Assembly: GCF_019884785.1 (NCBI RefSeq)
Contig: NZ_CP082326.1
Span: 2,659,355 to 2,723,354 of the forward strand
From: Crassaminicella profunda
Lineage (GTDB): Bacteria > Bacillota > Clostridia > Peptostreptococcales > Thermotaleaceae
Direction of reading: 5' to 3'
Length of the DNA: 64,000 nt
Shown: positions 1 to 64,000 of the stretch, piece by piece
How the letters are laid out: every line of letters starts with the position of its first letter
How positions within the stretch are numbered: position 1 is the stretch's first letter
Translations under genes and position numbers: made by a program
The notes under the pieces: model-generated
The model's input: the letters and a program-made list of their open reading frames with translations, nothing else
Databases searched by the model: none
What the model was told of the DNA's origin: nothing

Positions 1-1
1 T

Positions 2-313
2 ATCGAAAACGGTACATATGACATATTTCGCTTAGAACTACTCTTCAAAATTGCAAATGAACTTAACATAAGTCTAGAAGAGCTTCTTCAGTTTGAATGT
101 ATTGATGTAAAGAATATACTATTAAACAGTGATATAAAAAGCATTTCTACTAATCCATCTCCTTCTGATCTAGCATACATAAACAAATGGCTAAATGCTC
201 TAGCCATTACCTACTTATCTACCATCGATAATTTTAAAACCAACAAAGATGCTATTGAATCCATCACTAATCATCTAATCGATGAATTGCATTTAATCAA
301 GAAAATAGGCTAA
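2..313 (+). CDS. XRE-type transcriptional regulator, C-terminal part
   Basis: The reading frame is open from the window edge to a TAA at 311-313 and encodes 103 residues. The first part (ENGTYDIFRLELLFKIANEL, then NISLEELL) has the spacing of the end of an HTH_3 (Cro/C1-type) domain, where helix 5 is followed by a 'sxxeLL' tail. The remaining 65 or so residues are a helical tail of no recognisable family. The N-terminal recognition helices lie outside the window. In integrative elements, regulators of this type commonly control excision or transfer genes; here it lies upstream of the nuclease and recombinase genes on the same strand, but its target is not visible. The family call rests on a short stretch. 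Confidence 0.6.
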   Translation: MENGTYDIFRLELLFKIANELNISLEELLQFECIDVKNILLNSDIKSISTNPSPSDLAYINKWLNALAITYLSTIDNFKTNKDAIESITNHLIDELHLIKKIG

Positions 314-326
314 AGCTACAAAGGCT

Positions 327-355
327 TCTCTCATTTATTTGGGAGATCTTTTTTT
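327..355 (+). terminator. Rho-independent terminator after the XRE-type regulator
   Basis: Seven-base-pair stem (TCTCTCA with TGGGAGA, one G-T pair), six-base loop TTTATT, followed by a run of seven T. It begins 14 bases after the regulator stop codon. Confidence 0.6.
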
Positions 356-363
356 ATCGTGTT

Positions 364-398
364 ATTCAAATATATAAAAAATATTTTTATATTTGAAT
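364..398. promoter_or_regulatory. perfect 11-bp inverted repeat, possible operator
   Basis: ATTCAAATATA and TATATTTGAAT are perfect inverted arms separated by 13 AT-rich bases. The site lies 45 bases before the start of the nuclease gene and just after the XRE-type regulator. Dyad symmetry and position fit a regulator binding site, but the AT-rich composition makes chance dyads common and no promoter can be assigned with confidence. Confidence 0.3.
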
Positions 399-442
399 AT
401 TTTCTTCACTTCTGCACATTCTAATCCCAAGGAGGGAAATAG

Positions 443-1219
443 ATGAAAAAGCGGAAGCCACACCTTAGTTGTTCAAGCATTAGAGCTTTTCTAGATTGCA
501 ACAAGAAATATCAGTATCAATACTTAGATAAGATCAACGTTCCCCAAAAACAATCCGTAAAGCATTTATCTTTTGGCAAAAGCATTCACAAAACATTAGG
601 CAAATTCAATAAAATAAAAGATCAATCTCAAAGAAACATAAATACCCTTCATGACCTACTGAGAAAGAATTGGGTTCGAGAAGGTTACAGCTCTATTGAA
701 GAGGAAAGAACCTTTGGGCTAAGGGGTTTGAATATGCTCACTAGATATTATAAAGACCCAAAAGACCAAGGAAAAGAAACCATTCTTATTGAGGAGATGC
801 TTTCTATAGATTTAAACGAATACATTCTTGATGGTGTCCTGGATAAAGTCTATGTCACTCATGACAACAATCTTGAAATCATTGACTATAAGACAGGAAA
901 TAACATGTATCCATTGGACAACCTCCAGCTTCCCATCTACTTATTTTTAGCCAAAGAAAAGCTAGGGGTTTATCCCAATTTGGTAAGCTACTATTTTTTA
1001 TCCCACAATAAAAAATATACTAGGGAGGTTACAAAGGAATTAATAGATGACTTAAGCATGGATATACACAATCTATGCACATCCATTATTGAAACAGAAG
1101 ATTTTCATCACAATAGTACCCCCTATTGCAAATCCAACTGCCAGTACTATCAGCTGTGTAGCATTTTAAATTTTAAATGTAATCATTCTTTCAATATAAA
1201 TACTAAACTTAAAAACTAA
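443..1219 (+). CDS. PD-(D/E)XK nuclease of the RecB/Cas4-like type with four cysteines
   Basis: Protein of 258 residues; start supported by AAGGAGGG nine bases upstream. It has the RecB-type exonuclease core: GKSIH (His49), GVLDK (Asp134), EIIDYKTG (Asp148, Lys150) and QLPIY (Gln162, Tyr166). One N-terminal cysteine (Cys19) and three C-terminal cysteines (Cys229, Cys233, Cys239; spacing C-x3-C-x5-C) reproduce the layout that binds an iron-sulphur cluster in Cas4 and AddB. Single-domain proteins of this family act as DNA exonucleases or in mobile-element recombination. There is no helicase part and no cas gene nearby, so it is not called Cas4. It probably serves the life cycle of the element or defence. 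Nuclease family is confident; role is inferred. Confidence 0.8.
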   Translation: MKKRKPHLSCSSIRAFLDCNKKYQYQYLDKINVPQKQSVKHLSFGKSIHKTLGKFNKIKDQSQRNINTLHDLLRKNWVREGYSSIEEERTFGLRGLNMLTRYYKDPKDQGKETILIEEMLSIDLNEYILDGVLDKVYVTHDNNLEIIDYKTGNNMYPLDNLQLPIYLFLAKEKLGVYPNLVSYYFLSHNKKYTREVTKELIDDLSMDIHNLCTSIIETEDFHHNSTPYCKSNCQYYQLCSILNFKCNHSFNINTKLKN

Positions 1220-1262
1220 AATGAAAAAATATCCCTTTATCAATCAAATTCACTGCTTTTTT

Positions 1263-1328
1263 GCTCATCGACATTTTTTCTATGCTACTTTTTAGGACTT
1301 AGTCATCTTTTTCATGAAATCGATGAGC
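1263..1328. repeat. 9-bp inverted repeat before the recombinase cassette
   Basis: GCTCATCGA at 1263-1271 and its exact reverse complement at 1320-1328, 48 bases apart, lie just ahead of the small gene that leads into the first serine recombinase. It may be a regulatory or recombinase-binding site. Significance is uncertain because the arms are short. Confidence 0.25.
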
Positions 1329-1354
1329 TTAGAATATATTTTAAGGAGGTCAAA

Positions 1355-1519
1355 ATGAAAAAACAATCTATCTCAAGCACCATAGAGCTTGTCTATAGTG
1401 AAAATGAAAATGCAAAATTAAACTTTATTAAATTTATGGTGGATTATTTCATGGATCATCATATAGCTGAGGTGAATATGTATGACAACCAATTCTCAAC
1501 AAGTAATAAGAAAAATTGA
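1355..1519 (+). CDS. 54-residue protein leading into the recombinase cassette
   Basis: Short ORF with a near-perfect ribosome-binding site (AAGGAGGT at 1343-1350, four bases before ATG). It ends in TGA at 1517-1519 and overlaps the first recombinase gene by 38 bases in another frame. The protein starts MKKQSISSTIELVYSENE, is acidic and polar, and has no recognised domain, signal or membrane segment. The overlap suggests translational coupling, so it could be a small accessory or a leader for recombinase translation. No family recognised; the call rests on the ribosome-binding site and the tight linkage. Confidence 0.5.
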   Translation: MKKQSISSTIELVYSENENAKLNFIKFMVDYFMDHHIAEVNMYDNQFSTSNKKN

Positions 1520-3038
1520 TGACTACATAAGAAATAAAGATACTTTAGATAAGGATGGTCATAAAAAAACATTATTAGATCCTACACCTGAACATTATGC
1601 TGCCATTTATGCTAGAATATCAGGAAAAAATGACAGTTTTTCTTTAGATTCTCAGAAAGAAACCTGTACAAAGTTCATTGAAGAAAATAATCTACTTCTC
1701 TACAAAGTCTACCAAGACAAGGAATCAGCAAGAATAAAACATTTCTATGATCGAAAAGAGTTTAAAAAGCTTTTAAGTGATATGGAAACAGGCATGTTCA
1801 AAAACTTAGTACTCATTCGTAGGGATCGTCTCTCTAGAAGAATAGATGATTTCATGCACTTAAGAAGAATTTTTAAGAAGCATCATGTGAAAGTTTTTTA
1901 TGTAAAAGAAGGTAATCTCAATTTCGACAGTAGCTCTTACATCACAAATTTCTTAGAGAATATATTAATGTCCATCAGCACATTAGAGCCTGAGTATATT
2001 TATCAAAGAACCAAAGGAGGTAGACAAAATCTTAGATATAAAGGAATTTTCCAATGTGGCAATCCTCCCTTTGGTTATAGCAAGGTTAAAGGTAAAAAGC
2101 ATGACTTTGAGATTAACACAGATGAAGCAGAATTAGTCAAAAGGATATTTGCTACCTATAAAAGTTCTATCATCAAAGATTGCAATACCTTAGATGCCTT
2201 GATCGAAAGTTTAAACAGCAATCCTATTAAAAAAATCACTAAATCCTTCCTCAAAAGAATTCTACAACGTTCCATATACGGAGGAAAAATGATCATAGAA
2301 GAAGATGATTCCCTAGATGATTGTGTCATCTGGGATAAAGATAATGGACAGTATCTATTAGATGAAAAGAAATTTATGAAGTGTGAAAACTTTGCAAAGC
2401 TTGTAGATTGGAAAGACTGGAAAGAAGTATTCCTTCACTTCTATTTTCTTGAAAAAGGTCCGTTAGATCAGGACTATCTATTTAAAAATTTATTATATTG
2501 TAACACCTGCAAAGAACCTCTCATGCTTAAAAATGGATACTATATCTGTAAACAGCAATGTATGCAAGTTCACATAGATAATGTCATAGGAATAGTATTT
2601 GAACAGATTATTCATGAGATCAACGCCCAATATTTTCAGAGGATCTTTCAAACTAAGATTAAAAAGATCAACAAAAAACTTACTGAAGAAAAGAAAACAC
2701 TTGCTCAATCAAGAAAAAATATGAGAAATAAATTAGATGAATACATTATTACTAATGATACATCATTAAAAAAAGAAATAGCCTCCTTACAAAGTGATAT
2801 TCAATCAACTCAAGAAAATATTAATGAGGCAGGTAATGAAAAGCTTAAATTGCTAAATATTTTAAATAACCTGGATGCATTTAAGAAGCAATTAGGCACT
2901 TTTACGCCATCTGATATCCAATTCTTCAAAGAAAACTGGCAGGCTTATCACTATATGCTATCTAAATTCATTAAAAAGGTGGTGCTTAAAAAATCAAATG
3001 GACAAAATTTCAGTATCACAATTACCTATAAAAAATAA
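1482..3038 (+). CDS. large serine recombinase 1
   Basis: Protein of 518 residues. An N-terminal tail of about 38 residues precedes the resolvase domain (about 39-190), with catalytic Ser47 in YARIS, SLDSQ, and the RRDRLSRR arginine cluster. A recombinase domain follows (about 195-310), then a zinc-ribbon pair of cysteine knuckles (CNTC near residue 340 and two further cysteines near 355-360) and a coiled coil (about 385-450). This is the layout of large serine integrases such as TnpX and phiC31 Int, which cut att sites at a central dinucleotide. Its 3' end overlaps recombinase 2 by 41 bases, so the two are probably co-translated. Catalytic residues look intact. Confidence 0.92.
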   Translation: MTTNSQQVIRKIDDYIRNKDTLDKDGHKKTLLDPTPEHYAAIYARISGKNDSFSLDSQKETCTKFIEENNLLLYKVYQDKESARIKHFYDRKEFKKLLSDMETGMFKNLVLIRRDRLSRRIDDFMHLRRIFKKHHVKVFYVKEGNLNFDSSSYITNFLENILMSISTLEPEYIYQRTKGGRQNLRYKGIFQCGNPPFGYSKVKGKKHDFEINTDEAELVKRIFATYKSSIIKDCNTLDALIESLNSNPIKKITKSFLKRILQRSIYGGKMIIEEDDSLDDCVIWDKDNGQYLLDEKKFMKCENFAKLVDWKDWKEVFLHFYFLEKGPLDQDYLFKNLLYCNTCKEPLMLKNGYYICKQQCMQVHIDNVIGIVFEQIIHEINAQYFQRIFQTKIKKINKKLTEEKKTLAQSRKNMRNKLDEYIITNDTSLKKEIASLQSDIQSTQENINEAGNEKLKLLNILNNLDAFKKQLGTFTPSDIQFFKENWQAYHYMLSKFIKKVVLKKSNGQNFSITITYKK

Positions 3039-4617
3039 TCCTAAAGAAAAAGCCATTGCATATTTAAGAGTTTCTACAGAAGATCAGAAGAAAGATGGGC
3101 ATTCTATTGATTCACAAAAGGTATATGCTACAAAATACGCCCAAAAACACAAATATGAAATCATCCAATTTGTTGAAGAATACGAATCTGCCTCTAAAGT
3201 AAAGTTTGATGATATAGGCTGTGAAAACAATCTTTATATTGCTCTAAAGAATAGACCCAAACTACTAAAGATCATCACTTCAGTCAACCAATCAAAATTC
3301 AAGCACCTTATTGTCAGTACCCGTGACCGCCTTGCAAGAAATCTAGAAGTCTATGTAGGGATCAAGCTTTTTCTACAGAAAAAAGGCATAGAACTTCACT
3401 TTGCAAACCCTAGTGAATCTATGAATATTGAAAACAAAGGACTTGAAAAGTTTGTAGAATTAGTATTTGGTAGTATCGCTGAACTTGAAGCCAATCTTAT
3501 ATCCGATAGAGCCAGAGATGGTCTATCTCAAAAGGTCCGAGACGGCTATTGGCCTGCTGGATATCCCCCATATGGCTATGTTACAGAATGTATTAATCCA
3601 AATTCTCATAAGAAGAAACGGATTTTGGTTCCCTTATTAAACGAGCAAAAGTATATAGAAGAGATTTTCAGACTACACAATCAATACGGTTACAGCTACA
3701 GAAAAATAGCACAGCTTTTAAATGAACATGATAACACAAATCATTGGAACAAAAGTAAAATTAAAAGTATTATTACCAACGAAACTTATACAGGAAGAAT
3801 TGCATGGGGAAGGCGTAGTCGTAGAAGTTATGATGTAAACAATGCATCTATGGTATATTCTCCTGATGAACAATGTTCTGCATTTATTACAACTGATCAA
3901 TGGGAGCAAGCAAAAAATATACGGCATAAGAAAGTAAGTATGAAGGATTCTAAATACTACAGCACTCCATTTTTACTAAGAGATAAGCTTGCATGTGGTA
4001 ACTGTGGAGCTATTTTAAAAGCTAAAAACTATGGATTTTATAAAAATGGTAATCCTCGAGAAGGAGTTTATCGATGTGATTGTACAAAAAAGTTAAAAAA
4101 AGATGAAAAAATGATTCTTAAAAAAAGTATCATTGAAGAAAAATTCATAAATGACTTTTTAGCTAATCTGACTCCTGAAAAAACAAATATCATGTGGTAT
4201 TATTATTCCAAAACAAGAGATCGGATTTTGAAGGAAAATGAAGATAAGATCAAAAGAATTGATGAAGAATTTACAAAAAAAACACAGCACATCTCAAAAT
4301 TAGATGATTTAATCCAATGTGAAGACAATGAAACCATTCTTGAAGCCTTAAAGATTCAAAGACCTATTCTACAAAGAGAACTGGATATCCTAAAATCCTA
4401 TAAGGATGAATTAAATGCTATTACCGCTAATTCATTTAAAACTGAATCAGATTTAGTAGCTGCCTTGAAAAAATTATTCAAACAGGATTTTAAGCATCTA
4501 TCTAACGAACGAAAAAGGATGATCATAGATATGCTAATCGATAAGGTAGTTGTTACCAAGACAAACGATAACATCAAATTAACCATCTACATGGCGACAA
4601 ATATCAATATTTTATAG
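2998..4617 (+). CDS. large serine recombinase 2
   Basis: Protein of 539 residues. The resolvase domain (about 18-175) carries catalytic Ser26 in YLRVST, SIDSQ and TRDRLARN; the helix-E region has AELEANLISDRARDG. A recombinase domain with GYWPAGYPPYGY, a zinc ribbon (CGNC near residue 333 and CDC near 360) and a C-terminal coiled coil (about 395-470) follow. It starts inside the end of recombinase 1, which implies translational coupling. Paired or triple large serine recombinases are known from SCCmec (CcrA/CcrB) and from some integrative conjugative elements; a third copy lies at 11744. All catalytic signatures are present. Confidence 0.93.
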   Translation: MDKISVSQLPIKNNPKEKAIAYLRVSTEDQKKDGHSIDSQKVYATKYAQKHKYEIIQFVEEYESASKVKFDDIGCENNLYIALKNRPKLLKIITSVNQSKFKHLIVSTRDRLARNLEVYVGIKLFLQKKGIELHFANPSESMNIENKGLEKFVELVFGSIAELEANLISDRARDGLSQKVRDGYWPAGYPPYGYVTECINPNSHKKKRILVPLLNEQKYIEEIFRLHNQYGYSYRKIAQLLNEHDNTNHWNKSKIKSIITNETYTGRIAWGRRSRRSYDVNNASMVYSPDEQCSAFITTDQWEQAKNIRHKKVSMKDSKYYSTPFLLRDKLACGNCGAILKAKNYGFYKNGNPREGVYRCDCTKKLKKDEKMILKKSIIEEKFINDFLANLTPEKTNIMWYYYSKTRDRILKENEDKIKRIDEEFTKKTQHISKLDDLIQCEDNETILEALKIQRPILQRELDILKSYKDELNAITANSFKTESDLVAALKKLFKQDFKHLSNERKRMIIDMLIDKVVVTKTNDNIKLTIYMATNINIL

Positions 4618-4899
4618 ATTGTACATGTGGTGTTTTTAGTCTGGTTTAGTATACTGCTACAGACATATTGCCTCTCCAAAATTTTAAAATTTTATTGTTG
4701 TATATTTTATGTATCGGATTTTATTCAAATATTATTAACAAATGCTATAAACATTGAAAAAATAAGGATTTTCATAAATAAAAGTTTTACATTTCAAATA
4801 TTAAAAATGAATTTTAATTTTGATTATTGCCCCAGTATTGTCATAAAAAAGACACACCCTAAATACCTTATATTAAAAAGCTATAAAGGACGTGCCATT

Positions 4900-5505
4900 A
4901 TGAGCAATAAAAAAACTTTATCTCCTCAATCAGCTGTAAAATTAAAAGAACTTGTCCAAAATAATACTAACCCTAGAGAAATCTCAAGAATACTAGCTGA
5001 TGAATATAACGAACATTACTGCTATCAAACCATTACAAGAAAAATCAAGAAATTATACAATAAATACTGGGATACACAAGCTAAACCCAAAAAATATAAG
5101 CCCATACTAGATGGACCAATACAATATTCTTTCTTTGAGGGGGATGCACATAATTCAAAAAATTTCACTACTAAATCTGATGAACCAGAGCAAACCCCTT
5201 CTGATAAAACAGATTCAACCATATTAGACTATCTAAAATCCATTGATAAAAAGCTTTCTTATTTAGACACTAGACTTACTAGAATAGAAAACTTTATTGA
5301 AAAAAATTCCTCTCAAGCTAAAAAGGATCTGACCAATAGCTTTATAGAAATTTACTCTTGTAATCGAAAAAGAGAATCTGTAAATATTAATGCTAAAATA
5401 AAAAAGAGGATTATTGAAAAAATGGCTCAAACCAAAAATATCACGCATAATCAATCTTTGGCTATTAATACTGCTTTGTTGATTGCGCTTTATGAGGAGG
5501 AGTAG
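4900..5505 (+). CDS. putative DNA-binding protein of the element
   Basis: Protein of 201 residues. The frame is open further upstream, but ATG 4900 is chosen because AAAGGA lies nine bases before it and the upstream residues look non-coding. The N-terminal 55 residues (SPQSAVKLKELV, NPREISRILADEY, CYQTITRKIKKLY) look like a winged or helix-turn-helix domain. A polar, proline-rich linker and a short coiled coil (SIDKKLSYLDTRLTRIENFI) follow, then a conserved-looking basic helix pair to the end. The layout, DNA-binding head with oligomerising coiled coil, resembles element-maintenance or regulator proteins next to recombinases. No family is recognised with certainty. Confidence 0.55.
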   Translation: MSNKKTLSPQSAVKLKELVQNNTNPREISRILADEYNEHYCYQTITRKIKKLYNKYWDTQAKPKKYKPILDGPIQYSFFEGDAHNSKNFTTKSDEPEQTPSDKTDSTILDYLKSIDKKLSYLDTRLTRIENFIEKNSSQAKKDLTNSFIEIYSCNRKRESVNINAKIKKRIIEKMAQTKNITHNQSLAINTALLIALYEEE

Positions 5506-5673
5506 GAACTTATGAACATATATTGGTAATTTGCTATAAATGTGATTTTTTACTTAATTTTATAAACTCCAAGAATTATTCAGACATACTATTATACTAA
5601 TTTTATCTCCTATGACGGATCTGCTCTTCACACTCTATAACCACTAAACCTTTTTATATTTTAAACACAAAAC

Positions 5674-5727
5674 ACCTTCGAAGGGATAAAGAATTCTATA
5701 TCCTTTCAAAGGTATTTTTATTATTTT
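5674..5727. terminator. bidirectional terminator between the recombinase module and the defence module
   Basis: Fifteen-base-pair stem (arms at 5674-5688 and 5699-5713 with two G-T pairs), ten-base loop, T-rich tract on the plus side and a TTTT tract on the minus side. It is the only clear feature in the 308 bases between the genes ending at 5505 (plus) and 5814 (minus), and can serve both. Confidence 0.7.
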
Positions 5728-5813
5728 TGTAATTTCTTTTACTGTTTTCGTATACCATATTCACCTTCAAACCAATCTATTATTTAAAAACTCTCCATAA
5801 TAGAAGGTCTTAG

Positions 5814-7730
5814 TCAACATTCATGAACGTTATCTTTCCCAAACCACTCTTTAGCTTTATTTATTATTGATTGTGATGGATTATGATAAAAAACAATCAG
5901 ATTTTCCTTCGCTCTTGTACAACAAACATAAAAAATTTTTTGAGTTCTTAATAGGATTTTATTATATGATTTTTGTTTGCTCTTATTTAGAGAAGCATAT
6001 AGGCTATCATTTAATAAATATTCAAAATTATAATTATTCCATCCTCCACCATCTAAAATAACAAGTACATTATCAAATTCAGCCCCTTTAATTTTATGTT
6101 GAGTTGAAAAAGGGGTATACCCCTCTAAATAGTAATACAAATTTTGAAGCTCTTTAAATTTAACCTTTTTTACACGATTATAAATATATTCATTTTTTTC
6201 TACAAATTTATTAAATTTATCATCTTTTTTACAAATTCTTTCTTCATCTGCAAAGTCTATAACTTCTTCAATAGTACATTCCGACATAGATTTAATCTTC
6301 TCAATAATTGCTTTTACTTGCCTCTTTTTTGTTATTGAGTCTATTTTAACCTCTGTTTTTCTAATAAATTCACTATATTTTTTTTCTTCATATAATTGAA
6401 CGAGCAATTGTATTTTAAAAAGATGTTTTATTATATCATCTCTTTTAGACCCTTTTTTATTTTCATCATCCATATCGTCCTTTTTATCATCTATTAACGA
6501 ATCCTTATTTAAGTAGATTTTTCTCACATAAGAAAATGGTAAATCTTTAAGTTGTTCATATAATTCATTCTTATCTATATCTTCAACAATCAAATCAATC
6601 TTTAATTGTTTTTGTTTGTTTTTTACTGGAGCCAACTCTACTACTTGACTAAAGGTTGCATTTTCATCAACTGGAATTTTCTTTGTCTTAATTTTTTTTA
6701 GTATGTCATTTTTAAATTGTATAATTGGATCTTTATCATATATATTCATAAGTTCACTAAATCCTGCTTTAGGGGCTATTAAGTTATGTGTTAAATTCAA
6801 TTCTTTAGTTTCCTTAGCATCATCAAATCGCCAACCATGAAAATACTTAGTACCTCTTAATTTTCCTAAATTATTACTTGATGAATATAAAAACTTGATA
6901 TTACCTTGCTTAACTTGTCCATTCTCCATATTTGGAGCATTATTATCTTCTGATGGTTCTTGTATCAATCCATCTACTCTTACCTTGTTTGCTAAATTTA
7001 TAACTAGCTGAGGATTTCTTCTATTTTGAAGCTTTCGAACTTCTTGTACACTTTTTAAATCAATATACTTACTCAAGTCACCAATCCCATCTTCATAAAT
7101 AGATTGCATTGTATCACCAAAGAAACCAACAATACATTTTTTTCTACTTTGCTGAATATACTCTAGAAATATTTGTACAACTAATGGGCTTGTATCTTGA
7201 TATTCATCAATAAATATAAACTTATATTTATCTTTTAATATATCGCATAATACTTTATACTTCTTATACATGTAATTAGCTAATATAAGAACTTCATCAT
7301 GCGAAATTTCTCCTTTATTTATATTCAAATGCTCTTTATAACTTATTCCGTATTCAAATGTATTAACATACTCCTGTCAAATATCTGCACTCGGGTTTTT
7401 GATTTTACATTCTTTATCATTTATAAGTATCAAAAGTGATTTTTTAAGTTCTTTTTGAAATCTTTTTATATTATCCCATAAAAAATCATGAATTGTAGAC
7501 ACTCTTAAATTTTTATGATTAACCCTTTCTTCAATTTCTTTGACAGCAGCATTAGTATAGGTCATACAAGCTATCTGATCTGTAGGATGTTGCCTAATAG
7601 TTTCCTTTATAACTTGTACTAAAGAGTAAGTTTTACCACTGCCAGCACCTCCACTTAATAAAAAATTTTCTCCATTTTTAATATGCTCAAAAACTTTTTC
7701 AACTTCTAGTTCTAATCTTGCTTCAGCCAT
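5814..7730 (-). pseudogene. gajB: GajB-like UvrD/Rep helicase interrupted by one in-frame TGA
   Basis: Superfamily 1A helicase, 638 codons from ATG 7730 (AAAGGAGGG upstream, overlapping the end of the OLD gene by 19 bases) to 5814. Codon 118 (7379-7377) is TGA; the same frame continues without other stops. Motif I SGGAGSGKT (26-34) and motif Ia MTYTNAAVKEIEERV lie before the stop. Motif II DEYQDT (about 175-180), motif III GDTMQSIYEDG, motif V FSTQHKIKGAEFDNV and motif VI CCTRAKENL lie after it. An OLD nuclease followed by such a helicase defines Gabija (class 2 OLD), in which GajB activates the GajA nuclease on phage infection. As read, translation yields only a 117-residue Walker A fragment. 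A TTG at 7328 could reinitiate a 504-residue part with a poor ribosome site. Nonsense mutation, readthrough and sequencing error are all possible. Confidence 0.8.
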
Positions 7731-9949
7731 AACAAACCCTCCTTTATGTAATGGGGTATCTCCCAATTACTAAATTCATTTCCTTTTTTATCAGGTTTGC
7801 TATTAAGTAAAATTTCCATAGCAAAAGATGGTTTTTTACCTATACAATTTTCAGCTAAATCATATGCATCTTTAGTTAGATCATCGAAATATTTAATATG
7901 TTTCAAGCTTTTAAAATTTTCCTTATTCTCTATAATAAATTTTCTATTTACATGAAAAAAAGCGTCCTCAAAACTTCTAGCATGATATGAAGCTCCATTT
8001 TCATTTTCTTCAGAAACTTGATAAGTAACCGCTATCTCCCCGATTGCACTCTGCTCCCAATTATTTGTTTCTGAATTTCTTGTCAATTTCTTTTTTTCAA
8101 ATTCTAAATTCTTAAAATACTCTAATTCATCCTTAACATTTTCAGATGGTAATTCTTCTAAATACTTTGCACAAAAAAACTTTAATGAAGCATTTGTTGT
8201 TATTGTTCCATTTTCACCATCTACCCTACATGGAGCTGGCACAAATTTTACATTCCCCTCTTTTTTTATTTCACTCTTTTCATCTTTCTTTTTTTTCTCT
8301 ACTAGCTTTGCTGAATCTATATCTGTTATAATTAATGCCTTTATTCCAATAAAATCAATAAACCGTTCAAATATATGAGAATATGCACCTACTTCAACAA
8401 CTGAAATATTTTGTGACAGCATTGGGACTCCATTATCTTTTTCCATTTGATCAATTTTTTTCATCATTGCAGGTAACAATATTCGTTCCGTATCACCTTC
8501 AATTAATATTGCTTTATCTGCAAAAAATAATTCAGAACGATTTAAAGTTAAATATTGTTTTAAAAATTTAAATTGCTGTCTTCCCTTTTCTTCGGCCTTA
8601 GAATACTCTAACTCTAAATCTTTTAAATTTTTTGCAAGAACACACCCTTGTTTTTTCTTATAAAAATATTTTATATCATTAAAATCACTTTCAGACGTTA
8701 TATGAGAAGAGTGTGTTGTAATAACGGTTTGCATGTCAAATGAATTTTTACCTTCACTACCATTACACCCATCTCTCAAAATATCTTTAATATTTTTTAT
8801 AAATACATACTGCATCTGTGGATGAGTATGTGCTTCTGGCTCTTCAATAAAAAACAAATTAATATCTGCTGGCTTTTGGTTTTCTTTTCCGTCCTTTCTA
8901 AATTCGCTCAAGTCCACTTCTATTTCAAAAATCATGCTAATCAAATTTAAGTACCCTAATCCATTATAATTCTCTGGTAGCAAATTAGCATCATTATGAT
9001 TATACATTACTGTTGTATTTCCTTTTAGTAATTCTTTGCGTTTTAGTGAAGACACTATCTGAATAACCGATTCGCCAGGTTTTATACCTCCAAATTTTTT
9101 TACTTTCCCCACAACATTATCAAATAAATTGTCATATATTTTATTTAACTGCCTATCCGTACTAACAATTTGATCTTTAAATTTATCTATTGCTACCTTT
9201 TGTTCATCATTTTCCTCAATCTTTTCATAGTATTTCGATGAAAGCACTGAAAGTGTATTATCAGTTTCTACGTTTGAAACCGACCTACGTGCACTTATAT
9301 ATTTAAATCTAATAATCTTCTCTAAGTTTATTTTATTCTTATCCAAATCTATATACTCATCATTTTTTTCTTTTTTATCGATTAAATCATATGCAATAGA
9401 TTTTTTTGAAGATTTAAAGAATTTCTTATATTCATTTTTAATAAAATTTCCAAAATAATGTTTAGCTAATTCATCTCTATTTTCATATTTTTCATCTGCT
9501 TTTACACGATTGTCTTTATATTTATTATATTCATCTTTTAACTTATTAAATTCATCTTGAGATAAAGTATATTCAAACCCCAAAACTACATTTTGATTAT
9601 CAGGGTCTAAGTCCATTATAACCTCACTTATATTAGATAAATCATCATCTTCATGATATTGTATAAACAGTTTCATAGAAATCCCTATAGGGAAAAATGT
9701 ATCATTTTCTATTGGACTATAATTACTTTCTACTTTTTCTTTCAACTCTTTCTGAAAATCAATATTAAAATCATCGTATGTAAAATTGTTTATATTTGAT
9801 TTATTTCCAATAAATTTATCTAAAATAGATAGTAATGAAGTTTTTCCACAGTTATTTTTACCAATAACTACAGATAAATCATCTTCTAAATCAAGATCAA
9901 ATTGTTTTAGCAAACGAAAGTTTTCTATTTTTATTTTCGAAATTTTCAT
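7712..9949 (-). CDS. gajA: GajA-like OLD-family ATPase/TOPRIM endonuclease
   Basis: Protein of 745 residues. The ATPase half has Walker A GKNNCGKT (30-37), Walker B NLFFIEEPEAH (about 364-374) and the H-switch TTHSSH (411-416). The TOPRIM half has ILIEGDTE (Glu484) and IITDIDSAK (Asp543, Asp545), the metal-binding acidic residues, and a late RSFEDAFF motif (about 658-665) typical of OLD proteins. In Gabija, GajA forms a tetramer that nicks DNA when nucleotide levels fall during phage replication. At 745 residues it is longer than the roughly 580 of the Bacillus prototype; the extra length is in lysine-rich insertions at about 100-215 and 550-650. The helicase gene overlaps its 3' end. This gene is intact. 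Confidence 0.88.
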   Translation of the reverse strand: MKISKIKIENFRLLKQFDLDLEDDLSVVIGKNNCGKTSLLSILDKFIGNKSNINNFTYDDFNIDFQKELKEKVESNYSPIENDTFFPIGISMKLFIQYHEDDDLSNISEVIMDLDPDNQNVVLGFEYTLSQDEFNKLKDEYNKYKDNRVKADEKYENRDELAKHYFGNFIKNEYKKFFKSSKKSIAYDLIDKKEKNDEYIDLDKNKINLEKIIRFKYISARRSVSNVETDNTLSVLSSKYYEKIEENDEQKVAIDKFKDQIVSTDRQLNKIYDNLFDNVVGKVKKFGGIKPGESVIQIVSSLKRKELLKGNTTVMYNHNDANLLPENYNGLGYLNLISMIFEIEVDLSEFRKDGKENQKPADINLFFIEEPEAHTHPQMQYVFIKNIKDILRDGCNGSEGKNSFDMQTVITTHSSHITSESDFNDIKYFYKKKQGCVLAKNLKDLELEYSKAEEKGRQQFKFLKQYLTLNRSELFFADKAILIEGDTERILLPAMMKKIDQMEKDNGVPMLSQNISVVEVGAYSHIFERFIDFIGIKALIITDIDSAKLVEKKKKDEKSEIKKEGNVKFVPAPCRVDGENGTITTNASLKFFCAKYLEELPSENVKDELEYFKNLEFEKKKLTRNSETNNWEQSAIGEIAVTYQVSEENENGASYHARSFEDAFFHVNRKFIIENKENFKSLKHIKYFDDLTKDAYDLAENCIGKKPSFAMEILLNSKPDKKGNEFSNWEIPHYIKEGLLWLKQD

Positions 9950-10132
9950 AGCATCACTCTTTTCTTAATATATTTAAATCTTCAATTATATACACTAATT
10001 CCTTTAAATCAAATAAAACGGACATAACTTTTACATTTCTATATTCCATTATATAACAATTTCCCCATTTTTTCATCTCTATATCTTTCTACATTTGATA
10101 GATAAACTTTCTAAAATACCCCAAAATAATAT
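9950..10132. other. spacer upstream of the Gabija-like operon
   Basis: About 180 bases between the OLD gene start and the terminator behind the LRR gene. It must hold the promoter for the minus-strand operon, but no clear -35/-10 pair stands out in this very AT-rich stretch. Confidence 0.3.
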
Positions 10133-10166
10133 TAAAGGAGTTTCCTTTTAACAGGACACTCCTTTA
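10133..10166 (-). terminator. terminator after the LRR gene
   Basis: Nine-base-pair stem TAAAGGAGT/ACTCCTTTA with a 16-base loop; read on the minus strand it is followed by an AT-rich tract with TTTT. It lies 19 bases beyond the TAA at 10185, which supports that stop, not the internal TGA, as the original gene end. Confidence 0.55.
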
Positions 10167-10184
10167 TCTACATTTTTATAAAAA

Positions 10185-11261
10185 TTAGTTTATATACATA
10201 TTCAATCCACTACTCTTAATTTTTTCAACTTCAATTCCTTTTTTCTTAGCCTCCTGTTCAAATTCATCCATATTTGGAATATAACCGCCCTGAATGCTAA
10301 TCTTTTCTAAATGCTCTAATTCAAATACTTTACTAATATCTGTAATTCACAATTCATAGAAATCTAATTCCTTTAGCTGTGGGAATTTTTCGATACCATC
10401 AAAACTTATTACTTTCCCATCTGCAATATTTAATCTTTCTAAATTAGCTGGTCCTTCTAGTCCTATCAAATCCTCAAAATCCATACCTTGCACGTCAAAC
10501 CTTTTTAGATTTGGAAAATTATCTAAACTATCTATTTTACCACCTTTAGGATATAGGATTTCAAGCCTCTCCAGAGATTCCATATTATCAATTTTCTCAA
10601 GTTTATCTACATTTGCATACCAAACCAATAGATGTTTTAAATTACTCAACTTTCCAATAGGTCTAAAATCATGAATGATGAAGCCATCAGATATGTATAT
10701 ATACTCAACATCTTTAAAATTTTCAATCCCATCTAGATTATTTATACGATCATCATCATCTAACCCTAATTTTCCTATCCCCTTTAAATCCTCTTCTTCT
10801 ACTTTTCCCTTAATGTTATATTCCTTTTTTACATATCTATAAAAATTTTTATCTTTGATAATATTATTTGCATACATATAATAATCTACAGAAAAAAATC
10901 CAATCAATAGTATAATAATTAAAATCTTTTTTTGTAGCTTATATGTTACGTTCTCTTTGTTGAAAGCATTAATAATAATCCATGAAAATCCACTAAAAAC
11001 AAGGATATAATTAGGTATGTATATCCCATATCTAAAAAGAATATAATTACCAATCATCATAGTTGAAAAAATAATTCCTTCTTTCTCTTTTGTATTTTTT
11101 GTTGCTTTTCTTATTAAACGAGATATCAAAAAACCTATCCAAACAGCTGGAAACGCTCCGTCAAAAGAAGTATCCCTTATAAATAAATGTACCCACATTA
11201 AACCTATTATAAAGATTACTGACCAAAAGCTATCTTTTTTGTACCATTTTTTAGTTTCCAT
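10185..11261 (-). pseudogene. membrane leucine-rich-repeat protein with an in-frame TGA
   Basis: The frame from ATG 11261 reads 304 residues to TGA at 10349-10347, then continues 53 more codons in the same frame to TAA at 10185. The N-terminal 135 residues hold about four membrane helices. The outer part (about 160-304) consists of short leucine-rich repeats of the internalin-like type, with units such as FKDVEYIYIS, LSNLKHLLVWY, MESLERLEILY, FPNLKRFDVQG and FPQLKELDFYEL. The residues after the TGA (ITDISKVFELEHLEKISI) continue the repeat register exactly, so the TGA interrupts a real gene. Function unknown; it may be a surface or sensing protein carried by the element. The protein as read lacks only its last repeat and cap and might still fold. 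Confidence 0.7.
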
Positions 11262-11409
11262 AGTCTCCCCACTTAAAAGTATTTTTTATAAATTTTATTC
11301 GTGCGTATATCTTGTTTCTAAGCATACTACCTCTATACATTACCATTATTTTACTATACTCCATACTGCATTTCAATATAATCCCTCCATATAATAAATT
11401 GGCATCAAT

Positions 11410-11580
11410 TTATGTATTTTTCAACCTCCTCAAAATCTCATCATACACAATCTTTCTCTCATCTATATCAAGCTTATTCACCCTTCCAATAACAACCTTC
11501 GCTAAAGCTCTTGCCATTCGTTTTTCTAAAACACTTTTATCGGGAATGTTGACGACTACTTTGATTTTTTGTTTTGGCAT
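11410..11580 (-). CDS. 56-residue basic protein divergent from recombinase 3
   Basis: Short ORF from ATG 11580 (AAGGGGGA about nine bases upstream) to TAA at 11410. The protein starts MPKQKIKVVVNIPD and continues with a charged helix ending DERKIVYDEILRRLKN. It is basic and helical, without a membrane segment. It faces away from the third serine recombinase, and the 163-base gap between them probably holds both promoters. The plus-strand reading frame over the same DNA is judged a shadow because it lacks a ribosome site. Small basic partners next to serine integrases can be directionality factors or regulators; that role here is only a suggestion. Confidence 0.6.
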   Translation of the reverse strand: MPKQKIKVVVNIPDKSVLEKRMARALAKVVIGRVNKLDIDERKIVYDEILRRLKNT

Positions 11581-11743
11581 ATTTGTACATCCCCCTTCTT
11601 TATCTAATTAATATTAAGAAATGGGTTTGTACTATTCCAATTTGTGTAATATTGTCCACTTCATTGATGTATTTATAAATAATACAAGTACTAAAATCCC
11701 GCTGTTGCGTAAAAATATGAATAACTACTTATACAAGGAGGTG

Positions 11744-13363
11744 ATGAACATATCAACCATTGCCATATATTCTCGTAAATCGAAAGCTACTGAAAAAGGT
11801 GAATCTATCCAAAATCAGATAGACCTTTGCAGAGATTATGCAAAGAAGCATTTCCAAGGAAATAATTTTCTTATTTATGAAGATGAAGGCTACTCTGGTG
11901 GGAATAGTAATCGACCTAAGTTTCAAAAGATGCTAAAGGATTTAAAAAAGAAAAAGTTCCAGGTCCTTATTTGCTATCGGTTGGATCGGATCAGCAGAAA
12001 TATTTCTGATTTCTCAAGTTTAGTTGCTCTCCTTCAAGAGTACAATATTGATTTTGTATCCATTCGAGAACAATTCGATACTTCTACTCCTATGGGACGT
12101 GCCATGATGTATATTACTTCTGTATTTGCACAGCTTGAAAGAGAAACCATTGCTGAAAGAATCAGAGATAATATGTTAGCCCTAGCTAGAACAGGCAGGT
12201 GGCTTGGGGGAAAGACTCCTATGGGATTTAAGAGTAAAGGAAGTACATATTTCAATGTAGAAAATACAAAGAAGAAAATGTATCACCTTACTCCCATTCA
12301 CAAGGAACTAGAATTAGTAAAAGTCTTTTATAAAAAATATTTAGAACTAGGTTCCCTTACAAAACTTGAAAGCTGGGCATTAGAAAGTCACATAAAAACG
12401 AGGAACAATAAAGACTTTGATAAAAGTATTTTAAAAGTCATTCTTACTAATCCTGTTTATGTTATAGGGAATAAAGTAATATATGGGTATTTTCAAAATC
12501 TTGGTGCTGATATCGCTAACAAGGCTGAAGAATTTGATGGTACGCATGGGCTCATGGTCTATAATAAGCATGATGAAAAGAAAAATAGGATTGTAAGAAA
12601 AGATCCTTCTGAATGGGTAGTTGCTATAGGAAATCATGAAGGTATCATTCCTTCTCATGAGTGGATACGAGTACAAAATTTATTAGAGGGAAACAGCCAA
12701 AAAGCTCCTCGAGTAGGTACTAGCAATATTGGATTGATTACCACATTACTGCGGTGTAAAAACTGTGGTTCTAAGATGAGAATTTCCATATCTAAAAAAG
12801 AATATGGAACCTATTATTACTATAAATGCTTAATGAAAGAAAGATCAAGGGGTAGTCGTTGCAATATTAAAAATTTAAATGGTAATGAAGCAGATGAATT
12901 TGTGGTGAATGAACTGAAAAAAATGAGTCATGCAAATCATGATTTTTATCAGTTCCTTTTGAATGAAAGAAAGAAATTAAACAATTTATCTACTGTAAAC
13001 AACGTTGATAAAGATAAGCTTTATGAAGAATTAAAAGAATGCAAAGCTGCGATTGGTAACTTAACCTTACAGTTAGCAAAGAATCAAGATTCAAAGGCAT
13101 CCAAATATATCATTGAGCAGATAGAAACCTTTGATGATAAAATTGCTGATATACAAAACGAATTAGAAAATACAAACGAAAAAAAAGAATCTACAAATCT
13201 ACAAAAAATAAATATAGAGATACTACTCAGTCTTATAAAAGATTTTGCAAGTAATGTAGATACTCTTACTTTTCATGAAAAGAAGAAAATAATGAATGAA
13301 ATCATCGATGAAATTACTTGGGATGGTAAAACTTTAGAAATTAATATTTTACCCCATCTTTAA
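11744..13363 (+). CDS. large serine recombinase 3
   Basis: Protein of 539 residues from ATG 11744. The frame is open upstream (alternative ATG 11717), but homology to resolvases begins at ISTIAIYSRKS, and a strong AAGGAGGTG lies directly before the chosen ATG, unusually close. Resolvase domain about 5-150 with catalytic Ser13, ESIQNQ, YRLDRISRN and TPMGRAMMYI-type helix E. A recombinase domain with GRWLGGKTPMGF follows, then a zinc ribbon (CKNC near residue 338, later cysteines in CLMKERSRGSRC) and a long coiled coil (about 400-480). This is the recombinase closest to the element's right boundary, roughly 500 bases away, a usual place for an integrase next to its att site. Confidence 0.92.
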   Translation: MNISTIAIYSRKSKATEKGESIQNQIDLCRDYAKKHFQGNNFLIYEDEGYSGGNSNRPKFQKMLKDLKKKKFQVLICYRLDRISRNISDFSSLVALLQEYNIDFVSIREQFDTSTPMGRAMMYITSVFAQLERETIAERIRDNMLALARTGRWLGGKTPMGFKSKGSTYFNVENTKKKMYHLTPIHKELELVKVFYKKYLELGSLTKLESWALESHIKTRNNKDFDKSILKVILTNPVYVIGNKVIYGYFQNLGADIANKAEEFDGTHGLMVYNKHDEKKNRIVRKDPSEWVVAIGNHEGIIPSHEWIRVQNLLEGNSQKAPRVGTSNIGLITTLLRCKNCGSKMRISISKKEYGTYYYYKCLMKERSRGSRCNIKNLNGNEADEFVVNELKKMSHANHDFYQFLLNERKKLNNLSTVNNVDKDKLYEELKECKAAIGNLTLQLAKNQDSKASKYIIEQIETFDDKIADIQNELENTNEKKESTNLQKINIEILLSLIKDFASNVDTLTFHEKKKIMNEIIDEITWDGKTLEINILPHL

Positions 13364-13374
13364 ATACAAAATAA

Positions 13375-13737
13375 TTAATTATGCTCAGCCTTTGCTTTTC
13401 TAGATTCTATTATCATTACTATGATTGTAATGATCACACAGGCTAATGCAAATATTGGTACATACGTTAAAAACTCAACTACACTAATATGAAAGCTACT
13501 CGTACTAGGTGCATCTGTAGACATCCATCCTATAAACACTATAGGAAACCATAAAACAATATCTAATATAAAGAAACGTATAGATTTATTGCGCTCTTTT
13601 CGTAAAAGCTCCATATTAGATGTGTATTCTCCCGATAATAAACAGAGAATAATTTTAGGTAATAATATGACTGGATATAGGTATGGTAGTGTTACTGCTA
13701 ATGCCACTATTGGCATTACTATTTCAAGAATAAACAT
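13375..13737 (-). CDS. small membrane protein at the right end of the element
   Basis: Protein of 120 residues with three likely membrane helices (about 3-30, 54-72, 85-110) and a basic, charged C-terminus. AAAGGTGG lies 13 bases upstream of ATG 13737. No family recognised. It converges on the third recombinase with only 11 bases between stop codons and lies between that gene and the interrupted ABC ATPase, so it is probably the last gene of the element. Confidence 0.6.
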   Translation of the reverse strand: MFILEIVMPIVALAVTLPYLYPVILLPKIILCLLSGEYTSNMELLRKERNKSIRFFILDIVLWFPIVFIGWMSTDAPSTSSFHISVVEFLTYVPIFALACVIITIIVMIIESRKAKAEHN

Positions 13738-13871
13738 AGGATCATTCCACCTTTATATTCTAATCAACTCTATTTTATCATTTTTTACATTAATATCCAA
13801 TTTATTCTTTTGTTTTCTGTTCCTTACCTATTATATTAGTCAAATTTTTTATCATTATAATCCGTCTTTTT

Positions 13872-14063
13872 GAAGACATAGCAGAAGCTATATCTATGGC
13901 AGATAGAGTAGTCGTTCTCTCCAAAAGACCTGCTATGGTAAAAAGTATTCATGAAATTCATCTAACACTTGAAAACGAAAGAACACCTCTTTCTTCTAGA
14001 GAAGCTCCTGAATTTAGACATTATTTTAATTCTATATGGAAGGAGCTTGATGTTCATGTTTGA
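13872..14063 (+). pseudogene. ABC-transporter ATPase, C-terminal fragment cut by the mobile element
   Basis: A 63-residue coding end that reads EDIAEAISMADRVVVLSKRP and ends in TGA at 14061-14063. This matches the segment after the H-loop of SsuB/TauB-type ATPases, where intact proteins read THDI..AI..ADRV.VLS..P. Walker A, signature and Walker B are absent, and the residues before Glu-Asp-Ile (encoded upstream of 13872) no longer match, so homology stops abruptly. The stop codon overlaps the start of the permease gene by eight bases, as in an intact operon. The simplest reading is that the mobile element to the left inserted here; the 5' part should lie left of the window. Confidence 0.78.
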
Positions 14064-14895
14064 TAAAGTAGTAGATTCTAAAAAAGGCAAAACTCTAAAT
14101 TATCAATTTTCTAAAGACCATATGAAATTTTTAGCTGTAGATAAAAAAAGAAAAAAAGCTATCCTTATTACACAATTATCCTTACTTGTAGTATTTTTTG
14201 CCCTTTGGGAAATAGCTGCTCGACTCGAGTTAATAGATACCTTCCTTACAAGCTATCCCTCTCAAATGTGGCATTTATTTTTAAAGCTTGCAAAAGATGG
14301 GTCTCTATTTAAACATATTGGAGTAAGTACTTTTGAAACTGTTGTAGGCTTTTTACTAGGAACTTTTTTCGGAACTTTAGTTGCAATCCTTTTATGGTGG
14401 TCAGATTTTGTTTCTAAAGTATTAGACCCTTATATGGTTATTTTAAATGCACTTCCTAAAACAGCCTTAGCACCCATTATCATTCTTTGGGCAGGAGCAG
14501 GGATTACAGGGATTATTTTTACTGCTCTAACCATTTCAATCGTTGTTACCATTTTAGGCGTATATGGAGGATTTACTGAAGTTGATGAGGATAAAATAAA
14601 AATGCTTCAAACCTTTGGTGCAACAAAAGTACAAACACTTCAAAAAGTAATCATTCCAGCAAGTATTCCTACTATCATTAATGCCCTTAAAATCAATGTA
14701 GGCCTTTCTTGGGTAGGGGTAATCGTTGGAGAATTTTTAGTATCTCAAGCAGGAATAGGATACTTAATCGTATATGGCGGTCAAGTATTTAAATTAGATT
14801 TAGTTATGACAAGTGTTATTATATTAGCGATTCTTGCATCTCTTATGTATCAAGGGGTAGCCTATTTTGAGAAAAAATTAATGAAGGGAAGATAA
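14056..14895 (+). CDS. ABC transporter permease, nitrate/sulfonate/taurine type
   Basis: Protein of 279 residues from ATG 14056; GGAGC lies upstream within the ATPase end. Six membrane helices, with the BPD permease EAA-like loop GFTEVDEDKIKMLQTFGATK followed by PASIPTIINALK. Such permeases form a dimer that moves sulfonates, taurine, nitrate or thiamin precursors with an SsuB-type ATPase and a lipoprotein binding partner. Here the ATPase gene is broken and no binding protein is in view, so transport depends on the ATPase being restored or supplied elsewhere. Substrate cannot be read from the sequence. Confidence 0.88.
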   Translation: MFDKVVDSKKGKTLNYQFSKDHMKFLAVDKKRKKAILITQLSLLVVFFALWEIAARLELIDTFLTSYPSQMWHLFLKLAKDGSLFKHIGVSTFETVVGFLLGTFFGTLVAILLWWSDFVSKVLDPYMVILNALPKTALAPIIILWAGAGITGIIFTALTISIVVTILGVYGGFTEVDEDKIKMLQTFGATKVQTLQKVIIPASIPTIINALKINVGLSWVGVIVGEFLVSQAGIGYLIVYGGQVFKLDLVMTSVIILAILASLMYQGVAYFEKKLMKGR

Positions 14896-14900
14896 AAACA

Positions 14901-14940
14901 AATAGGGACTCTCATCTATCAAAAGTCCCTATTTTTCTTT
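14901..14940 (+). terminator. terminator after the ABC permease
   Basis: Ten-base-pair perfect stem AATAGGGACT/AGTCCCTATT with a 13-base loop and T-rich tail, six bases behind the permease stop. Confidence 0.85.
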
Positions 14941-14981
14941 TCATTCTATCATTTCTATTCCTTCCATCTTCCTATAAACTT

Positions 14982-15722
14982 CTACAGAATTCGTCCATCT
15001 TCAAAAGTACCTAAAAATAAATCATCTATAGCAATATAAATAGGATCGTCTACTATTTTAGAATCCTGTGATTCTTCAATATTATTTATTTTCTCGGGTT
15101 CATCCATCTTATCAGTCTCATTGGAGACATCATAGATATATGCTCTCTGTTGATCAAGTAAATGTTCATATCTTATATGCCCAAACATAAGATTAGAATT
15201 TTGTTTCTTTCTATAAATCCATTTCTTCTCGATCTTATCGTTCTTTAAAATAAAAATATCCATTCCTTTGTAAACTTGTCCTTCTCTAAAAACATATATA
15301 TACATCTCATCATTTTGTTTTGATTTTTCCACAGCAATTTTACTTACTTTATAAATTTCATCACCTTTTATATCATTTTCATTTGACTCAAATCCAAATT
15401 CTCCAACTTTTTTGAAGTTATCTGTTGTCTCTTTCATGACCAACACATTTTCATACTCTGGATGTATAGGATTATTAACAATATATAAACGATATAACTT
15501 ATCTAATTCATATGAGAACAAAGGATTTTGTGGCACTTGTTCTACTTGTTCATTCAAGTCCTTTTCATACACAGATGTATCTACATCTCTTTTATCTATC
15601 TCTGCATCAACATGACTCTTTTCCACTACAGAACTTGCTGTATTTTCTTTACTACACCCTGCTAATGTAAAAAGTAATAATAATACTACTATTATTTTTC
15701 CTATACTCATAAATTTTTTCAT
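14982..15722 (-). CDS. lipoprotein of unknown function
   Basis: Protein of 246 residues. ATG 15722 is preferred over the longer frame because AGGAGTGG lies just upstream and the protein then starts with a lipoprotein signal (MKKFMSIGKIIVVLLLL, lipobox LAGC). The mature part is acidic in its first 70 residues, then a globular beta-rich region (YRLYIVNNP, YVFREGQVYKGMDIFIL). No known domain recognised. It lies in opposite orientation between the intact permease and the decayed permease copy, so it interrupts what may once have been one transporter locus. Confidence 0.7.
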   Translation of the reverse strand: MKKFMSIGKIIVVLLLLFTLAGCSKENTASSVVEKSHVDAEIDKRDVDTSVYEKDLNEQVEQVPQNPLFSYELDKLYRLYIVNNPIHPEYENVLVMKETTDNFKKVGEFGFESNENDIKGDEIYKVSKIAVEKSKQNDEMYIYVFREGQVYKGMDIFILKNDKIEKKWIYRKKQNSNLMFGHIRYEHLLDQQRAYIYDVSNETDKMDEPEKINNIEESQDSKIVDDPIYIAIDDLFLGTFEDGRIL

Positions 15723-15815
15723 TCTTCCACTCCTCGTACATATTTGAACAGCTTTAAGATATATCATACACTAATTTTGAATATTTTTCCAACATCTTGA
15801 CTTTATTATCCTATA

Positions 15816-16181
15816 ACTACAACCGTATCCATCGTAGTTACTATTTTAGACGTCTATGGAGGCTTTAAAGAAGTTGACGAAGATAAAAAATACTACTTCT
15901 AATTCATCTAAATGACCTTTGAACATGCCTGACGTTGGAATAAATTCAAATTCGTGTACAAAATTTTTTTCACTTTTTAAATTAACATATTCATTCTACA
16001 TTCTTTTCATATAACCGTCAATTTTAGCTTATATTCCACTGCCTTCAACTTTATGCGACAATACTCAAAAATACATATGACCTTAAAAACTTTCGTATTG
16101 ATTTATCATTTTATCAATCCTTGTATCCCTGATGTATCAAGGCCTAGCTTATTTTTAAAAAAATTAGCAAAAGTAAGATAA
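15816..16181 (+). pseudogene. decayed second copy of the ABC permease
   Basis: Two blocks are collinear with the intact permease at 14056-14895. Block one (15816-15902) reads SIVVTILDVYGGFKEVDEDK, against SIVVTILGVYGGFTEVDEDK in the intact gene. Block two (16117-16155) reads ILVSLMYQGLAYF, against ILASLMYQGVAYF, and runs into stops. The distance between the blocks is 229 bases here and 234 in the intact gene, so the middle has decayed rather than been cut out. The 5' part is missing. It is the relic of a tandem or parallel transporter copy. Confidence 0.8.
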
Positions 16182-16228
16182 TTTTTGTAATAGAATATAA
16201 AAATATCTCCAATAATATAAATAACACG

Positions 16229-16257
16229 TTGCTATTTGTATCTACATATGATATACT
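16229..16257 (+). promoter_or_regulatory. sigma-A-type promoter of the cold-shock gene
   Basis: TTGCTA (16229-16234) and TATACT (16252-16257) with a 17-base spacer. Predicted transcription start near 16264, leaving about 35 bases of leader before the ATG. Confidence 0.6.
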
Positions 16258-16298
16258 TAGCTACGAAAATAAAATTTAATTTTTTGGAGGATTTTTAA

Positions 16299-16499
16299 AT
16301 GAAAACAGGTACAGTTAAATGGTTTAACTCAGAAAAAGGTTATGGATTTATCTCAGTAGAAGGTGGAGATGACGTATTCGTACATTTCTCTGCAATCCAA
16401 GGAGACGGATTCAAAAGTTTAGAAGAAGGTCAACAAGTTGAATTCGAAATTACTGATGGAAACAGAGGACCTCAAGCTAGCAACGTAACTAAACTTTAA
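16299..16499 (+). CDS. csp: cold-shock RNA chaperone
   Basis: Protein of 66 residues, the usual length of the CspA/CspB family. Both RNA-binding motifs are present: RNP1 KGYGFI and RNP2 VFVHF, with the N-terminal TGTVKWFN strand and GPQASNV at the end. It is an OB-fold protein that binds single-stranded RNA and DNA and melts mRNA structure, in the cytoplasm. GGAGG lies eight bases before the ATG. It is a single-gene unit with its own promoter upstream and hairpins downstream. Confidence 0.97.
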
Positions 16500-16613
16500 T
16501 CTAAAAAAAATATTATTTTATTATATAGTAAATATGAAACCTATTAGTTTTAGCGTGTCTAGAAAATAATATATTTCTATTTATGTATATTTAAGATAAT
16601 AACAACAAAAAAG

Positions 16614-16642
16614 AGTTATTGCCTATGCAATGACTTTTTTTT
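16614..16642 (+). terminator. terminator after the cold-shock gene
   Basis: Nine-base-pair stem AGTTATTGC/GCAATGACT (one G-T pair), loop CTAT, followed by eight T. Confidence 0.8.
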
Positions 16643-16656
16643 ATAAGATCATAAAT

Positions 16657-16690
16657 AAGTGGATGAAGAGTTTATGCTCCTCATCCACTT
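16657..16690. terminator. long hairpin between the cold-shock gene and the exporter operon
   Basis: Fourteen-base-pair stem (AAGTGGATGAAGAG with CTCCTCATCCACTT, one G-T pair) and loop TTTATG. It lies eight bases beyond the stop of the minus-strand permease at 16698 and is probably its terminator; the T tract is weak on that side and better on the plus side. Confidence 0.6.
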
Positions 16691-16697
16691 TTATAAT

Positions 16698-18362
16698 TTA
16701 TGTTAAATTTATAGACTGTTTTTGAAAACTTTTCTTCCATAAAAATACATTGAGTATAAATACCACTCCTAAATAAATCATTCGTCCATAGCTTGAATTT
16801 CTCACTAAAAAATGTATCCCTGCTAAAACCCCACAGATAAAGGCTGCGAAAAAGAATGTCCCTAAGCTATTTTCCTGAACATGTTTAAAATCTTTACTAA
16901 ATGGAAGTTCCTTTGATGAATTTCTAAAAACCAATATGCTGATTAAAAGCATATTTAGTAAAATCAAAATCAAATCAATTATAATTTTATACCCATAAAA
17001 TAATGAAAATATAAAACTTACAAATAGCAAAACAGGAATATGATACTTAAGCAGAAAACCTTTCCATGCTCCCTTATATATATGCGCATAATTTTTTATA
17101 GGTAAGATCTTATAAATCCACACACCTTTGTACTTTTCACTTGTGTTGAGCATCAAAACAGAACTAGACATCATCTGTACTGTCAAATAGATAAACAAAT
17201 ATAATTTATTCTCAGCCATCTCATCCTTAATTGTTGCCATAGAATTACCATCAAAAAAATCTCTTCCAATGATAATTAATGGAAAAATTGCTGCAAAAGC
17301 AATATTAGGATATATTTTTAGTTTCAGCGTTCTTTCATTTGAAAGCATATTTTGGGTAAATCTAAAAAATATATTTTCCATTTTTTCAAAGCAAAAAATT
17401 CTTGCTATTTTTTTATGAATTCTTCCTTTTATTTCATAATATTTAGCATTTTTAGCTTTATATTGATTTAATTTAGAAAGATTTTTTTCAAAATAAGGGA
17501 TCACCATCTTTATATGTATGATTAAAGCTACTATTGGTACTAAAATACATAAAATACTTAAATAAATATTGTGTTTTGCATAGTTATGATTAATAAATAA
17601 TTCAAAAGGAGCTGAAAACCAAGCCGTAGGTATAAAATACGTCCACCACTTTGGTGTGAAAACCATGTCATTTTTAAATATATGAAACATACGTCCTATA
17701 AACTGATAACCAATGGTCATGGTAATAGACAATATAATTTGAAAATAGGTAATTATATCCTTTAACTTTTCTCCATCAAAAAAATGAAGAATAAAACAAT
17801 ATAACAAAGAAGATAGAAAAACGATAAAACCTGCAATGAATATTAAATTCACGAAAAATAAAACACCAAACAAGAATCCGTATTTTATTACCCCTGCTAC
17901 AAAAGAAGGTCCTGCCATACTCATAGTAATCATAAATAAATAAATGAAAATATGAAGTACCTTGGCTATATTCATAGTCTTTGGATCTATAGGCTTTGTC
18001 AATAAGATATTTTTATCCTTTATATCTAGTAACACGGATGAAAAGTCTGAAATCATAATGGTCATAATCATAAACATCATCATCCCAAAACAAAAGTTTA
18101 GCTTTACAAATAATGATAAAGGAGAGATCATGGTAAACATAATAATCAAACCAACAAACCCATATCCCCACAAAGACTTCATAAACAAATTCTTGTCCTG
18201 ATCATCATCTTTGTTTTGATTATTCATGGCTGTAGGCACTCTTCTCATGTCCATAATTAATTTTAGTTGTAATATTTTTCTCATAACTTTATAATTTACT
18301 CCTGATTTCTCAAAAACAAACCGAAATTTATCTAAAACTTTTAAGGATCTGAAATCTTTCAT
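16698..18362 (-). CDS. ABC-2 type exporter, membrane subunit
   Basis: Protein of 554 residues with about twelve membrane helices and a cytoplasmic N-terminal stretch of about 65 residues. AGGAGG lies eight bases before ATG 18362, and the ATPase gene ends three bases upstream, so the two are coupled. Segment LDIKDKNILLTKPIDPKTMN, between early helices, is typical of the large bacterial ABC exporter permeases of the YthQ/EcsB-like kind. Substrate unknown; no peptide or drug gene lies nearby. Confidence 0.75.
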   Translation of the reverse strand: MKDFRSLKVLDKFRFVFEKSGVNYKVMRKILQLKLIMDMRRVPTAMNNQNKDDDQDKNLFMKSLWGYGFVGLIIMFTMISPLSLFVKLNFCFGMMMFMIMTIMISDFSSVLLDIKDKNILLTKPIDPKTMNIAKVLHIFIYLFMITMSMAGPSFVAGVIKYGFLFGVLFFVNLIFIAGFIVFLSSLLYCFILHFFDGEKLKDIITYFQIILSITMTIGYQFIGRMFHIFKNDMVFTPKWWTYFIPTAWFSAPFELFINHNYAKHNIYLSILCILVPIVALIIHIKMVIPYFEKNLSKLNQYKAKNAKYYEIKGRIHKKIARIFCFEKMENIFFRFTQNMLSNERTLKLKIYPNIAFAAIFPLIIIGRDFFDGNSMATIKDEMAENKLYLFIYLTVQMMSSSVLMLNTSEKYKGVWIYKILPIKNYAHIYKGAWKGFLLKYHIPVLLFVSFIFSLFYGYKIIIDLILILLNMLLISILVFRNSSKELPFSKDFKHVQENSLGTFFFAAFICGVLAGIHFLVRNSSYGRMIYLGVVFILNVFLWKKSFQKQSINLT

Positions 18363-18365
18363 TTC

Positions 18366-19151
18366 TTACACCTCCTTAAGAATTTTGATAAATTCATCTG
18401 CAATCTCCTTGTGTTTATGAAATCCTGTCAATTGATTAAAGATTTCTTCTAGAGATCCTTCCATGCTTTTTTCCTTTAATTCCTCAAAAGTTCCATCTGC
18501 AACAATTTGACCATTATTCAGAAGCAGTATGCGATGGCTTATTTTTTCTACAACTTCCATAATATGAGAAGAATAAAAAATTGTTTTCCCTTGTGCAGCA
18601 AGTTTGGATAAGATTTCTTTAAAAACCATTACGCTATTTGCATCTAAACCACTTAAAGGTTCATCTAAAAACAATATATCAGGATCATGGAGTAAACTTG
18701 CTATAATCAATAGCTTTTGCTTCATTCCCTTTGAATAAGAAGAAATTCTACTATAAAAATGTTCTTCTATTCCAAATATACGCATCATCTTTTTTGCTTT
18801 ATCTTCTACAATTTCTGTCTCCAACCCATAAACTTCTCCTAAAAAAGTAAGGTATTCATAGGCCGTTAAATGCTCATATATTTCAGCAGTTTCTGGTACA
18901 TAACCAATTCTTCTTTTATAGGCTATTTTATCCACTGAAATATCTTTTCCGAAAATCTCTATTTTTCCTCTATAGTTATCTAATATGCCAAGAAGAATTT
19001 TTACTGTAGTACTTTTCCCAGCCCCATTTGGTCCAATATATCCTATGATCTGACCTGGGTAGATTTCCACATTGATTCCCTTTAATATGTCTTCTCCTGC
19101 TCCATAATTCATTCTTAAATCATTTATTGTAATAATGGGTGCATATTCCAT
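18366..19151 (-). CDS. ABC-2 type exporter, ATPase subunit
   Basis: Protein of 261 residues from ATG 19151, chosen because TAGGAGG lies six bases upstream; a longer frame starts at 19193 without such a site. Walker A GPNGAGKST, signature SYSKGMKQKL, Walker B ILFLDEPLSGLD and H-loop SSHIMEVVEK are all present. It belongs to the CcmA/EcsA-like exporter ATPases. It precedes its permease by three bases, forming a two-gene operon closed by the hairpin at 16657-16690. Confidence 0.9.
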   Translation of the reverse strand: MEYAPIITINDLRMNYGAGEDILKGINVEIYPGQIIGYIGPNGAGKSTTVKILLGILDNYRGKIEIFGKDISVDKIAYKRRIGYVPETAEIYEHLTAYEYLTFLGEVYGLETEIVEDKAKKMMRIFGIEEHFYSRISSYSKGMKQKLLIIASLLHDPDILFLDEPLSGLDANSVMVFKEILSKLAAQGKTIFYSSHIMEVVEKISHRILLLNNGQIVADGTFEELKEKSMEGSLEEIFNQLTGFHKHKEIADEFIKILKEV

Positions 19152-19252
19152 ATTCATCCTCCTACTAAGTAATATAAGCTTACAATCATCCATAAGGATT
19201 ATGGAACATTATACCATATCCTACATTTCCTTAAAAGCACTTTCAAAAACAT

Positions 19253-19281
19253 ACAAAAATTACCTGCTATCCAGCAGGTAA
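19253..19281 (-). terminator. terminator after the zinc-ribbon gene
   Basis: Nine-base-pair perfect stem TTACCTGCT/AGCAGGTAA, four-base loop, then TTTTT on the minus strand. Confidence 0.85.
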
Positions 19282-19292
19282 TCCTCTCATCC

Positions 19293-19538
19293 TTAAAAAA
19301 TCTTTTGAATTTCTTCATGCTTATAACCTTTTATGGTTTTTTCCTTTGCTTGATTGATAATCAATAAGTCTACCCCATCCTCTTTAATTTTAAAAATTTT
19401 CCCCTTCTGCTTTGTACCAATCACATTTACTGGCGCACCCACCTTTAAAAGTTTAATTCTTTCACTATTACAAGCGCCACACTTATTAGAATCCTTTTCA
19501 ACCCTTCTGCATTCTGTACAATAATAAAGTTTAGCCAT
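19293..19538 (-). CDS. small zinc-ribbon protein
   Basis: Protein of 81 residues. GAGGGGGA lies upstream of ATG 19538. Two cysteine knuckles (CTEC at 7-10 and CGAC at 20-23) form a rubredoxin-like zinc ribbon, followed by a small beta-rich SH3/KOW-like part (GAPVNVIGTKQKGKIFKI). No specific family is recognised. It is a single-gene unit between the exporter operon and the RNA helicase, with terminators on both sides. Confidence 0.75.
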   Translation of the reverse strand: MAKLYYCTECRRVEKDSNKCGACNSERIKLLKVGAPVNVIGTKQKGKIFKIKEDGVDLLIINQAKEKTIKGYKHEEIQKIF

Positions 19539-19655
19539 TTTAGCTCCCCCTCACCTTTTGTAATCGTCATTATATTTTCTATTCTATAAATATTCTGAAT
19601 TTCCTCTTTGTTTTGTAATTTCTTACATAAAATTATTCCTTTATCCATAAAAGAA

Positions 19656-19691
19656 ATAAAAAAAACCGCACTACCTTTATAGCACAGTTTT
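19656..19691 (-). terminator. terminator after the DEAD-box helicase
   Basis: Twelve-base-pair stem with three G-T pairs (arms 19662-19673 and 19680-19691), six-base loop, followed on the minus strand by eight T. Confidence 0.75.
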
Positions 19692-19724
19692 TCTATCCTC
19701 TTCTTCAACTAAGAGCCTACTCAT

Positions 19725-21347
19725 TTACTTTCTTCTTTTTCTTTTTCTTCTACCTTTTCTCCCTGTAGCAGGCTCAATCATGATTGGATTACCTTTTATA
19801 GTATTTTTAGTCATCTTCTTAAGTACTTCTTCTGCGTATTGTTCCGGTACTTCTACAAATGTATAATCATCATGAATATCAATCACACCTATGTTTCTTC
19901 CTTTAACGCTTGTTTCTCCAGCAATAGCTCCAACTACATCCTTAGGTCTTATTTTTTTGTTCTTACCAATATTGATAAACATTCTTACCATGCCCTCTTC
20001 TTGAGCACCTGTATCTCTTACCTTTTTAAAAGTTTCAGCTTTTATTTCCTTAGCCTCTGGCATTGCTAGCTCCATCTTAAGAAGAGCTGCTGCAACCTCT
20101 ATGGAAGGACAATCATCCTCTATTAATTTCTCAACAATTTTAATATACTTTTGAAGATTACCTTCTTCGATTTTTCTTTTAATTTTATCTACAAATGCCT
20201 CTGTCTTTATTGTTTCAATATCTTTAATAGTAGGAATAGGATGTTGTTTGATTTTTTTCTTGGTATATTTCATGATATTTTTCAAAAGATAAAAATCTCT
20301 TCCTGTTACAAATGAGAAGGAGCTTCCTGTTTTTCCTGCTCTTCCTGTTCTACCGATTCTATGAACATAATAATCTTCATGAGCTGGAACATCAAAGTTA
20401 AATACATATTCTACATTATCTATATCTAATCCTCTTGCTGCAACATCTGTAGCAACTAGAATTTCTATATCTCCACGCTTAAATTTATTCATTACATTCA
20501 TTCTTAAAGTTTGCTTCATATCCCCATGGATTTTATCTGTTAAGTAGCCTCTACTTTGTAAAAGATCTGTAACTTCATCTACCTTTTTCTTTGTATTACA
20601 AAATACGATAGAAAGCTTTGGATTGTACATATCTATTAATCTTGTTAAAACTTCTAATTTATCTCTTTCCTTTACTTCTATGTACATTTGTTCGATATTT
20701 GGTGTTGTTAATTCTTTATGAACCACCTTAACAATTTCAGGATTATCCTGATATTCATTGATAATCTCTAGTATAGCTCTAGGCATTGTAGCAGAAAAAA
20801 GCATTGTTTGTCTTTTTTTCTTTACACTTTGTAGAATGGTTTCTATATCTTCTCTAAATCCCATATTCAACATTTCATCTGCTTCATCTAATATAAACAT
20901 TTCTAGATTATCAAGCTTTAAAGTTTTTCTTCGAATATGATCCATTACTCTACCAGGCGTTCCAATAACAATTTGTGCGCCTTTTTGTAGACCTTTAATC
21001 TGTCTATCTATAGATTGTCCTCCGAAAACTGGTAAAATATTTATTCTCTTTTTATATCTTCCAAGCTTTGAAAGTTCCTCTGAAACTTGTACAGCTAGTT
21101 CCCTCGTTGGACATAATATAAGTGCTTGGGTTTCTTTTTTATCCGGTGATACTTTATCAATAGCAGGTATTCCAAAAGCTGCTGTTTTTCCGGTTCCAGT
21201 CTGGGCTTGTCCTACTACATCTCTTCCTTCAAACACTAACGGAATAGCTAATCCTTGTATAGGTGTTGTCTCTTCAAATCCCATATCCTTTACTGCTTGT
21301 TTGATTTCTTTTGAACATTCTAAATCTTCGAATCTAATTTTTTCCAT
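19725..21347 (-). CDS. deaD: DEAD-box RNA helicase with DbpA-type RNA-binding tail
   Basis: Protein of 540 residues. The Q-motif region TTPIQGLAIPL, Walker A AQTGTGKT, PTRELAVQV, DEADEML, FSATMP, the ATDVAARGLDI helicase C motif and HRIGRTGRAG are intact. Residues about 450-525 match the DbpA-type RNA-binding domain (RMFINIGKNKKIRPKDVVGA, GVIDIHDDYTFVEVP), and the protein ends in an arginine/lysine-rich tail. Such helicases remodel ribosomal precursor and mRNA structure, often in the cold. It is monocistronic with a terminator behind it; two tandem 16-base repeats lie 60-115 bases upstream. Confidence 0.95.
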   Translation of the reverse strand: MEKIRFEDLECSKEIKQAVKDMGFEETTPIQGLAIPLVFEGRDVVGQAQTGTGKTAAFGIPAIDKVSPDKKETQALILCPTRELAVQVSEELSKLGRYKKRINILPVFGGQSIDRQIKGLQKGAQIVIGTPGRVMDHIRRKTLKLDNLEMFILDEADEMLNMGFREDIETILQSVKKKRQTMLFSATMPRAILEIINEYQDNPEIVKVVHKELTTPNIEQMYIEVKERDKLEVLTRLIDMYNPKLSIVFCNTKKKVDEVTDLLQSRGYLTDKIHGDMKQTLRMNVMNKFKRGDIEILVATDVAARGLDIDNVEYVFNFDVPAHEDYYVHRIGRTGRAGKTGSSFSFVTGRDFYLLKNIMKYTKKKIKQHPIPTIKDIETIKTEAFVDKIKRKIEEGNLQKYIKIVEKLIEDDCPSIEVAAALLKMELAMPEAKEIKAETFKKVRDTGAQEEGMVRMFINIGKNKKIRPKDVVGAIAGETSVKGRNIGVIDIHDDYTFVEVPEQYAEEVLKKMTKNTIKGNPIMIEPATGRKGRRKRKRRK

Positions 21348-21407
21348 TTAATCATTCCTTTACCTATTTTAGTTCAACAAATATCTTATTATACCATTAA
21401 TCTGCTA

Positions 21408-21463
21408 CTTATAGTATTTTTTTCTTATTTCTTTTAAATATTCATACCTTATAGTATTTTTTT
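21408..21463 (-). repeat. tandem 16-base repeats upstream of the RNA helicase
   Basis: CTTATAGTATTTTTTT occurs at 21408-21423 and again at 21448-21463. On the minus strand each copy reads A-tract plus TACTATAAG, which resembles an extended -10 region; two stacked promoters or binding sites for the helicase gene are possible. The T-rich composition lowers significance. Confidence 0.3.
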
Positions 21464-21584
21464 ATCCGTTCAATAAAAAACAACCGTCTTTTACTTTATT
21501 ACTGATTTTCTTATTTGTCAATAATATTATTGCCTTATTTCTAAAAAAATAAAAAGAAGATGAATTTTTAGAAACCTTTTAAAA

Positions 21585-22928
21585 TTATTTGCAAGAATCT
21601 ATTAGATTCATATACTTCTTCAATTCATTCATTTTTTTGTTTTTTATATCTCCACATATAATCAGCTCTATAGGTACATTCTGATTTTTGAATAAATAGT
21701 ATTTTAAAAACTCAAATGACTCCCCATCTATATAATGAAAATCTTCAATCATAATGATAATGTTTTCAATTTTCACTAACATATTGATTAATTGTTCTAC
21801 GCCATTAAAAATTCTAGTTTTTTCAGTTTTTATACTTAAAGAACCGTTAATCGTCACACTTTCATCAACGCTTAACACCCGTGACTGTATTCTTAAAATA
21901 TCCTGCCAATAATATGTTTCTAGTTTTTTTAAGTCTTCTTTGTGAAAAGAAAAAATTAGCTTTTCCACTAAATTTGACATCCAATAATACGCTACATTAT
22001 TTAAGGGATAACAGGGGTTATTGATCATCATTTTTTCTCTTGTCTTACATAGTCCTGCTCTTATTCCTTTAAACTGTTCTTTTGAATAAAGAGCAATTTG
22101 AAAATTTATATCTATTTTATATGGATTCATTTTTTCTTCTAAATTATTAAATTGATTAAATTCTGTATTGCTTTTCTTTATTTTTTCATAAAGTTTTTTC
22201 GTGGATTCCATAGGTCCGATATTTAATTCTTCTCTTAGAATAGTACAGCATCTTTCATATTGATTTAATGCGGCATTTCTATCTCCTAGTTTTATATAAA
22301 TCTTTATGAGTTGTACATAAAGTTCCTCTTTTAATGGATTAATCATAATCATTTCTTCTAATATATCAATGGCTCTATGGCATTCATCATCTGCTTCATA
22401 TAGATATGATAATTTATGAAGTAGATCTATATATTTTCTTTGAGTTTTTTCTCTCTCATAAAAGGTCCAATCATTGAACTCTATGCATTTTTTTAAATAA
22501 AACTCTTCAAGAAATTCACCTACATACAGTTTTTTTACTTTTTCCAAATCATTTTTATGCTTTTTAAAATTTTTTTCATCTATATCCTTTAAAATATCAT
22601 TCATCTCAAAAATATCTAAATAAAATTTAGTTTTAGGATTAATTCTACAGGTGTCTTTATTGGTTAATATAATTTCTTCACCATTCTCATCCTTTTTGAT
22701 AATTTTTCTAAGGGTCCATAGATTATATCTTAAATTATACCTAGCAGAATCTATATTGCTAGAATCCCAAAAATATGCAGCTAATTTATCTCTACTAAAC
22801 TTTTTTTCTCTATTGGCAGCTAAATAACATAAAATCCCAGCAGCTTTATTACTTAGTTTTTCTAATATAGGCTTATTATCCCATATTATTTTTAAATTCC
22901 CAAGCATATATATTTCTAGTTTAGCCAA
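21585..22928 (-). CDS. BTAD-domain transcriptional regulator (SARP-like)
   Basis: Protein of 447 residues. The N-terminal part (about 1-100) is an OmpR-like winged helix with SARP features (NKAAGILCYLAAN, SRDKLAAYFWD, ARYNLRYNLWTLRKII). Residues about 110-255 form the bacterial transcriptional activator domain of TPR-like helices (DILEEMIMINPLKEELYVQLI, YERCCTILREELNIGP). The C-terminal 190 residues look like a shortened AAA/STAND remnant with a Walker-B-like IIMIEDFHYID, but there is no P-loop. It starts 19 bases after the amidohydrolase stop and is likely co-transcribed with it and regulates it or its neighbours. Confidence 0.85.
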   Translation of the reverse strand: MAKLEIYMLGNLKIIWDNKPILEKLSNKAAGILCYLAANREKKFSRDKLAAYFWDSSNIDSARYNLRYNLWTLRKIIKKDENGEEIILTNKDTCRINPKTKFYLDIFEMNDILKDIDEKNFKKHKNDLEKVKKLYVGEFLEEFYLKKCIEFNDWTFYEREKTQRKYIDLLHKLSYLYEADDECHRAIDILEEMIMINPLKEELYVQLIKIYIKLGDRNAALNQYERCCTILREELNIGPMESTKKLYEKIKKSNTEFNQFNNLEEKMNPYKIDINFQIALYSKEQFKGIRAGLCKTREKMMINNPCYPLNNVAYYWMSNLVEKLIFSFHKEDLKKLETYYWQDILRIQSRVLSVDESVTINGSLSIKTEKTRIFNGVEQLINMLVKIENIIIMIEDFHYIDGESFEFLKYYLFKNQNVPIELIICGDIKNKKMNELKKYMNLIDSCK

Positions 22929-22947
22929 TTACTATCACCCTTTATAT

Positions 22948-24525
22948 CTAATCTCTAAGATTATTTTCATACAAAATGTTTCCTTCTTTTATTGTAGCTA
23001 ATACTTGTATTTCTTTGATTTTTTCTTTCTGTATTTTTAAAGGATCCTCATTTAAAACAACAAAATCTGCATATTTCCCTTCTTTAATACTTCCTTTAAA
23101 GTGATCTTCAAATACTGCATACGCTCCATTAATTGTAAACATTTTTAATGCATCTATAGGACTAACACCATGTTCTAAAACTGGATGATTTACTGCTGCA
23201 TGAATGCCAAGTATAGGATTCATTGGTGTCACATCACTATCGGAACCCCCAGCTATGATTAACCCCTCCTCCAAAATAGTTTTAAAAGGATTGGCTTTTT
23301 TTCTTCTTGTTTCTCCTAATCTTTTTTCATACATCTGTCCTGAACTTCCCCAAAAATATTCGTATGCTGGCTGCATAGATAACATCAATCCTAATTTCTT
23401 TGCCTTTCTTATTTGATCTATACTAGGCAATTCACAATGTTCAATTCTATTCCTATGTTCCTTTCCTGGATAAATGCTTTGTGCATATTCATGAGCTCTT
23501 AAAATCTGTTCAATAGCACGCTCCCCAATAGCATGAGCACTAACTTGAAGATCGTTTTTATAAGTTTTTAAAATAAAATCATTGATTTCATCCTGGGAAA
23601 AGTAAAGTTTTCCATTTGTAGATGCATCATCAAAATAAGGCTCTGACAAAGCAGCTGTTCTAGAACCAAATGATCCATCTAAAAATAATGCTCCTCCAAT
23701 TCTTCTTAATCCTTTTTCTAAAACTTTCTTCACATTGATTGTCTGATAAAAAAGACTCACATCAATAGGAAAACTATCTTTATTTTCATATACAAATTCA
23801 GCATCCTTGTCATGGAAGGTAAATCCTCCTTCCATAGCATTTAAAGACGTTACTCCTTTTTCTATGGCATTTTCTAATACATGATTTACTCCTTTTAGTC
23901 TCATGCGATTTGAAAGTTTATTTAATATTTGTTTTCTTACTAAAGCACTCGCTCTTCCTGTCAATACACCTGATGGTGTGTGATTTTCATTTCTAATAAT
24001 GCCATCTGTATCATAAGGAATTCTTAACTTGTGCAAAGCTAATGAATTGACTATACTCGTGTGGTACTCTACTCGATTAATCCATACAGGATGATTTGGC
24101 GCACATAAATCAAGTTCATATCTATTAGGCAATCTTTTTTCTTTTATTTTCAGTTCATCTAAACCTATAGCTCGAATAAATTCTCCCTTAGAAATTTTTT
24201 GAGTCTCTTCCTCTATACAATTTAAGATCTCTTTTATACTATTTACATGACTTAAATCCAAACTTAAACTATTTAGCCCTGTTTGGACTAAATGAACATG
24301 ACTATCATAAAAACCTGGAACCAACGTCTTTCCTTTTAAATTTATTGCGTCTATTGATTGGTTTAAATAAGACTTGTATCCGTCTCCTATTCCTAAGTCA
24401 AAAACCTTTCCCATCTTTACCATAACCCAATTACATATTGGTTTCTCTTCTTCTAAACTGATAATGATTCCATTATATAAAAGTAAATCAACTTGTCCCA
24501 TTCCCTTATTCCATCCTTCTCCCAT
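22948..24525 (-). CDS. YtcJ-type metal-dependent amidohydrolase
   Basis: Protein of 525 residues (ATG 24525) or 517 (ATG 24501, where the family homology starts at GQVDLLLYNG; neither start has a good ribosome site). The metal-binding hallmarks of amidohydrolase_3 are present: DSHVHL after PGFYDSH, SAHAIGERA, RIEHCELP and GGSDSDV. The family splits amide or formamide bonds of small molecules; substrates are mostly unknown. It precedes the BTAD regulator by 19 bases. The NhaC-M20 peptidase pair is transcribed in the same direction upstream but is separated by a strong terminator. Confidence 0.88.
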   Translation of the reverse strand: MGEGWNKGMGQVDLLLYNGIIISLEEEKPICNWVMVKMGKVFDLGIGDGYKSYLNQSIDAINLKGKTLVPGFYDSHVHLVQTGLNSLSLDLSHVNSIKEILNCIEEETQKISKGEFIRAIGLDELKIKEKRLPNRYELDLCAPNHPVWINRVEYHTSIVNSLALHKLRIPYDTDGIIRNENHTPSGVLTGRASALVRKQILNKLSNRMRLKGVNHVLENAIEKGVTSLNAMEGGFTFHDKDAEFVYENKDSFPIDVSLFYQTINVKKVLEKGLRRIGGALFLDGSFGSRTAALSEPYFDDASTNGKLYFSQDEINDFILKTYKNDLQVSAHAIGERAIEQILRAHEYAQSIYPGKEHRNRIEHCELPSIDQIRKAKKLGLMLSMQPAYEYFWGSSGQMYEKRLGETRRKKANPFKTILEEGLIIAGGSDSDVTPMNPILGIHAAVNHPVLEHGVSPIDALKMFTINGAYAVFEDHFKGSIKEGKYADFVVLNEDPLKIQKEKIKEIQVLATIKEGNILYENNLRD

Positions 24526-24593
24526 TTTTTATAATTCATATTTTGTTCTTTTATTGTAACATTCTTTAAAAGTAAAATACAATTTGAATGATT

Positions 24594-24639
24594 AAAAATA
24601 ACCCTCTTATTCTTTTTATAGAATAAGAGGGTTATTTTT
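24594..24639. terminator. strong bidirectional terminator
   Basis: Nineteen-base-pair perfect stem (arms 24594-24612 and 24621-24639) with an eight-base loop and T/A tracts inside the stem ends. It overlaps the last bases of the M20 peptidase stop codon and isolates that operon from the amidohydrolase. Confidence 0.9.
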
Positions 24640-25849
24640 AATTGAGTCCAAGGGTGTTTATTAGAAATTCATATACTACATGGGCAGTTTTTATAACAGA
24701 ATCTATTTCTACATACTCATTTGCTGTATGATAATTACCTCCATTAGCTCCAAACACAAATGTTGGTACTTTTAATCTAGAACCTAAATAATTAAAATCT
24801 CCAATGCTAGAAAAATATGCAATTTGCGGCTTTTCGTTACATACATTTTCAATACTCTCTATAATTTGATTGACATAAGGCTGATTTTCCTCTACGATAT
24901 AAGGATTAAATCCTTGGCTTTCATGGCTAGGACCCTCTCTAAAAATCATTTTTACTTCTGACTTTATATCAGCTCTTTTTACTGCTTCATATAGTTCTTT
25001 TTCAAGGTATGCTTTATCTTCTCCTCTTACAATATGTCTAAAAACCGTAAAGAATGCTGTATCTGCCACACTACATGCTTGACCTCCACCGCCCGCTTCT
25101 ATAATACAAGTGGACCCTTTTCCTAGTTTAGGGTCTTTCATCATTTCAGAATTTTTTAATTCCATCATAACTTTTGCACAATCAAGGATGGCACTATTTC
25201 CTTTTTCAGGATTAGCTGCATGAGCAGCTGTTCCTTTAAATTCAACCCTATAGTTATATCCTCCTCTTGCCCCTAGACAAAGACAAGGAAAATCAACACC
25301 ACAAAATCCGCTACTTGGTTCTGTTACAATGGCTACATCTGCATCTTTAACAATTCCATCCTCTATTGTGGCATTTGTTCCCAGACCATAGGGACCTTCC
25401 TCATCCGATACAAATGAATAAAGGATTTCTCCTTTAAAATCTTTTACTGTTTTTTTAAAGGCTTCAAGGGCTAATAATAAAGCTGTACAACCTGATTTCA
25501 TATCTAAAGCACCTAATCCATAAAGTTTATTTCCTTCTCTAGTAGCTTTTAAAGGATCTTTCTCCCATCCTTCACAAACATTCACTGTATCTAAATGTCC
25601 ATTCAATAAAATACAAGGTCCTTTTTCTTTTCCCTTTAATCTTCCAATTACATTTGTTCCCTTAAAGTTTGTAATCTTATTTTCCTCATATTCATGAAAC
25701 TGTGGATACAATTTTTTTTCTTTTAGCCACTCATATGTAAAGAACATGACTTTTTCTTCATGAAAATATGGACTATGAATTTCTATAAGCTTTGTTAATA
25801 ATTCAACTACGCTTTCCTCATTGATATAATCTAAGACTTGTCTTTGCAT
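24638..25849 (-). CDS. M20-family metallopeptidase/deacylase (ArgE/DapE type)
   Basis: Protein of 403 residues. Zinc-binding and catalytic signatures of the M20 family are visible: NGHLDTVNV (His and catalytic Asp), GALDMKSG (bridging Asp), SDEEGPYGLG (Glu-Glu), and the C-terminal NGGNYHTANE histidine. A dimerisation domain lies in the middle (about 185-300). Family members remove acyl or amino-acid groups from small N-acyl amino acids or dipeptides. It follows the NhaC antiporter by 30 bases, so the pair is an operon; substrate uptake by NhaC-type carriers is possible but unproven. Confidence 0.9.
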   Translation of the reverse strand: MQRQVLDYINEESVVELLTKLIEIHSPYFHEEKVMFFTYEWLKEKKLYPQFHEYEENKITNFKGTNVIGRLKGKEKGPCILLNGHLDTVNVCEGWEKDPLKATREGNKLYGLGALDMKSGCTALLLALEAFKKTVKDFKGEILYSFVSDEEGPYGLGTNATIEDGIVKDADVAIVTEPSSGFCGVDFPCLCLGARGGYNYRVEFKGTAAHAANPEKGNSAILDCAKVMMELKNSEMMKDPKLGKGSTCIIEAGGGGQACSVADTAFFTVFRHIVRGEDKAYLEKELYEAVKRADIKSEVKMIFREGPSHESQGFNPYIVEENQPYVNQIIESIENVCNEKPQIAYFSSIGDFNYLGSRLKVPTFVFGANGGNYHTANEYVEIDSVIKTAHVVYEFLINTLGLN

Positions 25850-25879
25850 AGTTTTTCTTCCTTTCCTGACTTTTTATAT

Positions 25880-27328
25880 TTATTGAGTGCTTTCTTCCTT
25901 TTGATCATTATAAGTATTCATAGATGGGATATCTCCTTCTTTGAACATAAATTTACCTGTAATACCATAGATAATCGCAATGATTGGTGTTAAAAATGCT
26001 AAGAACACATAAGGTAAATAATCAAGGGTTTGTACGCCCAATACACCAGTGAAAAACACACCACAAAGTCCCCAAGGTACAAGAGGTGATGTTACTGTAG
26101 CTGAATCTTCACAAGTTCTAGAACAAACTTGTGGTAGTAAGTTTAGTTTCTTATAAGCAGGTACTAACATTCTTCCTGGAATAATAACTGCCATATATTG
26201 ACTTGCTGAAAAAAGATTTACTGCAATACTTGACAATACATGAGTTGTAACTAATCCTCCAGTAGTACTTACAAGATGAGAAATTTTGTCTAATAATACT
26301 TCAAGCATTTTTGTTTTTTCAAGTATTCCTCCAAGACTTAATGCTATAAATCCTAAAGATATAGTCCACATCATGCTTTGTAGCCCTCCACGGCTAAGTA
26401 GTTTATCAATTTCTTCAATCCCTGTTGATGAAACAAATCCATCATTCATAAAGGATAACATCTCTCCAAGTCCATACCCTTGAAAAGCCATTGCAAATAC
26501 TGCTCCTAAAATAGATGCAACAACCATAACTGCAAGTCCTGACCATTTTCTTACAGCTAAAACTACCACAACAAGTGGTGGAATCAAAGTAACTGGACTA
26601 ATCCAATAATTTGCTTTTAATCCATTTAAAATAATATCTATTTGGCTCGTATCAATACTACCACCTGTAAACTTCATACCAATAATGCCATAAATAATCA
26701 GTGACAGAATGAATGCAGGTCCTGTAGTATAAACCATACTTCTAATATGATCAAATAGATTTGCCTCTGCTACACCTGCTGCTAAATTAGTAGAATCCGA
26801 AAGAGGCGACATTTTGTCTCCAAAGATAGCTCCTGAAACAACAGCTCCTGCTGTAATAGGTGCAGGAATACCAAGCCCCATACCAATTCCCATAAATGCT
26901 ACACCAAAAGTTGCTCCAGTGGTCCAACTACTACCTGTAGAAATTGAAGCTACCGAACATACAAAAGCTACTGTAACAAGAAATATTGATGGTGATAAAA
27001 TCTTTAATCCATAATAAATCAATGTTGGTATAGTTCCTGCTGGAATCCATGATGCAATCAATACTCCCACTAGCATTAAAATCAACATAGGAATCATGGC
27101 TATATTACATCCATATATAACCCCTTCCTGAATATCCTCCCATGTAAATCCAGCCTTTAATGCTACAATAGAGGCTACTACTGATGCTAAAATCAAAGTA
27201 ATGTGTGTTACCCAGTTTTGATGCAAAACAAACACTTGTACATACATAGCTGCACAAAGAAATAAAATAACAAAAAGTGCACCACCAAAACTAGGCTTTT
27301 TTTCCTTCATATTTTTTTCTTTCATCAT
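25880..27328 (-). CDS. nhaC: NhaC-family sodium/proton antiporter
   Basis: Protein of 482 residues with about eleven to twelve membrane helices. AAGGAGGT lies nine bases before ATG 27328. Conserved family stretches are visible: STGSSWTTGATFGVAFMGIG, GDKMSPLSDSTNLAAG, and CEDSATVTSPLVPW. NhaC proteins exchange sodium for protons and some exchange metabolites (malate/lactate, tyrosine-tyramine). The downstream M20 peptidase hints at an amino-acid derivative as substrate, which is inference. Confidence 0.92.
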   Translation of the reverse strand: MMKEKNMKEKKPSFGGALFVILFLCAAMYVQVFVLHQNWVTHITLILASVVASIVALKAGFTWEDIQEGVIYGCNIAMIPMLILMLVGVLIASWIPAGTIPTLIYYGLKILSPSIFLVTVAFVCSVASISTGSSWTTGATFGVAFMGIGMGLGIPAPITAGAVVSGAIFGDKMSPLSDSTNLAAGVAEANLFDHIRSMVYTTGPAFILSLIIYGIIGMKFTGGSIDTSQIDIILNGLKANYWISPVTLIPPLVVVVLAVRKWSGLAVMVVASILGAVFAMAFQGYGLGEMLSFMNDGFVSSTGIEEIDKLLSRGGLQSMMWTISLGFIALSLGGILEKTKMLEVLLDKISHLVSTTGGLVTTHVLSSIAVNLFSASQYMAVIIPGRMLVPAYKKLNLLPQVCSRTCEDSATVTSPLVPWGLCGVFFTGVLGVQTLDYLPYVFLAFLTPIIAIIYGITGKFMFKEGDIPSMNTYNDQKEESTQ

Positions 27329-27588
27329 ACCTATTTACCTCCTTCTAATGAATATATCTTATGATAACAGCTACTTGTCATAGGAAACGTTTTAAAAATT
27401 GTTTATTCAAATATTCTTTTTTTTAATAATAAACATCTTTTAAACATTTTTTAAACATTCCAGCTATTTAAATCATACTTTTCTTTTTTGTTTATTCCAT
27501 TATTTTGAAAATTCCCTCTATTATCCTCTTTCAACTTGTAGTAGAATGATATTAGGCATAAAAATAACTGCCAAGGAGGTATTTGATC

Positions 27589-28491
27589 ATGAAAAAACAG
27601 ACGAAAGCTGACCTTCTACTTATTCTAGCTACGTTTTTTTGGGGCAGTTCTTATATACTGACCAAATTCGGGCTCCATGAGCTTAGGCCCTTTCATCTTA
27701 CTGCTATGCGGTTTATTATTGGGTTTTTTATTGCTGCTATAGGTCTATATCCTCATTTAAAAAATACAAACAGGCAAACATTAAAATATGCAGCAATATT
27801 TGCTATAATTCTTACAATGGTTTTTGTCACGCAAGCCTATGGTATTCTGTATACTACTGTAGCCAACGCTGGATTTCTCATAAGCTTGACAGTGATTATG
27901 GTTCCCATTATCTCTATTTTATTTTTAAGGGAAAAGCCCAATTCCAGCACTCTACTTGGTGTTCTTTTAGCCTTTATAGGAGTTATTCTCTTGACTGGCA
28001 TAGAATCTCTACAATTTAATATAGGAGATGGCCTATCTCTCCTATGCGCTCTACTCTATGCTTTTCATATTCTGCTAATGGAACGTGTAACAAAGACAGT
28101 GGATGCAATCGCTTTGGGTATCTGGCAACTAGGATTTACAGGGATATTTAATATTATTTTGGCTCTCATATTTGAAACGCCTACACTCCCCCATACAACA
28201 TCCACATGGGTTGTAGTTCTATTCCTAGCAATTTTTTGTACAGCCATCGCCTTTGTTGTCCAATGCTATGCCCAACAATATACAAGCGCAACCCATACGG
28301 CTTTAATTTTTTCATTGGAACCCGTATTTTCAGGATCATTAGCGGTCCTCATTCTACACGAAATATTAACTATACGTGGATGGATTGGTGCTGCACTATT
28401 ACTTATTGGAACATTAGCTTCAGAACTAGATGTACTCAGCTTACTTCCAAAGAAATTACCCCTTAATAAAACAGTTCCCCCCCACAATTAA
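27589..28491 (+). CDS. EamA/DMT-superfamily exporter
   Basis: Protein of 300 residues. ATG 27589 is chosen because AAGGAGG lies nine bases upstream; a TTG six bases earlier also opens the frame. Ten membrane helices arranged as two EamA repeats (ADLLLILATFFWGSSYILTK starting the first and DGLSLLCALLYAFHILLMER the second). Relatives export amino acids or other small metabolites across the membrane. It is divergent from nhaC with a 254-base gap that holds no other feature, and it ends in a bidirectional terminator. Confidence 0.92.
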   Translation: MKKQTKADLLLILATFFWGSSYILTKFGLHELRPFHLTAMRFIIGFFIAAIGLYPHLKNTNRQTLKYAAIFAIILTMVFVTQAYGILYTTVANAGFLISLTVIMVPIISILFLREKPNSSTLLGVLLAFIGVILLTGIESLQFNIGDGLSLLCALLYAFHILLMERVTKTVDAIALGIWQLGFTGIFNIILALIFETPTLPHTTSTWVVVLFLAIFCTAIAFVVQCYAQQYTSATHTALIFSLEPVFSGSLAVLILHEILTIRGWIGAALLLIGTLASELDVLSLLPKKLPLNKTVPPHN

Positions 28492-28497
28492 AAAAAG

Positions 28498-28550
28498 CCC
28501 CTTAAAATAGACATTTAAATAAATTTCATTGTCTATCTTAAGGGGTTTAT
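28498..28550. terminator. bidirectional terminator between convergent genes
   Basis: Fifteen-base-pair stem CCCCTTAAAATAGAC/GTCTATCTTAAGGGG (one G-T pair) with an A run before and T-rich tract after, between the EamA gene and the PepSY-type gene. Confidence 0.9.
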
Positions 28551-28567
28551 TCAATCCACTTATCTTT

Positions 28568-29878
28568 TTATAAATCTTTCTCTTTATTAAAATACATGAT
28601 TTCACTTTTTCCAAAAGCTTTATGCGCTCCCGTATTTGCATCAAATGTATACGTATATAATATATGATCTAAATCAACAAATACTTCATATACTAATTGA
28701 CCATCTCTCATTCTTACAAGAATACATTCTTTGATAACTCCGTTCTTGATCTTTGATAAAATTTCTTCCTTTTTTAGCTTTGGTTTTATAATTTCTTTAA
28801 CTTTTCCTGTGGGATTAGCTAGATATAATTGATCTACTGCTCCAAATCTGTTAATACTTATTTTAACTTCTTCCATTTCATCATAGATATTATCTACTTT
28901 TTTTATAAAGTTATAATCAATCCGGTCTATTAAGTGAACATTATCTATATCATAATGTTTTTCTTTTTTATAACAGTTGTAAGTATCATCTATAAATAGG
29001 GCTGCTATTTCCTTCCCTTTTTGATCCATCACCTTTTCAGACACAGCATTTGTATGATACTGAACATTTTTCCATATTCTAATATCTCCATCTGTTTTAT
29101 TTACTTCAATCCTATAACTATTATGATCATCTTTTTTTGATGATTGATTGATAAAAGTGTATTCTGATTCATTTTTTCGAGTATCCTCTCTATATACTAC
29201 TTCATCTTCTGGAAAAAGCTTTTTAAAAATTTTATTCCCTATTTCTTTTGCTTCTTCCATAGAAATATTCTCTACTATCTTTTTTTCTTCATAAGGTCTA
29301 TATTCACGCAATATCTTATATTTTTCATCTCTAGAAATCTTATTTGTACTTTTACAAAATTCTTCATAAATTTTTATTGTATTTTTTCCTTTATGTTTTC
29401 CATTTAATATAGTAAGCTCATTCAATCCATATTTCCCCAAAATCTTGTCATAAGCATCAATTACTTCCTTATTGTACATATGCAATGCTTTCAAATAAGA
29501 TTTTTCTTTTTCATTCAATCTACCATCCTCAACAATACAATCAATTTTATAATCTGCAGAACCAACAAACCTTAACCATTTACTATATAAATCTAATCCA
29601 TAGGCATCTCGTATCTCATCATCTAATATATCTAAAGCAAAAATAGATTCATTATTTATATGATAATCTCTTTGAATAACAACATCATCCAATATAATTT
29701 TTCCTATATCATCATTCATCTTCCCTAAAGTTTCAATACTATCTTCTAAATCCATAAATATTCTTTCATCTGCATATTCCTTAATTTTACCATTTCTATA
29801 AAATAGATGCCCTAAAAGCAAAAGTAATACTAAAATGATTATTTTTAGATGGGTTTTATTTACAAATAATTTATTCAT
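28568..29878 (-). CDS. membrane-anchored PepSY/YpeB-like protein
   Basis: Protein of 436 residues with one N-terminal membrane anchor (about 11-24), followed by a helical region (30-190) and two PepSY/YcdB-like repeats: one with ISMEEAKEIGNKIF and SYRIEVNKTDGDIRIW, a second with LKKEEILSKIKNGV and VYEVFVDLDHILYTYTFDAN. This architecture resembles YpeB, the partner of the SleB spore-cortex hydrolase, but similarity is weak and no sleB lies beside it. GGGGGAG lies upstream. Single-gene unit bounded by terminators. Confidence 0.6.
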   Translation of the reverse strand: MNKLFVNKTHLKIIILVLLLLLGHLFYRNGKIKEYADERIFMDLEDSIETLGKMNDDIGKIILDDVVIQRDYHINNESIFALDILDDEIRDAYGLDLYSKWLRFVGSADYKIDCIVEDGRLNEKEKSYLKALHMYNKEVIDAYDKILGKYGLNELTILNGKHKGKNTIKIYEEFCKSTNKISRDEKYKILREYRPYEEKKIVENISMEEAKEIGNKIFKKLFPEDEVVYREDTRKNESEYTFINQSSKKDDHNSYRIEVNKTDGDIRIWKNVQYHTNAVSEKVMDQKGKEIAALFIDDTYNCYKKEKHYDIDNVHLIDRIDYNFIKKVDNIYDEMEEVKISINRFGAVDQLYLANPTGKVKEIIKPKLKKEEILSKIKNGVIKECILVRMRDGQLVYEVFVDLDHILYTYTFDANTGAHKAFGKSEIMYFNKEKDL

Positions 29879-30050
29879 ATTCTACATTCTCCCCCTCAAA
29901 TTCACTTATACATATACAATTTTTCATTTCAATAAACTTATCCTAATTTTTATCAATATAAGAAATATTTAGTTCATACTCTACTATTATACTTCTTCAT
30001 CTTAAAAAATTTCATTTTTTGCTATAGACAGTTTATTCCATATTATTCAA

Positions 30051-30085
30051 AAAAGCAACCCTGCACCTAAATGCAGGGTTGTTTT
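30051..30085. terminator. terminator after the small lipoprotein gene
   Basis: Eleven-base-pair stem GCAACCCTGCA/TGCAGGGTTGT with six-base loop and flanking A4/T4 tracts; effective in both directions. It lies 19 bases beyond the minus-strand stop at 30105. Confidence 0.85.
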
Positions 30086-30104
30086 CAACTATAAAATATA
30101 TTTT

Positions 30105-30509
30105 TTATACTTTCAATCCATTTACAATCATTGCATTTCCTTGAGGAGGAATACTTCTTGTTAGGATACCATTAAAAATAATGTCCACATTTTGACCAAT
30201 TTTTAACTTCTCAAAAGTCATTACGATTGTATGTTCATTAATATGAAAAATATATTCCATTCCCTTTATATCTTCAATCAATAATGATCTTTTTCCGCCT
30301 CTCATGGTAATCTTTTTGATTTTTCCTGAAACCATTTCAAGATTGTCTTTTTTTACATCCTTTAAATCTTCTTGGTCTATCTTTTGAACTGAGTTATAAA
30401 TATTGTTCATGTAATCTGCTTTTTGAGGATTCATCTTTGAAGAACATCCCATCATACAGAGTACAATAATCAAAAATACTGCTGTTATTTTTCGTCTCAC
30501 ATACCTCAT
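30105..30509 (-). CDS. small lipoprotein
   Basis: Protein of 134 residues (131 if the GTG at 30500 is used, which has better spacing from AAAAGGA). Lipoprotein signal with lipobox LCMMGC and a mature part of about 112 residues. The C-terminal half is a small beta-barrel (VSGKIKKITMRGGKRSLLIE, VDIIFNG) that resembles an OB-fold. No named family recognised. A weakly coupled neighbour upstream is the DUF6054-like gene. Confidence 0.7.
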   Translation of the reverse strand: MRYVRRKITAVFLIIVLCMMGCSSKMNPQKADYMNNIYNSVQKIDQEDLKDVKKDNLEMVSGKIKKITMRGGKRSLLIEDIKGMEYIFHINEHTIVMTFEKLKIGQNVDIIFNGILTRSIPPQGNAMIVNGLKV

Positions 30510-30589
30510 TCCTTTTTTAAAATTTTATTTTACATATTTAGTATGTGAGTTTTTTCGTCATTTTATTTTTTCTTTTGAATAAAGCTAAA

Positions 30590-30916
30590 CTAAATAATAT
30601 ACTTTTTTAGTATATCCTTTACACTATCTACAAAATCATCAGAAGCTCCCCAGTCAAAGCTAAAAATCATTCCTGGAGAACTCCCCGTAGAAACAGTTCT
30701 TACTTCTGTTTGTCCTTTTAAATTATCTATCATGACGATTAATGCAGCTCTATTCCCTACACGCATATAATATTTTTCAAAAATCAATATGCCCATATAT
30801 TTTTCATTACCTAACTCATGCAGCTCTTCATGTATTAAATCTGCATCTTCCTTTTCCATCACCATCTTATATGCATCTTTTGGTGAAAGACTTACATAAA
30901 AATTAGCCTGATTCAT
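30590..30916 (-). CDS. DUF6054-like conserved protein
   Basis: Protein of 108 residues from the second of two adjacent ATG codons (30916), seven bases after GAGGAGG. Conserved-looking core FEKYYMRVGNRAALIVMIDN and TGSSPGMIFSFDWGASDDF, which I recall as the DUF6054 signature of Firmicutes; function unknown. It overlaps the stop codon of the membrane protein upstream (ATGA), so the two are translationally coupled. Confidence 0.7.
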   Translation of the reverse strand: MNQANFYVSLSPKDAYKMVMEKEDADLIHEELHELGNEKYMGILIFEKYYMRVGNRAALIVMIDNLKGQTEVRTVSTGSSPGMIFSFDWGASDDFVDSVKDILKKYII

Positions 30917-31713
30917 CATTCTTCCTCCTCAGGATATTGATCTTTTTCGGAAATAATCTCTATATTTTCAACCTGCTTATTTTCTGTAATCTCTTTTTTA
31001 AACCCTGCATCTATCAAAAATTTTATGATTATACAGTTTACTATAGGAACTAGAAATAAATCAATAAAAGTATAGATGAAGGTTGCTATTTGCACAGCAT
31101 TATTGATATATTCTAAATCATTTAAATGAGTCATAACCACCATAAGTCCAGGTATTAGAAATATATTAGAAATTAGTATAATCCTTACTAATACCCAATA
31201 GTTTCCCTTTATGATGTCATTATTTATTTCAAAATATGATTCTTCTGAATCTGTGATACTAGCAATATTATCTATACAATAGATTCTTCCTATGGTTAAA
31301 ACACCTACTATAAAAACAATACTACACCAAAATAATTTAATAGTCATACTTGAAACGTTCATAATCAAAAGATATTCAATACCAAAAAATAGTATATATA
31401 CAATCCCTAATATAATATTTGCACCAAAAAATCTCCAAAATCTAAGTTTGCTGTAATTCCACACCTCATCAAAATCAGTTTTTATTCCTAAAAATGATTG
31501 ATACGCTTTATAATTCATTGAAATTCTAGCTCTGCTCGTTAAATAAATATTCACTAATAACAATATTAAAAGGATTGGACTTCCCTTCAATAGTTTATCG
31601 AGTAAGGAAAATCCAAAAATAATCATACTAAATTGCATATATCCACCAAAATCAGATGTATATTCCTTATACCCCTCTTTGATTACTTTCAAAGTACTTA
31701 CATGATTTTTCAT
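30916..31713 (-). CDS. integral membrane protein
   Basis: Protein of 265 residues from ATG 31713 (GAGGGG upstream; a longer frame starts at 31728). Six membrane helices are predicted from hydrophobic runs, with a hydrophilic C-terminal tail rich in Glu. The layout resembles DUF975/glycerophosphoryl-diester-phosphodiesterase membrane domains, but no clear motif is seen. Coupled to the DUF6054-like gene by a four-base overlap. Confidence 0.65.
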   Translation of the reverse strand: MKNHVSTLKVIKEGYKEYTSDFGGYMQFSMIIFGFSLLDKLLKGSPILLILLLVNIYLTSRARISMNYKAYQSFLGIKTDFDEVWNYSKLRFWRFFGANIILGIVYILFFGIEYLLIMNVSSMTIKLFWCSIVFIVGVLTIGRIYCIDNIASITDSEESYFEINNDIIKGNYWVLVRIILISNIFLIPGLMVVMTHLNDLEYINNAVQIATFIYTFIDLFLVPIVNCIIIKFLIDAGFKKEITENKQVENIEIISEKDQYPEEEE

Positions 31714-31998
31714 TCCTATCCCCCTCATGATTTAACTCATCCCTTTATTTTTGAGCCAATTTTTTACATTTCTATAGATACTTCTACATCTTTTTTCTAA
31801 ATCCTTCTATCTTTCATTATATAACCTATATGGTTACTCTATTATGCCATTGCATCACTCATAACAATCCTTATGAATCATTTTTATAAATAATTACTAC
31901 TATCTTAATATATGAAAAGCATAAAATAAATAAATTTTATACGCCCTATTTATTCTATGCTTTTCTTACATAAATGATTATCTTATATCTTTAGTTTT

Positions 31999-33084
31999 TT
32001 AATCTACCAACCGATCTTTTAATTTTCCTAGAAAATCTTGAATATTTGCTACAATGGTTTTTCCTTGGAGTGTTCCTCTATCTCTTAACTTGTTTAATAC
32101 AAACTCAGAGACATCTACTGCATAAATATATACAGGTCTTACATTTCCATCAACAACTGTATAGGAAGGTGTTACATTTCCTGTAGCAATAGTATGGAGT
32201 TGTGTGGCTAAACAGATTACAGTTGTTGCACGTTTTGCATGGCTTCTCATGGCTTCTTGAGAATCATATACATCCGCAAAAACACTAGGAAGAGGTCCAT
32301 CATCTCTTATTGAACCTGCAAGTACCATTGGAACATGATTTTTGACACATGCATGGACAATACCATTTTTTACATCTCCATTTTCAACCAATCTTTCTAA
32401 AGACCCAGCCTTTCTTGCTCTATTAATTGCATCTATATGATGATAGTGTCCATTAGGCTTTGAATCTTGATTATAAATATCTTGTCCTAAAGCTGTTCCA
32501 AAAAGTGCTCCTTCAATATCATGAGTAGCTAAAGCATTTCCAGCTAAAACTGCATGAGCATATCCATTGTGTATTAAATCTGCCATTGATTTTCTAGAAT
32601 TACAATCAAAGGATACGGCAGGCCCTAATACCCATACAATATATCCATTTTCTTTTTCATGCTGTAAAAGTTCAAATAAATCCTCATAATCTTTCGTAAA
32701 AGCTGTTTCTCTAGATCTTCCACTTCTAAAGGAAAATACATCCCCTTCTTTGTTTTCTTCCACAAACCCATTTACATATAAATAAATCCCTTCACTTCCA
32801 TCTTCTGTTCTACCGATAACTACTTGATCTCCTACTTTTAAATTTCTAAATTCCTTTATTTCAAGCTTTTCATCATCTACAATAACTACTACACAATCCA
32901 TTCTACTCTCAGTTGCTAAAATCCATTTTCCATTCACTTTAAAATACTCAGGGTACATGGAAGTGACATGGTAATTTTCTGGAGCAACTCCATCCTTTGT
33001 TACTACCTCTACACTTACATTTTGAACAGATTGAAAATTTTTTTGACTAAAATCTGGATGATTGTACTTAGGTAATTTAAACAT
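31999..33084 (-). CDS. LOR/SDH-type conserved protein (TIGR00300-like, ornithine cyclodeaminase-like)
   Basis: Protein of 361 residues. Diagnostic stretches are LIHNGYAHAVLAGNALATHD, IEGALFGTALGQDI and GSIRDDGPLPSVFADVYD. These match the LOR/SDH bifunctional-enzyme conserved domain (TIGR00300 type) known as the archaeal-type ornithine cyclodeaminase and as the C-terminal domain of cyanobacterial AgrE/ArgZ. The N-terminal 110 residues form the usual beta-rich module. If the function holds, it would turn ornithine into proline and ammonia. No arginine gene lies next to it; it is a single-gene unit. The 270 bases downstream of the upstream operon (31729-31998) hold no gene. Confidence 0.75.
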   Translation of the reverse strand: MFKLPKYNHPDFSQKNFQSVQNVSVEVVTKDGVAPENYHVTSMYPEYFKVNGKWILATESRMDCVVVIVDDEKLEIKEFRNLKVGDQVVIGRTEDGSEGIYLYVNGFVEENKEGDVFSFRSGRSRETAFTKDYEDLFELLQHEKENGYIVWVLGPAVSFDCNSRKSMADLIHNGYAHAVLAGNALATHDIEGALFGTALGQDIYNQDSKPNGHYHHIDAINRARKAGSLERLVENGDVKNGIVHACVKNHVPMVLAGSIRDDGPLPSVFADVYDSQEAMRSHAKRATTVICLATQLHTIATGNVTPSYTVVDGNVRPVYIYAVDVSEFVLNKLRDRGTLQGKTIVANIQDFLGKLKDRLVD

Positions 33085-33324
33085 CCGAATATTCCTCCTT
33101 ATGATTGAAACAAGTACTGTTAAAAAATATTACATACTTGTATTATTAAAATTTTTGTCATAATTTAACCCTATTTATCAAAATTTGCTAAACCATCAAT
33201 TATCATACCATAATTTCATTTATTCTATCAAGTAATGTGCTCAACCTATTATAAATAAACACAAAATTTATACCTTTAACAATTTAAAATATATGGTAGT
33301 AGATATTAAACACATATAAATAAT

Positions 33325-33345
33325 AAAAAGACAGGAAATCCTGTC
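33325..33345 (-). terminator. terminator after the DinG/XPD-like helicase
   Basis: Stem GACAGG/CCTGTC with loop AAAT, directly behind the stop codon, followed by TTTTT on the minus strand. Confidence 0.7.
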
Positions 33346-35694
33346 CTAATTTTTTTGATGAAATTTTTCTAATGTTTGAATCATCTCTTCTTCTGATTTT
33401 ATATTGATTCTATGATTCCATTCCCTAGGAAATATCCTCTTATAACTTGCGTAGTTAAATCTTTCATCTATTAAAAGTACTACTCCTTTATCCTTTTCTG
33501 TACGAATAACTCTTCCTGCAGCTTGAAGAACCTTATTCATTCCTGGATAAATATAGGAATAATTAAACCCATTGTTATTTTTTTCGTTAAAATAATCTTT
33601 TATAATGTTTCTCTCAAGGCATATTTGAGGAAGTCCTACCCCTACAATAATTGCACCAATAAGCCTATTTCCCTTTAGATCTATTCCTTCACCAAATATT
33701 CCTCCCATTACAGCAAAACCTACTAAAGGAATTTTAGGGTTTTCTTCGAATGCTCGTAAATAGTCTTCTCTTTGTTCTTCATTCATGATGTTTCCTTGAA
33801 TGATTGTCCTATATTCAGGATATTTTTCTTCAAATCTTTCATAAACCTCCTGCATATATTTGTAGGATGGAAAAAACACTAAATAATTTCCCAATTTTTG
33901 AGATATATTGGCTTTTATATAATCTGCTACTGCATAGTAGCTATATTCCCTATCTTTGTATTTTGTTGAAATGCTACTCGCAATCATCAGGCAAAGATTA
34001 TTTTGATCAAAGGGAGAAGGTAATATAATGCTTTTATCCTCTATATCTCCACCTAAAATATCTTTAAAATATTCTATAGGTGATAAGGTAGCCGAAAAAA
34101 ATATGGCTGATTTTCCTCTCTTCACAGCTTCCCTTAATAGATAAGAAGGATCAAGGCAAAACATTTTCAATAATATATCTTTATTTTCCTTTTCTACATA
34201 ACTTACATATCTATCATCATAAAGTTCTGCAATTCTTATAAAGGATAAACAATCAAAAAATAATTCTAATAATTCTTGATATCCTTTCTTTCCTTTTTTT
34301 TCAGCTAAAAACTCTTCACTTTCAGATATAAGCCTATTTAATAAATACAATATATCCTCAAACATCTCTTTTTGTATATAAAAATCCTTTTCTTCACAAA
34401 GCTTCTTTACTTTGAGCATATATTTATTCAGTCGATCTAATGCTTTTGCAATTCTAGGTTCATCCTCTTTAAATACTTTTTTTAAATCTAAAAATGGCTT
34501 TTTATATAAAGTTGCTGAAAACATTTCACGAGCACGATCTACTAAGTTATGTGCCTCATCCACTAAAAAAGTACAATCATTGTTATGAAATTCAAATAAA
34601 CCTTTTAAGTTTACTCTAGGATCAAATATATAATTATAATCGCAAATAAGGGCATCTACCCATGTAGCTAAATCTAATGACAACTCAAAAGGACAAATAT
34701 GATGCTTTCTTGCATAGCTTTCTATTCCTCTCCTTGATAATTCATCTTCATTTTGAAGTATATCAAGAATAGCTCCATTTATTCTATCAAAATGTCCCTT
34801 TGCATACTCACAATATTCTGGGTCACAGTTTCTTTCCTCTTTAAAACAGATTTTATCCTTTGCTGTTAAGGTTAATGTTTTAAATCTTAATCCTTTTTCT
34901 CTCATTTTTATAAAGGCTTCTTCTGCAACTTGTCTCGTAATGGTTTTAGCTGTAAGATAAAATATTTTTGATGTATGTCCTTCACTAAAGGCTTTTACTG
35001 TTGGAAAAAGGGTTGATATAGTTTTTCCTATTCCTGTAGGGGCTTGTGCAAATAGCTTTTTTTGATCTTTAATAGTTCTATAAACTGAAACGGCAAGTTC
35101 TCTTTGTCCAATCCGATATTTTTCAAAAGGAAATGTTAAATCTTTTACTGAAAGGTCTCGAAGTTTACACCAATCAGAAGTTAACCTTGCCCAAATAATG
35201 TACCGGTCTACAATACCACAAAAAAACTCTTCTACATGAGAGAAGGTAAAAGTTTTTCTTATATTTTTAACTTTTTCCGTTTCTAATTGAAAATAAGTTA
35301 ATTGAACATCTATAGTATCTAATTCATTTTGAAGAGCATATATATAGGCATAAACTTTTGCCTGTGCCCAATGTATTTCATTATAATTTTCATCAATGCT
35401 TTCAAGGGGCTTTGTAGTAGATTTTATTTCATCTATACAAATAGAGCAAGGCTCAGTTATAATACCATCTGCTCTCCCTTCTATTAAAAATGTAAAACCT
35501 TCATGTTCAAGTTTATGTTTTAGCGTAACTTCAGCTTCATAATTGGTATCTTGTGCATTTTGTACCTTTTGATGAGCTCTTGTACCTTCTACAGCCCTTG
35601 ACATACTTCTAAAGCTTGCATCTAAATCTCCCGAACGCAAAATAAATTCAACTAAATTTCTAACAGATATTTTTATTTCCTTTGTATTACTCAT
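33346..35694 (-). CDS. PD-(D/E)XK nuclease fused to an XPD/DinG-type Fe-S helicase
   Basis: Protein of 782 residues. Residues about 1-180 form a RecB-like nuclease module (FLIEGRADGII, CIDEIKSTTK, WAQAKVYAYIYAL), which supplies Asp, Glu-x-Lys and Gln of the active site. Then a superfamily 2 helicase: Walker A AQAPTGIGKTIS, four cysteines for a Fe-S cluster (CFKEERNC, EYC and HHIC), DEAH box FLVDEAHN, FFSATLSPIEYF and the final QAAGRVIRTEKDKG motif. It belongs to the Rad3/XPD-like helicases that unwind DNA 5' to 3', probably for repair. All catalytic residues appear intact. Single-gene unit; the 261 bases upstream of the TIGR00300-like gene start (33085-33345) hold only this gene's terminator. 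Confidence 0.9.
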   Translation of the reverse strand: MSNTKEIKISVRNLVEFILRSGDLDASFRSMSRAVEGTRAHQKVQNAQDTNYEAEVTLKHKLEHEGFTFLIEGRADGIITEPCSICIDEIKSTTKPLESIDENYNEIHWAQAKVYAYIYALQNELDTIDVQLTYFQLETEKVKNIRKTFTFSHVEEFFCGIVDRYIIWARLTSDWCKLRDLSVKDLTFPFEKYRIGQRELAVSVYRTIKDQKKLFAQAPTGIGKTISTLFPTVKAFSEGHTSKIFYLTAKTITRQVAEEAFIKMREKGLRFKTLTLTAKDKICFKEERNCDPEYCEYAKGHFDRINGAILDILQNEDELSRRGIESYARKHHICPFELSLDLATWVDALICDYNYIFDPRVNLKGLFEFHNNDCTFLVDEAHNLVDRAREMFSATLYKKPFLDLKKVFKEDEPRIAKALDRLNKYMLKVKKLCEEKDFYIQKEMFEDILYLLNRLISESEEFLAEKKGKKGYQELLELFFDCLSFIRIAELYDDRYVSYVEKENKDILLKMFCLDPSYLLREAVKRGKSAIFFSATLSPIEYFKDILGGDIEDKSIILPSPFDQNNLCLMIASSISTKYKDREYSYYAVADYIKANISQKLGNYLVFFPSYKYMQEVYERFEEKYPEYRTIIQGNIMNEEQREDYLRAFEENPKIPLVGFAVMGGIFGEGIDLKGNRLIGAIIVGVGLPQICLERNIIKDYFNEKNNNGFNYSYIYPGMNKVLQAAGRVIRTEKDKGVVLLIDERFNYASYKRIFPREWNHRINIKSEEEMIQTLEKFHQKN

Positions 35695-35828
35695 ATCATC
35701 AGCCTTTCAACAATGAATTCATTCAGCAAAGCTGAATATATAAATATTTAGATAAGGATTCTATTTCCACCCTCTTATCTAAATAATCATCCTATAAATA
35801 GATAAAAGGCAGTAATTTGCCTTCTTCT

Positions 35829-36428
35829 CTATTTAAAAATATCATATTTTCTAACTAACTCTACACCAATTATAAGCATTCCCGTTAACATCATTATAAA
35901 TCCTGAATATGAAAAACCATCCTTATCTAAAAAAGGTAATCTTTCTTTGATTGCTCTAAGAATCTGACCATATAACTTTGTTCCTTTTAAATCTTTCATA
36001 TGTAAACTTGCAGATACTTCATCTCCTGTTATTTTTATTTCTTTTTTATATATTTGTACCTTTTCTCTTTTGTTAAACCCTGTAACAACCTTTGTATCAT
36101 TATACCATTCAGATAAAACAATCGTTTCTTCTTTTTCTTCGTAAGGAACTTTATTCTTTTCTAAGATCTCTTTTACTATTTTTTCAACTTTTGATTTATT
36201 CACGTTGTGAATCATATATCCTTGACCATTCCATGCAATAAATATAGCCCATATCATAAGAAACCCTTGAGTAAATAGTATTTCAAATATGTCAGCTTCA
36301 ATAAATATCCCTCCAAACAATGGAGTAATGGCAAATATTTGATAAAATAAAGTATGAAGCATGAATTTTTTCCCCGATAAAATAATTAATCCATAAAGAA
36401 TCAATAAACCTCCTAAAACAATTCTCAT
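35829..36428 (-). CDS. membrane protein of unknown function
   Basis: Protein of 199 residues from ATG 36428 (GGGGGAG upstream, spacing nine; the longer frame from 36464 lacks such a site). Hydrophobic helices at about 1-20, 28-45, 50-70 and 172-190 flank a soluble middle segment with KVEKIVKEILEKNKVPYEEK. No known family recognised. It lies between two divergent-looking intergenic gaps and has no partner gene. Confidence 0.6.
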   Translation of the reverse strand: MRIVLGGLLILYGLIILSGKKFMLHTLFYQIFAITPLFGGIFIEADIFEILFTQGFLMIWAIFIAWNGQGYMIHNVNKSKVEKIVKEILEKNKVPYEEKEETIVLSEWYNDTKVVTGFNKREKVQIYKKEIKITGDEVSASLHMKDLKGTKLYGQILRAIKERLPFLDKDGFSYSGFIMMLTGMLIIGVELVRKYDIFK

Positions 36429-36567
36429 ATAACTACTCCCCCATATAACTATGAATTTAATCACAAAACTTATTATTTAAAATTAGTCATTTCTATTTAA
36501 TTTTAAAGGAATTATAAGTACATGTAAATAATTTGTATACCTTCCTTTAACAGGATACTTTTTTATC

Positions 36568-36609
36568 AAATAATACTCCTACCATCTTTTAATTGGAGGA
36601 GTATTATTT
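36568..36609 (-). terminator. terminator after the diguanylate cyclase
   Basis: Twelve to thirteen-base-pair stem (AAATAATACTCCT with AGGAGTATTATTT) with a 16-base loop; it overlaps the TAA stop codon and runs into a TTTGATAAAAAAG context on the minus strand. Confidence 0.7.
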
Positions 36610-38502
36610 TTGATCCTTCATTCTTTTTTTTATCTTATCTTTATAAATATACATTCTTTCATCTGCAATCTTTACTAGTTCTTTATAATTTTTGCCCTCA
36701 TTAGGAAAATCTGCAATACCATAGCTAAAGCTACAAATAATCTTATTATCCCCGAAAACAATTGGATCATGGATAAATTTTTCTATTAATCCTTCAAATT
36801 TGTTTACCAAAACTTGTAAATCTACTTCAAAGAAAACACCTATAAATTCATCTCCTCCATATCTTGCAAATAAATCTGATGCTCTAATATTATCATTGAT
36901 AGTTTTTGCAAATGTTTTAATGAATAAATCTCCAGCCAAGTGTCCATAAGTATCATTTACAAATTTTAATCCATTTAAATCAAATACTACTACTAAGAAA
37001 CATTCTTTATACCTAGTAGCCCTTTTCATATACATATCAAATACTTCTTCAAAGTATCTTCTATTATATACATTCGTTAATTTATCATACCTTGATAAAT
37101 ATATGGTCTGTTCATAAAGCTTATGCTTACTGACAGCAATTTCAATTTGATTTCTCATGTATTCCATCATCTCTAAATCTCTTTGGTCATACACATTTTT
37201 TTGATGACTATCTACATTTACCAAACCGTATAATTCACCATCAATAATAATAGGTGCACTCATAGAAGATTGTACTTCAATCCCTTCCGTATTTTCTAAA
37301 ATACTTGGGAATTTTTCTTTAAGTATTTCTTGAACATCATTGATCACAACTGTCTTTTCAAATTCGCCTTTTGTTTTTTGCCATATGAATGAATCTTTTA
37401 GTTTGATACGATAATCTTTAGATTTTTGTTCATCATATCCTGTACATGCAGCAATTTTCAAATTATCTTCCTCATCTAAAACTAACACACATGCCAAATC
37501 TGCGTTTTTCATTAATGTTACTACCTTTTTTAAAACCAATGCAAATAACTCATTAATACTATTAATTTCAAGTATGGCATGATTAATCTCAAGCATAGCC
37601 TCTTTTAATTGCAATAATCGATTAATACTTTTTTCTGCCTTTTTACGCTCAGTTATATCTATGATAACACCTACAATCCCTTTTGTTTGGCCCTCTTGAT
37701 TTGTAAATGCCGCTTTTGTGAAAATAACATCATGTAACTCATCATCTGCATATTTTAATTTTGTATCATATACCATTTTATCTTTATTTTTTAGTAACTC
37801 TGCATCAACTTTATAATGTTCCTCAGCCATTTCTTTTGGTAATATATCATAAATATTATGGCCAATAACATCTTCTCTTTTAAGATTTAAGTATTCTAAA
37901 TGAGCAGTATTAGAATATTTATAAACTCCGTTTATGTCCTTATAAAATATAGGATTAGGAATGGTATCAATAAGAGTTTGCAGAAATTTCAGATTATCTT
38001 GAAGAGCTATTTCAGCTTCCTTCCATTCTGTTACATCTTGAACTGTACCAATAATTTTCTTCCTATTTTCATCATCATAGACCAATGCGCCATTGGCCCG
38101 TATCCATCTTTCTTCTCCTGTTAATTTCATAATCTTAAATTCTATTGCTTCCATTATTCCTAATTCTGTGATTTTTCGCAAAACTCCACTTACTAATATC
38201 CTATAATCAGGATGAATTAAGGTTAAAACAATATATTGAATACTTCCTTGAAAGTTTTCTTTATTCATCCCAAATATTCGATACATTTCATCAGAAAAAA
38301 TGAGTTTATTTCGTTGATAATCCCAGTCCCAACTTCCTAAATTAGCAATTTCTTGTGCACATCTCAAACTAGCTTCTCTTTCTTTTAATGCAATTTCTAT
38401 TTCCTCAGGTTGAATATAAGATTTTTTGCAACTTTTAGGAGAATTTCTTGCATATTTAACTTTTAAGAATGATAAAAATTTTTTTAATATAGACATACAC
38501 AT
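36604..38502 (-). CDS. diguanylate cyclase with PAS-PAS-GAF sensor
   Basis: Protein of 632 residues (630 if ATG 38496 is used, better spaced from AAAGAGG). Two PAS domains with PAC tails (about 35-155 ending IIGTVQDVTEW, and 165-285 ending GVVGVIIDITER), a GAF domain (about 310-455) and a GGDEF domain (about 465-628). The active-site motif YGGDEF is intact, near residue 547. RASD lies exactly five residues before it, which is the product-inhibition I-site (RxxD). It makes the second messenger cyclic di-GMP from GTP in response to an unknown small-molecule or redox signal. No membrane segment; no partner gene. Confidence 0.95.
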   Translation of the reverse strand: MCMSILKKFLSFLKVKYARNSPKSCKKSYIQPEEIEIALKEREASLRCAQEIANLGSWDWDYQRNKLIFSDEMYRIFGMNKENFQGSIQYIVLTLIHPDYRILVSGVLRKITELGIMEAIEFKIMKLTGEERWIRANGALVYDDENRKKIIGTVQDVTEWKEAEIALQDNLKFLQTLIDTIPNPIFYKDINGVYKYSNTAHLEYLNLKREDVIGHNIYDILPKEMAEEHYKVDAELLKNKDKMVYDTKLKYADDELHDVIFTKAAFTNQEGQTKGIVGVIIDITERKKAEKSINRLLQLKEAMLEINHAILEINSINELFALVLKKVVTLMKNADLACVLVLDEEDNLKIAACTGYDEQKSKDYRIKLKDSFIWQKTKGEFEKTVVINDVQEILKEKFPSILENTEGIEVQSSMSAPIIIDGELYGLVNVDSHQKNVYDQRDLEMMEYMRNQIEIAVSKHKLYEQTIYLSRYDKLTNVYNRRYFEEVFDMYMKRATRYKECFLVVVFDLNGLKFVNDTYGHLAGDLFIKTFAKTINDNIRASDLFARYGGDEFIGVFFEVDLQVLVNKFEGLIEKFIHDPIVFGDNKIICSFSYGIADFPNEGKNYKELVKIADERMYIYKDKIKKRMKDQK

Positions 38503-38693
38503 CGCCTCTTTAAAATAGTATTTTATAGTGAAAATAACCTTTATAGAAGGAAAATACTGTTTTTTATATTATACCGAATTTATGGTTTCATGTCGAATCG
38601 TTCCATGATTTCATCTTGGTTCTGTACCAATACTTATCTTAATACCCATTTTAATCATTCATTATCATCTTATCCTAATATTATATATTCTAG

Positions 38694-38723
38694 TTTAATC
38701 TTTTTTTAATATTGTAGTATAAT
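38694..38723 (+). promoter_or_regulatory. candidate promoter of the flavoprotein gene
   Basis: Perfect TATAAT at 38718-38723 with only a weak -35 (TTTAAT-like near 38694). It would give a leader of about 120 bases before the TTG start. Confidence 0.4.
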
Positions 38724-38763
38724 CTTTAATGAATGAACTCGTTAAGCAAAGATTAACAGGAAG

Positions 38764-38805
38764 GATTCAGATGAAAATTCTATCTCATCTGAATCATAGA
38801 TTTTT
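38764..38805 (+). promoter_or_regulatory. hairpin in the leader of the flavoprotein gene, possible attenuator
   Basis: Eleven-base-pair perfect stem GATTCAGATGA/TCATCTGAATC with a ten-base loop, then TTTTT five bases after the stem. It lies between the candidate promoter and the start codon and no plus-strand gene precedes it, so a terminator here would act on the downstream gene. No known riboswitch consensus was recognised. Confidence 0.4.
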
Positions 38806-38848
38806 GATGAATAGCTTTAACTTGAAATCATAAAAGGAGATGAAGTAA

Positions 38849-40594
38849 TTGAGTAAACAAACAAAAGAAATTATAGGTTTTTTAGTCATAGGGTTAGTTC
38901 TTGTTCTATTTGTTATAGGTTATCGACATATGAGAGATCATCCTCATGTGAATTTAGAAGAAAAATACATTGGAGAAACTATGGGTAAAAAAGGTAAAGT
39001 TAGAGTGGCCATATCCATAGATGATAACAAAATAGCAAATATTGAAATCTTAGAAAATAAAGAATCCAAGATGGCGAAAAAAGTTTTTCAGTTTATTGCT
39101 GGGAATGTAATAAAAAACAATAGTCTTTCTGTAGATAGTGTCACTGGAGCTACTCGAAGTAGTAAAGACATAAAAGACGCAATTGCTGATGCTGTAAGTA
39201 AATCCGGCATCCCTTTAGTAGCTACTGTCAACAAATCTCAAAATAATCATCTAGAAGATGTCTATACGGATATTGTTGTTGTAGGAGGAGGGGGAGCAGG
39301 TCTTACCTCTGCCATAACAACTAAAGAAAAAGGTGTAAATGTCCTATTGGTAGAAAAACTACCCATATTAGGAGGAAATACAAAATTTGCTACAGGAGGG
39401 CTTAATGCATCAGGAACAAAATTTCAAAAAGGAAAAAACATAAAAGATACTCCTGAAAAGTTTATAGAAGATACCTTAAAGGGGGGTAAATATATAAACA
39501 ATAAAAATTTAGTAAACATATTAGCCAACAAATCTTCTGATATAATCACTTGGTTAAGTGTACGTGGAATGGATTTATCAGATGTAGGAAGACTTGGTGG
39601 TGCTAGTGTAGATAGAGCACATAGACCAAAGGGTGGCGCCCCTGTTGGAGATCAATTGTTTGATACTTTAGAAAATACAGCAAAAACACTAGGGGTTGAC
39701 ATACGAGTTGCTACAAAAGCTACAGAAATATTATATGATGATAATAAGGTTATAGGCATAGCTGTGAAAACAATTGATGGAGAAACCTATCATATTTATG
39801 CTAAATCAGTAATCTTAGCAACAGGTGGATTTGGAGCAAATCAGGAATTGGTTACAAAATATAGAAGTGATTTAAAAGACTTTGGTACAACCAATAGTCC
39901 AGGAGCTACAGGAGATGCTGTTGACTTACTTAAAGATTTAAATGTTTCTTTTGTCGATATGAAAGAGATTCAAATCCATCCAACCGTTGTCCCTAATGAT
40001 AATCATTTGATTACAGAAGCCGTAAGAGGCAATGGCGCCATATTAGTGAATAAATTAGGAAAAAGATTTGTCAATGAACTAAATACGCGAGATGTTGTCT
40101 CACAAGAAGAATTAAAACAAGAGGACAAGATGGCTTTTCTCATATTTGATGAAAATGTAAGAAAAAGTTTAAAAGCAATAGAAAAATACGCTGATGAAGG
40201 ATTATTAACGAAAGCTTCTTCCTTAAATGAATTAGCAAAAGCTTTAGAAATAAACTCAGATGAACTATCAAAAACTATTGATGCATACAATCAATATCTA
40301 AGCAATGGGGAAGATAAAGATTTTGGTAGAAAATCTATGAAAAGTAAAATCGAAAAGTCTAATTTCTATGGCATCAAAGTAGCTCCTGCTGTTCACTATA
40401 CTATGGGTGGAATAAAAATCAATGAAAAAGCTCAAGTACTCAATAAACGTGGTGAAGTGATAAAAGGATTATTTGCAGCAGGAGAAGTAACTGGAGGAAT
40501 CCACGGTGCAAATCGATTAGGTGGTAATTCATTAACAGATATCACTGTATTTGGAAAAATTGCTGGAGACAGTGCTTATGAAAATTTAAAATAA
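38849..40594 (+). CDS. flavinylated fumarate-reductase-like flavoprotein
   Basis: Protein of 581 residues starting with TTG (AAAGGAGA eight bases upstream). A membrane anchor (about 6-24) is followed by an FMN-binding domain (about 35-115) with the flavinylation motif SVTGATRSS, in which ApbE attaches FMN to Thr. Then a FAD domain: VVVGGGGAGLTSA, GGNTKFATGGLNASG, IQIHPTVV, AVRGNGAILVNK with KRFVNE, and the closing GGIHGANRLGGNSLTD. The His and Arg of fumarate-reductase-like active sites are visible. Such extracellular or membrane-tethered enzymes reduce fumarate, urocanate, acrylates or related acceptors for anaerobic respiration. There is no heme domain. Substrate cannot be read. Confidence 0.88.
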   Translation: MSKQTKEIIGFLVIGLVLVLFVIGYRHMRDHPHVNLEEKYIGETMGKKGKVRVAISIDDNKIANIEILENKESKMAKKVFQFIAGNVIKNNSLSVDSVTGATRSSKDIKDAIADAVSKSGIPLVATVNKSQNNHLEDVYTDIVVVGGGGAGLTSAITTKEKGVNVLLVEKLPILGGNTKFATGGLNASGTKFQKGKNIKDTPEKFIEDTLKGGKYINNKNLVNILANKSSDIITWLSVRGMDLSDVGRLGGASVDRAHRPKGGAPVGDQLFDTLENTAKTLGVDIRVATKATEILYDDNKVIGIAVKTIDGETYHIYAKSVILATGGFGANQELVTKYRSDLKDFGTTNSPGATGDAVDLLKDLNVSFVDMKEIQIHPTVVPNDNHLITEAVRGNGAILVNKLGKRFVNELNTRDVVSQEELKQEDKMAFLIFDENVRKSLKAIEKYADEGLLTKASSLNELAKALEINSDELSKTIDAYNQYLSNGEDKDFGRKSMKSKIEKSNFYGIKVAPAVHYTMGGIKINEKAQVLNKRGEVIKGLFAAGEVTGGIHGANRLGGNSLTDITVFGKIAGDSAYENLK

Positions 40595-40605
40595 ATACTA
40601 TTTTA

Positions 40606-40645
40606 AAAGATCCGTGTTTGTGACATAACACGGATCTTTCTTTTA
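40606..40645 (+). terminator. terminator after the flavoprotein
   Basis: Thirteen-base-pair perfect stem AAAGATCCGTGTT/AACACGGATCTTT, eight-base loop, T-rich tail. Confidence 0.9.
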
Positions 40646-40699
40646 TGGAATATTTTTTTATTCTATCAATAATATATAAAATTTCTTAATCAATAAAGT

Positions 40700-43600
40700 T
40701 TATTCACTTAATTTGATCAATAATTCTCCTGACTCTACCTGCTGACCTTCCTTTACAATGACTGATTCTACTACCCCTTCTACAGGTGCTGTAATATTTG
40801 TTTCCATCTTCATGGCTTCTACTATTGCAACAATTTGATTTTCCTTTACAGCCTCTCCTTCTTTTACTAACACTTTGATAATATTTCCAGGAATGCTTGC
40901 TCCTATTTCTAGTGGATTATCTGGATCTGCCTTTTGCTTAAAATTCATTTCTTTCCTAGTTTCACCACTAGTTTTGTCATAAACCTTTATAGCTCTTGTA
41001 CTATCATTTACTTCAAAGGTTACAGTTCGATTTCCTTCTTCATCTAATTTTCCAATTTCTAAAAGCTTGATGACCAAAATCTTACCTTTAGCAATTTCTA
41101 CTTGGCAAGTTTCTCCTTCACTTAATCCATGGAAGTAAATATCACTCCCCATCTTACTAAAGTCACCATTTTCTTTAAGATATTTTAGATATTCTTCAAA
41201 TACCTTAGGATACAATGCATAACTTAATAGTTCTTTGTTTGTTGGTTCTATATCATATTTCTCTTTTAAATCCTTTTTGATTTTATCAAAATCTTCAGCC
41301 GGAAGAAGTTCTCCTGGTCTACAAGTAATGGGTTCTTCTCCCTTTAATACTAACTTTTGAAGCTTTTGTGGGAATCCTCCCATAGGTTGACCCATCATTC
41401 CTTTAAAATAGGCAACAACTGAATCAGGAAATGCCATATCTACTGCCTTTTCATAAATATTTTCAGGTGTCAAATCATTTTGCACCATAAAAATCGCCAT
41501 GTCTCCTACAGCTTTAGAAGATGGTGTAACTTTTACAATATCTCCTAACATTTCATTCACTGTTTTATACATTTCTTTTACTTCATTAAATCTATGACCT
41601 AAGCCAAAGCTTTCTACTTGAGGCTTTAGATTGGAGTATTGGCCTCCTGGAAGCTCATATTTGTAAATTTCTGCTGTACCTGATTTTAATCCAGATTCAA
41701 ACTGACTATAAACAGGTCTTACATCTGTCCAGTAATCCGCAATTTTTTGTAAATCATCTAAAACTAACCCTGTATCTCTCGTAGTATTCTCAAGGGCTGC
41801 AACAACTGAGTTTAATGCTGGCTGACTAGTAAGTCCTGCCATACTATTAAAGGCTGTATCTACAATATCAACCCCTGCTTCTGCTGCCATAAGAATGGTT
41901 GCAACACCATTTCCACTGGTATCATGGGTATGAAGATGAATAGGCATACTAATTTCATTCTTCAGTGCTTTAATAAGCTTATAAGCTGAGTGAGGCTTAA
42001 GAAGTGCTGACATATCCTTAATTCCTAATATATGGGCACCCATTTTTTCTATTTCTTTAGCCATTTTTACATAGTAATCTAATGTATACTTATCTTTTCT
42101 TTGGTCTAGGATATCTCCTGTATAACAAATACAGCTTTCAGCTATTTTTCCACTCTTCAATACTTCATCTGTTGCAACTTCCATACCTTTTAACCAGTTT
42201 AGGGAGTCAAATATTCTAAATACATCTATTCCACTATTTGCAGATTCTTTGATGAATTCCCTTATTACATTATCTGGATAGTTTTTATATCCTACTCCAT
42301 TAGATCCTCTAATAAGCATTTGGAAAAGCACATTAGGTACCTTTTTTCGAAGAATCTCTAATCTTTCCCAAGGAGATTCCTTTAAGAATCTATAAGCTAC
42401 ATCAAAGGTAGCTCCTCCCCACATTTCTAATGAAAATAAGTCTTTTGCTAAAACAGAAGTGCTCTTTGCTATTTTTTCCATATCCTTTGTTCTTACTCTT
42501 GTTGCCATAAGAGATTGATGAGCATCTCTCATAGTTGTATCTGTTAATAATAATTTTTCTTGATTTTTAATCCACTCTACAACACCTTTTGCTCCTTTTT
42601 CTTCTAAAAGATCTTTTGTTCCTGTTAAATCTTTTGGTCGATTTACCTTTGGAACAGTAGGAACATCGAATTCTATCTTATTTCCTTTTGTTTCATTTAC
42701 TACCTTTTCTCCTATAAACTTAAGAACTCTAAGCTCCTTATCAGCCTTTGGTGTAATATCAAATAGTTCTGGATTATCAGAAATAAATCCTGTATCACAC
42801 TTTCCTTTTTTAAATTCTTCATGATTTAATACGTTTACTAGGAATGGAATGTTTGTTTTAACCCCTCTAACTTTAATCTCTCTTATGGCTCTATGAACTT
42901 TTCTAATGGCATCTTCAAAACTTCTAGAACATGAAGTAACTTTTACCAAAAGACTATCATAATAAGGACTTATAATAGACCCTGTAAATCCATTTCCTCC
43001 ATCTAGTCTTACACCAAAACCTGAACCTGTTCGATAAATATCAATTTTTCCTGTATCTGGTGCAAAATTGTTTAATGGATCTTCTGTTGTTACCCTACAC
43101 TGAATAGCATATCCTCTTGGGTCTACACTATCCTGTGATGGAATGCCAACTTCTTTTGAATCTAATGCATATCCCTGTGCAATTAAAATTTGACTTTGCA
43201 CAATATCGATTCCTGTAATCATTTCTGTTACAGTATGCTCCACCTGAATTCTAGGATTCATTTCAATAAAATAGTGATTTCCGTGCATATCCACTAAAAA
43301 TTCAACCGTTCCTGCACTTTGATAATTAACAGCTTTTGCAATTTTTAATGCATCACTACATATATTTTCTCTTTGCTCTTTTGAGATAGAAAGAGCAGGT
43401 GTGAACTCAATAACTTTTTGATGCCTTCTTTGAATAGAGCAGTCTCTCTCATATAAATGTACAATTCTTCCGTATTTATCTCCTAACACTTGCACTTCTA
43501 TATGCTTTGGTTTTTCAAGATATTTTTCAATAAATATATCATCAATCCCAAAGGCTTTTTTTGCCTCATTCTTTGCACTTCTAAATTCCCTTAAAAGATC

Positions 43601-44134
43601 CTTTTCATCCCTTACAATCCTCATCCCTCTTCCACCACCACCTGCAGCAGCTTTAAGGATAACTGGATATCCACAATATCTTGCAAATTCAACAGCTTCT
43701 TCATCATTTGTTACGGGTTTTTCCACCCCTGGAATGGTTGGTACCCCTACACGGTTTGCAACTAATTTTGACTTGATCTTATCTCCTAGCTCATCCATCA
43801 TTTCATGAGTTGGACCTATAAACTCTATTCCTGCCTCTTGACATCTTCTAGCAAATTCTGTATTCTCTGATAAAAATCCATATCCAGGATGGATTGCATC
43901 TGCACCTTTTTTCAATGCAATTTTTATAATTTCCTCCATATTTAAATAAGCTTCAACAGGCCCCTTGTTTTTTCCGATTAAATAAGACTCATCTGCTTTT
44001 GTTCGGAAAAGAGAGTTTTTGTCTTCATCAGAGTAAATCGCTACAGTTCTTATACCAAGTTCGCGGCAGGCTCTGAATATTCTTATAGCAATCTCTCCTC
44101 TATTGGCCACTAGTACTCTTTTGAACTTTTTCAT
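40700..44134 (-). CDS. pyc: pyruvate carboxylase
   Basis: Protein of 1144 residues from ATG 44134 (GAGGGA before it; the 20 residues encoded further upstream are not conserved), the usual length. Biotin carboxylase domain about 1-450 (RVLVANRGEIAIRIFRACRE, AAAGGGGRGMRIV), carboxyltransferase domain about 530-800 (TDTTMRDAHQSLMATRVRT, HLHTHDTSGNG), conserved C-terminal domain and a biotin-carrier domain with the AMKMET biotinylation site near residue 1110. It makes oxaloacetate from pyruvate and bicarbonate with ATP, feeding the reductive branch of the TCA cycle. Monocistronic. Confidence 0.98.
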   Translation of the reverse strand: MKKFKRVLVANRGEIAIRIFRACRELGIRTVAIYSDEDKNSLFRTKADESYLIGKNKGPVEAYLNMEEIIKIALKKGADAIHPGYGFLSENTEFARRCQEAGIEFIGPTHEMMDELGDKIKSKLVANRVGVPTIPGVEKPVTNDEEAVEFARYCGYPVILKAAAGGGGRGMRIVRDEKDLLREFRSAKNEAKKAFGIDDIFIEKYLEKPKHIEVQVLGDKYGRIVHLYERDCSIQRRHQKVIEFTPALSISKEQRENICSDALKIAKAVNYQSAGTVEFLVDMHGNHYFIEMNPRIQVEHTVTEMITGIDIVQSQILIAQGYALDSKEVGIPSQDSVDPRGYAIQCRVTTEDPLNNFAPDTGKIDIYRTGSGFGVRLDGGNGFTGSIISPYYDSLLVKVTSCSRSFEDAIRKVHRAIREIKVRGVKTNIPFLVNVLNHEEFKKGKCDTGFISDNPELFDITPKADKELRVLKFIGEKVVNETKGNKIEFDVPTVPKVNRPKDLTGTKDLLEEKGAKGVVEWIKNQEKLLLTDTTMRDAHQSLMATRVRTKDMEKIAKSTSVLAKDLFSLEMWGGATFDVAYRFLKESPWERLEILRKKVPNVLFQMLIRGSNGVGYKNYPDNVIREFIKESANSGIDVFRIFDSLNWLKGMEVATDEVLKSGKIAESCICYTGDILDQRKDKYTLDYYVKMAKEIEKMGAHILGIKDMSALLKPHSAYKLIKALKNEISMPIHLHTHDTSGNGVATILMAAEAGVDIVDTAFNSMAGLTSQPALNSVVAALENTTRDTGLVLDDLQKIADYWTDVRPVYSQFESGLKSGTAEIYKYELPGGQYSNLKPQVESFGLGHRFNEVKEMYKTVNEMLGDIVKVTPSSKAVGDMAIFMVQNDLTPENIYEKAVDMAFPDSVVAYFKGMMGQPMGGFPQKLQKLVLKGEEPITCRPGELLPAEDFDKIKKDLKEKYDIEPTNKELLSYALYPKVFEEYLKYLKENGDFSKMGSDIYFHGLSEGETCQVEIAKGKILVIKLLEIGKLDEEGNRTVTFEVNDSTRAIKVYDKTSGETRKEMNFKQKADPDNPLEIGASIPGNIIKVLVKEGEAVKENQIVAIVEAMKMETNITAPVEGVVESVIVKEGQQVESGELLIKLSE

Positions 44135-44297
44135 AATCTCCCTCACTTTCATGTAAATGCAAACATTTTCCTTAAAAATCGTATAAATATTCACCTATAA
44201 TTATATTATTTTATAATATCTTGCATATTTCTACAAGTGATTTTTCAAAATATTTTCCATATTGTATGAATATTTTATTTTTTTATTATGTTCACTA

Positions 44298-44323
44298 AAA
44301 AAAGCAGGTATTCTATCCTGCTT
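44298..44323 (-). terminator. terminator after spoVAE
   Basis: Seven-base-pair stem AAGCAGG/CCTGCTT with eight-base loop, followed on the minus strand by seven T; it closes the spoVA operon. Confidence 0.75.
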
Positions 44324-44358
44324 CTATTGATATATTCATTTTACTCTGGATTAGTTCG

Positions 44359-44712
44359 CTATCCTTTTGGCTTAAAAACCAGAGCTCCCAAAAATCCAAA
44401 AATAATGGCAGCAGAAATACCTGCACTAGTCACTTCAAATATACCTGTAAGTACACCAATAACCCCACTTCTCTTTGCTTCCATTAAAGCACCTTTCAAT
44501 AGAGCATTTCCAAAACTACATATAGGCACAGAAGCTCCTGCTCCTGCAAATTTTATGAGTGGATCATAAAGCCCAAAACCTCCGAGTATTGCTCCAACCA
44601 CAACCAATGTACTAGTTGTATGGGCAGGAGTAAGCTTAAACACATCCAACATAATTTGTCCTATTACACATATTCCTCCTCCCACAATAAAAGACCAAAT
44701 CAGTTTTTCCAA
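44359..44712 (-). CDS. spoVAE: stage V sporulation protein AE (SpoVAEb)
   Basis: Protein of 117 residues starting with TTG 44712 (GAGGTGG with good spacing; GTG 44721 is the alternative). It starts [19 protein letters not shown] and has four membrane helices with conserved [20 protein letters not shown]. SpoVA proteins form the channel that moves calcium-dipicolinic acid into the forespore and out in germination. Last gene of the operon, 16 bases behind spoVAD. Confidence 0.93.
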
Positions 44713-44728
44713 AGTTACCACCTCTTCT

Positions 44729-45730
44729 CTACATTTCTATGGATACAGCATGAGCAATACAAGGGATACTTTCCTTTTGCTGATAAGACATAGGAGACAT
44801 TAAAGCACCTGTTGCTACAATCAAGATTTTTTTTAGTTCTCCTTTTCTCATCCTATTTAGAAAATGTCCATAAGTTACAGATGCAGAGCATCCACAGCCA
44901 CTACCTCCTGCCATAACTTTCTGTTCTTCTTTATAGATTAATATACCGCAATCTGTAAAAATTTCAGTTGGAATTTTCATACCATGTTTCATCAATAAAT
45001 CCCCAGCAATCCTGTGGCCAACTTCTCCAAGATCTCCTGTAGCAATTAAATCATATTCATTAGGATCAATATTCATATCTCTAAAATGAGCTTCAATAGT
45101 ATCAACAGCTGCTGGAGCCATAGCCGCTCCCATATTAAAAGGATCAGATATACCCATATCCACTACCCTTCCAATTGTAGCTGATGTTACTTTTGGTCCT
45201 TCACCAGATTTTCCTAATAATGCCGCTCCTGCCCCTGTTACAGTCCACTGAGCAGTAGGGGGCTTTTGTGAGCCATACTCTGTTGGATATCTAAACTGTT
45301 TTTCAGCTGATGCATTATGACTACAGGCTCCAGCTAGTACATATTCTGCCGCTTGGCTATCTATCAGTAAAGAAGCCAATGACAAACCTTCCATGGAACT
45401 AGAGCATGCACCAAAAATACCTAAATAAGGTGCTCCTATAGTTCGTGCAGTAAAACTACTTGAAATAATTTGGTTCATTAAATCTCCACTGATGAAAAAT
45501 TCTATATCTTCTTTTTTCTTCCCTGCTTTTTCAATAGCTTTTTCGCACGCTTGCTCTAATAGCTTTTTTTCTGCTTTTTCAAAGCTATCTTGCCCTAACC
45601 ATAAGTCTTCATGTAAAATATCAAAATCATCTCCTAAATTTCCTTGTGCTTCAAAGGGTCCTCCTACAGCTGCAGAGGATAATATAACAGGTTTTGAAGG
45701 AAATACCCATGTCTGATGTCCTTTAAGCAT
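44729..45730 (-). CDS. spoVAD: stage V sporulation protein AD
   Basis: Protein of 333 residues with a thiolase-like fold, lacking the usual catalytic use: [60 protein letters not shown]. SpoVAD binds dipicolinic acid and is the soluble partner of the SpoVA channel on the inner spore membrane. Its ATG directly follows the TAA of spoVAC, so translation is coupled. Confidence 0.97.
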
Positions 45731-46210
45731 TTACATTCCTCCTAACCATTTTATTGTAATTTTTATTAGTGCAACTACAAATGCTGAAAAAACCCCATAA
45801 GTAATAACAGGTCCTGCAATTTTAAACATATTTCCTCCTACCCCTAATACATAACCTTCACTCCTATGTTCAATAGCAGAAGAAGCCACCGTGTTGGCAA
45901 ACCCTGTAACAGGGATAATCGTTCCAGCACCAGCCCATTGAGCAATCTTATCATACACCCCGAGTCCTGTAAGTAAAACAGTCGTCATAATCAAAACGGC
46001 TGTAGCAGGATTTCCTGCTGTAGTTTCTTTGAAATCAAAATATTTAATGAATAAAAATTGGAGAATTTGTCCTATTGTACAAATAGTTCCTCCAATAATA
46101 AATGCTCTAAACATATTCCTAAGAACTTTTCTCTTCGGTTCTCTCTCCTTTGCAAAATCCTGATATTCTTGTTGCACTGGTGTTAGTTTTTTATTTTTTT
46201 TACTAGACAT
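45731..46210 (-). CDS. spoVAC: stage V sporulation protein AC
   Basis: Protein of 159 residues from ATG 46210 (AGAGGTG seven bases upstream; GTG 46219 also opens the frame). A basic N-terminus (KKNKKLTPVQQEYQDFAKER) is followed by four membrane helices with GGTICTIGQILQF and AQWAGAGTIIPVTGFAN. SpoVAC is the mechanosensitive channel component for calcium-dipicolinate movement. It lies 11 bases behind the DUF421 gene in the operon. Confidence 0.97.
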   Translation of the reverse strand: MSSKKNKKLTPVQQEYQDFAKEREPKRKVLRNMFRAFIIGGTICTIGQILQFLFIKYFDFKETTAGNPATAVLIMTTVLLTGLGVYDKIAQWAGAGTIIPVTGFANTVASSAIEHRSEGYVLGVGGNMFKIAGPVITYGVFSAFVVALIKITIKWLGGM

Positions 46211-46221
46211 ATCATTCACCT

Positions 46222-47082
46222 CTAATGTAATAAATAGGGTTTTAGTTTTTTTATAATATCTTCAAGGTTGTCTGCATTCTTTTTATACATAACTTTTGCC
46301 TCTTTGCTATCTGTTTCTATTGAAAATGTAAGAAAATCCGTTTGGCACTTTTCAAGACTTGCATATAATAATTCTTTTACTTTTGGCTGGGAAATCTGTA
46401 TACTATCATCAAATAAGTCTACATATAAATCACCACTCTCATCTACTTGAGCTATAAAAACATTATCTAATGATACCCCTAAAGAAGCTAATTGTATTTT
46501 TAGCCAGCCTCTATTAAATCCCCTATTTCTTAAGGGTTCGTCCAATATATTTCCATCTAAAATCACGGTCTGTGGTTCACTTTGATTGGCTATATTTCTT
46601 TCTAAGTCATAGGCTGTAACAGGTTTTTTATCTGATTTTAATAATATATTCATTTCTCCTGTTGACTCCATCACAGCAAATTCAACATCAGCTAAGTTAA
46701 AACTATTCTTAGAGCGCAATTCCCTTAATAACTCTTCTCCTGTAAATCTTACTTGACTTAAATTTTCCTCCATCACTTTTCCATTCTTTATTAAAATCGT
46801 TTCTTTTCCATTGATTAAATCATGAAAATACTTACTCTTTAATGATAGATATTCTAGGGCAATAGGAAGTACAATCCAAACCCCTAAAGCAATCAACCCA
46901 AATGCTAAATTTTTAATAATATTCACAGAAATCAATGCAATTAGAATAGAAATAACAACATAATAAACAAATTGGAAAGGTGTGATTTTAGCTAGGTGTT
47001 TTTTACCCATCACCTTAGTGGCAATCAATGCTATAAAAAATAAAGCAATACTCCTTATAAGTATGATCATCCAAGTTTTCAT
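46222..47082 (-). CDS. DUF421 (YetF-like) membrane protein
   Basis: Protein of 286 residues. Three N-terminal membrane helices (MIILIRSIALFFIALIATKV, KKHLAKITPFQFVYYVVISI), the DUF421 signature GKKHLAKITPFQFV, and a cytoplasmic part with ELRSKNSFNLADVEFAVMES, followed by an extra C-terminal domain of about 90 residues. GAGGGAAG lies before the ATG. In mobile spoVA(2mob) operons a YetF/DUF421 protein is encoded beside SpoVAC/D/E, and membership here suggests a role in spore heat resistance or membrane state. A shorter paralogue lies divergently at 47574. Confidence 0.92.
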   Translation of the reverse strand: MKTWMIILIRSIALFFIALIATKVMGKKHLAKITPFQFVYYVVISILIALISVNIIKNLAFGLIALGVWIVLPIALEYLSLKSKYFHDLINGKETILIKNGKVMEENLSQVRFTGEELLRELRSKNSFNLADVEFAVMESTGEMNILLKSDKKPVTAYDLERNIANQSEPQTVILDGNILDEPLRNRGFNRGWLKIQLASLGVSLDNVFIAQVDESGDLYVDLFDDSIQISQPKVKELLYASLEKCQTDFLTFSIETDSKEAKVMYKKNADNLEDIIKKLKPYLLH

Positions 47083-47095
47083 AAACTTCCCTCAC

Positions 47096-47302
47096 TTAAT
47101 AGCCTTTATATTGTGGTTCTTCAAATTCTAAAACCTTTATTCTCTCTTCCAAATCTTTTATAGCTTCCCCCGTTATGACCAATGATTCTTCATATACAGA
47201 TTTGGCATTTTTATCTTGTGTTTGTATAACATAAAATTGCAGGGTACTTTGAGTACCTTTTAAACTTGCTAATGTTTGTTTTACTTTAGAAGCTACCGTC
47301 AA
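47096..47302 (-). CDS. DUF1657 protein
   Basis: Protein of 68 residues starting with TTG 47302, chosen because GAGGG lies six bases upstream and the family starts MTVASKVKQTLASLKG; ATG 47308 is the alternative. It is a two-helix protein ending FEEPQYKGY, the usual DUF1657 tail. It is the first gene of the operon DUF1657-DUF421-spoVAC-spoVAD-spoVAE, and its function is unknown apart from this sporulation context. Confidence 0.9.
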   Translation of the reverse strand: MTVASKVKQTLASLKGTQSTLQFYVIQTQDKNAKSVYEESLVITGEAIKDLEERIKVLEFEEPQYKGY

Positions 47303-47368
47303 GTCCATCCCTCATTTCATATTTTTTTCTAATCTTATTTTTTCACTTATCGACTATATTCATTCATA

Positions 47369-47398
47369 AAATATGTTATGTTTTCTTTAAATTTATTC
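47369..47398 (-). promoter_or_regulatory. candidate forespore (sigma-G/F type) promoter of the spoVA operon
   Basis: On the minus strand GAATA (47398-47394) and CATATTT (47375-47369) are 18 bases apart. This resembles the sigma-G pattern G-A/C-ATA...18...CATxxTA. Predicted start about 55 bases before the DUF1657 start. AT-rich DNA gives chance matches. Confidence 0.4.
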
Positions 47399-47573
47399 AT
47401 AATCAAACTTTTTAGTCTTTTAAATATATACATTTACGTATTACTTTACTCTTTATTTAATGAATAAAAATATTAGACAATGCTTTTGAATATTTTATAA
47501 TACAGGTTTATATTCTCTTATTTTCGTTAAAAATAATGATTATGCAGTTTCAAATAAAGGAGTCGTGTACAAT

Positions 47574-48257
47574 ATGCATATGATTCATACAGCCATTGAA
47601 CTCTTTATTGGATTTATAGCATTGTTTATTATTATGAAAATCTTAGGGAAAAGGCAGCTTAGTCAAATCACTCCTTTTGATTTTATTTCTGCCCTTGTTT
47701 TAGGAGAACTCTTAGGAAATGCCATATATGATGAAGAAATAGGTATTCTTTATGTTCTCTTTTCTATGTTTTTATGGGGCGTATTAATGTTTGTTATTGA
47801 ATTGGTCTCTCAAAAATTTATGAAAACAAGAGCTTTTCTAGAAGGAAATCCTTCTATTGTCATTCGCAAGGGAAAAATTGATCGCGATGAATTAAAAAAA
47901 AACAAACTAGATATCAATGAACTGCTAAATTTGCTTCGTAAAAAGGATGTTTTTTCCATGCGTGAAGTAGAATATGCTATTTTAGAATCAGATGGGCAAC
48001 TTTCTGTCTTAAAAAAATCAGATTATGCCGCCCCTACAAGAAAGGATTTAAACTTACCCTCAGAACCAGTCTATTTACCTATAACCTTCATCAGTGATGG
48101 TATGGTTTTATGGGATAATATAAAAGCTAAGGGTTTTAATGAAAATTGGTTGAGATTACAACTGAAAGATCAGCATATCAAAAAATTTGAAGATGTTTTC
48201 TATGCAGAATGGCTTGAGGAAGATGGACTACTTATACAACCCTTTAAAAAAAATTAA
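47574..48257 (+). CDS. DUF421 (YetF-like) membrane protein, second copy
   Basis: Protein of 227 residues from ATG 47574 (AAAGGAG 12 bases upstream; GTG 47565 and ATG 47580 are alternatives). Three membrane helices, GKRQLSQITPFDFISALVLG, and the cytoplasmic part LLRKKDVFSMREVEYAILES are the standard DUF421 layout; it lacks the long C-terminal extension of the copy at 46222. It faces away from the spoVA operon and ends in a terminator shared with the holin-like gene. Confidence 0.92.
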   Translation: MHMIHTAIELFIGFIALFIIMKILGKRQLSQITPFDFISALVLGELLGNAIYDEEIGILYVLFSMFLWGVLMFVIELVSQKFMKTRAFLEGNPSIVIRKGKIDRDELKKNKLDINELLNLLRKKDVFSMREVEYAILESDGQLSVLKKSDYAAPTRKDLNLPSEPVYLPITFISDGMVLWDNIKAKGFNENWLRLQLKDQHIKKFEDVFYAEWLEEDGLLIQPFKKN

Positions 48258-48278
48258 GCCCAGAAAATCTGGGCTTTT
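48256..48278. terminator. bidirectional terminator between DUF421 and the holin-like gene
   Basis: Nine-base-pair perfect stem AAGCCCAGA/TCTGGGCTT with three-base loop and A/T tracts on both sides, overlapping the DUF421 stop codon. Confidence 0.85.
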
Positions 48279-48642
48279 ATAATACACTTCTTCCTGGAAT
48301 AATCATGTTAACAATCCCTATGGCAAACGCTGCTAAAATAGAACCTAGGAAAGTTACCCTTACTCCTCCAACAAGCATTCCTGTTAAATAAATAATTACT
48401 GCTGACACAATAAATCCTGTAATACCTCTACCAAAAGGAGAGGCATCAAAACCAGTAAATCTTTCTATTAAGTAATCTATGATCCCAATAGCTATTGCAG
48501 CAAAGAGTAGAGGAATCCATCCTGTTATAGAAAAATATGGTGTGAAAAATGCAGCAACTGCTAATACGATCATGGATACTAGTATTCTTACCAGCATACC
48601 TCCTAAATTTATGTTATTTCTTTCCTTCCTTCTTTCTTCCAA
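48277..48642 (-). CDS. small four-helix membrane protein of the holin-4 superfamily (YvlD-like)
   Basis: Protein of 121 residues with four membrane helices and a basic N-terminus (MEERRKERNNINLGG). GRGITGFIVSAVIIYLTGML and SILAAFAIGIVNMIIPG fit the phage-holin-4/YvlD-like membrane family. There is no phage gene nearby, so a lysis role is unlikely; similar proteins occur in sporulation and stress clusters. It is transcribed toward the second DUF421 gene. Confidence 0.75.
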   Translation of the reverse strand: MEERRKERNNINLGGMLVRILVSMIVLAVAAFFTPYFSITGWIPLLFAAIAIGIIDYLIERFTGFDASPFGRGITGFIVSAVIIYLTGMLVGGVRVTFLGSILAAFAIGIVNMIIPGRSVL

Positions 48643-48775
48643 CTATTTCACCTCCTATGTAGTATATATACAGTATTTGTTCTTAAAGGTACTTTTATGT
48701 ACATTTTTATCCTTATATTTTTTATAAAGTTGAAAATACTATATATGTAAAAATAAAATAAAGGAGAGAAGTTTA

Positions 48776-48985
48776 ATGACTACAATAAATAAACTTGAAC
48801 AAGCTCTTGCAGGTGCAAAAGGTCTATCTGCACAATTTAAAACATTTTCTATGGATACGGATGACCAGCAAGCAAAGCAAATGTTTAATCAATTAGCTAC
48901 AACGCTAGAAAATGCAGCTCAAACACTTCAAGGCAGAGTTGATTTTGTAAAAAATGAAGAACCTCAATATAATCAACAACAATAA
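48776..48985 (+). CDS. DUF1657 protein, second copy
   Basis: Protein of 69 residues with AAGGAGAG before ATG 48776. It starts MTTINKLEQALAGAKGLSAQ and ends NEEPQYNQQQ, matching the DUF1657 pattern and aligned with the copy at 47096. Single-gene unit with its own terminator. Its presence next to the spoVA cluster points to a sporulation role. Confidence 0.9.
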   Translation: MTTINKLEQALAGAKGLSAQFKTFSMDTDDQQAKQMFNQLATTLENAAQTLQGRVDFVKNEEPQYNQQQ

Positions 48986-48987
48986 GA

Positions 48988-49015
48988 AAATCTCTGCAAA
49001 AGCAGAGATTTTTTT
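48988..49015 (+). terminator. terminator after the second DUF1657 gene
   Basis: Nine-base-pair stem AATCTCTGC/GCAGAGATT, four-base loop, seven T. Confidence 0.92.
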
Positions 49016-49042
49016 GTATAAGTATAAAAAATAATTCCTAAT

Positions 49043-49174
49043 TTACTTACATATAAAATACATAATAATGGAAATAAAAATAAGCATACTAATAAATGTA
49101 ACTTTAAAACTATTTTTTTTTCGCCTTCGAAATGTAAGACCTTTGGTTAATCTTATATATTCAGGTTTTTCCAT
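49043..49174 (-). CDS. 43-residue single-span membrane protein
   Basis: Short ORF from ATG 49174, with AAGGAGG seven bases upstream, to TAA at 49043. The N-terminus is charged (MEKPEYIRLTKGLTFRRRKK) and a single hydrophobic helix follows to the end. No family recognised. The strong ribosome site and positive-inside membrane topology argue for a real small protein; it sits between sporulation genes. The stretch 49175-49490 upstream holds no gene. Confidence 0.6.
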   Translation of the reverse strand: MEKPEYIRLTKGLTFRRRKKNSFKVTFISMLIFISIIMYFICK

Positions 49175-49490
49175 ATTTTCCTCCTTCCTTACTTCACACT
49201 AGCAGGACAACACCCATTTTTAATGGTTCATAAGAAAGATGTATACTGTCTTTAATAAGTAATCAAATTTCTATTGTTTATCGTATTATCCTTATTATAA
49301 TATAGAATCTTTTAAAATTCTTTATTTTTTTGCAAAAATCGACATTTTTATTATAACGGTTAATTTCCCATTCGTAAACTAAGAACCTACTATCCTTCAA
49401 ATTTAGTGAATTTTAAGATATGTTTCAAGGGTTCTTCATGTCTTTTTTTATTCCTTTTTTTTATTCGTAGTAAATTTAACCTATTTTTCA

Positions 49491-49526
49491 AAAAAACTCA
49501 TATTTCCGAGGAAATATGAGCTTTTT
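49491..49526. terminator. terminator behind the cortex hydrolase
   Basis: Eleven-base-pair stem CTCATATTTCC/GGAAATATGAG with a minimal loop, followed by T tracts in both directions (six T on the minus side). Confidence 0.85.
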
Positions 49527-49531
49527 ATCCT

Positions 49532-50908
49532 TTATTCTCTTTTTACTACTACATCTTCTCTTAACATACGCCAAATATTGGGATCCTCCATTCCAAGTCT
49601 CCAAAGAGCAAGCCCTTTTGTATCAAGATCCCAAGCCTTTTGAGCCTTTGCATAGATACTATCTCTATTTTCAAACCAAACTTCGTGTTGATTTCCTTCT
49701 TCATCTACATAAGCAAAGGTTGGTGTTTGAGTCTTTTCATCAAAAATAATTTCTTTATTGTATTTTTCTGCAAGCTTCATGGCCATATCATAAGTTACAT
49801 AGGTGTTCTTCCCTGTAGTTAAATTAAAATCAAATCCAAATACAGAAACGGCCCCTGTAATCTTTTCTGGTGGCATTTTAGTCTTTGTATAATTTAATAC
49901 TCTATCCATCCATCCTATTGAAACAACAGGCCCTGGTCCACTTCCAGGCCAGCCATGTTCATTATAAAGCATTACAACAAATTCATCTACTGCCTTTCCA
50001 ATGGCCTCATAATCAAATGGATCAGAGAAAGGATTAAAAGGTTTATCACTTACCCTAGCAGGAATAGACCCTGATAAATAATATCCTTTTTTTCTTAAAG
50101 CTTCTCCTAGTTCTGTATATAAAGCAGATAAGTTTTCACTATCTTCTAAATATACATCTTCAATATCAATATTTACCCCATCAAAATCATATTTTTCAAT
50201 AAGGTTAATGACATTCTGAATAAAAGCTTGACGATTTTGCTCACTAGAAACTAAAGTTTTTACAACATCTTTTGAAGTTTTTGTTCCTCCGTCTTTGTAT
50301 AATAAATTATGAACAACAGGTAAAATTTTAATATTTTGTCTATGGGCAATAGACACAATATCTTTTACATATTCATCTGTAAAATCTCCAAATTTTACAA
50401 TTTCTGTTGGATTGTCCTTATTAATTTGAAATAAGAACATCCCTGTTTCTGATAACGCAGGTGTATTATTCACAAAAGAGTCATAAGAACTAGGTAATGC
50501 TGGTCCTTCTTCTAAAGTATAAAACCCTAAGTTGCCTATTATTGGTCTTTCTCCGTCATGTATATATTCCTTTACTAAATCTCCTCGAATCCATCCTTTA
50601 CTATTATCAAATAATTTCACCTTTTTCCATTCTTTCCAAGCCCCTATTTCAGGAAGTCGTGCATTTTTACTCATTTGTGCTATAACTGGATAATAGGTTC
50701 CTGGTCCTTTACGGATGTTTGCAGCATCTACATTTACAACAACTTCCGTATAAAGAGGAATCTTAAGGCGTTGTCCTGGTGTTAACTCTGTACTCGTTAA
50801 TCCATTTAATTTCATAAGATTTTCAATTGTCGTATCAAATCTTCTGGCAATACTGTATAAAGTATCTCCTGGTTGAACAGCATAAACAACACTCGAACTT
50901 CTCCACAT
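49532..50908 (-). CDS. SleL/YaaH-type spore peptidoglycan hydrolase (LysM-SH3-GH18)
   Basis: Protein of 458 residues; AGGAGGTGG lies before ATG 50908. A LysM domain at about 8-52 (YAVQPGDTLYSIARRF, LKIPLY), a bacterial SH3 domain at about 57-115 (ANIRKGPGTYYPVI, KGWIRGDLV) and a GH18 domain at about 125-440 with the active-site motif DGVNIDIED (catalytic Glu). There is no signal peptide, as in SleL and YaaH, which are made in the mother cell or forespore and bind the cortex. The enzyme cuts N-acetylglucosaminyl bonds in cortex fragments during germination. The SH3 domain is an addition to the classical LysM-LysM-GH18 layout. Confidence 0.92.
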   Translation of the reverse strand: MWRSSSVVYAVQPGDTLYSIARRFDTTIENLMKLNGLTSTELTPGQRLKIPLYTEVVVNVDAANIRKGPGTYYPVIAQMSKNARLPEIGAWKEWKKVKLFDNSKGWIRGDLVKEYIHDGERPIIGNLGFYTLEEGPALPSSYDSFVNNTPALSETGMFLFQINKDNPTEIVKFGDFTDEYVKDIVSIAHRQNIKILPVVHNLLYKDGGTKTSKDVVKTLVSSEQNRQAFIQNVINLIEKYDFDGVNIDIEDVYLEDSENLSALYTELGEALRKKGYYLSGSIPARVSDKPFNPFSDPFDYEAIGKAVDEFVVMLYNEHGWPGSGPGPVVSIGWMDRVLNYTKTKMPPEKITGAVSVFGFDFNLTTGKNTYVTYDMAMKLAEKYNKEIIFDEKTQTPTFAYVDEEGNQHEVWFENRDSIYAKAQKAWDLDTKGLALWRLGMEDPNIWRMLREDVVVKRE

Positions 50909-51052
50909 ATTTCCACCTCCTCATAAAAAAATCTTCATATTATCTTATTCATTTACCCAAAATATGGTTATTATTTTTTTTATTTTGTCATGACATAATC
51001 TTTGAATTCTATTATAATGTCATTATATGAAAATATTAGAGGGGGCATTTCT

Positions 51053-51805
51053 ATGGAAATGAAAATTGTATATCTATGTTTCTTTGGTTTTCTAGCTCAA
51101 TTTGTTGATTCTATTGCCGGCGGCGGAGGACTCATCAGTATTCCTGCTTTATTTGCTTTTGGTATTCCCCCTCATTTTGCCCTAGGTACCAACAAATTAG
51201 GGGCTATATTTGGCACTGTATCTAGTTCAGCAAAATTTATTCAATCAAAAAAAGTTCATTTTGCTATGCTAAAATATATGATTCCAGCTACCATTATTGG
51301 CGCCATATTAGGGGTAAACACAGTCTTATTAATTGATCAAAAAATATTAAATATTATTGTAACCATACTCCTTTTTATCGTATGTATCTATACCATATTT
51401 AAGAAAGATTTAGGCAGTGAAGATCATTTTACTGGTATGCATCGTAAAAATATCATCATTGGTGCAAGTATTGCATTTACCCTAGGCTTTTATGATGGTT
51501 TTTTTGGTCCAGGTGCAGGCTCTTTCTTGATTTTTTCCTTCATTACCTTTCTAGGCTTTGACTTTTTAATAAGCTGTGGCAATGCAAAAATATTAAATAC
51601 TACCAGTGTGATTACATCTTTTATCGTCTTTGCCTTCCATGGTAAAGTCATTTATTCTATTGGTATCCCCATGGGCATATGTATGATGCTGGGTGCCCTT
51701 TTAGGAACACAACTAGCTATTAAAAATGGGGCAAAGCTTATCAAGCCTATTTTTATAGTGATTTCTATATGCTTTATGTTAAAACTGTCTTTGAATATTC
51801 TATAA
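51053..51805 (+). CDS. TSUP-family (TauE/SafE) membrane transporter
   Basis: Protein of 250 residues from ATG 51053 (AGAGGGGG nine bases upstream; the frame is open earlier). About eight membrane helices with QFVDSIAGGGGLISIPALF and the second-half repeat GFYDGFFGPGAGSFLIF, the two signature loops of the family. Relatives export sulfite, sulfoacetate or other sulfur-containing anions. No sulfur-metabolism gene lies beside it. Confidence 0.92.
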   Translation: MEMKIVYLCFFGFLAQFVDSIAGGGGLISIPALFAFGIPPHFALGTNKLGAIFGTVSSSAKFIQSKKVHFAMLKYMIPATIIGAILGVNTVLLIDQKILNIIVTILLFIVCIYTIFKKDLGSEDHFTGMHRKNIIIGASIAFTLGFYDGFFGPGAGSFLIFSFITFLGFDFLISCGNAKILNTTSVITSFIVFAFHGKVIYSIGIPMGICMMLGALLGTQLAIKNGAKLIKPIFIVISICFMLKLSLNIL

Positions 51806-51839
51806 TAGTCGTATCGACACATGATGTATACTGTCTTTT

Positions 51840-52622
51840 CTAAAACTGTTTTTCATATGAATCTACAATGAAATCTTTCAGATTCAATAGTTGCTTTTTC
51901 CCTCTATTTCCTTTTATGGTGATTATTCTACCATCCTCAAGTTTTCTAATTATATAATCGCCTGTAAGTAGGTTATAGTCCTCTTCTTCATTAAGCATAT
52001 CATCATTAACATCTACAAAACCACCTTCTGTTGCTCCAATCAAGTACCAGCCATTATTTTGATAACGAAATCTATATTTTAAATACCATCTCTCACTAGA
52101 ACCTCCAAAGAACTTCAACATGATAGAACCTCTATCAATAATAATCTCATCAAAAGGATCACCAAAGGGTCCTCCTTCATTTCTTAACAAAATAGCTTTT
52201 TCTGCCTTTATTGATAGTGTATATGTACCGTCCTCATTCCCAAAGGCTATTAATAAATTTCTTGACGGAGCATATTCCATCTGATTAGTTTCCTCAATTA
52301 CAACCACTTTATCAATTATCCCATCTTTATTTAAATCGCCTTCTGCTGAAGCTAATTGACCATCACTTTTTTCTAATATGTGCCATCCTTTAGGTATGAA
52401 TGACGTTATGTCTTGAACATCATTCTCTGTTATAGTGTTACTTTGTGTCCCAACTCTAACATCAGAATTCAAATTCTCACTTAGTTTATCTTTTGATGCA
52501 ACATTTGTTTCAATTGAAGTCTGTTTGTCAGACTCCATTTTACTAATTTCATTTTTGTTTATACATCCAACTAACCCAATTAAACTAAATAGCACTACTA
52601 TTAATAACGGAATTCTTTTCAT
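51840..52622 (-). CDS. lipoprotein with a DxNxDGxxD calcium-loop-like motif
   Basis: Protein of 260 residues. Lipoprotein signal with lipobox LVGC, then a Ser/Thr-rich stretch (30-75) and a beta-rich domain with DLNKDGIIDKVVV, a FG-GAP-like or calcium-binding loop. The C-terminal part has IDRGSIMLKFFGGSSERWY. Function unknown; similar exported proteins are common in Clostridia. Convergent with the TSUP gene. Confidence 0.7.
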   Translation of the reverse strand: MKRIPLLIVVLFSLIGLVGCINKNEISKMESDKQTSIETNVASKDKLSENLNSDVRVGTQSNTITENDVQDITSFIPKGWHILEKSDGQLASAEGDLNKDGIIDKVVVIEETNQMEYAPSRNLLIAFGNEDGTYTLSIKAEKAILLRNEGGPFGDPFDEIIIDRGSIMLKFFGGSSERWYLKYRFRYQNNGWYLIGATEGGFVDVNDDMLNEEEDYNLLTGDYIIRKLEDGRIITIKGNRGKKQLLNLKDFIVDSYEKQF

Positions 52623-52815
52623 TTTATCTATCCCTTCAAATATATTTCATTGCACTAGATTATTTATTGCGAACCTTAGACCATAAAGATATCCTTACTA
52701 CAGTATTTCGTCTAATATTCTTAGCATTTCAGTCGTCCTACGTGTATTTTGTAAGATGAAGGAAATTCTATGTTAGGTGATGTTAGGTTTTATCCCTTTT
52801 TATGTTTCAATTGTT

Positions 52816-53007
52816 CTATTTACTTTTTCCTACAATCTTATCAAAGCGACTATCCATACAAACACTAATATCAGTTGTTATGAATTTTCCTTCGTGAAAA
52901 AGACTAAAAATTGTGGCAGATGAAGGAGCTGTTTGTGCTTGCTCCATACTTTCTAACTTTATAATCCGTAAAGGTAAATTTCGTTTTGTTGTAGCTTCAT
53001 TTAAAAA
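52816..53007 (-). pseudogene. C-terminal gene remnant with a YoaP/GNAT-like tail
   Basis: The last 63 residues of a minus-strand frame look coding (EATTKRNLPLRIIKLESMEQ, then FSLFHEGKFITTDISVCMDS and RFDKIVGK). This resembles the C-terminal tail of YoaP-like N-acetyltransferases, where A..PAPFTTF..F..GKF is followed by a kF.Kl end. Upstream of 53007 the same frame is only the shadow of the neighbouring membrane-protein gene. No start or N-terminal domain exists, so it is a 5'-truncated remnant. Family assignment is tentative. Confidence 0.4.
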
Positions 53008-53897
53008 ATTCCCGGTATCAGATGTGCAATATAAAGTCCAACACCAAAGGATACTGCATTTGCTGTTAACGCATATAGAGGTACAAGCCATTTTTTCCTT
53101 AATTCCCCACTGCTGTACTTGTGTAGAAAAACAGAATATACAACGGCTTCTATGATCAACACCAGTAATTCCATCCACACATAGTTAAATACAAACATCA
53201 TACTGCCTTGATAGTAGTTAATAATATTCAGTAAAATATTGAGTATCGACTGGGTTATGATATTTACAACTCCGATAATCAAAAGCTGTTTCTTCGCTTT
53301 GAAACAAAAAAATAATGCAATAAGAACTTCAATTGCTATGGTTAAAATAATTCTGCCAAATAGAGAAACAATCTCCCAAGTATAATCGTAATTTTTTTCT
53401 GCCTTTATAGTATCACTGATTGCAACAGATTGTATCTCCAAACCCTTTGCATCTACCTTATAGTAACTGTCAAAGGCATATTGCTCATAACTATCCTCGC
53501 TCACAACAAAGCTGTCCTGTTCAGGAAAATAGATTAATATTTTAAATTTGGGTGGAGGATAGTAGCCCCAAGTAAACTCGGAAGTATGGGTGCAGTTTTC
53601 AAAATACTGTAAAAAGTAAAACCCGTCTTTATCCTCATATGACAAAAATTTCTGCCAAATTGTATATTCTTCATCGCCCTCGTGGTAACGTTGATTATTA
53701 GAGTATTCACCTAACACCCTGTGCGGTCCCGTAGAGGATACTTCGGACAGCAAAGTCACATAATAACTTTCATCCTCCAGTCCCTCAAAATTAATCACAA
53801 TCGAAGGCTTGGGACCTATATCTGCATAGGCTGTTGTCAGCATGATAGTAAGCATTGTTGTAAAACATAACAAAATGAACAATATTTTCTTTTTCAT
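53001..53897 (-). CDS. secreted-domain membrane protein of unknown function
   Basis: Protein of 298 residues with a signal peptide (about 1-25, ending TTAYA), an extracellular beta-rich domain (about 26-165, with IVINFEGLEDESYYVTLLS and TSEFTWGYYPPPKFKI) and five to six membrane helices to the end. The combination is a recurrent Clostridia/Lachnospiraceae-type protein, but no function is known to me. Its 3' end touches the gene remnant at 52816-53007, which suggests that the remnant's 5' part was lost when this gene arrived. Confidence 0.7.
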   Translation of the reverse strand: MKKKILFILLCFTTMLTIMLTTAYADIGPKPSIVINFEGLEDESYYVTLLSEVSSTGPHRVLGEYSNNQRYHEGDEEYTIWQKFLSYEDKDGFYFLQYFENCTHTSEFTWGYYPPPKFKILIYFPEQDSFVVSEDSYEQYAFDSYYKVDAKGLEIQSVAISDTIKAEKNYDYTWEIVSLFGRIILTIAIEVLIALFFCFKAKKQLLIIGVVNIITQSILNILLNIINYYQGSMMFVFNYVWMELLVLIIEAVVYSVFLHKYSSGELRKKWLVPLYALTANAVSFGVGLYIAHLIPGIF

Positions 53898-54138
53898 AAG
53901 CTATACCTACCTCCCATTGTTATAAATAATCCTTATTTAGTACAGTTCAGTAAAATTTGCTTTGTTATCAAACATAACTGATAAAGCATCAAATATTTAT
54001 TTTATCCAAGCAAAAGATGAATGTCTATGAACACTGTTATAGGATCGTGGCAACTTCACTAGCCCTAAGTTACTTCTTTTTTCATACAAATTTCTTCACA
54101 AATAATCTATTTTATTATACAACAAATATCTGTTTTCT

Positions 54139-54950
54139 TTACGTACTCATTTGTTCTGCTAACTCTTTTCTCATTCGTTCATGATCTCTGTATTTTTTAT
54201 TACTATCATTATATGGCACATGCAGACAACACTCTGGTAGTGAACATTTCAAAATCTGGTTCATAAAATCTAATTTTTCTGGATAAATAATAAATAGTTC
54301 TCCATTGAGGTATCCTTCACGTTTCTGCTAAATGGCAAACTCATTTATAAATGCTTCATCTTCTGGCATCTTAATCTGTTCAAATAGTTCTTGTGGTAAA
54401 ATATTTCTAGCAATATTATATAATCCATGAGCCTCTAAACAAAAAAATTTATAAAGTTTAGGTCTATCATTTCTTCTTGAAGATTTACACACCTGATTTA
54501 ACTGAATACTTGCTTCCTCCATATTCTTATCATATAAAGCAACCAGAAATGCAACAATCGCTTTCTCCCATAATGACTTTTTCTGGTTTAATACTTTTTT
54601 TGCTTTCATAATTACACTTTCTGCATATTCATCTTTATGATACCAAAGAACAAATAATAAATTACTTGCTACCACAAAAGTAGGATATCCATTGCTACAT
54701 AATCCCACTTCTTCCGGATATGATTTCTCCAAAGCTTCTATATCATTACATCCCATGCAATCCATCACTTCCCAAAATTCACCTGAATGGTCATATCCGT
54801 TTGCACAAGATTCATCATCTCCTCCATTCTTTCAAATACAAAATACTTAATTGCACATAACGTTCTTGCTATCTTGAGATGTTCCACATGGTTTTCGTGG
54901 AATGTGTGAAAATAGTATATTATGTGCTTTTGTTGTAAGCTTCGAAGCAC
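54139..54950 (-). pseudogene. broken gene of unknown family (frameshift and in-frame stop)
   Basis: Three coding pieces line up. The first (from about 54880 to 54780) reads IARTLCAIKYFVFERMEEMM and shifts frame near 54775. The second (54768-54328) continues GEFWEVMDCMGCNDIEALEK up to MPEDEAFINEFAI and ends in TAG at 54330-54328. The third continues in the same frame without another stop for 62 codons (QKREGYLNGELFIIYPEKLD to RMRKELAEQM) and ends in TAA at 54139. One TGG-to-TAG change and one frameshift would restore a protein of about 250 residues. Helical, cysteine-bearing, possibly an immunity-type protein; no family is named with confidence. Confidence 0.65.
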
Positions 54951-54970
54951 TTACCCACTAATTTTCATTT
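54857..54970. repeat. dispersed repeat, copy A
   Basis: About 110 bases that align with the sequence at 55814-55912. The core GTTCCACATGGTTTTCGTGG contains a small dyad (CCAC...GTGG). It overlaps the 5' end of the broken gene at 54139-54950. Copies differ by point changes and one gap. Confidence 0.6.
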
Positions 54971-54980
54971 GTTTTCTTCT

Positions 54981-55751
54981 TCAAATATCAAAAATCCACG
55001 ATTTAACACAAGCAAAAAATTCACGAATATAATTATTTATAATTGTAGAAGTAGGAGTTCTACTAGACAATCCATATACTTTAAATCCCAAACTATTTGC
55101 AATTTTCTTCGCTCTCATCATATGAAAATCATTTGTAATTATCAATATAGATGTCTTTTTGTCTAGAAACTCATTCCCTATTAAATCCTTCGTATACTTA
55201 AAGTTTTCGTATGTACTAGTTGAACCCCTTTCAATTAAAATATTATTTTCTTTTGCACCCCGCTCTATCACATACTTCTTCATAGCATCCGCCTCTGATA
55301 TAGGCTCATCAGGACCTTGTCCCCCTGACATAATCACCTTTGCATCAGGATTTACTTCTAAATATTTCAGACTCGTATTAAGCCTTTTCTGTAATGATAG
55401 TCTAGGTCTAGCTTGTTTATCTATTGCCGCTCCTAAAACTACTACATAATCTACCTCCCCATAAAATTCACTTGTTCCATGATATATAACCATCATTTCA
55501 ACAAATATAAAAAATATCATTCCCACTAGGCCCATTCCCTTTATTATTTTTCGTATCTTTCTATTTTTTATAAATTCATATTCTGGATACTTTATTTTAA
55601 TACTAGAATAAAATATAAGAGCAAAACCAAAAATTCCTGGCAAAACAATTCCTACATTCATATTAGAATATAAGCTAAGAATCCAAGTATCCAAAATTCC
55701 TAATATACCTATCACCATTGATATAATATATAATCTTCCTTTTCTTTTCAT
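54981..55751 (-). CDS. YdcF/SanA-like (DUF218) membrane protein
   Basis: Protein of 256 residues. Three hydrophobic segments (about 8-28, 32-50, 73-92) precede a DUF218 domain: DYVVVLGAAI, RLNTSLKYLEVNPDAKVIMS, GGQGPDEPISEADAMKKYV, ERGSTSTYENFKY and ITNDFHMMRAKKIANSLGF. This family is linked to cell-envelope functions (SanA, ElyC) and can bind nucleotide-like ligands. It lies between the two copies of the dispersed repeat. Confidence 0.9.
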   Translation of the reverse strand: MKRKGRLYIISMVIGILGILDTWILSLYSNMNVGIVLPGIFGFALIFYSSIKIKYPEYEFIKNRKIRKIIKGMGLVGMIFFIFVEMMVIYHGTSEFYGEVDYVVVLGAAIDKQARPRLSLQKRLNTSLKYLEVNPDAKVIMSGGQGPDEPISEADAMKKYVIERGAKENNILIERGSTSTYENFKYTKDLIGNEFLDKKTSILIITNDFHMMRAKKIANSLGFKVYGLSSRTPTSTIINNYIREFFACVKSWIFDI

Positions 55752-55813
55752 GGCAAAACTCCTTCGCAGTCATTGCCAAACAAAATATCTAAAATTTTAT
55801 TTGGATTATTTAT

Positions 55814-55912
55814 AAAACGTCCTTGCTATATTCCAACGTTCCACATGCTTTTCGTGGACTGTATGCAAATAGCATGTTATAGGAAGTGCTGATGCTTCTC
55901 CCCTATAATTCT
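55814..55912. repeat. dispersed repeat, copy B
   Basis: Aligns with 54857-54970 over its whole length: both begin AACGT.CTTGCTAT, share GTTCCACATG.TTTTCGTGGA and continue TATG.AAATAG.ATGTTAT. Direct orientation, 950 bases apart, flanking the YdcF-like gene. No coding sense in this copy. Confidence 0.6.
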
Positions 55913-55978
55913 TCGTATCATATAAATGATAACATACATTAATTACTAAACTAATAAAAATAATGCTATTTTGTGTTT

Positions 55979-56530
55979 CTATTTAATAATGTTTCCACCC
56001 TTATCATAAAAGTTGTATTTCACCTTAACGTTACTATCTAAATCCTCAAAAAAGCTAATAGATGGGTTATCAGTAACTTCTTTTATTTGTATTTCTCCAT
56101 TTTTAGTTATTCGTTCTATGCTAGCAAGTTGAGAATTATTACTGATGATAACTAATTGTCTAGGTTGTGAAAAATCTCCTAATTTAAACTGAGAAAACTC
56201 ATACACTATAATATCAGTTGTTTCTTTAGTCGTTTTGTCTGCATCTATAGCATTAATAAATTCATAGTTGTCTTTTTTATTCACTTTAAAAAGAGCAAAT
56301 CCAAATTTTTCATATTTCTGTTCATCTTCTATTAAATAACCAACTAGTCTATAATCATCAACAACATCCATGTTATATACCACAACTGTTTCTTTAGCTT
56401 TAATCTGTTTTGAAATCATTTTTTCCATTGAAGCAATATCATTTTGGGGACGAGGCATATTTAATATGAAAACGCACACTATCAAAATAAAAATTGCAAG
56501 TATTGAAAAATTCAACTTCTTGTTCTTCAT
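55979..56530 (-). CDS. membrane-anchored protein of unknown function
   Basis: Protein of 183 residues from ATG 56530 (a run of eight G seven bases upstream). One N-terminal membrane helix (about 5-24), then an extracellular domain with [20 protein letters not shown] and [20 protein letters not shown]. The ATG overlaps the stop codon of the integrase remnant (ATGA), probably by accident of the insertion. Family not recognised. Confidence 0.6.
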
Positions 56531-56742
56531 AAAATCCCCCCCCACAAATCTAATGGACTTTCTATCTTACTTAAATTTTTCTTGCTTACATGCGTATAAA
56601 TTTCAGTAGTCTTTGAACTTTTATGTCCTAATAATTCCTGTATATATCTCAGTTCTGTCCCTCCTTCTAGTAAATGTGTAGCAAATAAATGCCTTAGTAT
56701 ATGAATAATCTTCCCTTTATTCGTCTTATTTTCTTTAGAAAT
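56527..56742 (-). pseudogene. C-terminal remnant of a tyrosine recombinase (XerC/D-like)
   Basis: Seventy-one codons on the minus strand encode the catalytic end of a phage-type integrase: [40 protein letters not shown] and PLDLW. The HxxR box, the GH histidine and the nucleophilic Tyr are all there. Upstream of 56742 the frame runs into stops, and a different frame (56694-56801) shows unrelated short coding. The N-terminal two-thirds are missing, so it cannot act. It marks an old insertion. Confidence 0.85.
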
Positions 56743-56950
56743 TCTTTATTATAATCAAAGTGTGCTTCAATTTCTTTTTCGTTTTTCTCTTCAACATTCA
56801 TTCTAATCCTTATTTCTAATTATATCTTATTTTGTATTATTATGTAAGTTTCCCCCGAGATATACTGAACCCACGTTCCCATCTACTTTTGTGTTATTTT
56901 TATAAAAAAATACTACTAACTTTACCATTATCTCTATACACATCTGCACA

Positions 56951-56980
56951 CAAAAAAACTTCAGCTTATTTGCTGAAGTT
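56951..56980 (-). terminator. terminator of the branched-chain amino acid operon
   Basis: Nine-base-pair perfect stem AACTTCAGC/GCTGAAGTT, six-base loop, seven T on the minus strand, 22 bases beyond the leuB stop. Confidence 0.92.
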
Positions 56981-57002
56981 CTCTCATTTTTTTCTTTATC
57001 AC

Positions 57003-58073
57003 TTATTTTAATGCTTCTCTAACTAATCTTCCCATTTCCTTTGTACCAACTACTTTTGCACCTTCACTAGCAATATCACCTGTTCGATAATTTTCATCTA
57101 GTACTTTTTTAACAGCTTCTTCGATAGTATCTGCTTCTTTTCCTAAATTGAAAGAATAACGAAGCATCATGGCAACTGAAAGAATCGTCGCAATAGGATT
57201 TGCCAAATCTTTTCCTGCAATATCTGGTGCTGAACCATGAACTGGCTCATACATACCTATGTTTCCTCCAAGACTTGCAGATGGTAACATTCCGATAGAA
57301 CCTGTAATCATACTTGCTTCATCCGATAAAATATCTCCAAACATATTTGTAGTAACGATTACATCAAATTGCTTTGGATCTCTTACAAGCTGCATGGATG
57401 CGTTATCTACATACATATGATTTAGGGTTACTTCAGGATAGTCTTTTGCTACCTCTTCAACAACCCCTCTCCAAAGTCTAGAGCTTTCTAGGATATTTGC
57501 TTTATCTACACTTGTTACCTTTTTGTCTCTCTTCATTGCAATTTCAAAGGCATCCTTTGCAATTCTTCTTACTTCTTCTTCACTGTATATTTCCACATCA
57601 TAGCCTGCTTTTCCCATTGGTGTATCCTTTTGTCCTCTTTCTCCAAAATAGATTCCACCTGTCAGCTCACGAACTACACAAATATCAAGTCCATCTCCTA
57701 TGATTTCAGGCTTTAGAGGACAAGCATCCTTTAATTGCTCAAAAAGGATTGCTGGACGAAGATTTGCATAAAGTCCTAATGATTTTCTAAGTCCTAGTAA
57801 TGCTTGTTCAGGTCTTTTATTCCCAGGAAGATTGTCCCACTTATCTCCCCCTACAGCACCTAAAAGTACTGCATCACTATCTTTACAAACCTTTAGCGTT
57901 TCTTCTGGAAGGGGCTCCCCATGTGCATCAATAGCACATCCTCCTGCTAAAACTTCAGTAAAGTTAAAATTATGTCCATAAAGTTCACCTATTTTTTCAA
58001 GTACTAAAGTAGTTTCCCTTACTACCTCAGGACCGATCCCATCTCCAGGAATAACTGCTATATTGTAATTCAT
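57003..58073 (-). CDS. leuB: 3-isopropylmalate dehydrogenase
   Basis: Protein of 356 residues, usual length. [43 protein letters not shown], and the metal/substrate motif [20 protein letters not shown] are conserved. It oxidises and decarboxylates 3-isopropylmalate (leucine) and 3-methylmalate (2-oxobutyrate for isoleucine) with NAD. AGGAGG lies before the ATG. Last gene of the operon, 93 bases behind leuD. Confidence 0.97.
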
Positions 58074-58166
58074 AGTATTTTCCTCCAGTTCTTCATTATT
58101 ATATCTACTAATCTTTTATCAAATTTTTTCTTTTCTTTCTTCTCTACTAAAAATGCTTATTACCTT

Positions 58167-58658
58167 TTACCCTAATTTCTCATTTACATAGTTCACAAGC
58201 CCATCTTTTGCTATAATCTCTTGGATAAATGGTGGGAAAGGTTCTGCATGATAAGTCTCATTCTTTGTTATATTCACAATGACACCTGTTTCAAAATCAA
58301 TTTCTACTTCATCATCTTTATCAATTCCTTTTACAGCTTCTTCACACTCAAGGATTGGAAGACCTATATTGAAAGCATTACGATAAAAGATTCTTGCGAA
58401 TGTTGCTGCAATGACACAAGATACACCACTAGCTTTAATAGCGATAGGTGCATGCTCTCTAGAAGAACCGCAGCCGAAGTTTTTATTGGCTACAATAATA
58501 TCATCCGTTTTTACATTTTCTGCAAAAGTTGCATCAATATCTTCCATACAATACTTTGCAAGCTCACTTGGCTCTGATGTATTTAAATATCTTGCTGGGA
58601 TAATAACATCTGTATCTACATTGTCTCCGTATTTAAAGACTTTTCCTCTTTTTTTCAT
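58167..58658 (-). CDS. leuD: 3-isopropylmalate dehydratase, small subunit
   Basis: Protein of 163 residues, the short type of LeuD paired with 420-residue Leu[38 protein letters not shown] and [13 protein letters not shown] are the swivel-domain signatures. With LeuC it isomerises 2-isopropylmalate, and in the citramalate route hydrates citraconate. One hundred bases behind leuC, own ribosome site AGGAGG. Confidence 0.97.
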
Positions 58659-58758
58659 GTTGTTTCCTCCTGTCTTGTATACGTCTATTTGTGCTATCCG
58701 TATTTCAAAAAATTTTATATAAATTTTTTATTTTCTTCATAATATGTTCTACTATGCC

Positions 58759-60024
58759 TTAAACATCTAAGTCTTCAGGATTTGCAATCTTTCCTACTAC
58801 TGCTGAAGCTGCCGCTACTGCTGGACTTGATAGATAAACTTCTGATTCAGGATGTCCCATTCTTCCTACGAAGTTACGGTTTGTTGTAGCTACTGCTCTC
58901 TCACCCTTTGCAAGGATTCCCATATGTCCTCCAAGACATGGTCCACAGGTAGGTGTACTAAAAGCAGCTCCTGCTTCTACGAAAATTTCAGCTAAACCTT
59001 CCTTTATAGCTTGTAAATAAATCTTTTGTGTTCCTGGGAATATAATGGTTCTAATCCCTTTCGCAACCTTTCTACCTTTTAGAATTTCAGCTGTTACTCT
59101 TAAATCTTCTATTCTACCATTTGTACAAGAACCGATTACTACCTGATCAATCTTTACATCTCCTACTTCATCAATCGTTCTCGTATTATCTGGTAAATGT
59201 GGAAATGCTACTGTTGGTCTAATTTTACTTAAATCTATTTCATAAACTTCGTCATATTCTGCGTCCTCATCAGGTGCATAAACTGTATATTCTTTTTTAC
59301 TATGCTCCTTGATATATTCAATAGTCTTTTCATCTACCATGAAAATTCCATTTTTTCCGCCTGCTTCTATTGCCATATTTGCCATAGATAAACGATCATC
59401 CATAGATAAATGTTTTAATCCTTCTCCCATAAACTCCATAGATTTATAAAGGGCTCCGTCTACACCGATCATACCGATAATATGAAGAATCACATCTTTT
59501 CCACTTACCCATTTTTGAGGCTTTCCTTTTAATTCAAACTTTAGAGCATTAGGCACTTTAAACCAACATTTTCCTCTTGCCATTCCAGCTGCCATATCTG
59601 TACTTCCTATTCCTGTTGAAAATGCACCTAATGCACCATAAGTACAAGTATGTGAATCAGCACCTATAACTACATCCCCTGCTACAACTAATCCCTTTTC
59701 AGGTAGTAGTGCATGCTCAATTCCCATCTCTCCTATTTCAAAATAATTTTCGATTTCCTTTTCATAAGCAAATTCACGAATCATTTTACACTGTTCTGCT
59801 GCTTTGATATCCTTATTAGGTGTAAAGTGATCTGGTACAATGACTACCTTGTTTTTATCAAAAACTTCCTTTGCTCCCATTTTTCTAAATTCTTTTACAG
59901 CAACAGGTGTTGTAATATCATTTCCAAGTACTATATCTAAATTAGCTTCAATAAATTGTCCTGGTCTTACTTCTTCAAGTCCTGCATGTGCTGCTAATAT
60001 TTTTTGCGTCATGGTCATTCCCAT
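58759..60024 (-). CDS. leuC: 3-isopropylmalate dehydratase, large subunit
   Basis: Protein of 421 residues of the aconitase family. Fe-S ligands are visible in [10 protein letters not shown] and [10 protein letters not shown], with [20 protein letters not shown]. It starts four bases behind the cimA stop with AGGAGG 8 bases upstream. Acts with LeuD on isopropylmalate and citraconate/methylmalate. Confidence 0.97.
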
Positions 60025-60027
60025 AAG

Positions 60028-61611
60028 CTATTCCTCCTCTTTTTCTAAATCTTTTATAAGCTTATATTCAATAGAATCTATTAGTGCAATCATACTTGCT
60101 TCAATAATATTAGTGGATACCCCTACCATACTCCACACTTCTTTTCCATCAGTAGATTCAATGAGTACTCTTACCTTTGCTGCTGTTGCATCTTCAGCAT
60201 TTAATACTCTTACCTTATAATCTGATAAATGTACCTCTTTTAAATTTGGATAAAATACTTCTAGCGCCTTTCTTAAGGCTTTGTCTAATGCATTTACAGG
60301 CCCGTTTCCTTCTGTAGCAGTCATTTCTTCTTTTCCATCTACCATTACTTTAATCAGAGCTGAAGAACTACATTCTCTATTATTAGCAGGTTCTTCCTCA
60401 ATCACTTTGTAATATTTTAATTCAAAGAAGGGTTTATATTTTCCTAAATGCTTTCTGATAATTAACTCAAACGCACTTTCTGCTCCCTCAAATTGATACC
60501 CCTTATGTTCAAGTCTTTTAAGCTTATCCATAATTTCTTGCGTTTTTGGTGAACTTTTAGTCATATTTTTATCTATCTTTTGAATTAATGGAAGAATAGT
60601 AGTTTTTCCTGAAACCTCTGACATTAAAAATCTTCTTCTATTCCCCACAAATTCCGGATTCATGTGCTCAAAAGAATGGGAAGCTTTGTTTACTCCATCA
60701 ATATGCATACCACCCTTATGGGCAAAAGCACTATTCCCCACATAAGGCATACTGCTATCTAGCTGAATATTGGTTATTTCGGCAACATATCTTGCACTCG
60801 TTGTAAGTTTCTCCAAATTTTCATTAGGTATGCAATAAAGCCCATTCTTCATTTGTATATTTGGAATCAATGTAGAAAGATTTGCATTGCCACATCTCTC
60901 TCCAATACCAATAAAGGTTCCTTGGATCTGCACAGCCCCAGCTTCTACTGCCATAACGGAGTTTGCAACAGCCATGCCACAATCATTATGACAATGGATT
61001 CCTACTTCTACAGGAAAAGTTTCTACCACTTTTTTTGTCACTTCATATATTTCATTTGGAAAAGTGCCTCCATTAGTATCACATAATACTAAACTATCTG
61101 CGCCTCCATCCACTGCTGCTCTTAATACTTCAAAAGCATAGGATGGGTTTTCTTTATATCCGTCAAAGAAGTGCTCTGCATCAAAGACAACTTCTTTTTC
61201 TTCACTTTTAAAAAATTGTATGGTTTCTTTGATCATTTTTAAATTTTCTTCTAGAGAAGTTTTAATAATCTCTGTCACATGAAAGTCCCATGATTTTCCG
61301 AATATGGCTACTACTTCTGTATTGGCTGTAAGGAGGGATTTTACATTTTCATCCTCTGAAACTTTTACTCCTTTTCTTCTAGTACTTCCAAAAGCTACTA
61401 GTTTTGAATTTTTCAAATCTATTTCTGTTACCTTTTTAAAAAATTCTAAATCTTTAAAGTTAGACCCAGGGTTTCCTGCTTCAATATAGCTTATCCCTAA
61501 ATCATCCAACGCTTTTACTATTTTTATCTTATCTTCAACAGAAAAGGAAACGCCCCCACCTTGAGCTCCATCCCTTAAGGTGGAATCAAATATTTTTACT
61601 TTATTCGCCAT
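60028..61611 (-). CDS. cimA: (R)-citramalate synthase
   Basis: Protein of 527 residues from ATG 61611 (AAAGGAGG upstream; 11 residues earlier in frame are not conserved). It carries the HMGL-like domain FDSTLRDGAQGGGVSFSVED, IHCHNDCGMAVANSVMAVEA, and a C-terminal LeuA dimer/regulatory domain (from about 395). The GGGVSFSVEDK version, EAGNPGSNFKDLEFF and the 527-residue length match CimA (TIGR00977 type), not LeuA. It condenses acetyl-CoA with pyruvate to citramalate, opening a threonine-independent route to isoleucine. A feedback-sensitive C-terminal domain suggests isoleucine inhibition. No leuA is in the window. Confidence 0.93.
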   Translation of the reverse strand: MANKVKIFDSTLRDGAQGGGVSFSVEDKIKIVKALDDLGISYIEAGNPGSNFKDLEFFKKVTEIDLKNSKLVAFGSTRRKGVKVSEDENVKSLLTANTEVVAIFGKSWDFHVTEIIKTSLEENLKMIKETIQFFKSEEKEVVFDAEHFFDGYKENPSYAFEVLRAAVDGGADSLVLCDTNGGTFPNEIYEVTKKVVETFPVEVGIHCHNDCGMAVANSVMAVEAGAVQIQGTFIGIGERCGNANLSTLIPNIQMKNGLYCIPNENLEKLTTSARYVAEITNIQLDSSMPYVGNSAFAHKGGMHIDGVNKASHSFEHMNPEFVGNRRRFLMSEVSGKTTILPLIQKIDKNMTKSSPKTQEIMDKLKRLEHKGYQFEGAESAFELIIRKHLGKYKPFFELKYYKVIEEEPANNRECSSSALIKVMVDGKEEMTATEGNGPVNALDKALRKALEVFYPNLKEVHLSDYKVRVLNAEDATAAKVRVLIESTDGKEVWSMVGVSTNIIEASMIALIDSIEYKLIKDLEKEEE

Positions 61612-61642
61612 TTTGTGCCTCCTTTCGCCCGTATTTGGTTGC

Positions 61643-61669
61643 AAAAATGCCCCTGAAGTTTATTCAGGG
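61643..61669 (-). promoter_or_regulatory. hairpin with T tract between ilvB and cimA, possible attenuator
   Basis: On the minus strand CCCTGAA/TTCAGGG with loop TAAAC is followed by GCATTTTTGC, and lies about 25 bases before the cimA ribosome site. Within the 208-base gap it is the only structured element. It could end ilvCB transcripts or act as an attenuator for cimA-leuCDB. No T-box consensus (AGGGTGGTACCGCG) was found. Confidence 0.4.
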
Positions 61670-61819
61670 ACCTTCGAGAGTTTTTTACATTTTTTCTCTA
61701 TTTGCCCATTCAGATTTCTCGATTTATCAAATATATAGTAATTAAGTCTTTATATTCTTCTATCATTTAATGGTGTCTATTTTAAAATGCAAAATAGTTA
61801 TTATAATTCCTAAATCTAC

Positions 61820-63469
61820 TTATTCTAAAATAATATTATGAATTGGTGCTCCTGGAGGAACCATAGGAAATACACAATCATCCTTTGATAATAGACATTC
61901 AATCACTGTGCCTTTTCCTGATTGTATAGCTCGTCTTAAAGCATCCTCAAGATCCAATAGATTATCCACCTTTTCTCCTCTTAATCCATATGCTTCTACC
62001 AATTTCATATAATCTACTTCTTGAGTGATATCCGTTTCAGCATACCGCTTATGACAAAACATTTTCTGCCATTGCCGAACCATTCCAAGGGTTTGATTGT
62101 TAAAAAGCAATGTAATCATAGGTAGTTTATACTTTGCTACAGTAGCTAGTTCATTGCAATTCATTCTAAAACTTCCATCTCCTGCTATATGAAGAACCCG
62201 TTTATCAGGATTGCCTACTTGCGCTCCAATAGCTGCTCCTAATCCATACCCCATTGTACCAAGTCCTCCAGAGGAGATAAAGGTTCTAGGATTTTTAAAG
62301 GGAAAATGTTGTGCTGTCCACATTTGATGCTGACCTACTTCTGTAGTGACAATGGTTTCATCTCCCAAAACCTTATGAGCACAAGCTAGAATGTTCTCAG
62401 CATGAAATCCTGTTTTTTCTTTATTTACTTTAAAATCTTCAATTTTCTCAAGCCATTCTTTTCGATCTTTAGTACTAAGCATATCTGTAAGATCAGCTAA
62501 GACCCTTTTTACATCTCCTAAAATCCACAAATCAACATCCTTATTTTTTCCTATTTCTGATGCATCAATATCTATATGAATCACCTTAGCCTTTGGTCCA
62601 AATTCTTCAGCAATGCCAATGACACGATCACTAAATCTAGCACCAATTGCAATAATCAGATCACTACCACAAACAGCTAAGTTTGCATCTCTCATACCAT
62701 GCATTCCTACAAGACCTAAGGAAAGATCATGATCTCTTGGAAAGCTTCCAAGTCCCATTAAAGTATTCACAACAGGAATATTTCCCTTTGTGGCAAATTC
62801 ATAAAGTTCGTTAGCAGCTTCCGATAAAACAATTCCTCCTCCTGCATAAATAACAGGTTTTGATGATTGATTAATGAGATCAGCAGCCTTTATAATCTCT
62901 TTATTTGAAGAAGTACACGCTCTTTTGTTTTCTTTAAGTACTTCTTTTTTCACATAAGTAGTTTTTTCTAAAAATACATTTTTAGGAATATCAATCAGCA
63001 CTGGTCCTGGTCTACCACTCTCAGCAATTTTAAAAGCATCCCTGATTACATCTGCTAATTTTTCAACATCTTTTACAAAATAATTATGTTTCGTAATAGG
63101 TAGGGTAATCCCAGTAATGTCTACTTCTTGAAATGAATCTTTTCCTAAAAGGTTGGCAGGCACTTGCCCTGTGATCACTACTAGTGGCACGCTATCCATA
63201 TATGCTGTTGCAATACCTGTTACTGTATTTGTAGCTCCAGGGCCTGATGTTGCAAAGCAAACACCTACCTTGCCTGTGCTTCTTGCATATCCATCAGCTC
63301 CATGACTTGCTCCTTGTTCATGAGCCGTAAGAATATGATCAAAATGATCCATTTTGTCATATAACGCATCATATAAAGGAATCACAGCACCTCCTGGATA
63401 TCCAAATATTTTGTCTACATCTTGTTCCTTTAAACATTCTAGTACTATTTCTGCCCCAGTAAGTTTCAT
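61820..63469 (-). CDS. ilvB: acetolactate synthase, large (catalytic) subunit
   Basis: Protein of 549 residues. Conserved TPP-enzyme stretches: VFGYPGGAVIPLYDALYD, HEQGASHGADGYARSTGKVG, VTTEVGQHQMWTAQHF and GDGSFRMNCNELATVAKYKL. It carries the PFKNPRTF and PMVPPGAP signatures of anabolic ALS (FAD, TPP, Mg). It starts 32 bases behind ilvC. No ilvN-type regulatory subunit lies in this operon between ilvB and cimA, so it must be elsewhere or missing. Confidence 0.96.
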   Translation of the reverse strand: MKLTGAEIVLECLKEQDVDKIFGYPGGAVIPLYDALYDKMDHFDHILTAHEQGASHGADGYARSTGKVGVCFATSGPGATNTVTGIATAYMDSVPLVVITGQVPANLLGKDSFQEVDITGITLPITKHNYFVKDVEKLADVIRDAFKIAESGRPGPVLIDIPKNVFLEKTTYVKKEVLKENKRACTSSNKEIIKAADLINQSSKPVIYAGGGIVLSEAANELYEFATKGNIPVVNTLMGLGSFPRDHDLSLGLVGMHGMRDANLAVCGSDLIIAIGARFSDRVIGIAEEFGPKAKVIHIDIDASEIGKNKDVDLWILGDVKRVLADLTDMLSTKDRKEWLEKIEDFKVNKEKTGFHAENILACAHKVLGDETIVTTEVGQHQMWTAQHFPFKNPRTFISSGGLGTMGYGLGAAIGAQVGNPDKRVLHIAGDGSFRMNCNELATVAKYKLPMITLLFNNQTLGMVRQWQKMFCHKRYAETDITQEVDYMKLVEAYGLRGEKVDNLLDLEDALRRAIQSGKGTVIECLLSKDDCVFPMVPPGAPIHNIILE

Positions 63470-63501
63470 GACTTATGCCCGACCTCCCTATCCTTATAAA
63501 C

Positions 63502-64000
<499 letters not shown>

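What the first reader, a model, noticed from the sequence alone, without database searches (positions are those of the whole stretch)
5814..9949. Gabija-like defence pair whose helicase carries one in-frame TGA
The OLD-type GajA gene (7712-9949) is intact. The overlapping GajB-like helicase has all SF1 motifs in one frame from 7730 to 5814, except that codon 118 (7379-7377) is TGA, between motif Ia and motif II. No other stop or frameshift is present. Known Gabija needs both proteins. Options are recent inactivation (cost of autoimmunity), stop-codon readthrough (the TGA is followed by C, a context known to be leaky), or internal initiation at TTG 7328 giving a helicase without its P-loop part, an unusual split architecture.
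Basis: partly seen in the sequence, partly recalled or inferred. Interest (0 to 1): 0.75.

Follow-up and report, generated by a model that had tools for sequence, protein, structure and literature searches.

The report
Gabija defence pair, helicase gene broken
This bacterial chromosome carries a two-gene anti-phage system on a probable mobile element in which the nuclease gene is whole but the helicase gene is cut short by a single stop codon, most likely an ordinary, recent loss of function.

Summary
Window 7712-9949 (-) is an uninterrupted GajA-type OLD nuclease. The GajB-type SF1 helicase runs 7730-5814 (-) with one in-frame TGA at 7379-7377 (codon 118) and no other break. Both helicase pieces and the nuclease match PADLOC Gabija models strongly. 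All 8 named relatives found have an uninterrupted helicase. The stop lies in a poorly conserved loop.

Unusual decoding finds no support: no ribosome-binding site for TTG 7328, no hairpin behind the TGA although the host has a tRNA-Sec, and no break at this place in the other 40 loci. Of 41 Gabija-like loci, one gene is broken in 4: gajB in 3 (this nonsense, an insertion, a deletion with frame change), gajA in 1. One-partner decay is thus a background event. The downstream half still looks constrained (omega 0.18; gajA 0.195), so the stop is recent or the piece is still used; sequence alone cannot separate these. Best reading: recent nonsense inactivation of gajB on an ~18-kb integrative element. 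Interest is low to moderate.

The parts
7712..9949 (-). gajA: OLD-family nuclease, 745 aa, intact (N-terminal ATPase, OLD TOPRIM domain)
   Evidence: open frame; Pfam AAA_15 5.4e-65 and OLD-like_TOPRIM 1.3e-15; PADLOC GajA PDLC00079 1.9e-288; best structural matches of its model are solved GajA chains
7380..7730 (-). gajB piece upstream of the stop, 117 codons: start, P-loop GGAGSGKT, TYTN (motif Ia, name recalled)
   Evidence: PADLOC GajB PDLC00135 8.6e-51; SD -12.5 kcal/mol
7377..7379 (-). in-frame TGA, codon 118 of gajB, in a variable loop
   Evidence: whole-genome profile match reports 1 TGA inside
5814..7376 (-). gajB piece downstream of the stop, 520 codons and stop: DEYQD (motif II) and later helicase motifs (names recalled)
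   Evidence: PADLOC GajB PDLC00115 4.8e-235 for 7328-5817; omega 0.18 against L002
1482..3038 (+). large serine recombinase of the same island
   Evidence: Resolvase 1.6e-23
2998..4617 (+). large serine recombinase of the same island
   Evidence: Resolvase 1e-22, Recombinase 1.7e-14
11621..13363 (+). large serine recombinase next to the right border, the likely integrase (inference)
   Evidence: Resolvase 1.1e-39, Recombinase 4e-17, Zn_ribbon_recom 7.7e-11
13875..13891 (+). right border of the ~18-kb island: 17-bp match to the left border (L026 15844), inside an interrupted ABC-ATPase gene
   Evidence: gene continuous at this point in L106, L108, L110

Best explanation
A Gabija-type anti-phage operon, carried on a probable ~18-kb serine-recombinase integrative element, whose helicase gene gajB has recently been inactivated by a nonsense codon, leaving gajA intact. 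Shown: the stop, the otherwise open frame, uninterrupted gajB in relatives, and a background of broken partners in other Gabija-like loci. Inferred: the 117-aa product (P-loop and motif Ia only) cannot work as the helicase subunit, so the system gives no Gabija defence in this strain; GajA alone would persist as an idle, probably harmless nuclease until it decays too.
For: One TGA and no other break. 8 of 8 named relatives are uninterrupted. 4 of 41 Gabija-like loci have one partner broken: gajB in 3, by three different kinds of lesion at three places, gajA in 1. No SD for TTG 7328. No structure after the TGA (z 0.26). Under neutrality the chance of no further stop is 0.30, 0.09 and 0.03 at 0.01, 0.02 and 0.03 substitutions per site, so inactivation would be recent. 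[quoted passage not shown]
Against: The downstream piece looks as constrained as gajA (omega 0.18 against 0.195; amino-acid changes 16 on the window branch against 13 on the L002 branch). The stop falls in a low-conservation loop (60 of 638 positions as low or lower; mean pLDDT 58 in residues 111-120 of the L002 model), where a cut chain or any inserted residue could be tolerated. Raw reads and other strains were not available.
Confidence: 0.76

Rival explanations
1. Stop-codon readthrough of the TGA (TGA followed by C) yields enough full-length helicase for a working or tuned-down Gabija.
For: TGA-C context (its leakiness is recalled); continued constraint downstream; a variable loop that may accept any residue.
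Against: None of the other 40 loci has a stop at this place. No structure after the stop. Constraint is equally explained by a recent mutation.
Confidence: 0.09
2. Split helicase: the 117-aa P-loop piece and a separately started C-terminal piece assemble.
For: The break is in a loop between helices 92-104 and 119-122 of the L002 model; both pieces are conserved.
Against: TTG 7328 has no SD (-2.1 kcal/mol, random median -2.7). Of the in-frame candidates scanned to about codon 209, the best SD scores are at ATT 7307 (-9.1, not a usual start, only two bases behind GGAG) and ATG 7109 (-7.2, already past motif II). No relative is split at this place.
Confidence: 0.04
3. Base-calling or assembly error; the helicase is intact.
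For: Only one genome of the species is held; reads were not examined.
Against: A substitution-type stop with no indel against L002; the genome is a single contig, 98.46% complete.
Confidence: 0.09
4. Programmed decoding of the TGA as selenocysteine.
For: The host genome has a tRNA-Sec match at 74.5 bits, cut-off 47.
Against: No SECIS-like fold; none of 13 aligned relatives has Cys in the loop; no role for Sec in an SF1 helicase is known to me (recalled, not searched).
Confidence: 0.01

Closest known systems
Gabija anti-phage system (GajA-GajB), PADLOC models PDLC00079 / PDLC00135 / PDLC00115
   Same: gajA followed by an overlapping gajB; OLD ATPase-TOPRIM nuclease; UvrD-like SF1 helicase
   Different: gajB interrupted by TGA; both proteins are remote by sequence from the solved B. 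cereus VD045 pair: the GajA profile finds no GajA chain at 0.001, the GajB profile finds GajB chains at 5.6e-12 and weaker, below PcrA and UvrD
Gabija-like locus of Clostridium uliginosum DSM 12992 (L002)
   Same: 80.4% amino-acid identity in GajA, 87.2% in the upstream and 82.3% in the downstream GajB piece, no indels
   Different: gajB uninterrupted, 638 aa
Other Gabija-like loci with a broken gajB (G668 = L069, G565 = L070)
   Same: gajA open, gajB broken
   Different: an insertion holding a 264-aa ORF that looks like a transposase (judged by eye) near codon 543 (L069); about 85 codons missing with a frame change after codon ~367 (L070)

Membership tests
Gabija | GajA: OLD ATPase with TOPRIM nuclease domain | tested here: met
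   Foldseek best hits of the window's GajA model (pLDDT 77) are solved GajA chains, 8x5i_B E 3.2e-16 and 8sm3_A 1.2e-14, TM-scores only 0.37-0.49
Gabija | GajB: UvrD-like SF1 helicase encoded directly downstream of gajA | tested here: met
   the model of the intact relative L002 is, however, closer to UvrD (best 1.2e-18) than to solved GajB (8sm3_B 7.1e-12, rank 27)
Gabija | both genes able to make full-length proteins | tested here: not met
   TGA at codon 118 of gajB
Gabija | 4:4 GajA-GajB complex and phage protection | not testable with these tools
   needs experiments; described in PMC10781630 (passages)
Recoded (selenocysteine) gene | SECIS hairpin directly after the UGA | tested here: not met
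   65 bases at 7318-7382: z 0.26, 115 of 200 shuffles fold at least as well
Split-gene helicase | own translation start for the second piece | tested here: not met
   no SD at TTG 7328; for weaker candidates
Split-gene helicase | same split in relatives | tested here: not met
   0 of the other 40 loci are broken at this place

The most novel reading that the evidence does not exclude
The TGA is a tolerated regulatory break: low-level readthrough, or assembly of two pieces cut in a surface loop, gives a dosed-down but working Gabija in which the nuclease is kept at full level and the helicase is limiting.
Probability: 0.1. Interest if true: 0.65.

Novelty: new member of a known kind. Interest (0 to 1): 0.24.

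Why it matters
If ordinary, it is one more data point that defence genes can decay partner by partner, and a warning that annotation by fragment-tolerant models can call a dead Gabija 'present' (inference). If the stop were functional, it would be an unusual case of translation-level dosing of a defence helicase.

Tried and rejected
Selenocysteine: rejected. Internal start: not supported. A conserved split architecture: rejected for the 40 other loci seen. Relaxed constraint as a sign of old decay: not seen. Asymmetry 'gajB breaks, gajA stays': 3 against 1 in 41 loci, too few to claim; the loci were found through gajB, so a lone gajA with no gajB left would have been missed. Viral contigs: no match to the six exact peptide patterns used. 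Plasmids: 89 records, all under 60% identity, 4 covering at least 80% of the query; not followed further. Literature: in the listings no title or abstract start named this locus. PMC12322248 (passages) says in a table note that defence systems in which at least one gene was a pseudogene were left out of homolog counts, so such systems are known there. Passages of PMC9148166 and PMC12407980 gave nothing on a broken gajB. A search on serine-recombinase hotspots (listing only) was not followed.

Full report
Observation. On the minus strand, gajA (9949-7712) is open over 745 codons. gajB starts at ATG 7730 with a strong Shine-Dalgarno site, overlaps the end of gajA, and is open to its end at 5814 except for TGA at 7379-7377, codon 118. 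The upstream piece carries GGAGSGKT and TYTN, the downstream piece DEYQD and later SF1 motifs (motif names recalled). The pieces and GajA match PADLOC Gabija models far beyond chance. Pfam gives UvrD-helicase for both pieces, and AAA_15 plus OLD-like TOPRIM for GajA.

Relatives. A scan of one genome for each of 84,980 species (number from the tool's description) with six exact peptide patterns of the downstream piece matched 14 stretches, of which 8 encode a relative. All 8 have an uninterrupted gajB beside an uninterrupted gajA. The closest, in Clostridium uliginosum, is 80% identical in GajA and 82% in the downstream helicase piece. The aligned position falls in a stretch where 13 relatives differ in sequence and length. 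In the AlphaFold model of the L002 helicase (mean pLDDT 85.9) it lies between helices 92-104 and 119-122, in a block with mean pLDDT 58; by position this corresponds to subdomain 1B / Nacc of solved GajB (inference from PMC10681800 passages). Smoothed conservation there is low but not unique: 60 of 638 positions are as low or lower.

Is the downstream piece still constrained? Against L002, dN/dS (Nei-Gojobori, own script) is 0.195 for gajA, 0.11 for the upstream piece and 0.18 for the downstream piece. With L003 and L004 as outgroups, amino-acid changes placed on the window branch against the L002 branch are 12:16, 3:0 and 16:13; the other differing sites could not be placed. Silent divergence is 0.54-0.58. 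So most of the divergence probably accumulated while the gene was under selection (inference). With 361 one-step routes to a stop in 637 codons, absence of any second stop becomes unlikely (0.027) at 0.03 neutral substitutions per site (equal base-change rates assumed, indels ignored). The stop is therefore recent, or the piece is still used.

Unusual decoding. The 65 bases around and after the TGA fold no better than shuffles (z 0.26), although the genome has a tRNA-Sec (74.5 bits), and none of 13 aligned relatives has Cys in the loop. The first ATG, GTG or TTG in frame downstream, TTG 7328, has no ribosome-binding site (-2.1 kcal/mol; random 20-mers: median -2.7, best 5% at -8.8 or below; 22 of 25 picked ORF starts at -8.3 or below). 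ATT 7307 (-9.1) and ATG 7109 (-7.2) score better but are an unusual start at poor spacing and a start past motif II. Readthrough at a low level cannot be tested by sequence.

Base rate. Profile searches with PDLC00135 hit 9 of 391 genomes of the class, 14 of 398 of the class of G002 and 12 of 398 of the phylum at 1e-40; these were drawn evenly from larger groups. In the family, 16 of 16 hit at 1e-10; the weaker rows, mostly with frames of about 700-770 or about 1,100 aa, I took for other UvrD-type helicases without testing, and kept only the window and G011 from that call. After removing repeats (G000 and G058 seen more than once, G002 = L004, G1089 = G436) and adding the 8 named loci, 41 loci were judged by ORF and profile coverage; two of them lie in one genome, G668. 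G607 gives the same scores as G436 but was counted; nameless genomes could overlap with named ones. In 37 of 41 both genes are single open frames. gajB is broken in 3: the window; L069, where an insertion with a transposase-like ORF lies near codon 543; and L070, with missing codons and a frame change. gajA is broken in 1 (L092). None of the other 40 is broken at the window's place. One-partner decay in about a tenth of these loci makes the window's case ordinary.

Membership. The pair is Gabija by gene order, domains and PADLOC models, but it is a divergent clade. The GajA profile finds no solved GajA by sequence at 0.001, while the best structural matches of its model are solved GajA chains, with modest TM-scores. 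The GajB profile and model match PcrA/UvrD better than solved GajB. As it stands, the locus does not meet the requirement of two full-length proteins. Literature passages say that both are essential in vivo and that GajA alone cuts DNA in vitro (PMC10681800; PMC10781630); these concern the B. cereus pair, not this clade.

Setting. The pair sits in a probable element of about 18 kb (G+C 0.285 against 0.313 and 0.315 in the flanks). Its borders are a 17-bp match at L026 15844 and window 13875 inside an ABC-transporter ATPase gene. Cargo includes a McrBC-type protein with an AAA_5 partner, a Cas4-like nuclease and three large serine recombinases. The neighbouring permease was found in 13 of 16 family genomes and 8 loci were held. 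Of these 8 (own genome included), the ATPase frame is cut at the same place in L103 (own), L104, L105 and L109, continuous in L106, L108 and L110, and the motif was not found in L107. This looks like a shared integration site.

Mechanism and verdict. Most likely the stop ended a working Gabija recently; the 117-aa product lacks motif II onward and would not act. GajA probably persists by inertia. Confidence 0.76. Readthrough, split assembly and sequencing error remain as rivals at 0.09, 0.04 and 0.09.

Noticed in passing
L026 15844 to window 13891: Probable ~18-kb integrative element in an ABC-transporter ATPase gene; the gene is cut at the same point in three other same-family genomes (L104, L105, L109), a possible recurrent site for serine-recombinase elements. 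What those three carry was not examined.
   Followed up: partly
L026 11814-15899: Repeats of about 2 kb next to the left border (pieces 84-92% alike): two truncated copies of the ABC-ATPase 5' part plus a third fragment, and two similar 314- and 318-aa genes that look like Rpn-family proteins (name recalled, not tested).
   Followed up: partly
L026 16014-19236: McrBC-type protein (PF10117 4.2e-80) and an AAA_5 protein on the same element.
   Followed up: partly
window 1482-4617: Two large serine recombinases in tandem with overlapping ends (2998-3038), after a Cas4-like PD-(D/E)XK nuclease (443-1219).
   Followed up: no
window 10347-11261: Protein with leucine-rich repeats and a hydrophobic first half (by eye) between gajA and the third recombinase; no PADLOC match at 1e-4.
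   Followed up: no
PADLOC model PDLC00115: From the match positions this 537-position GajB model seems to start about 95 residues into the protein, after the P-loop, so it may rest on truncated members and could call a broken gajB as present.
   Followed up: no
L092: Gabija-like locus with gajA in three pieces beside a whole gajB.
   Followed up: no
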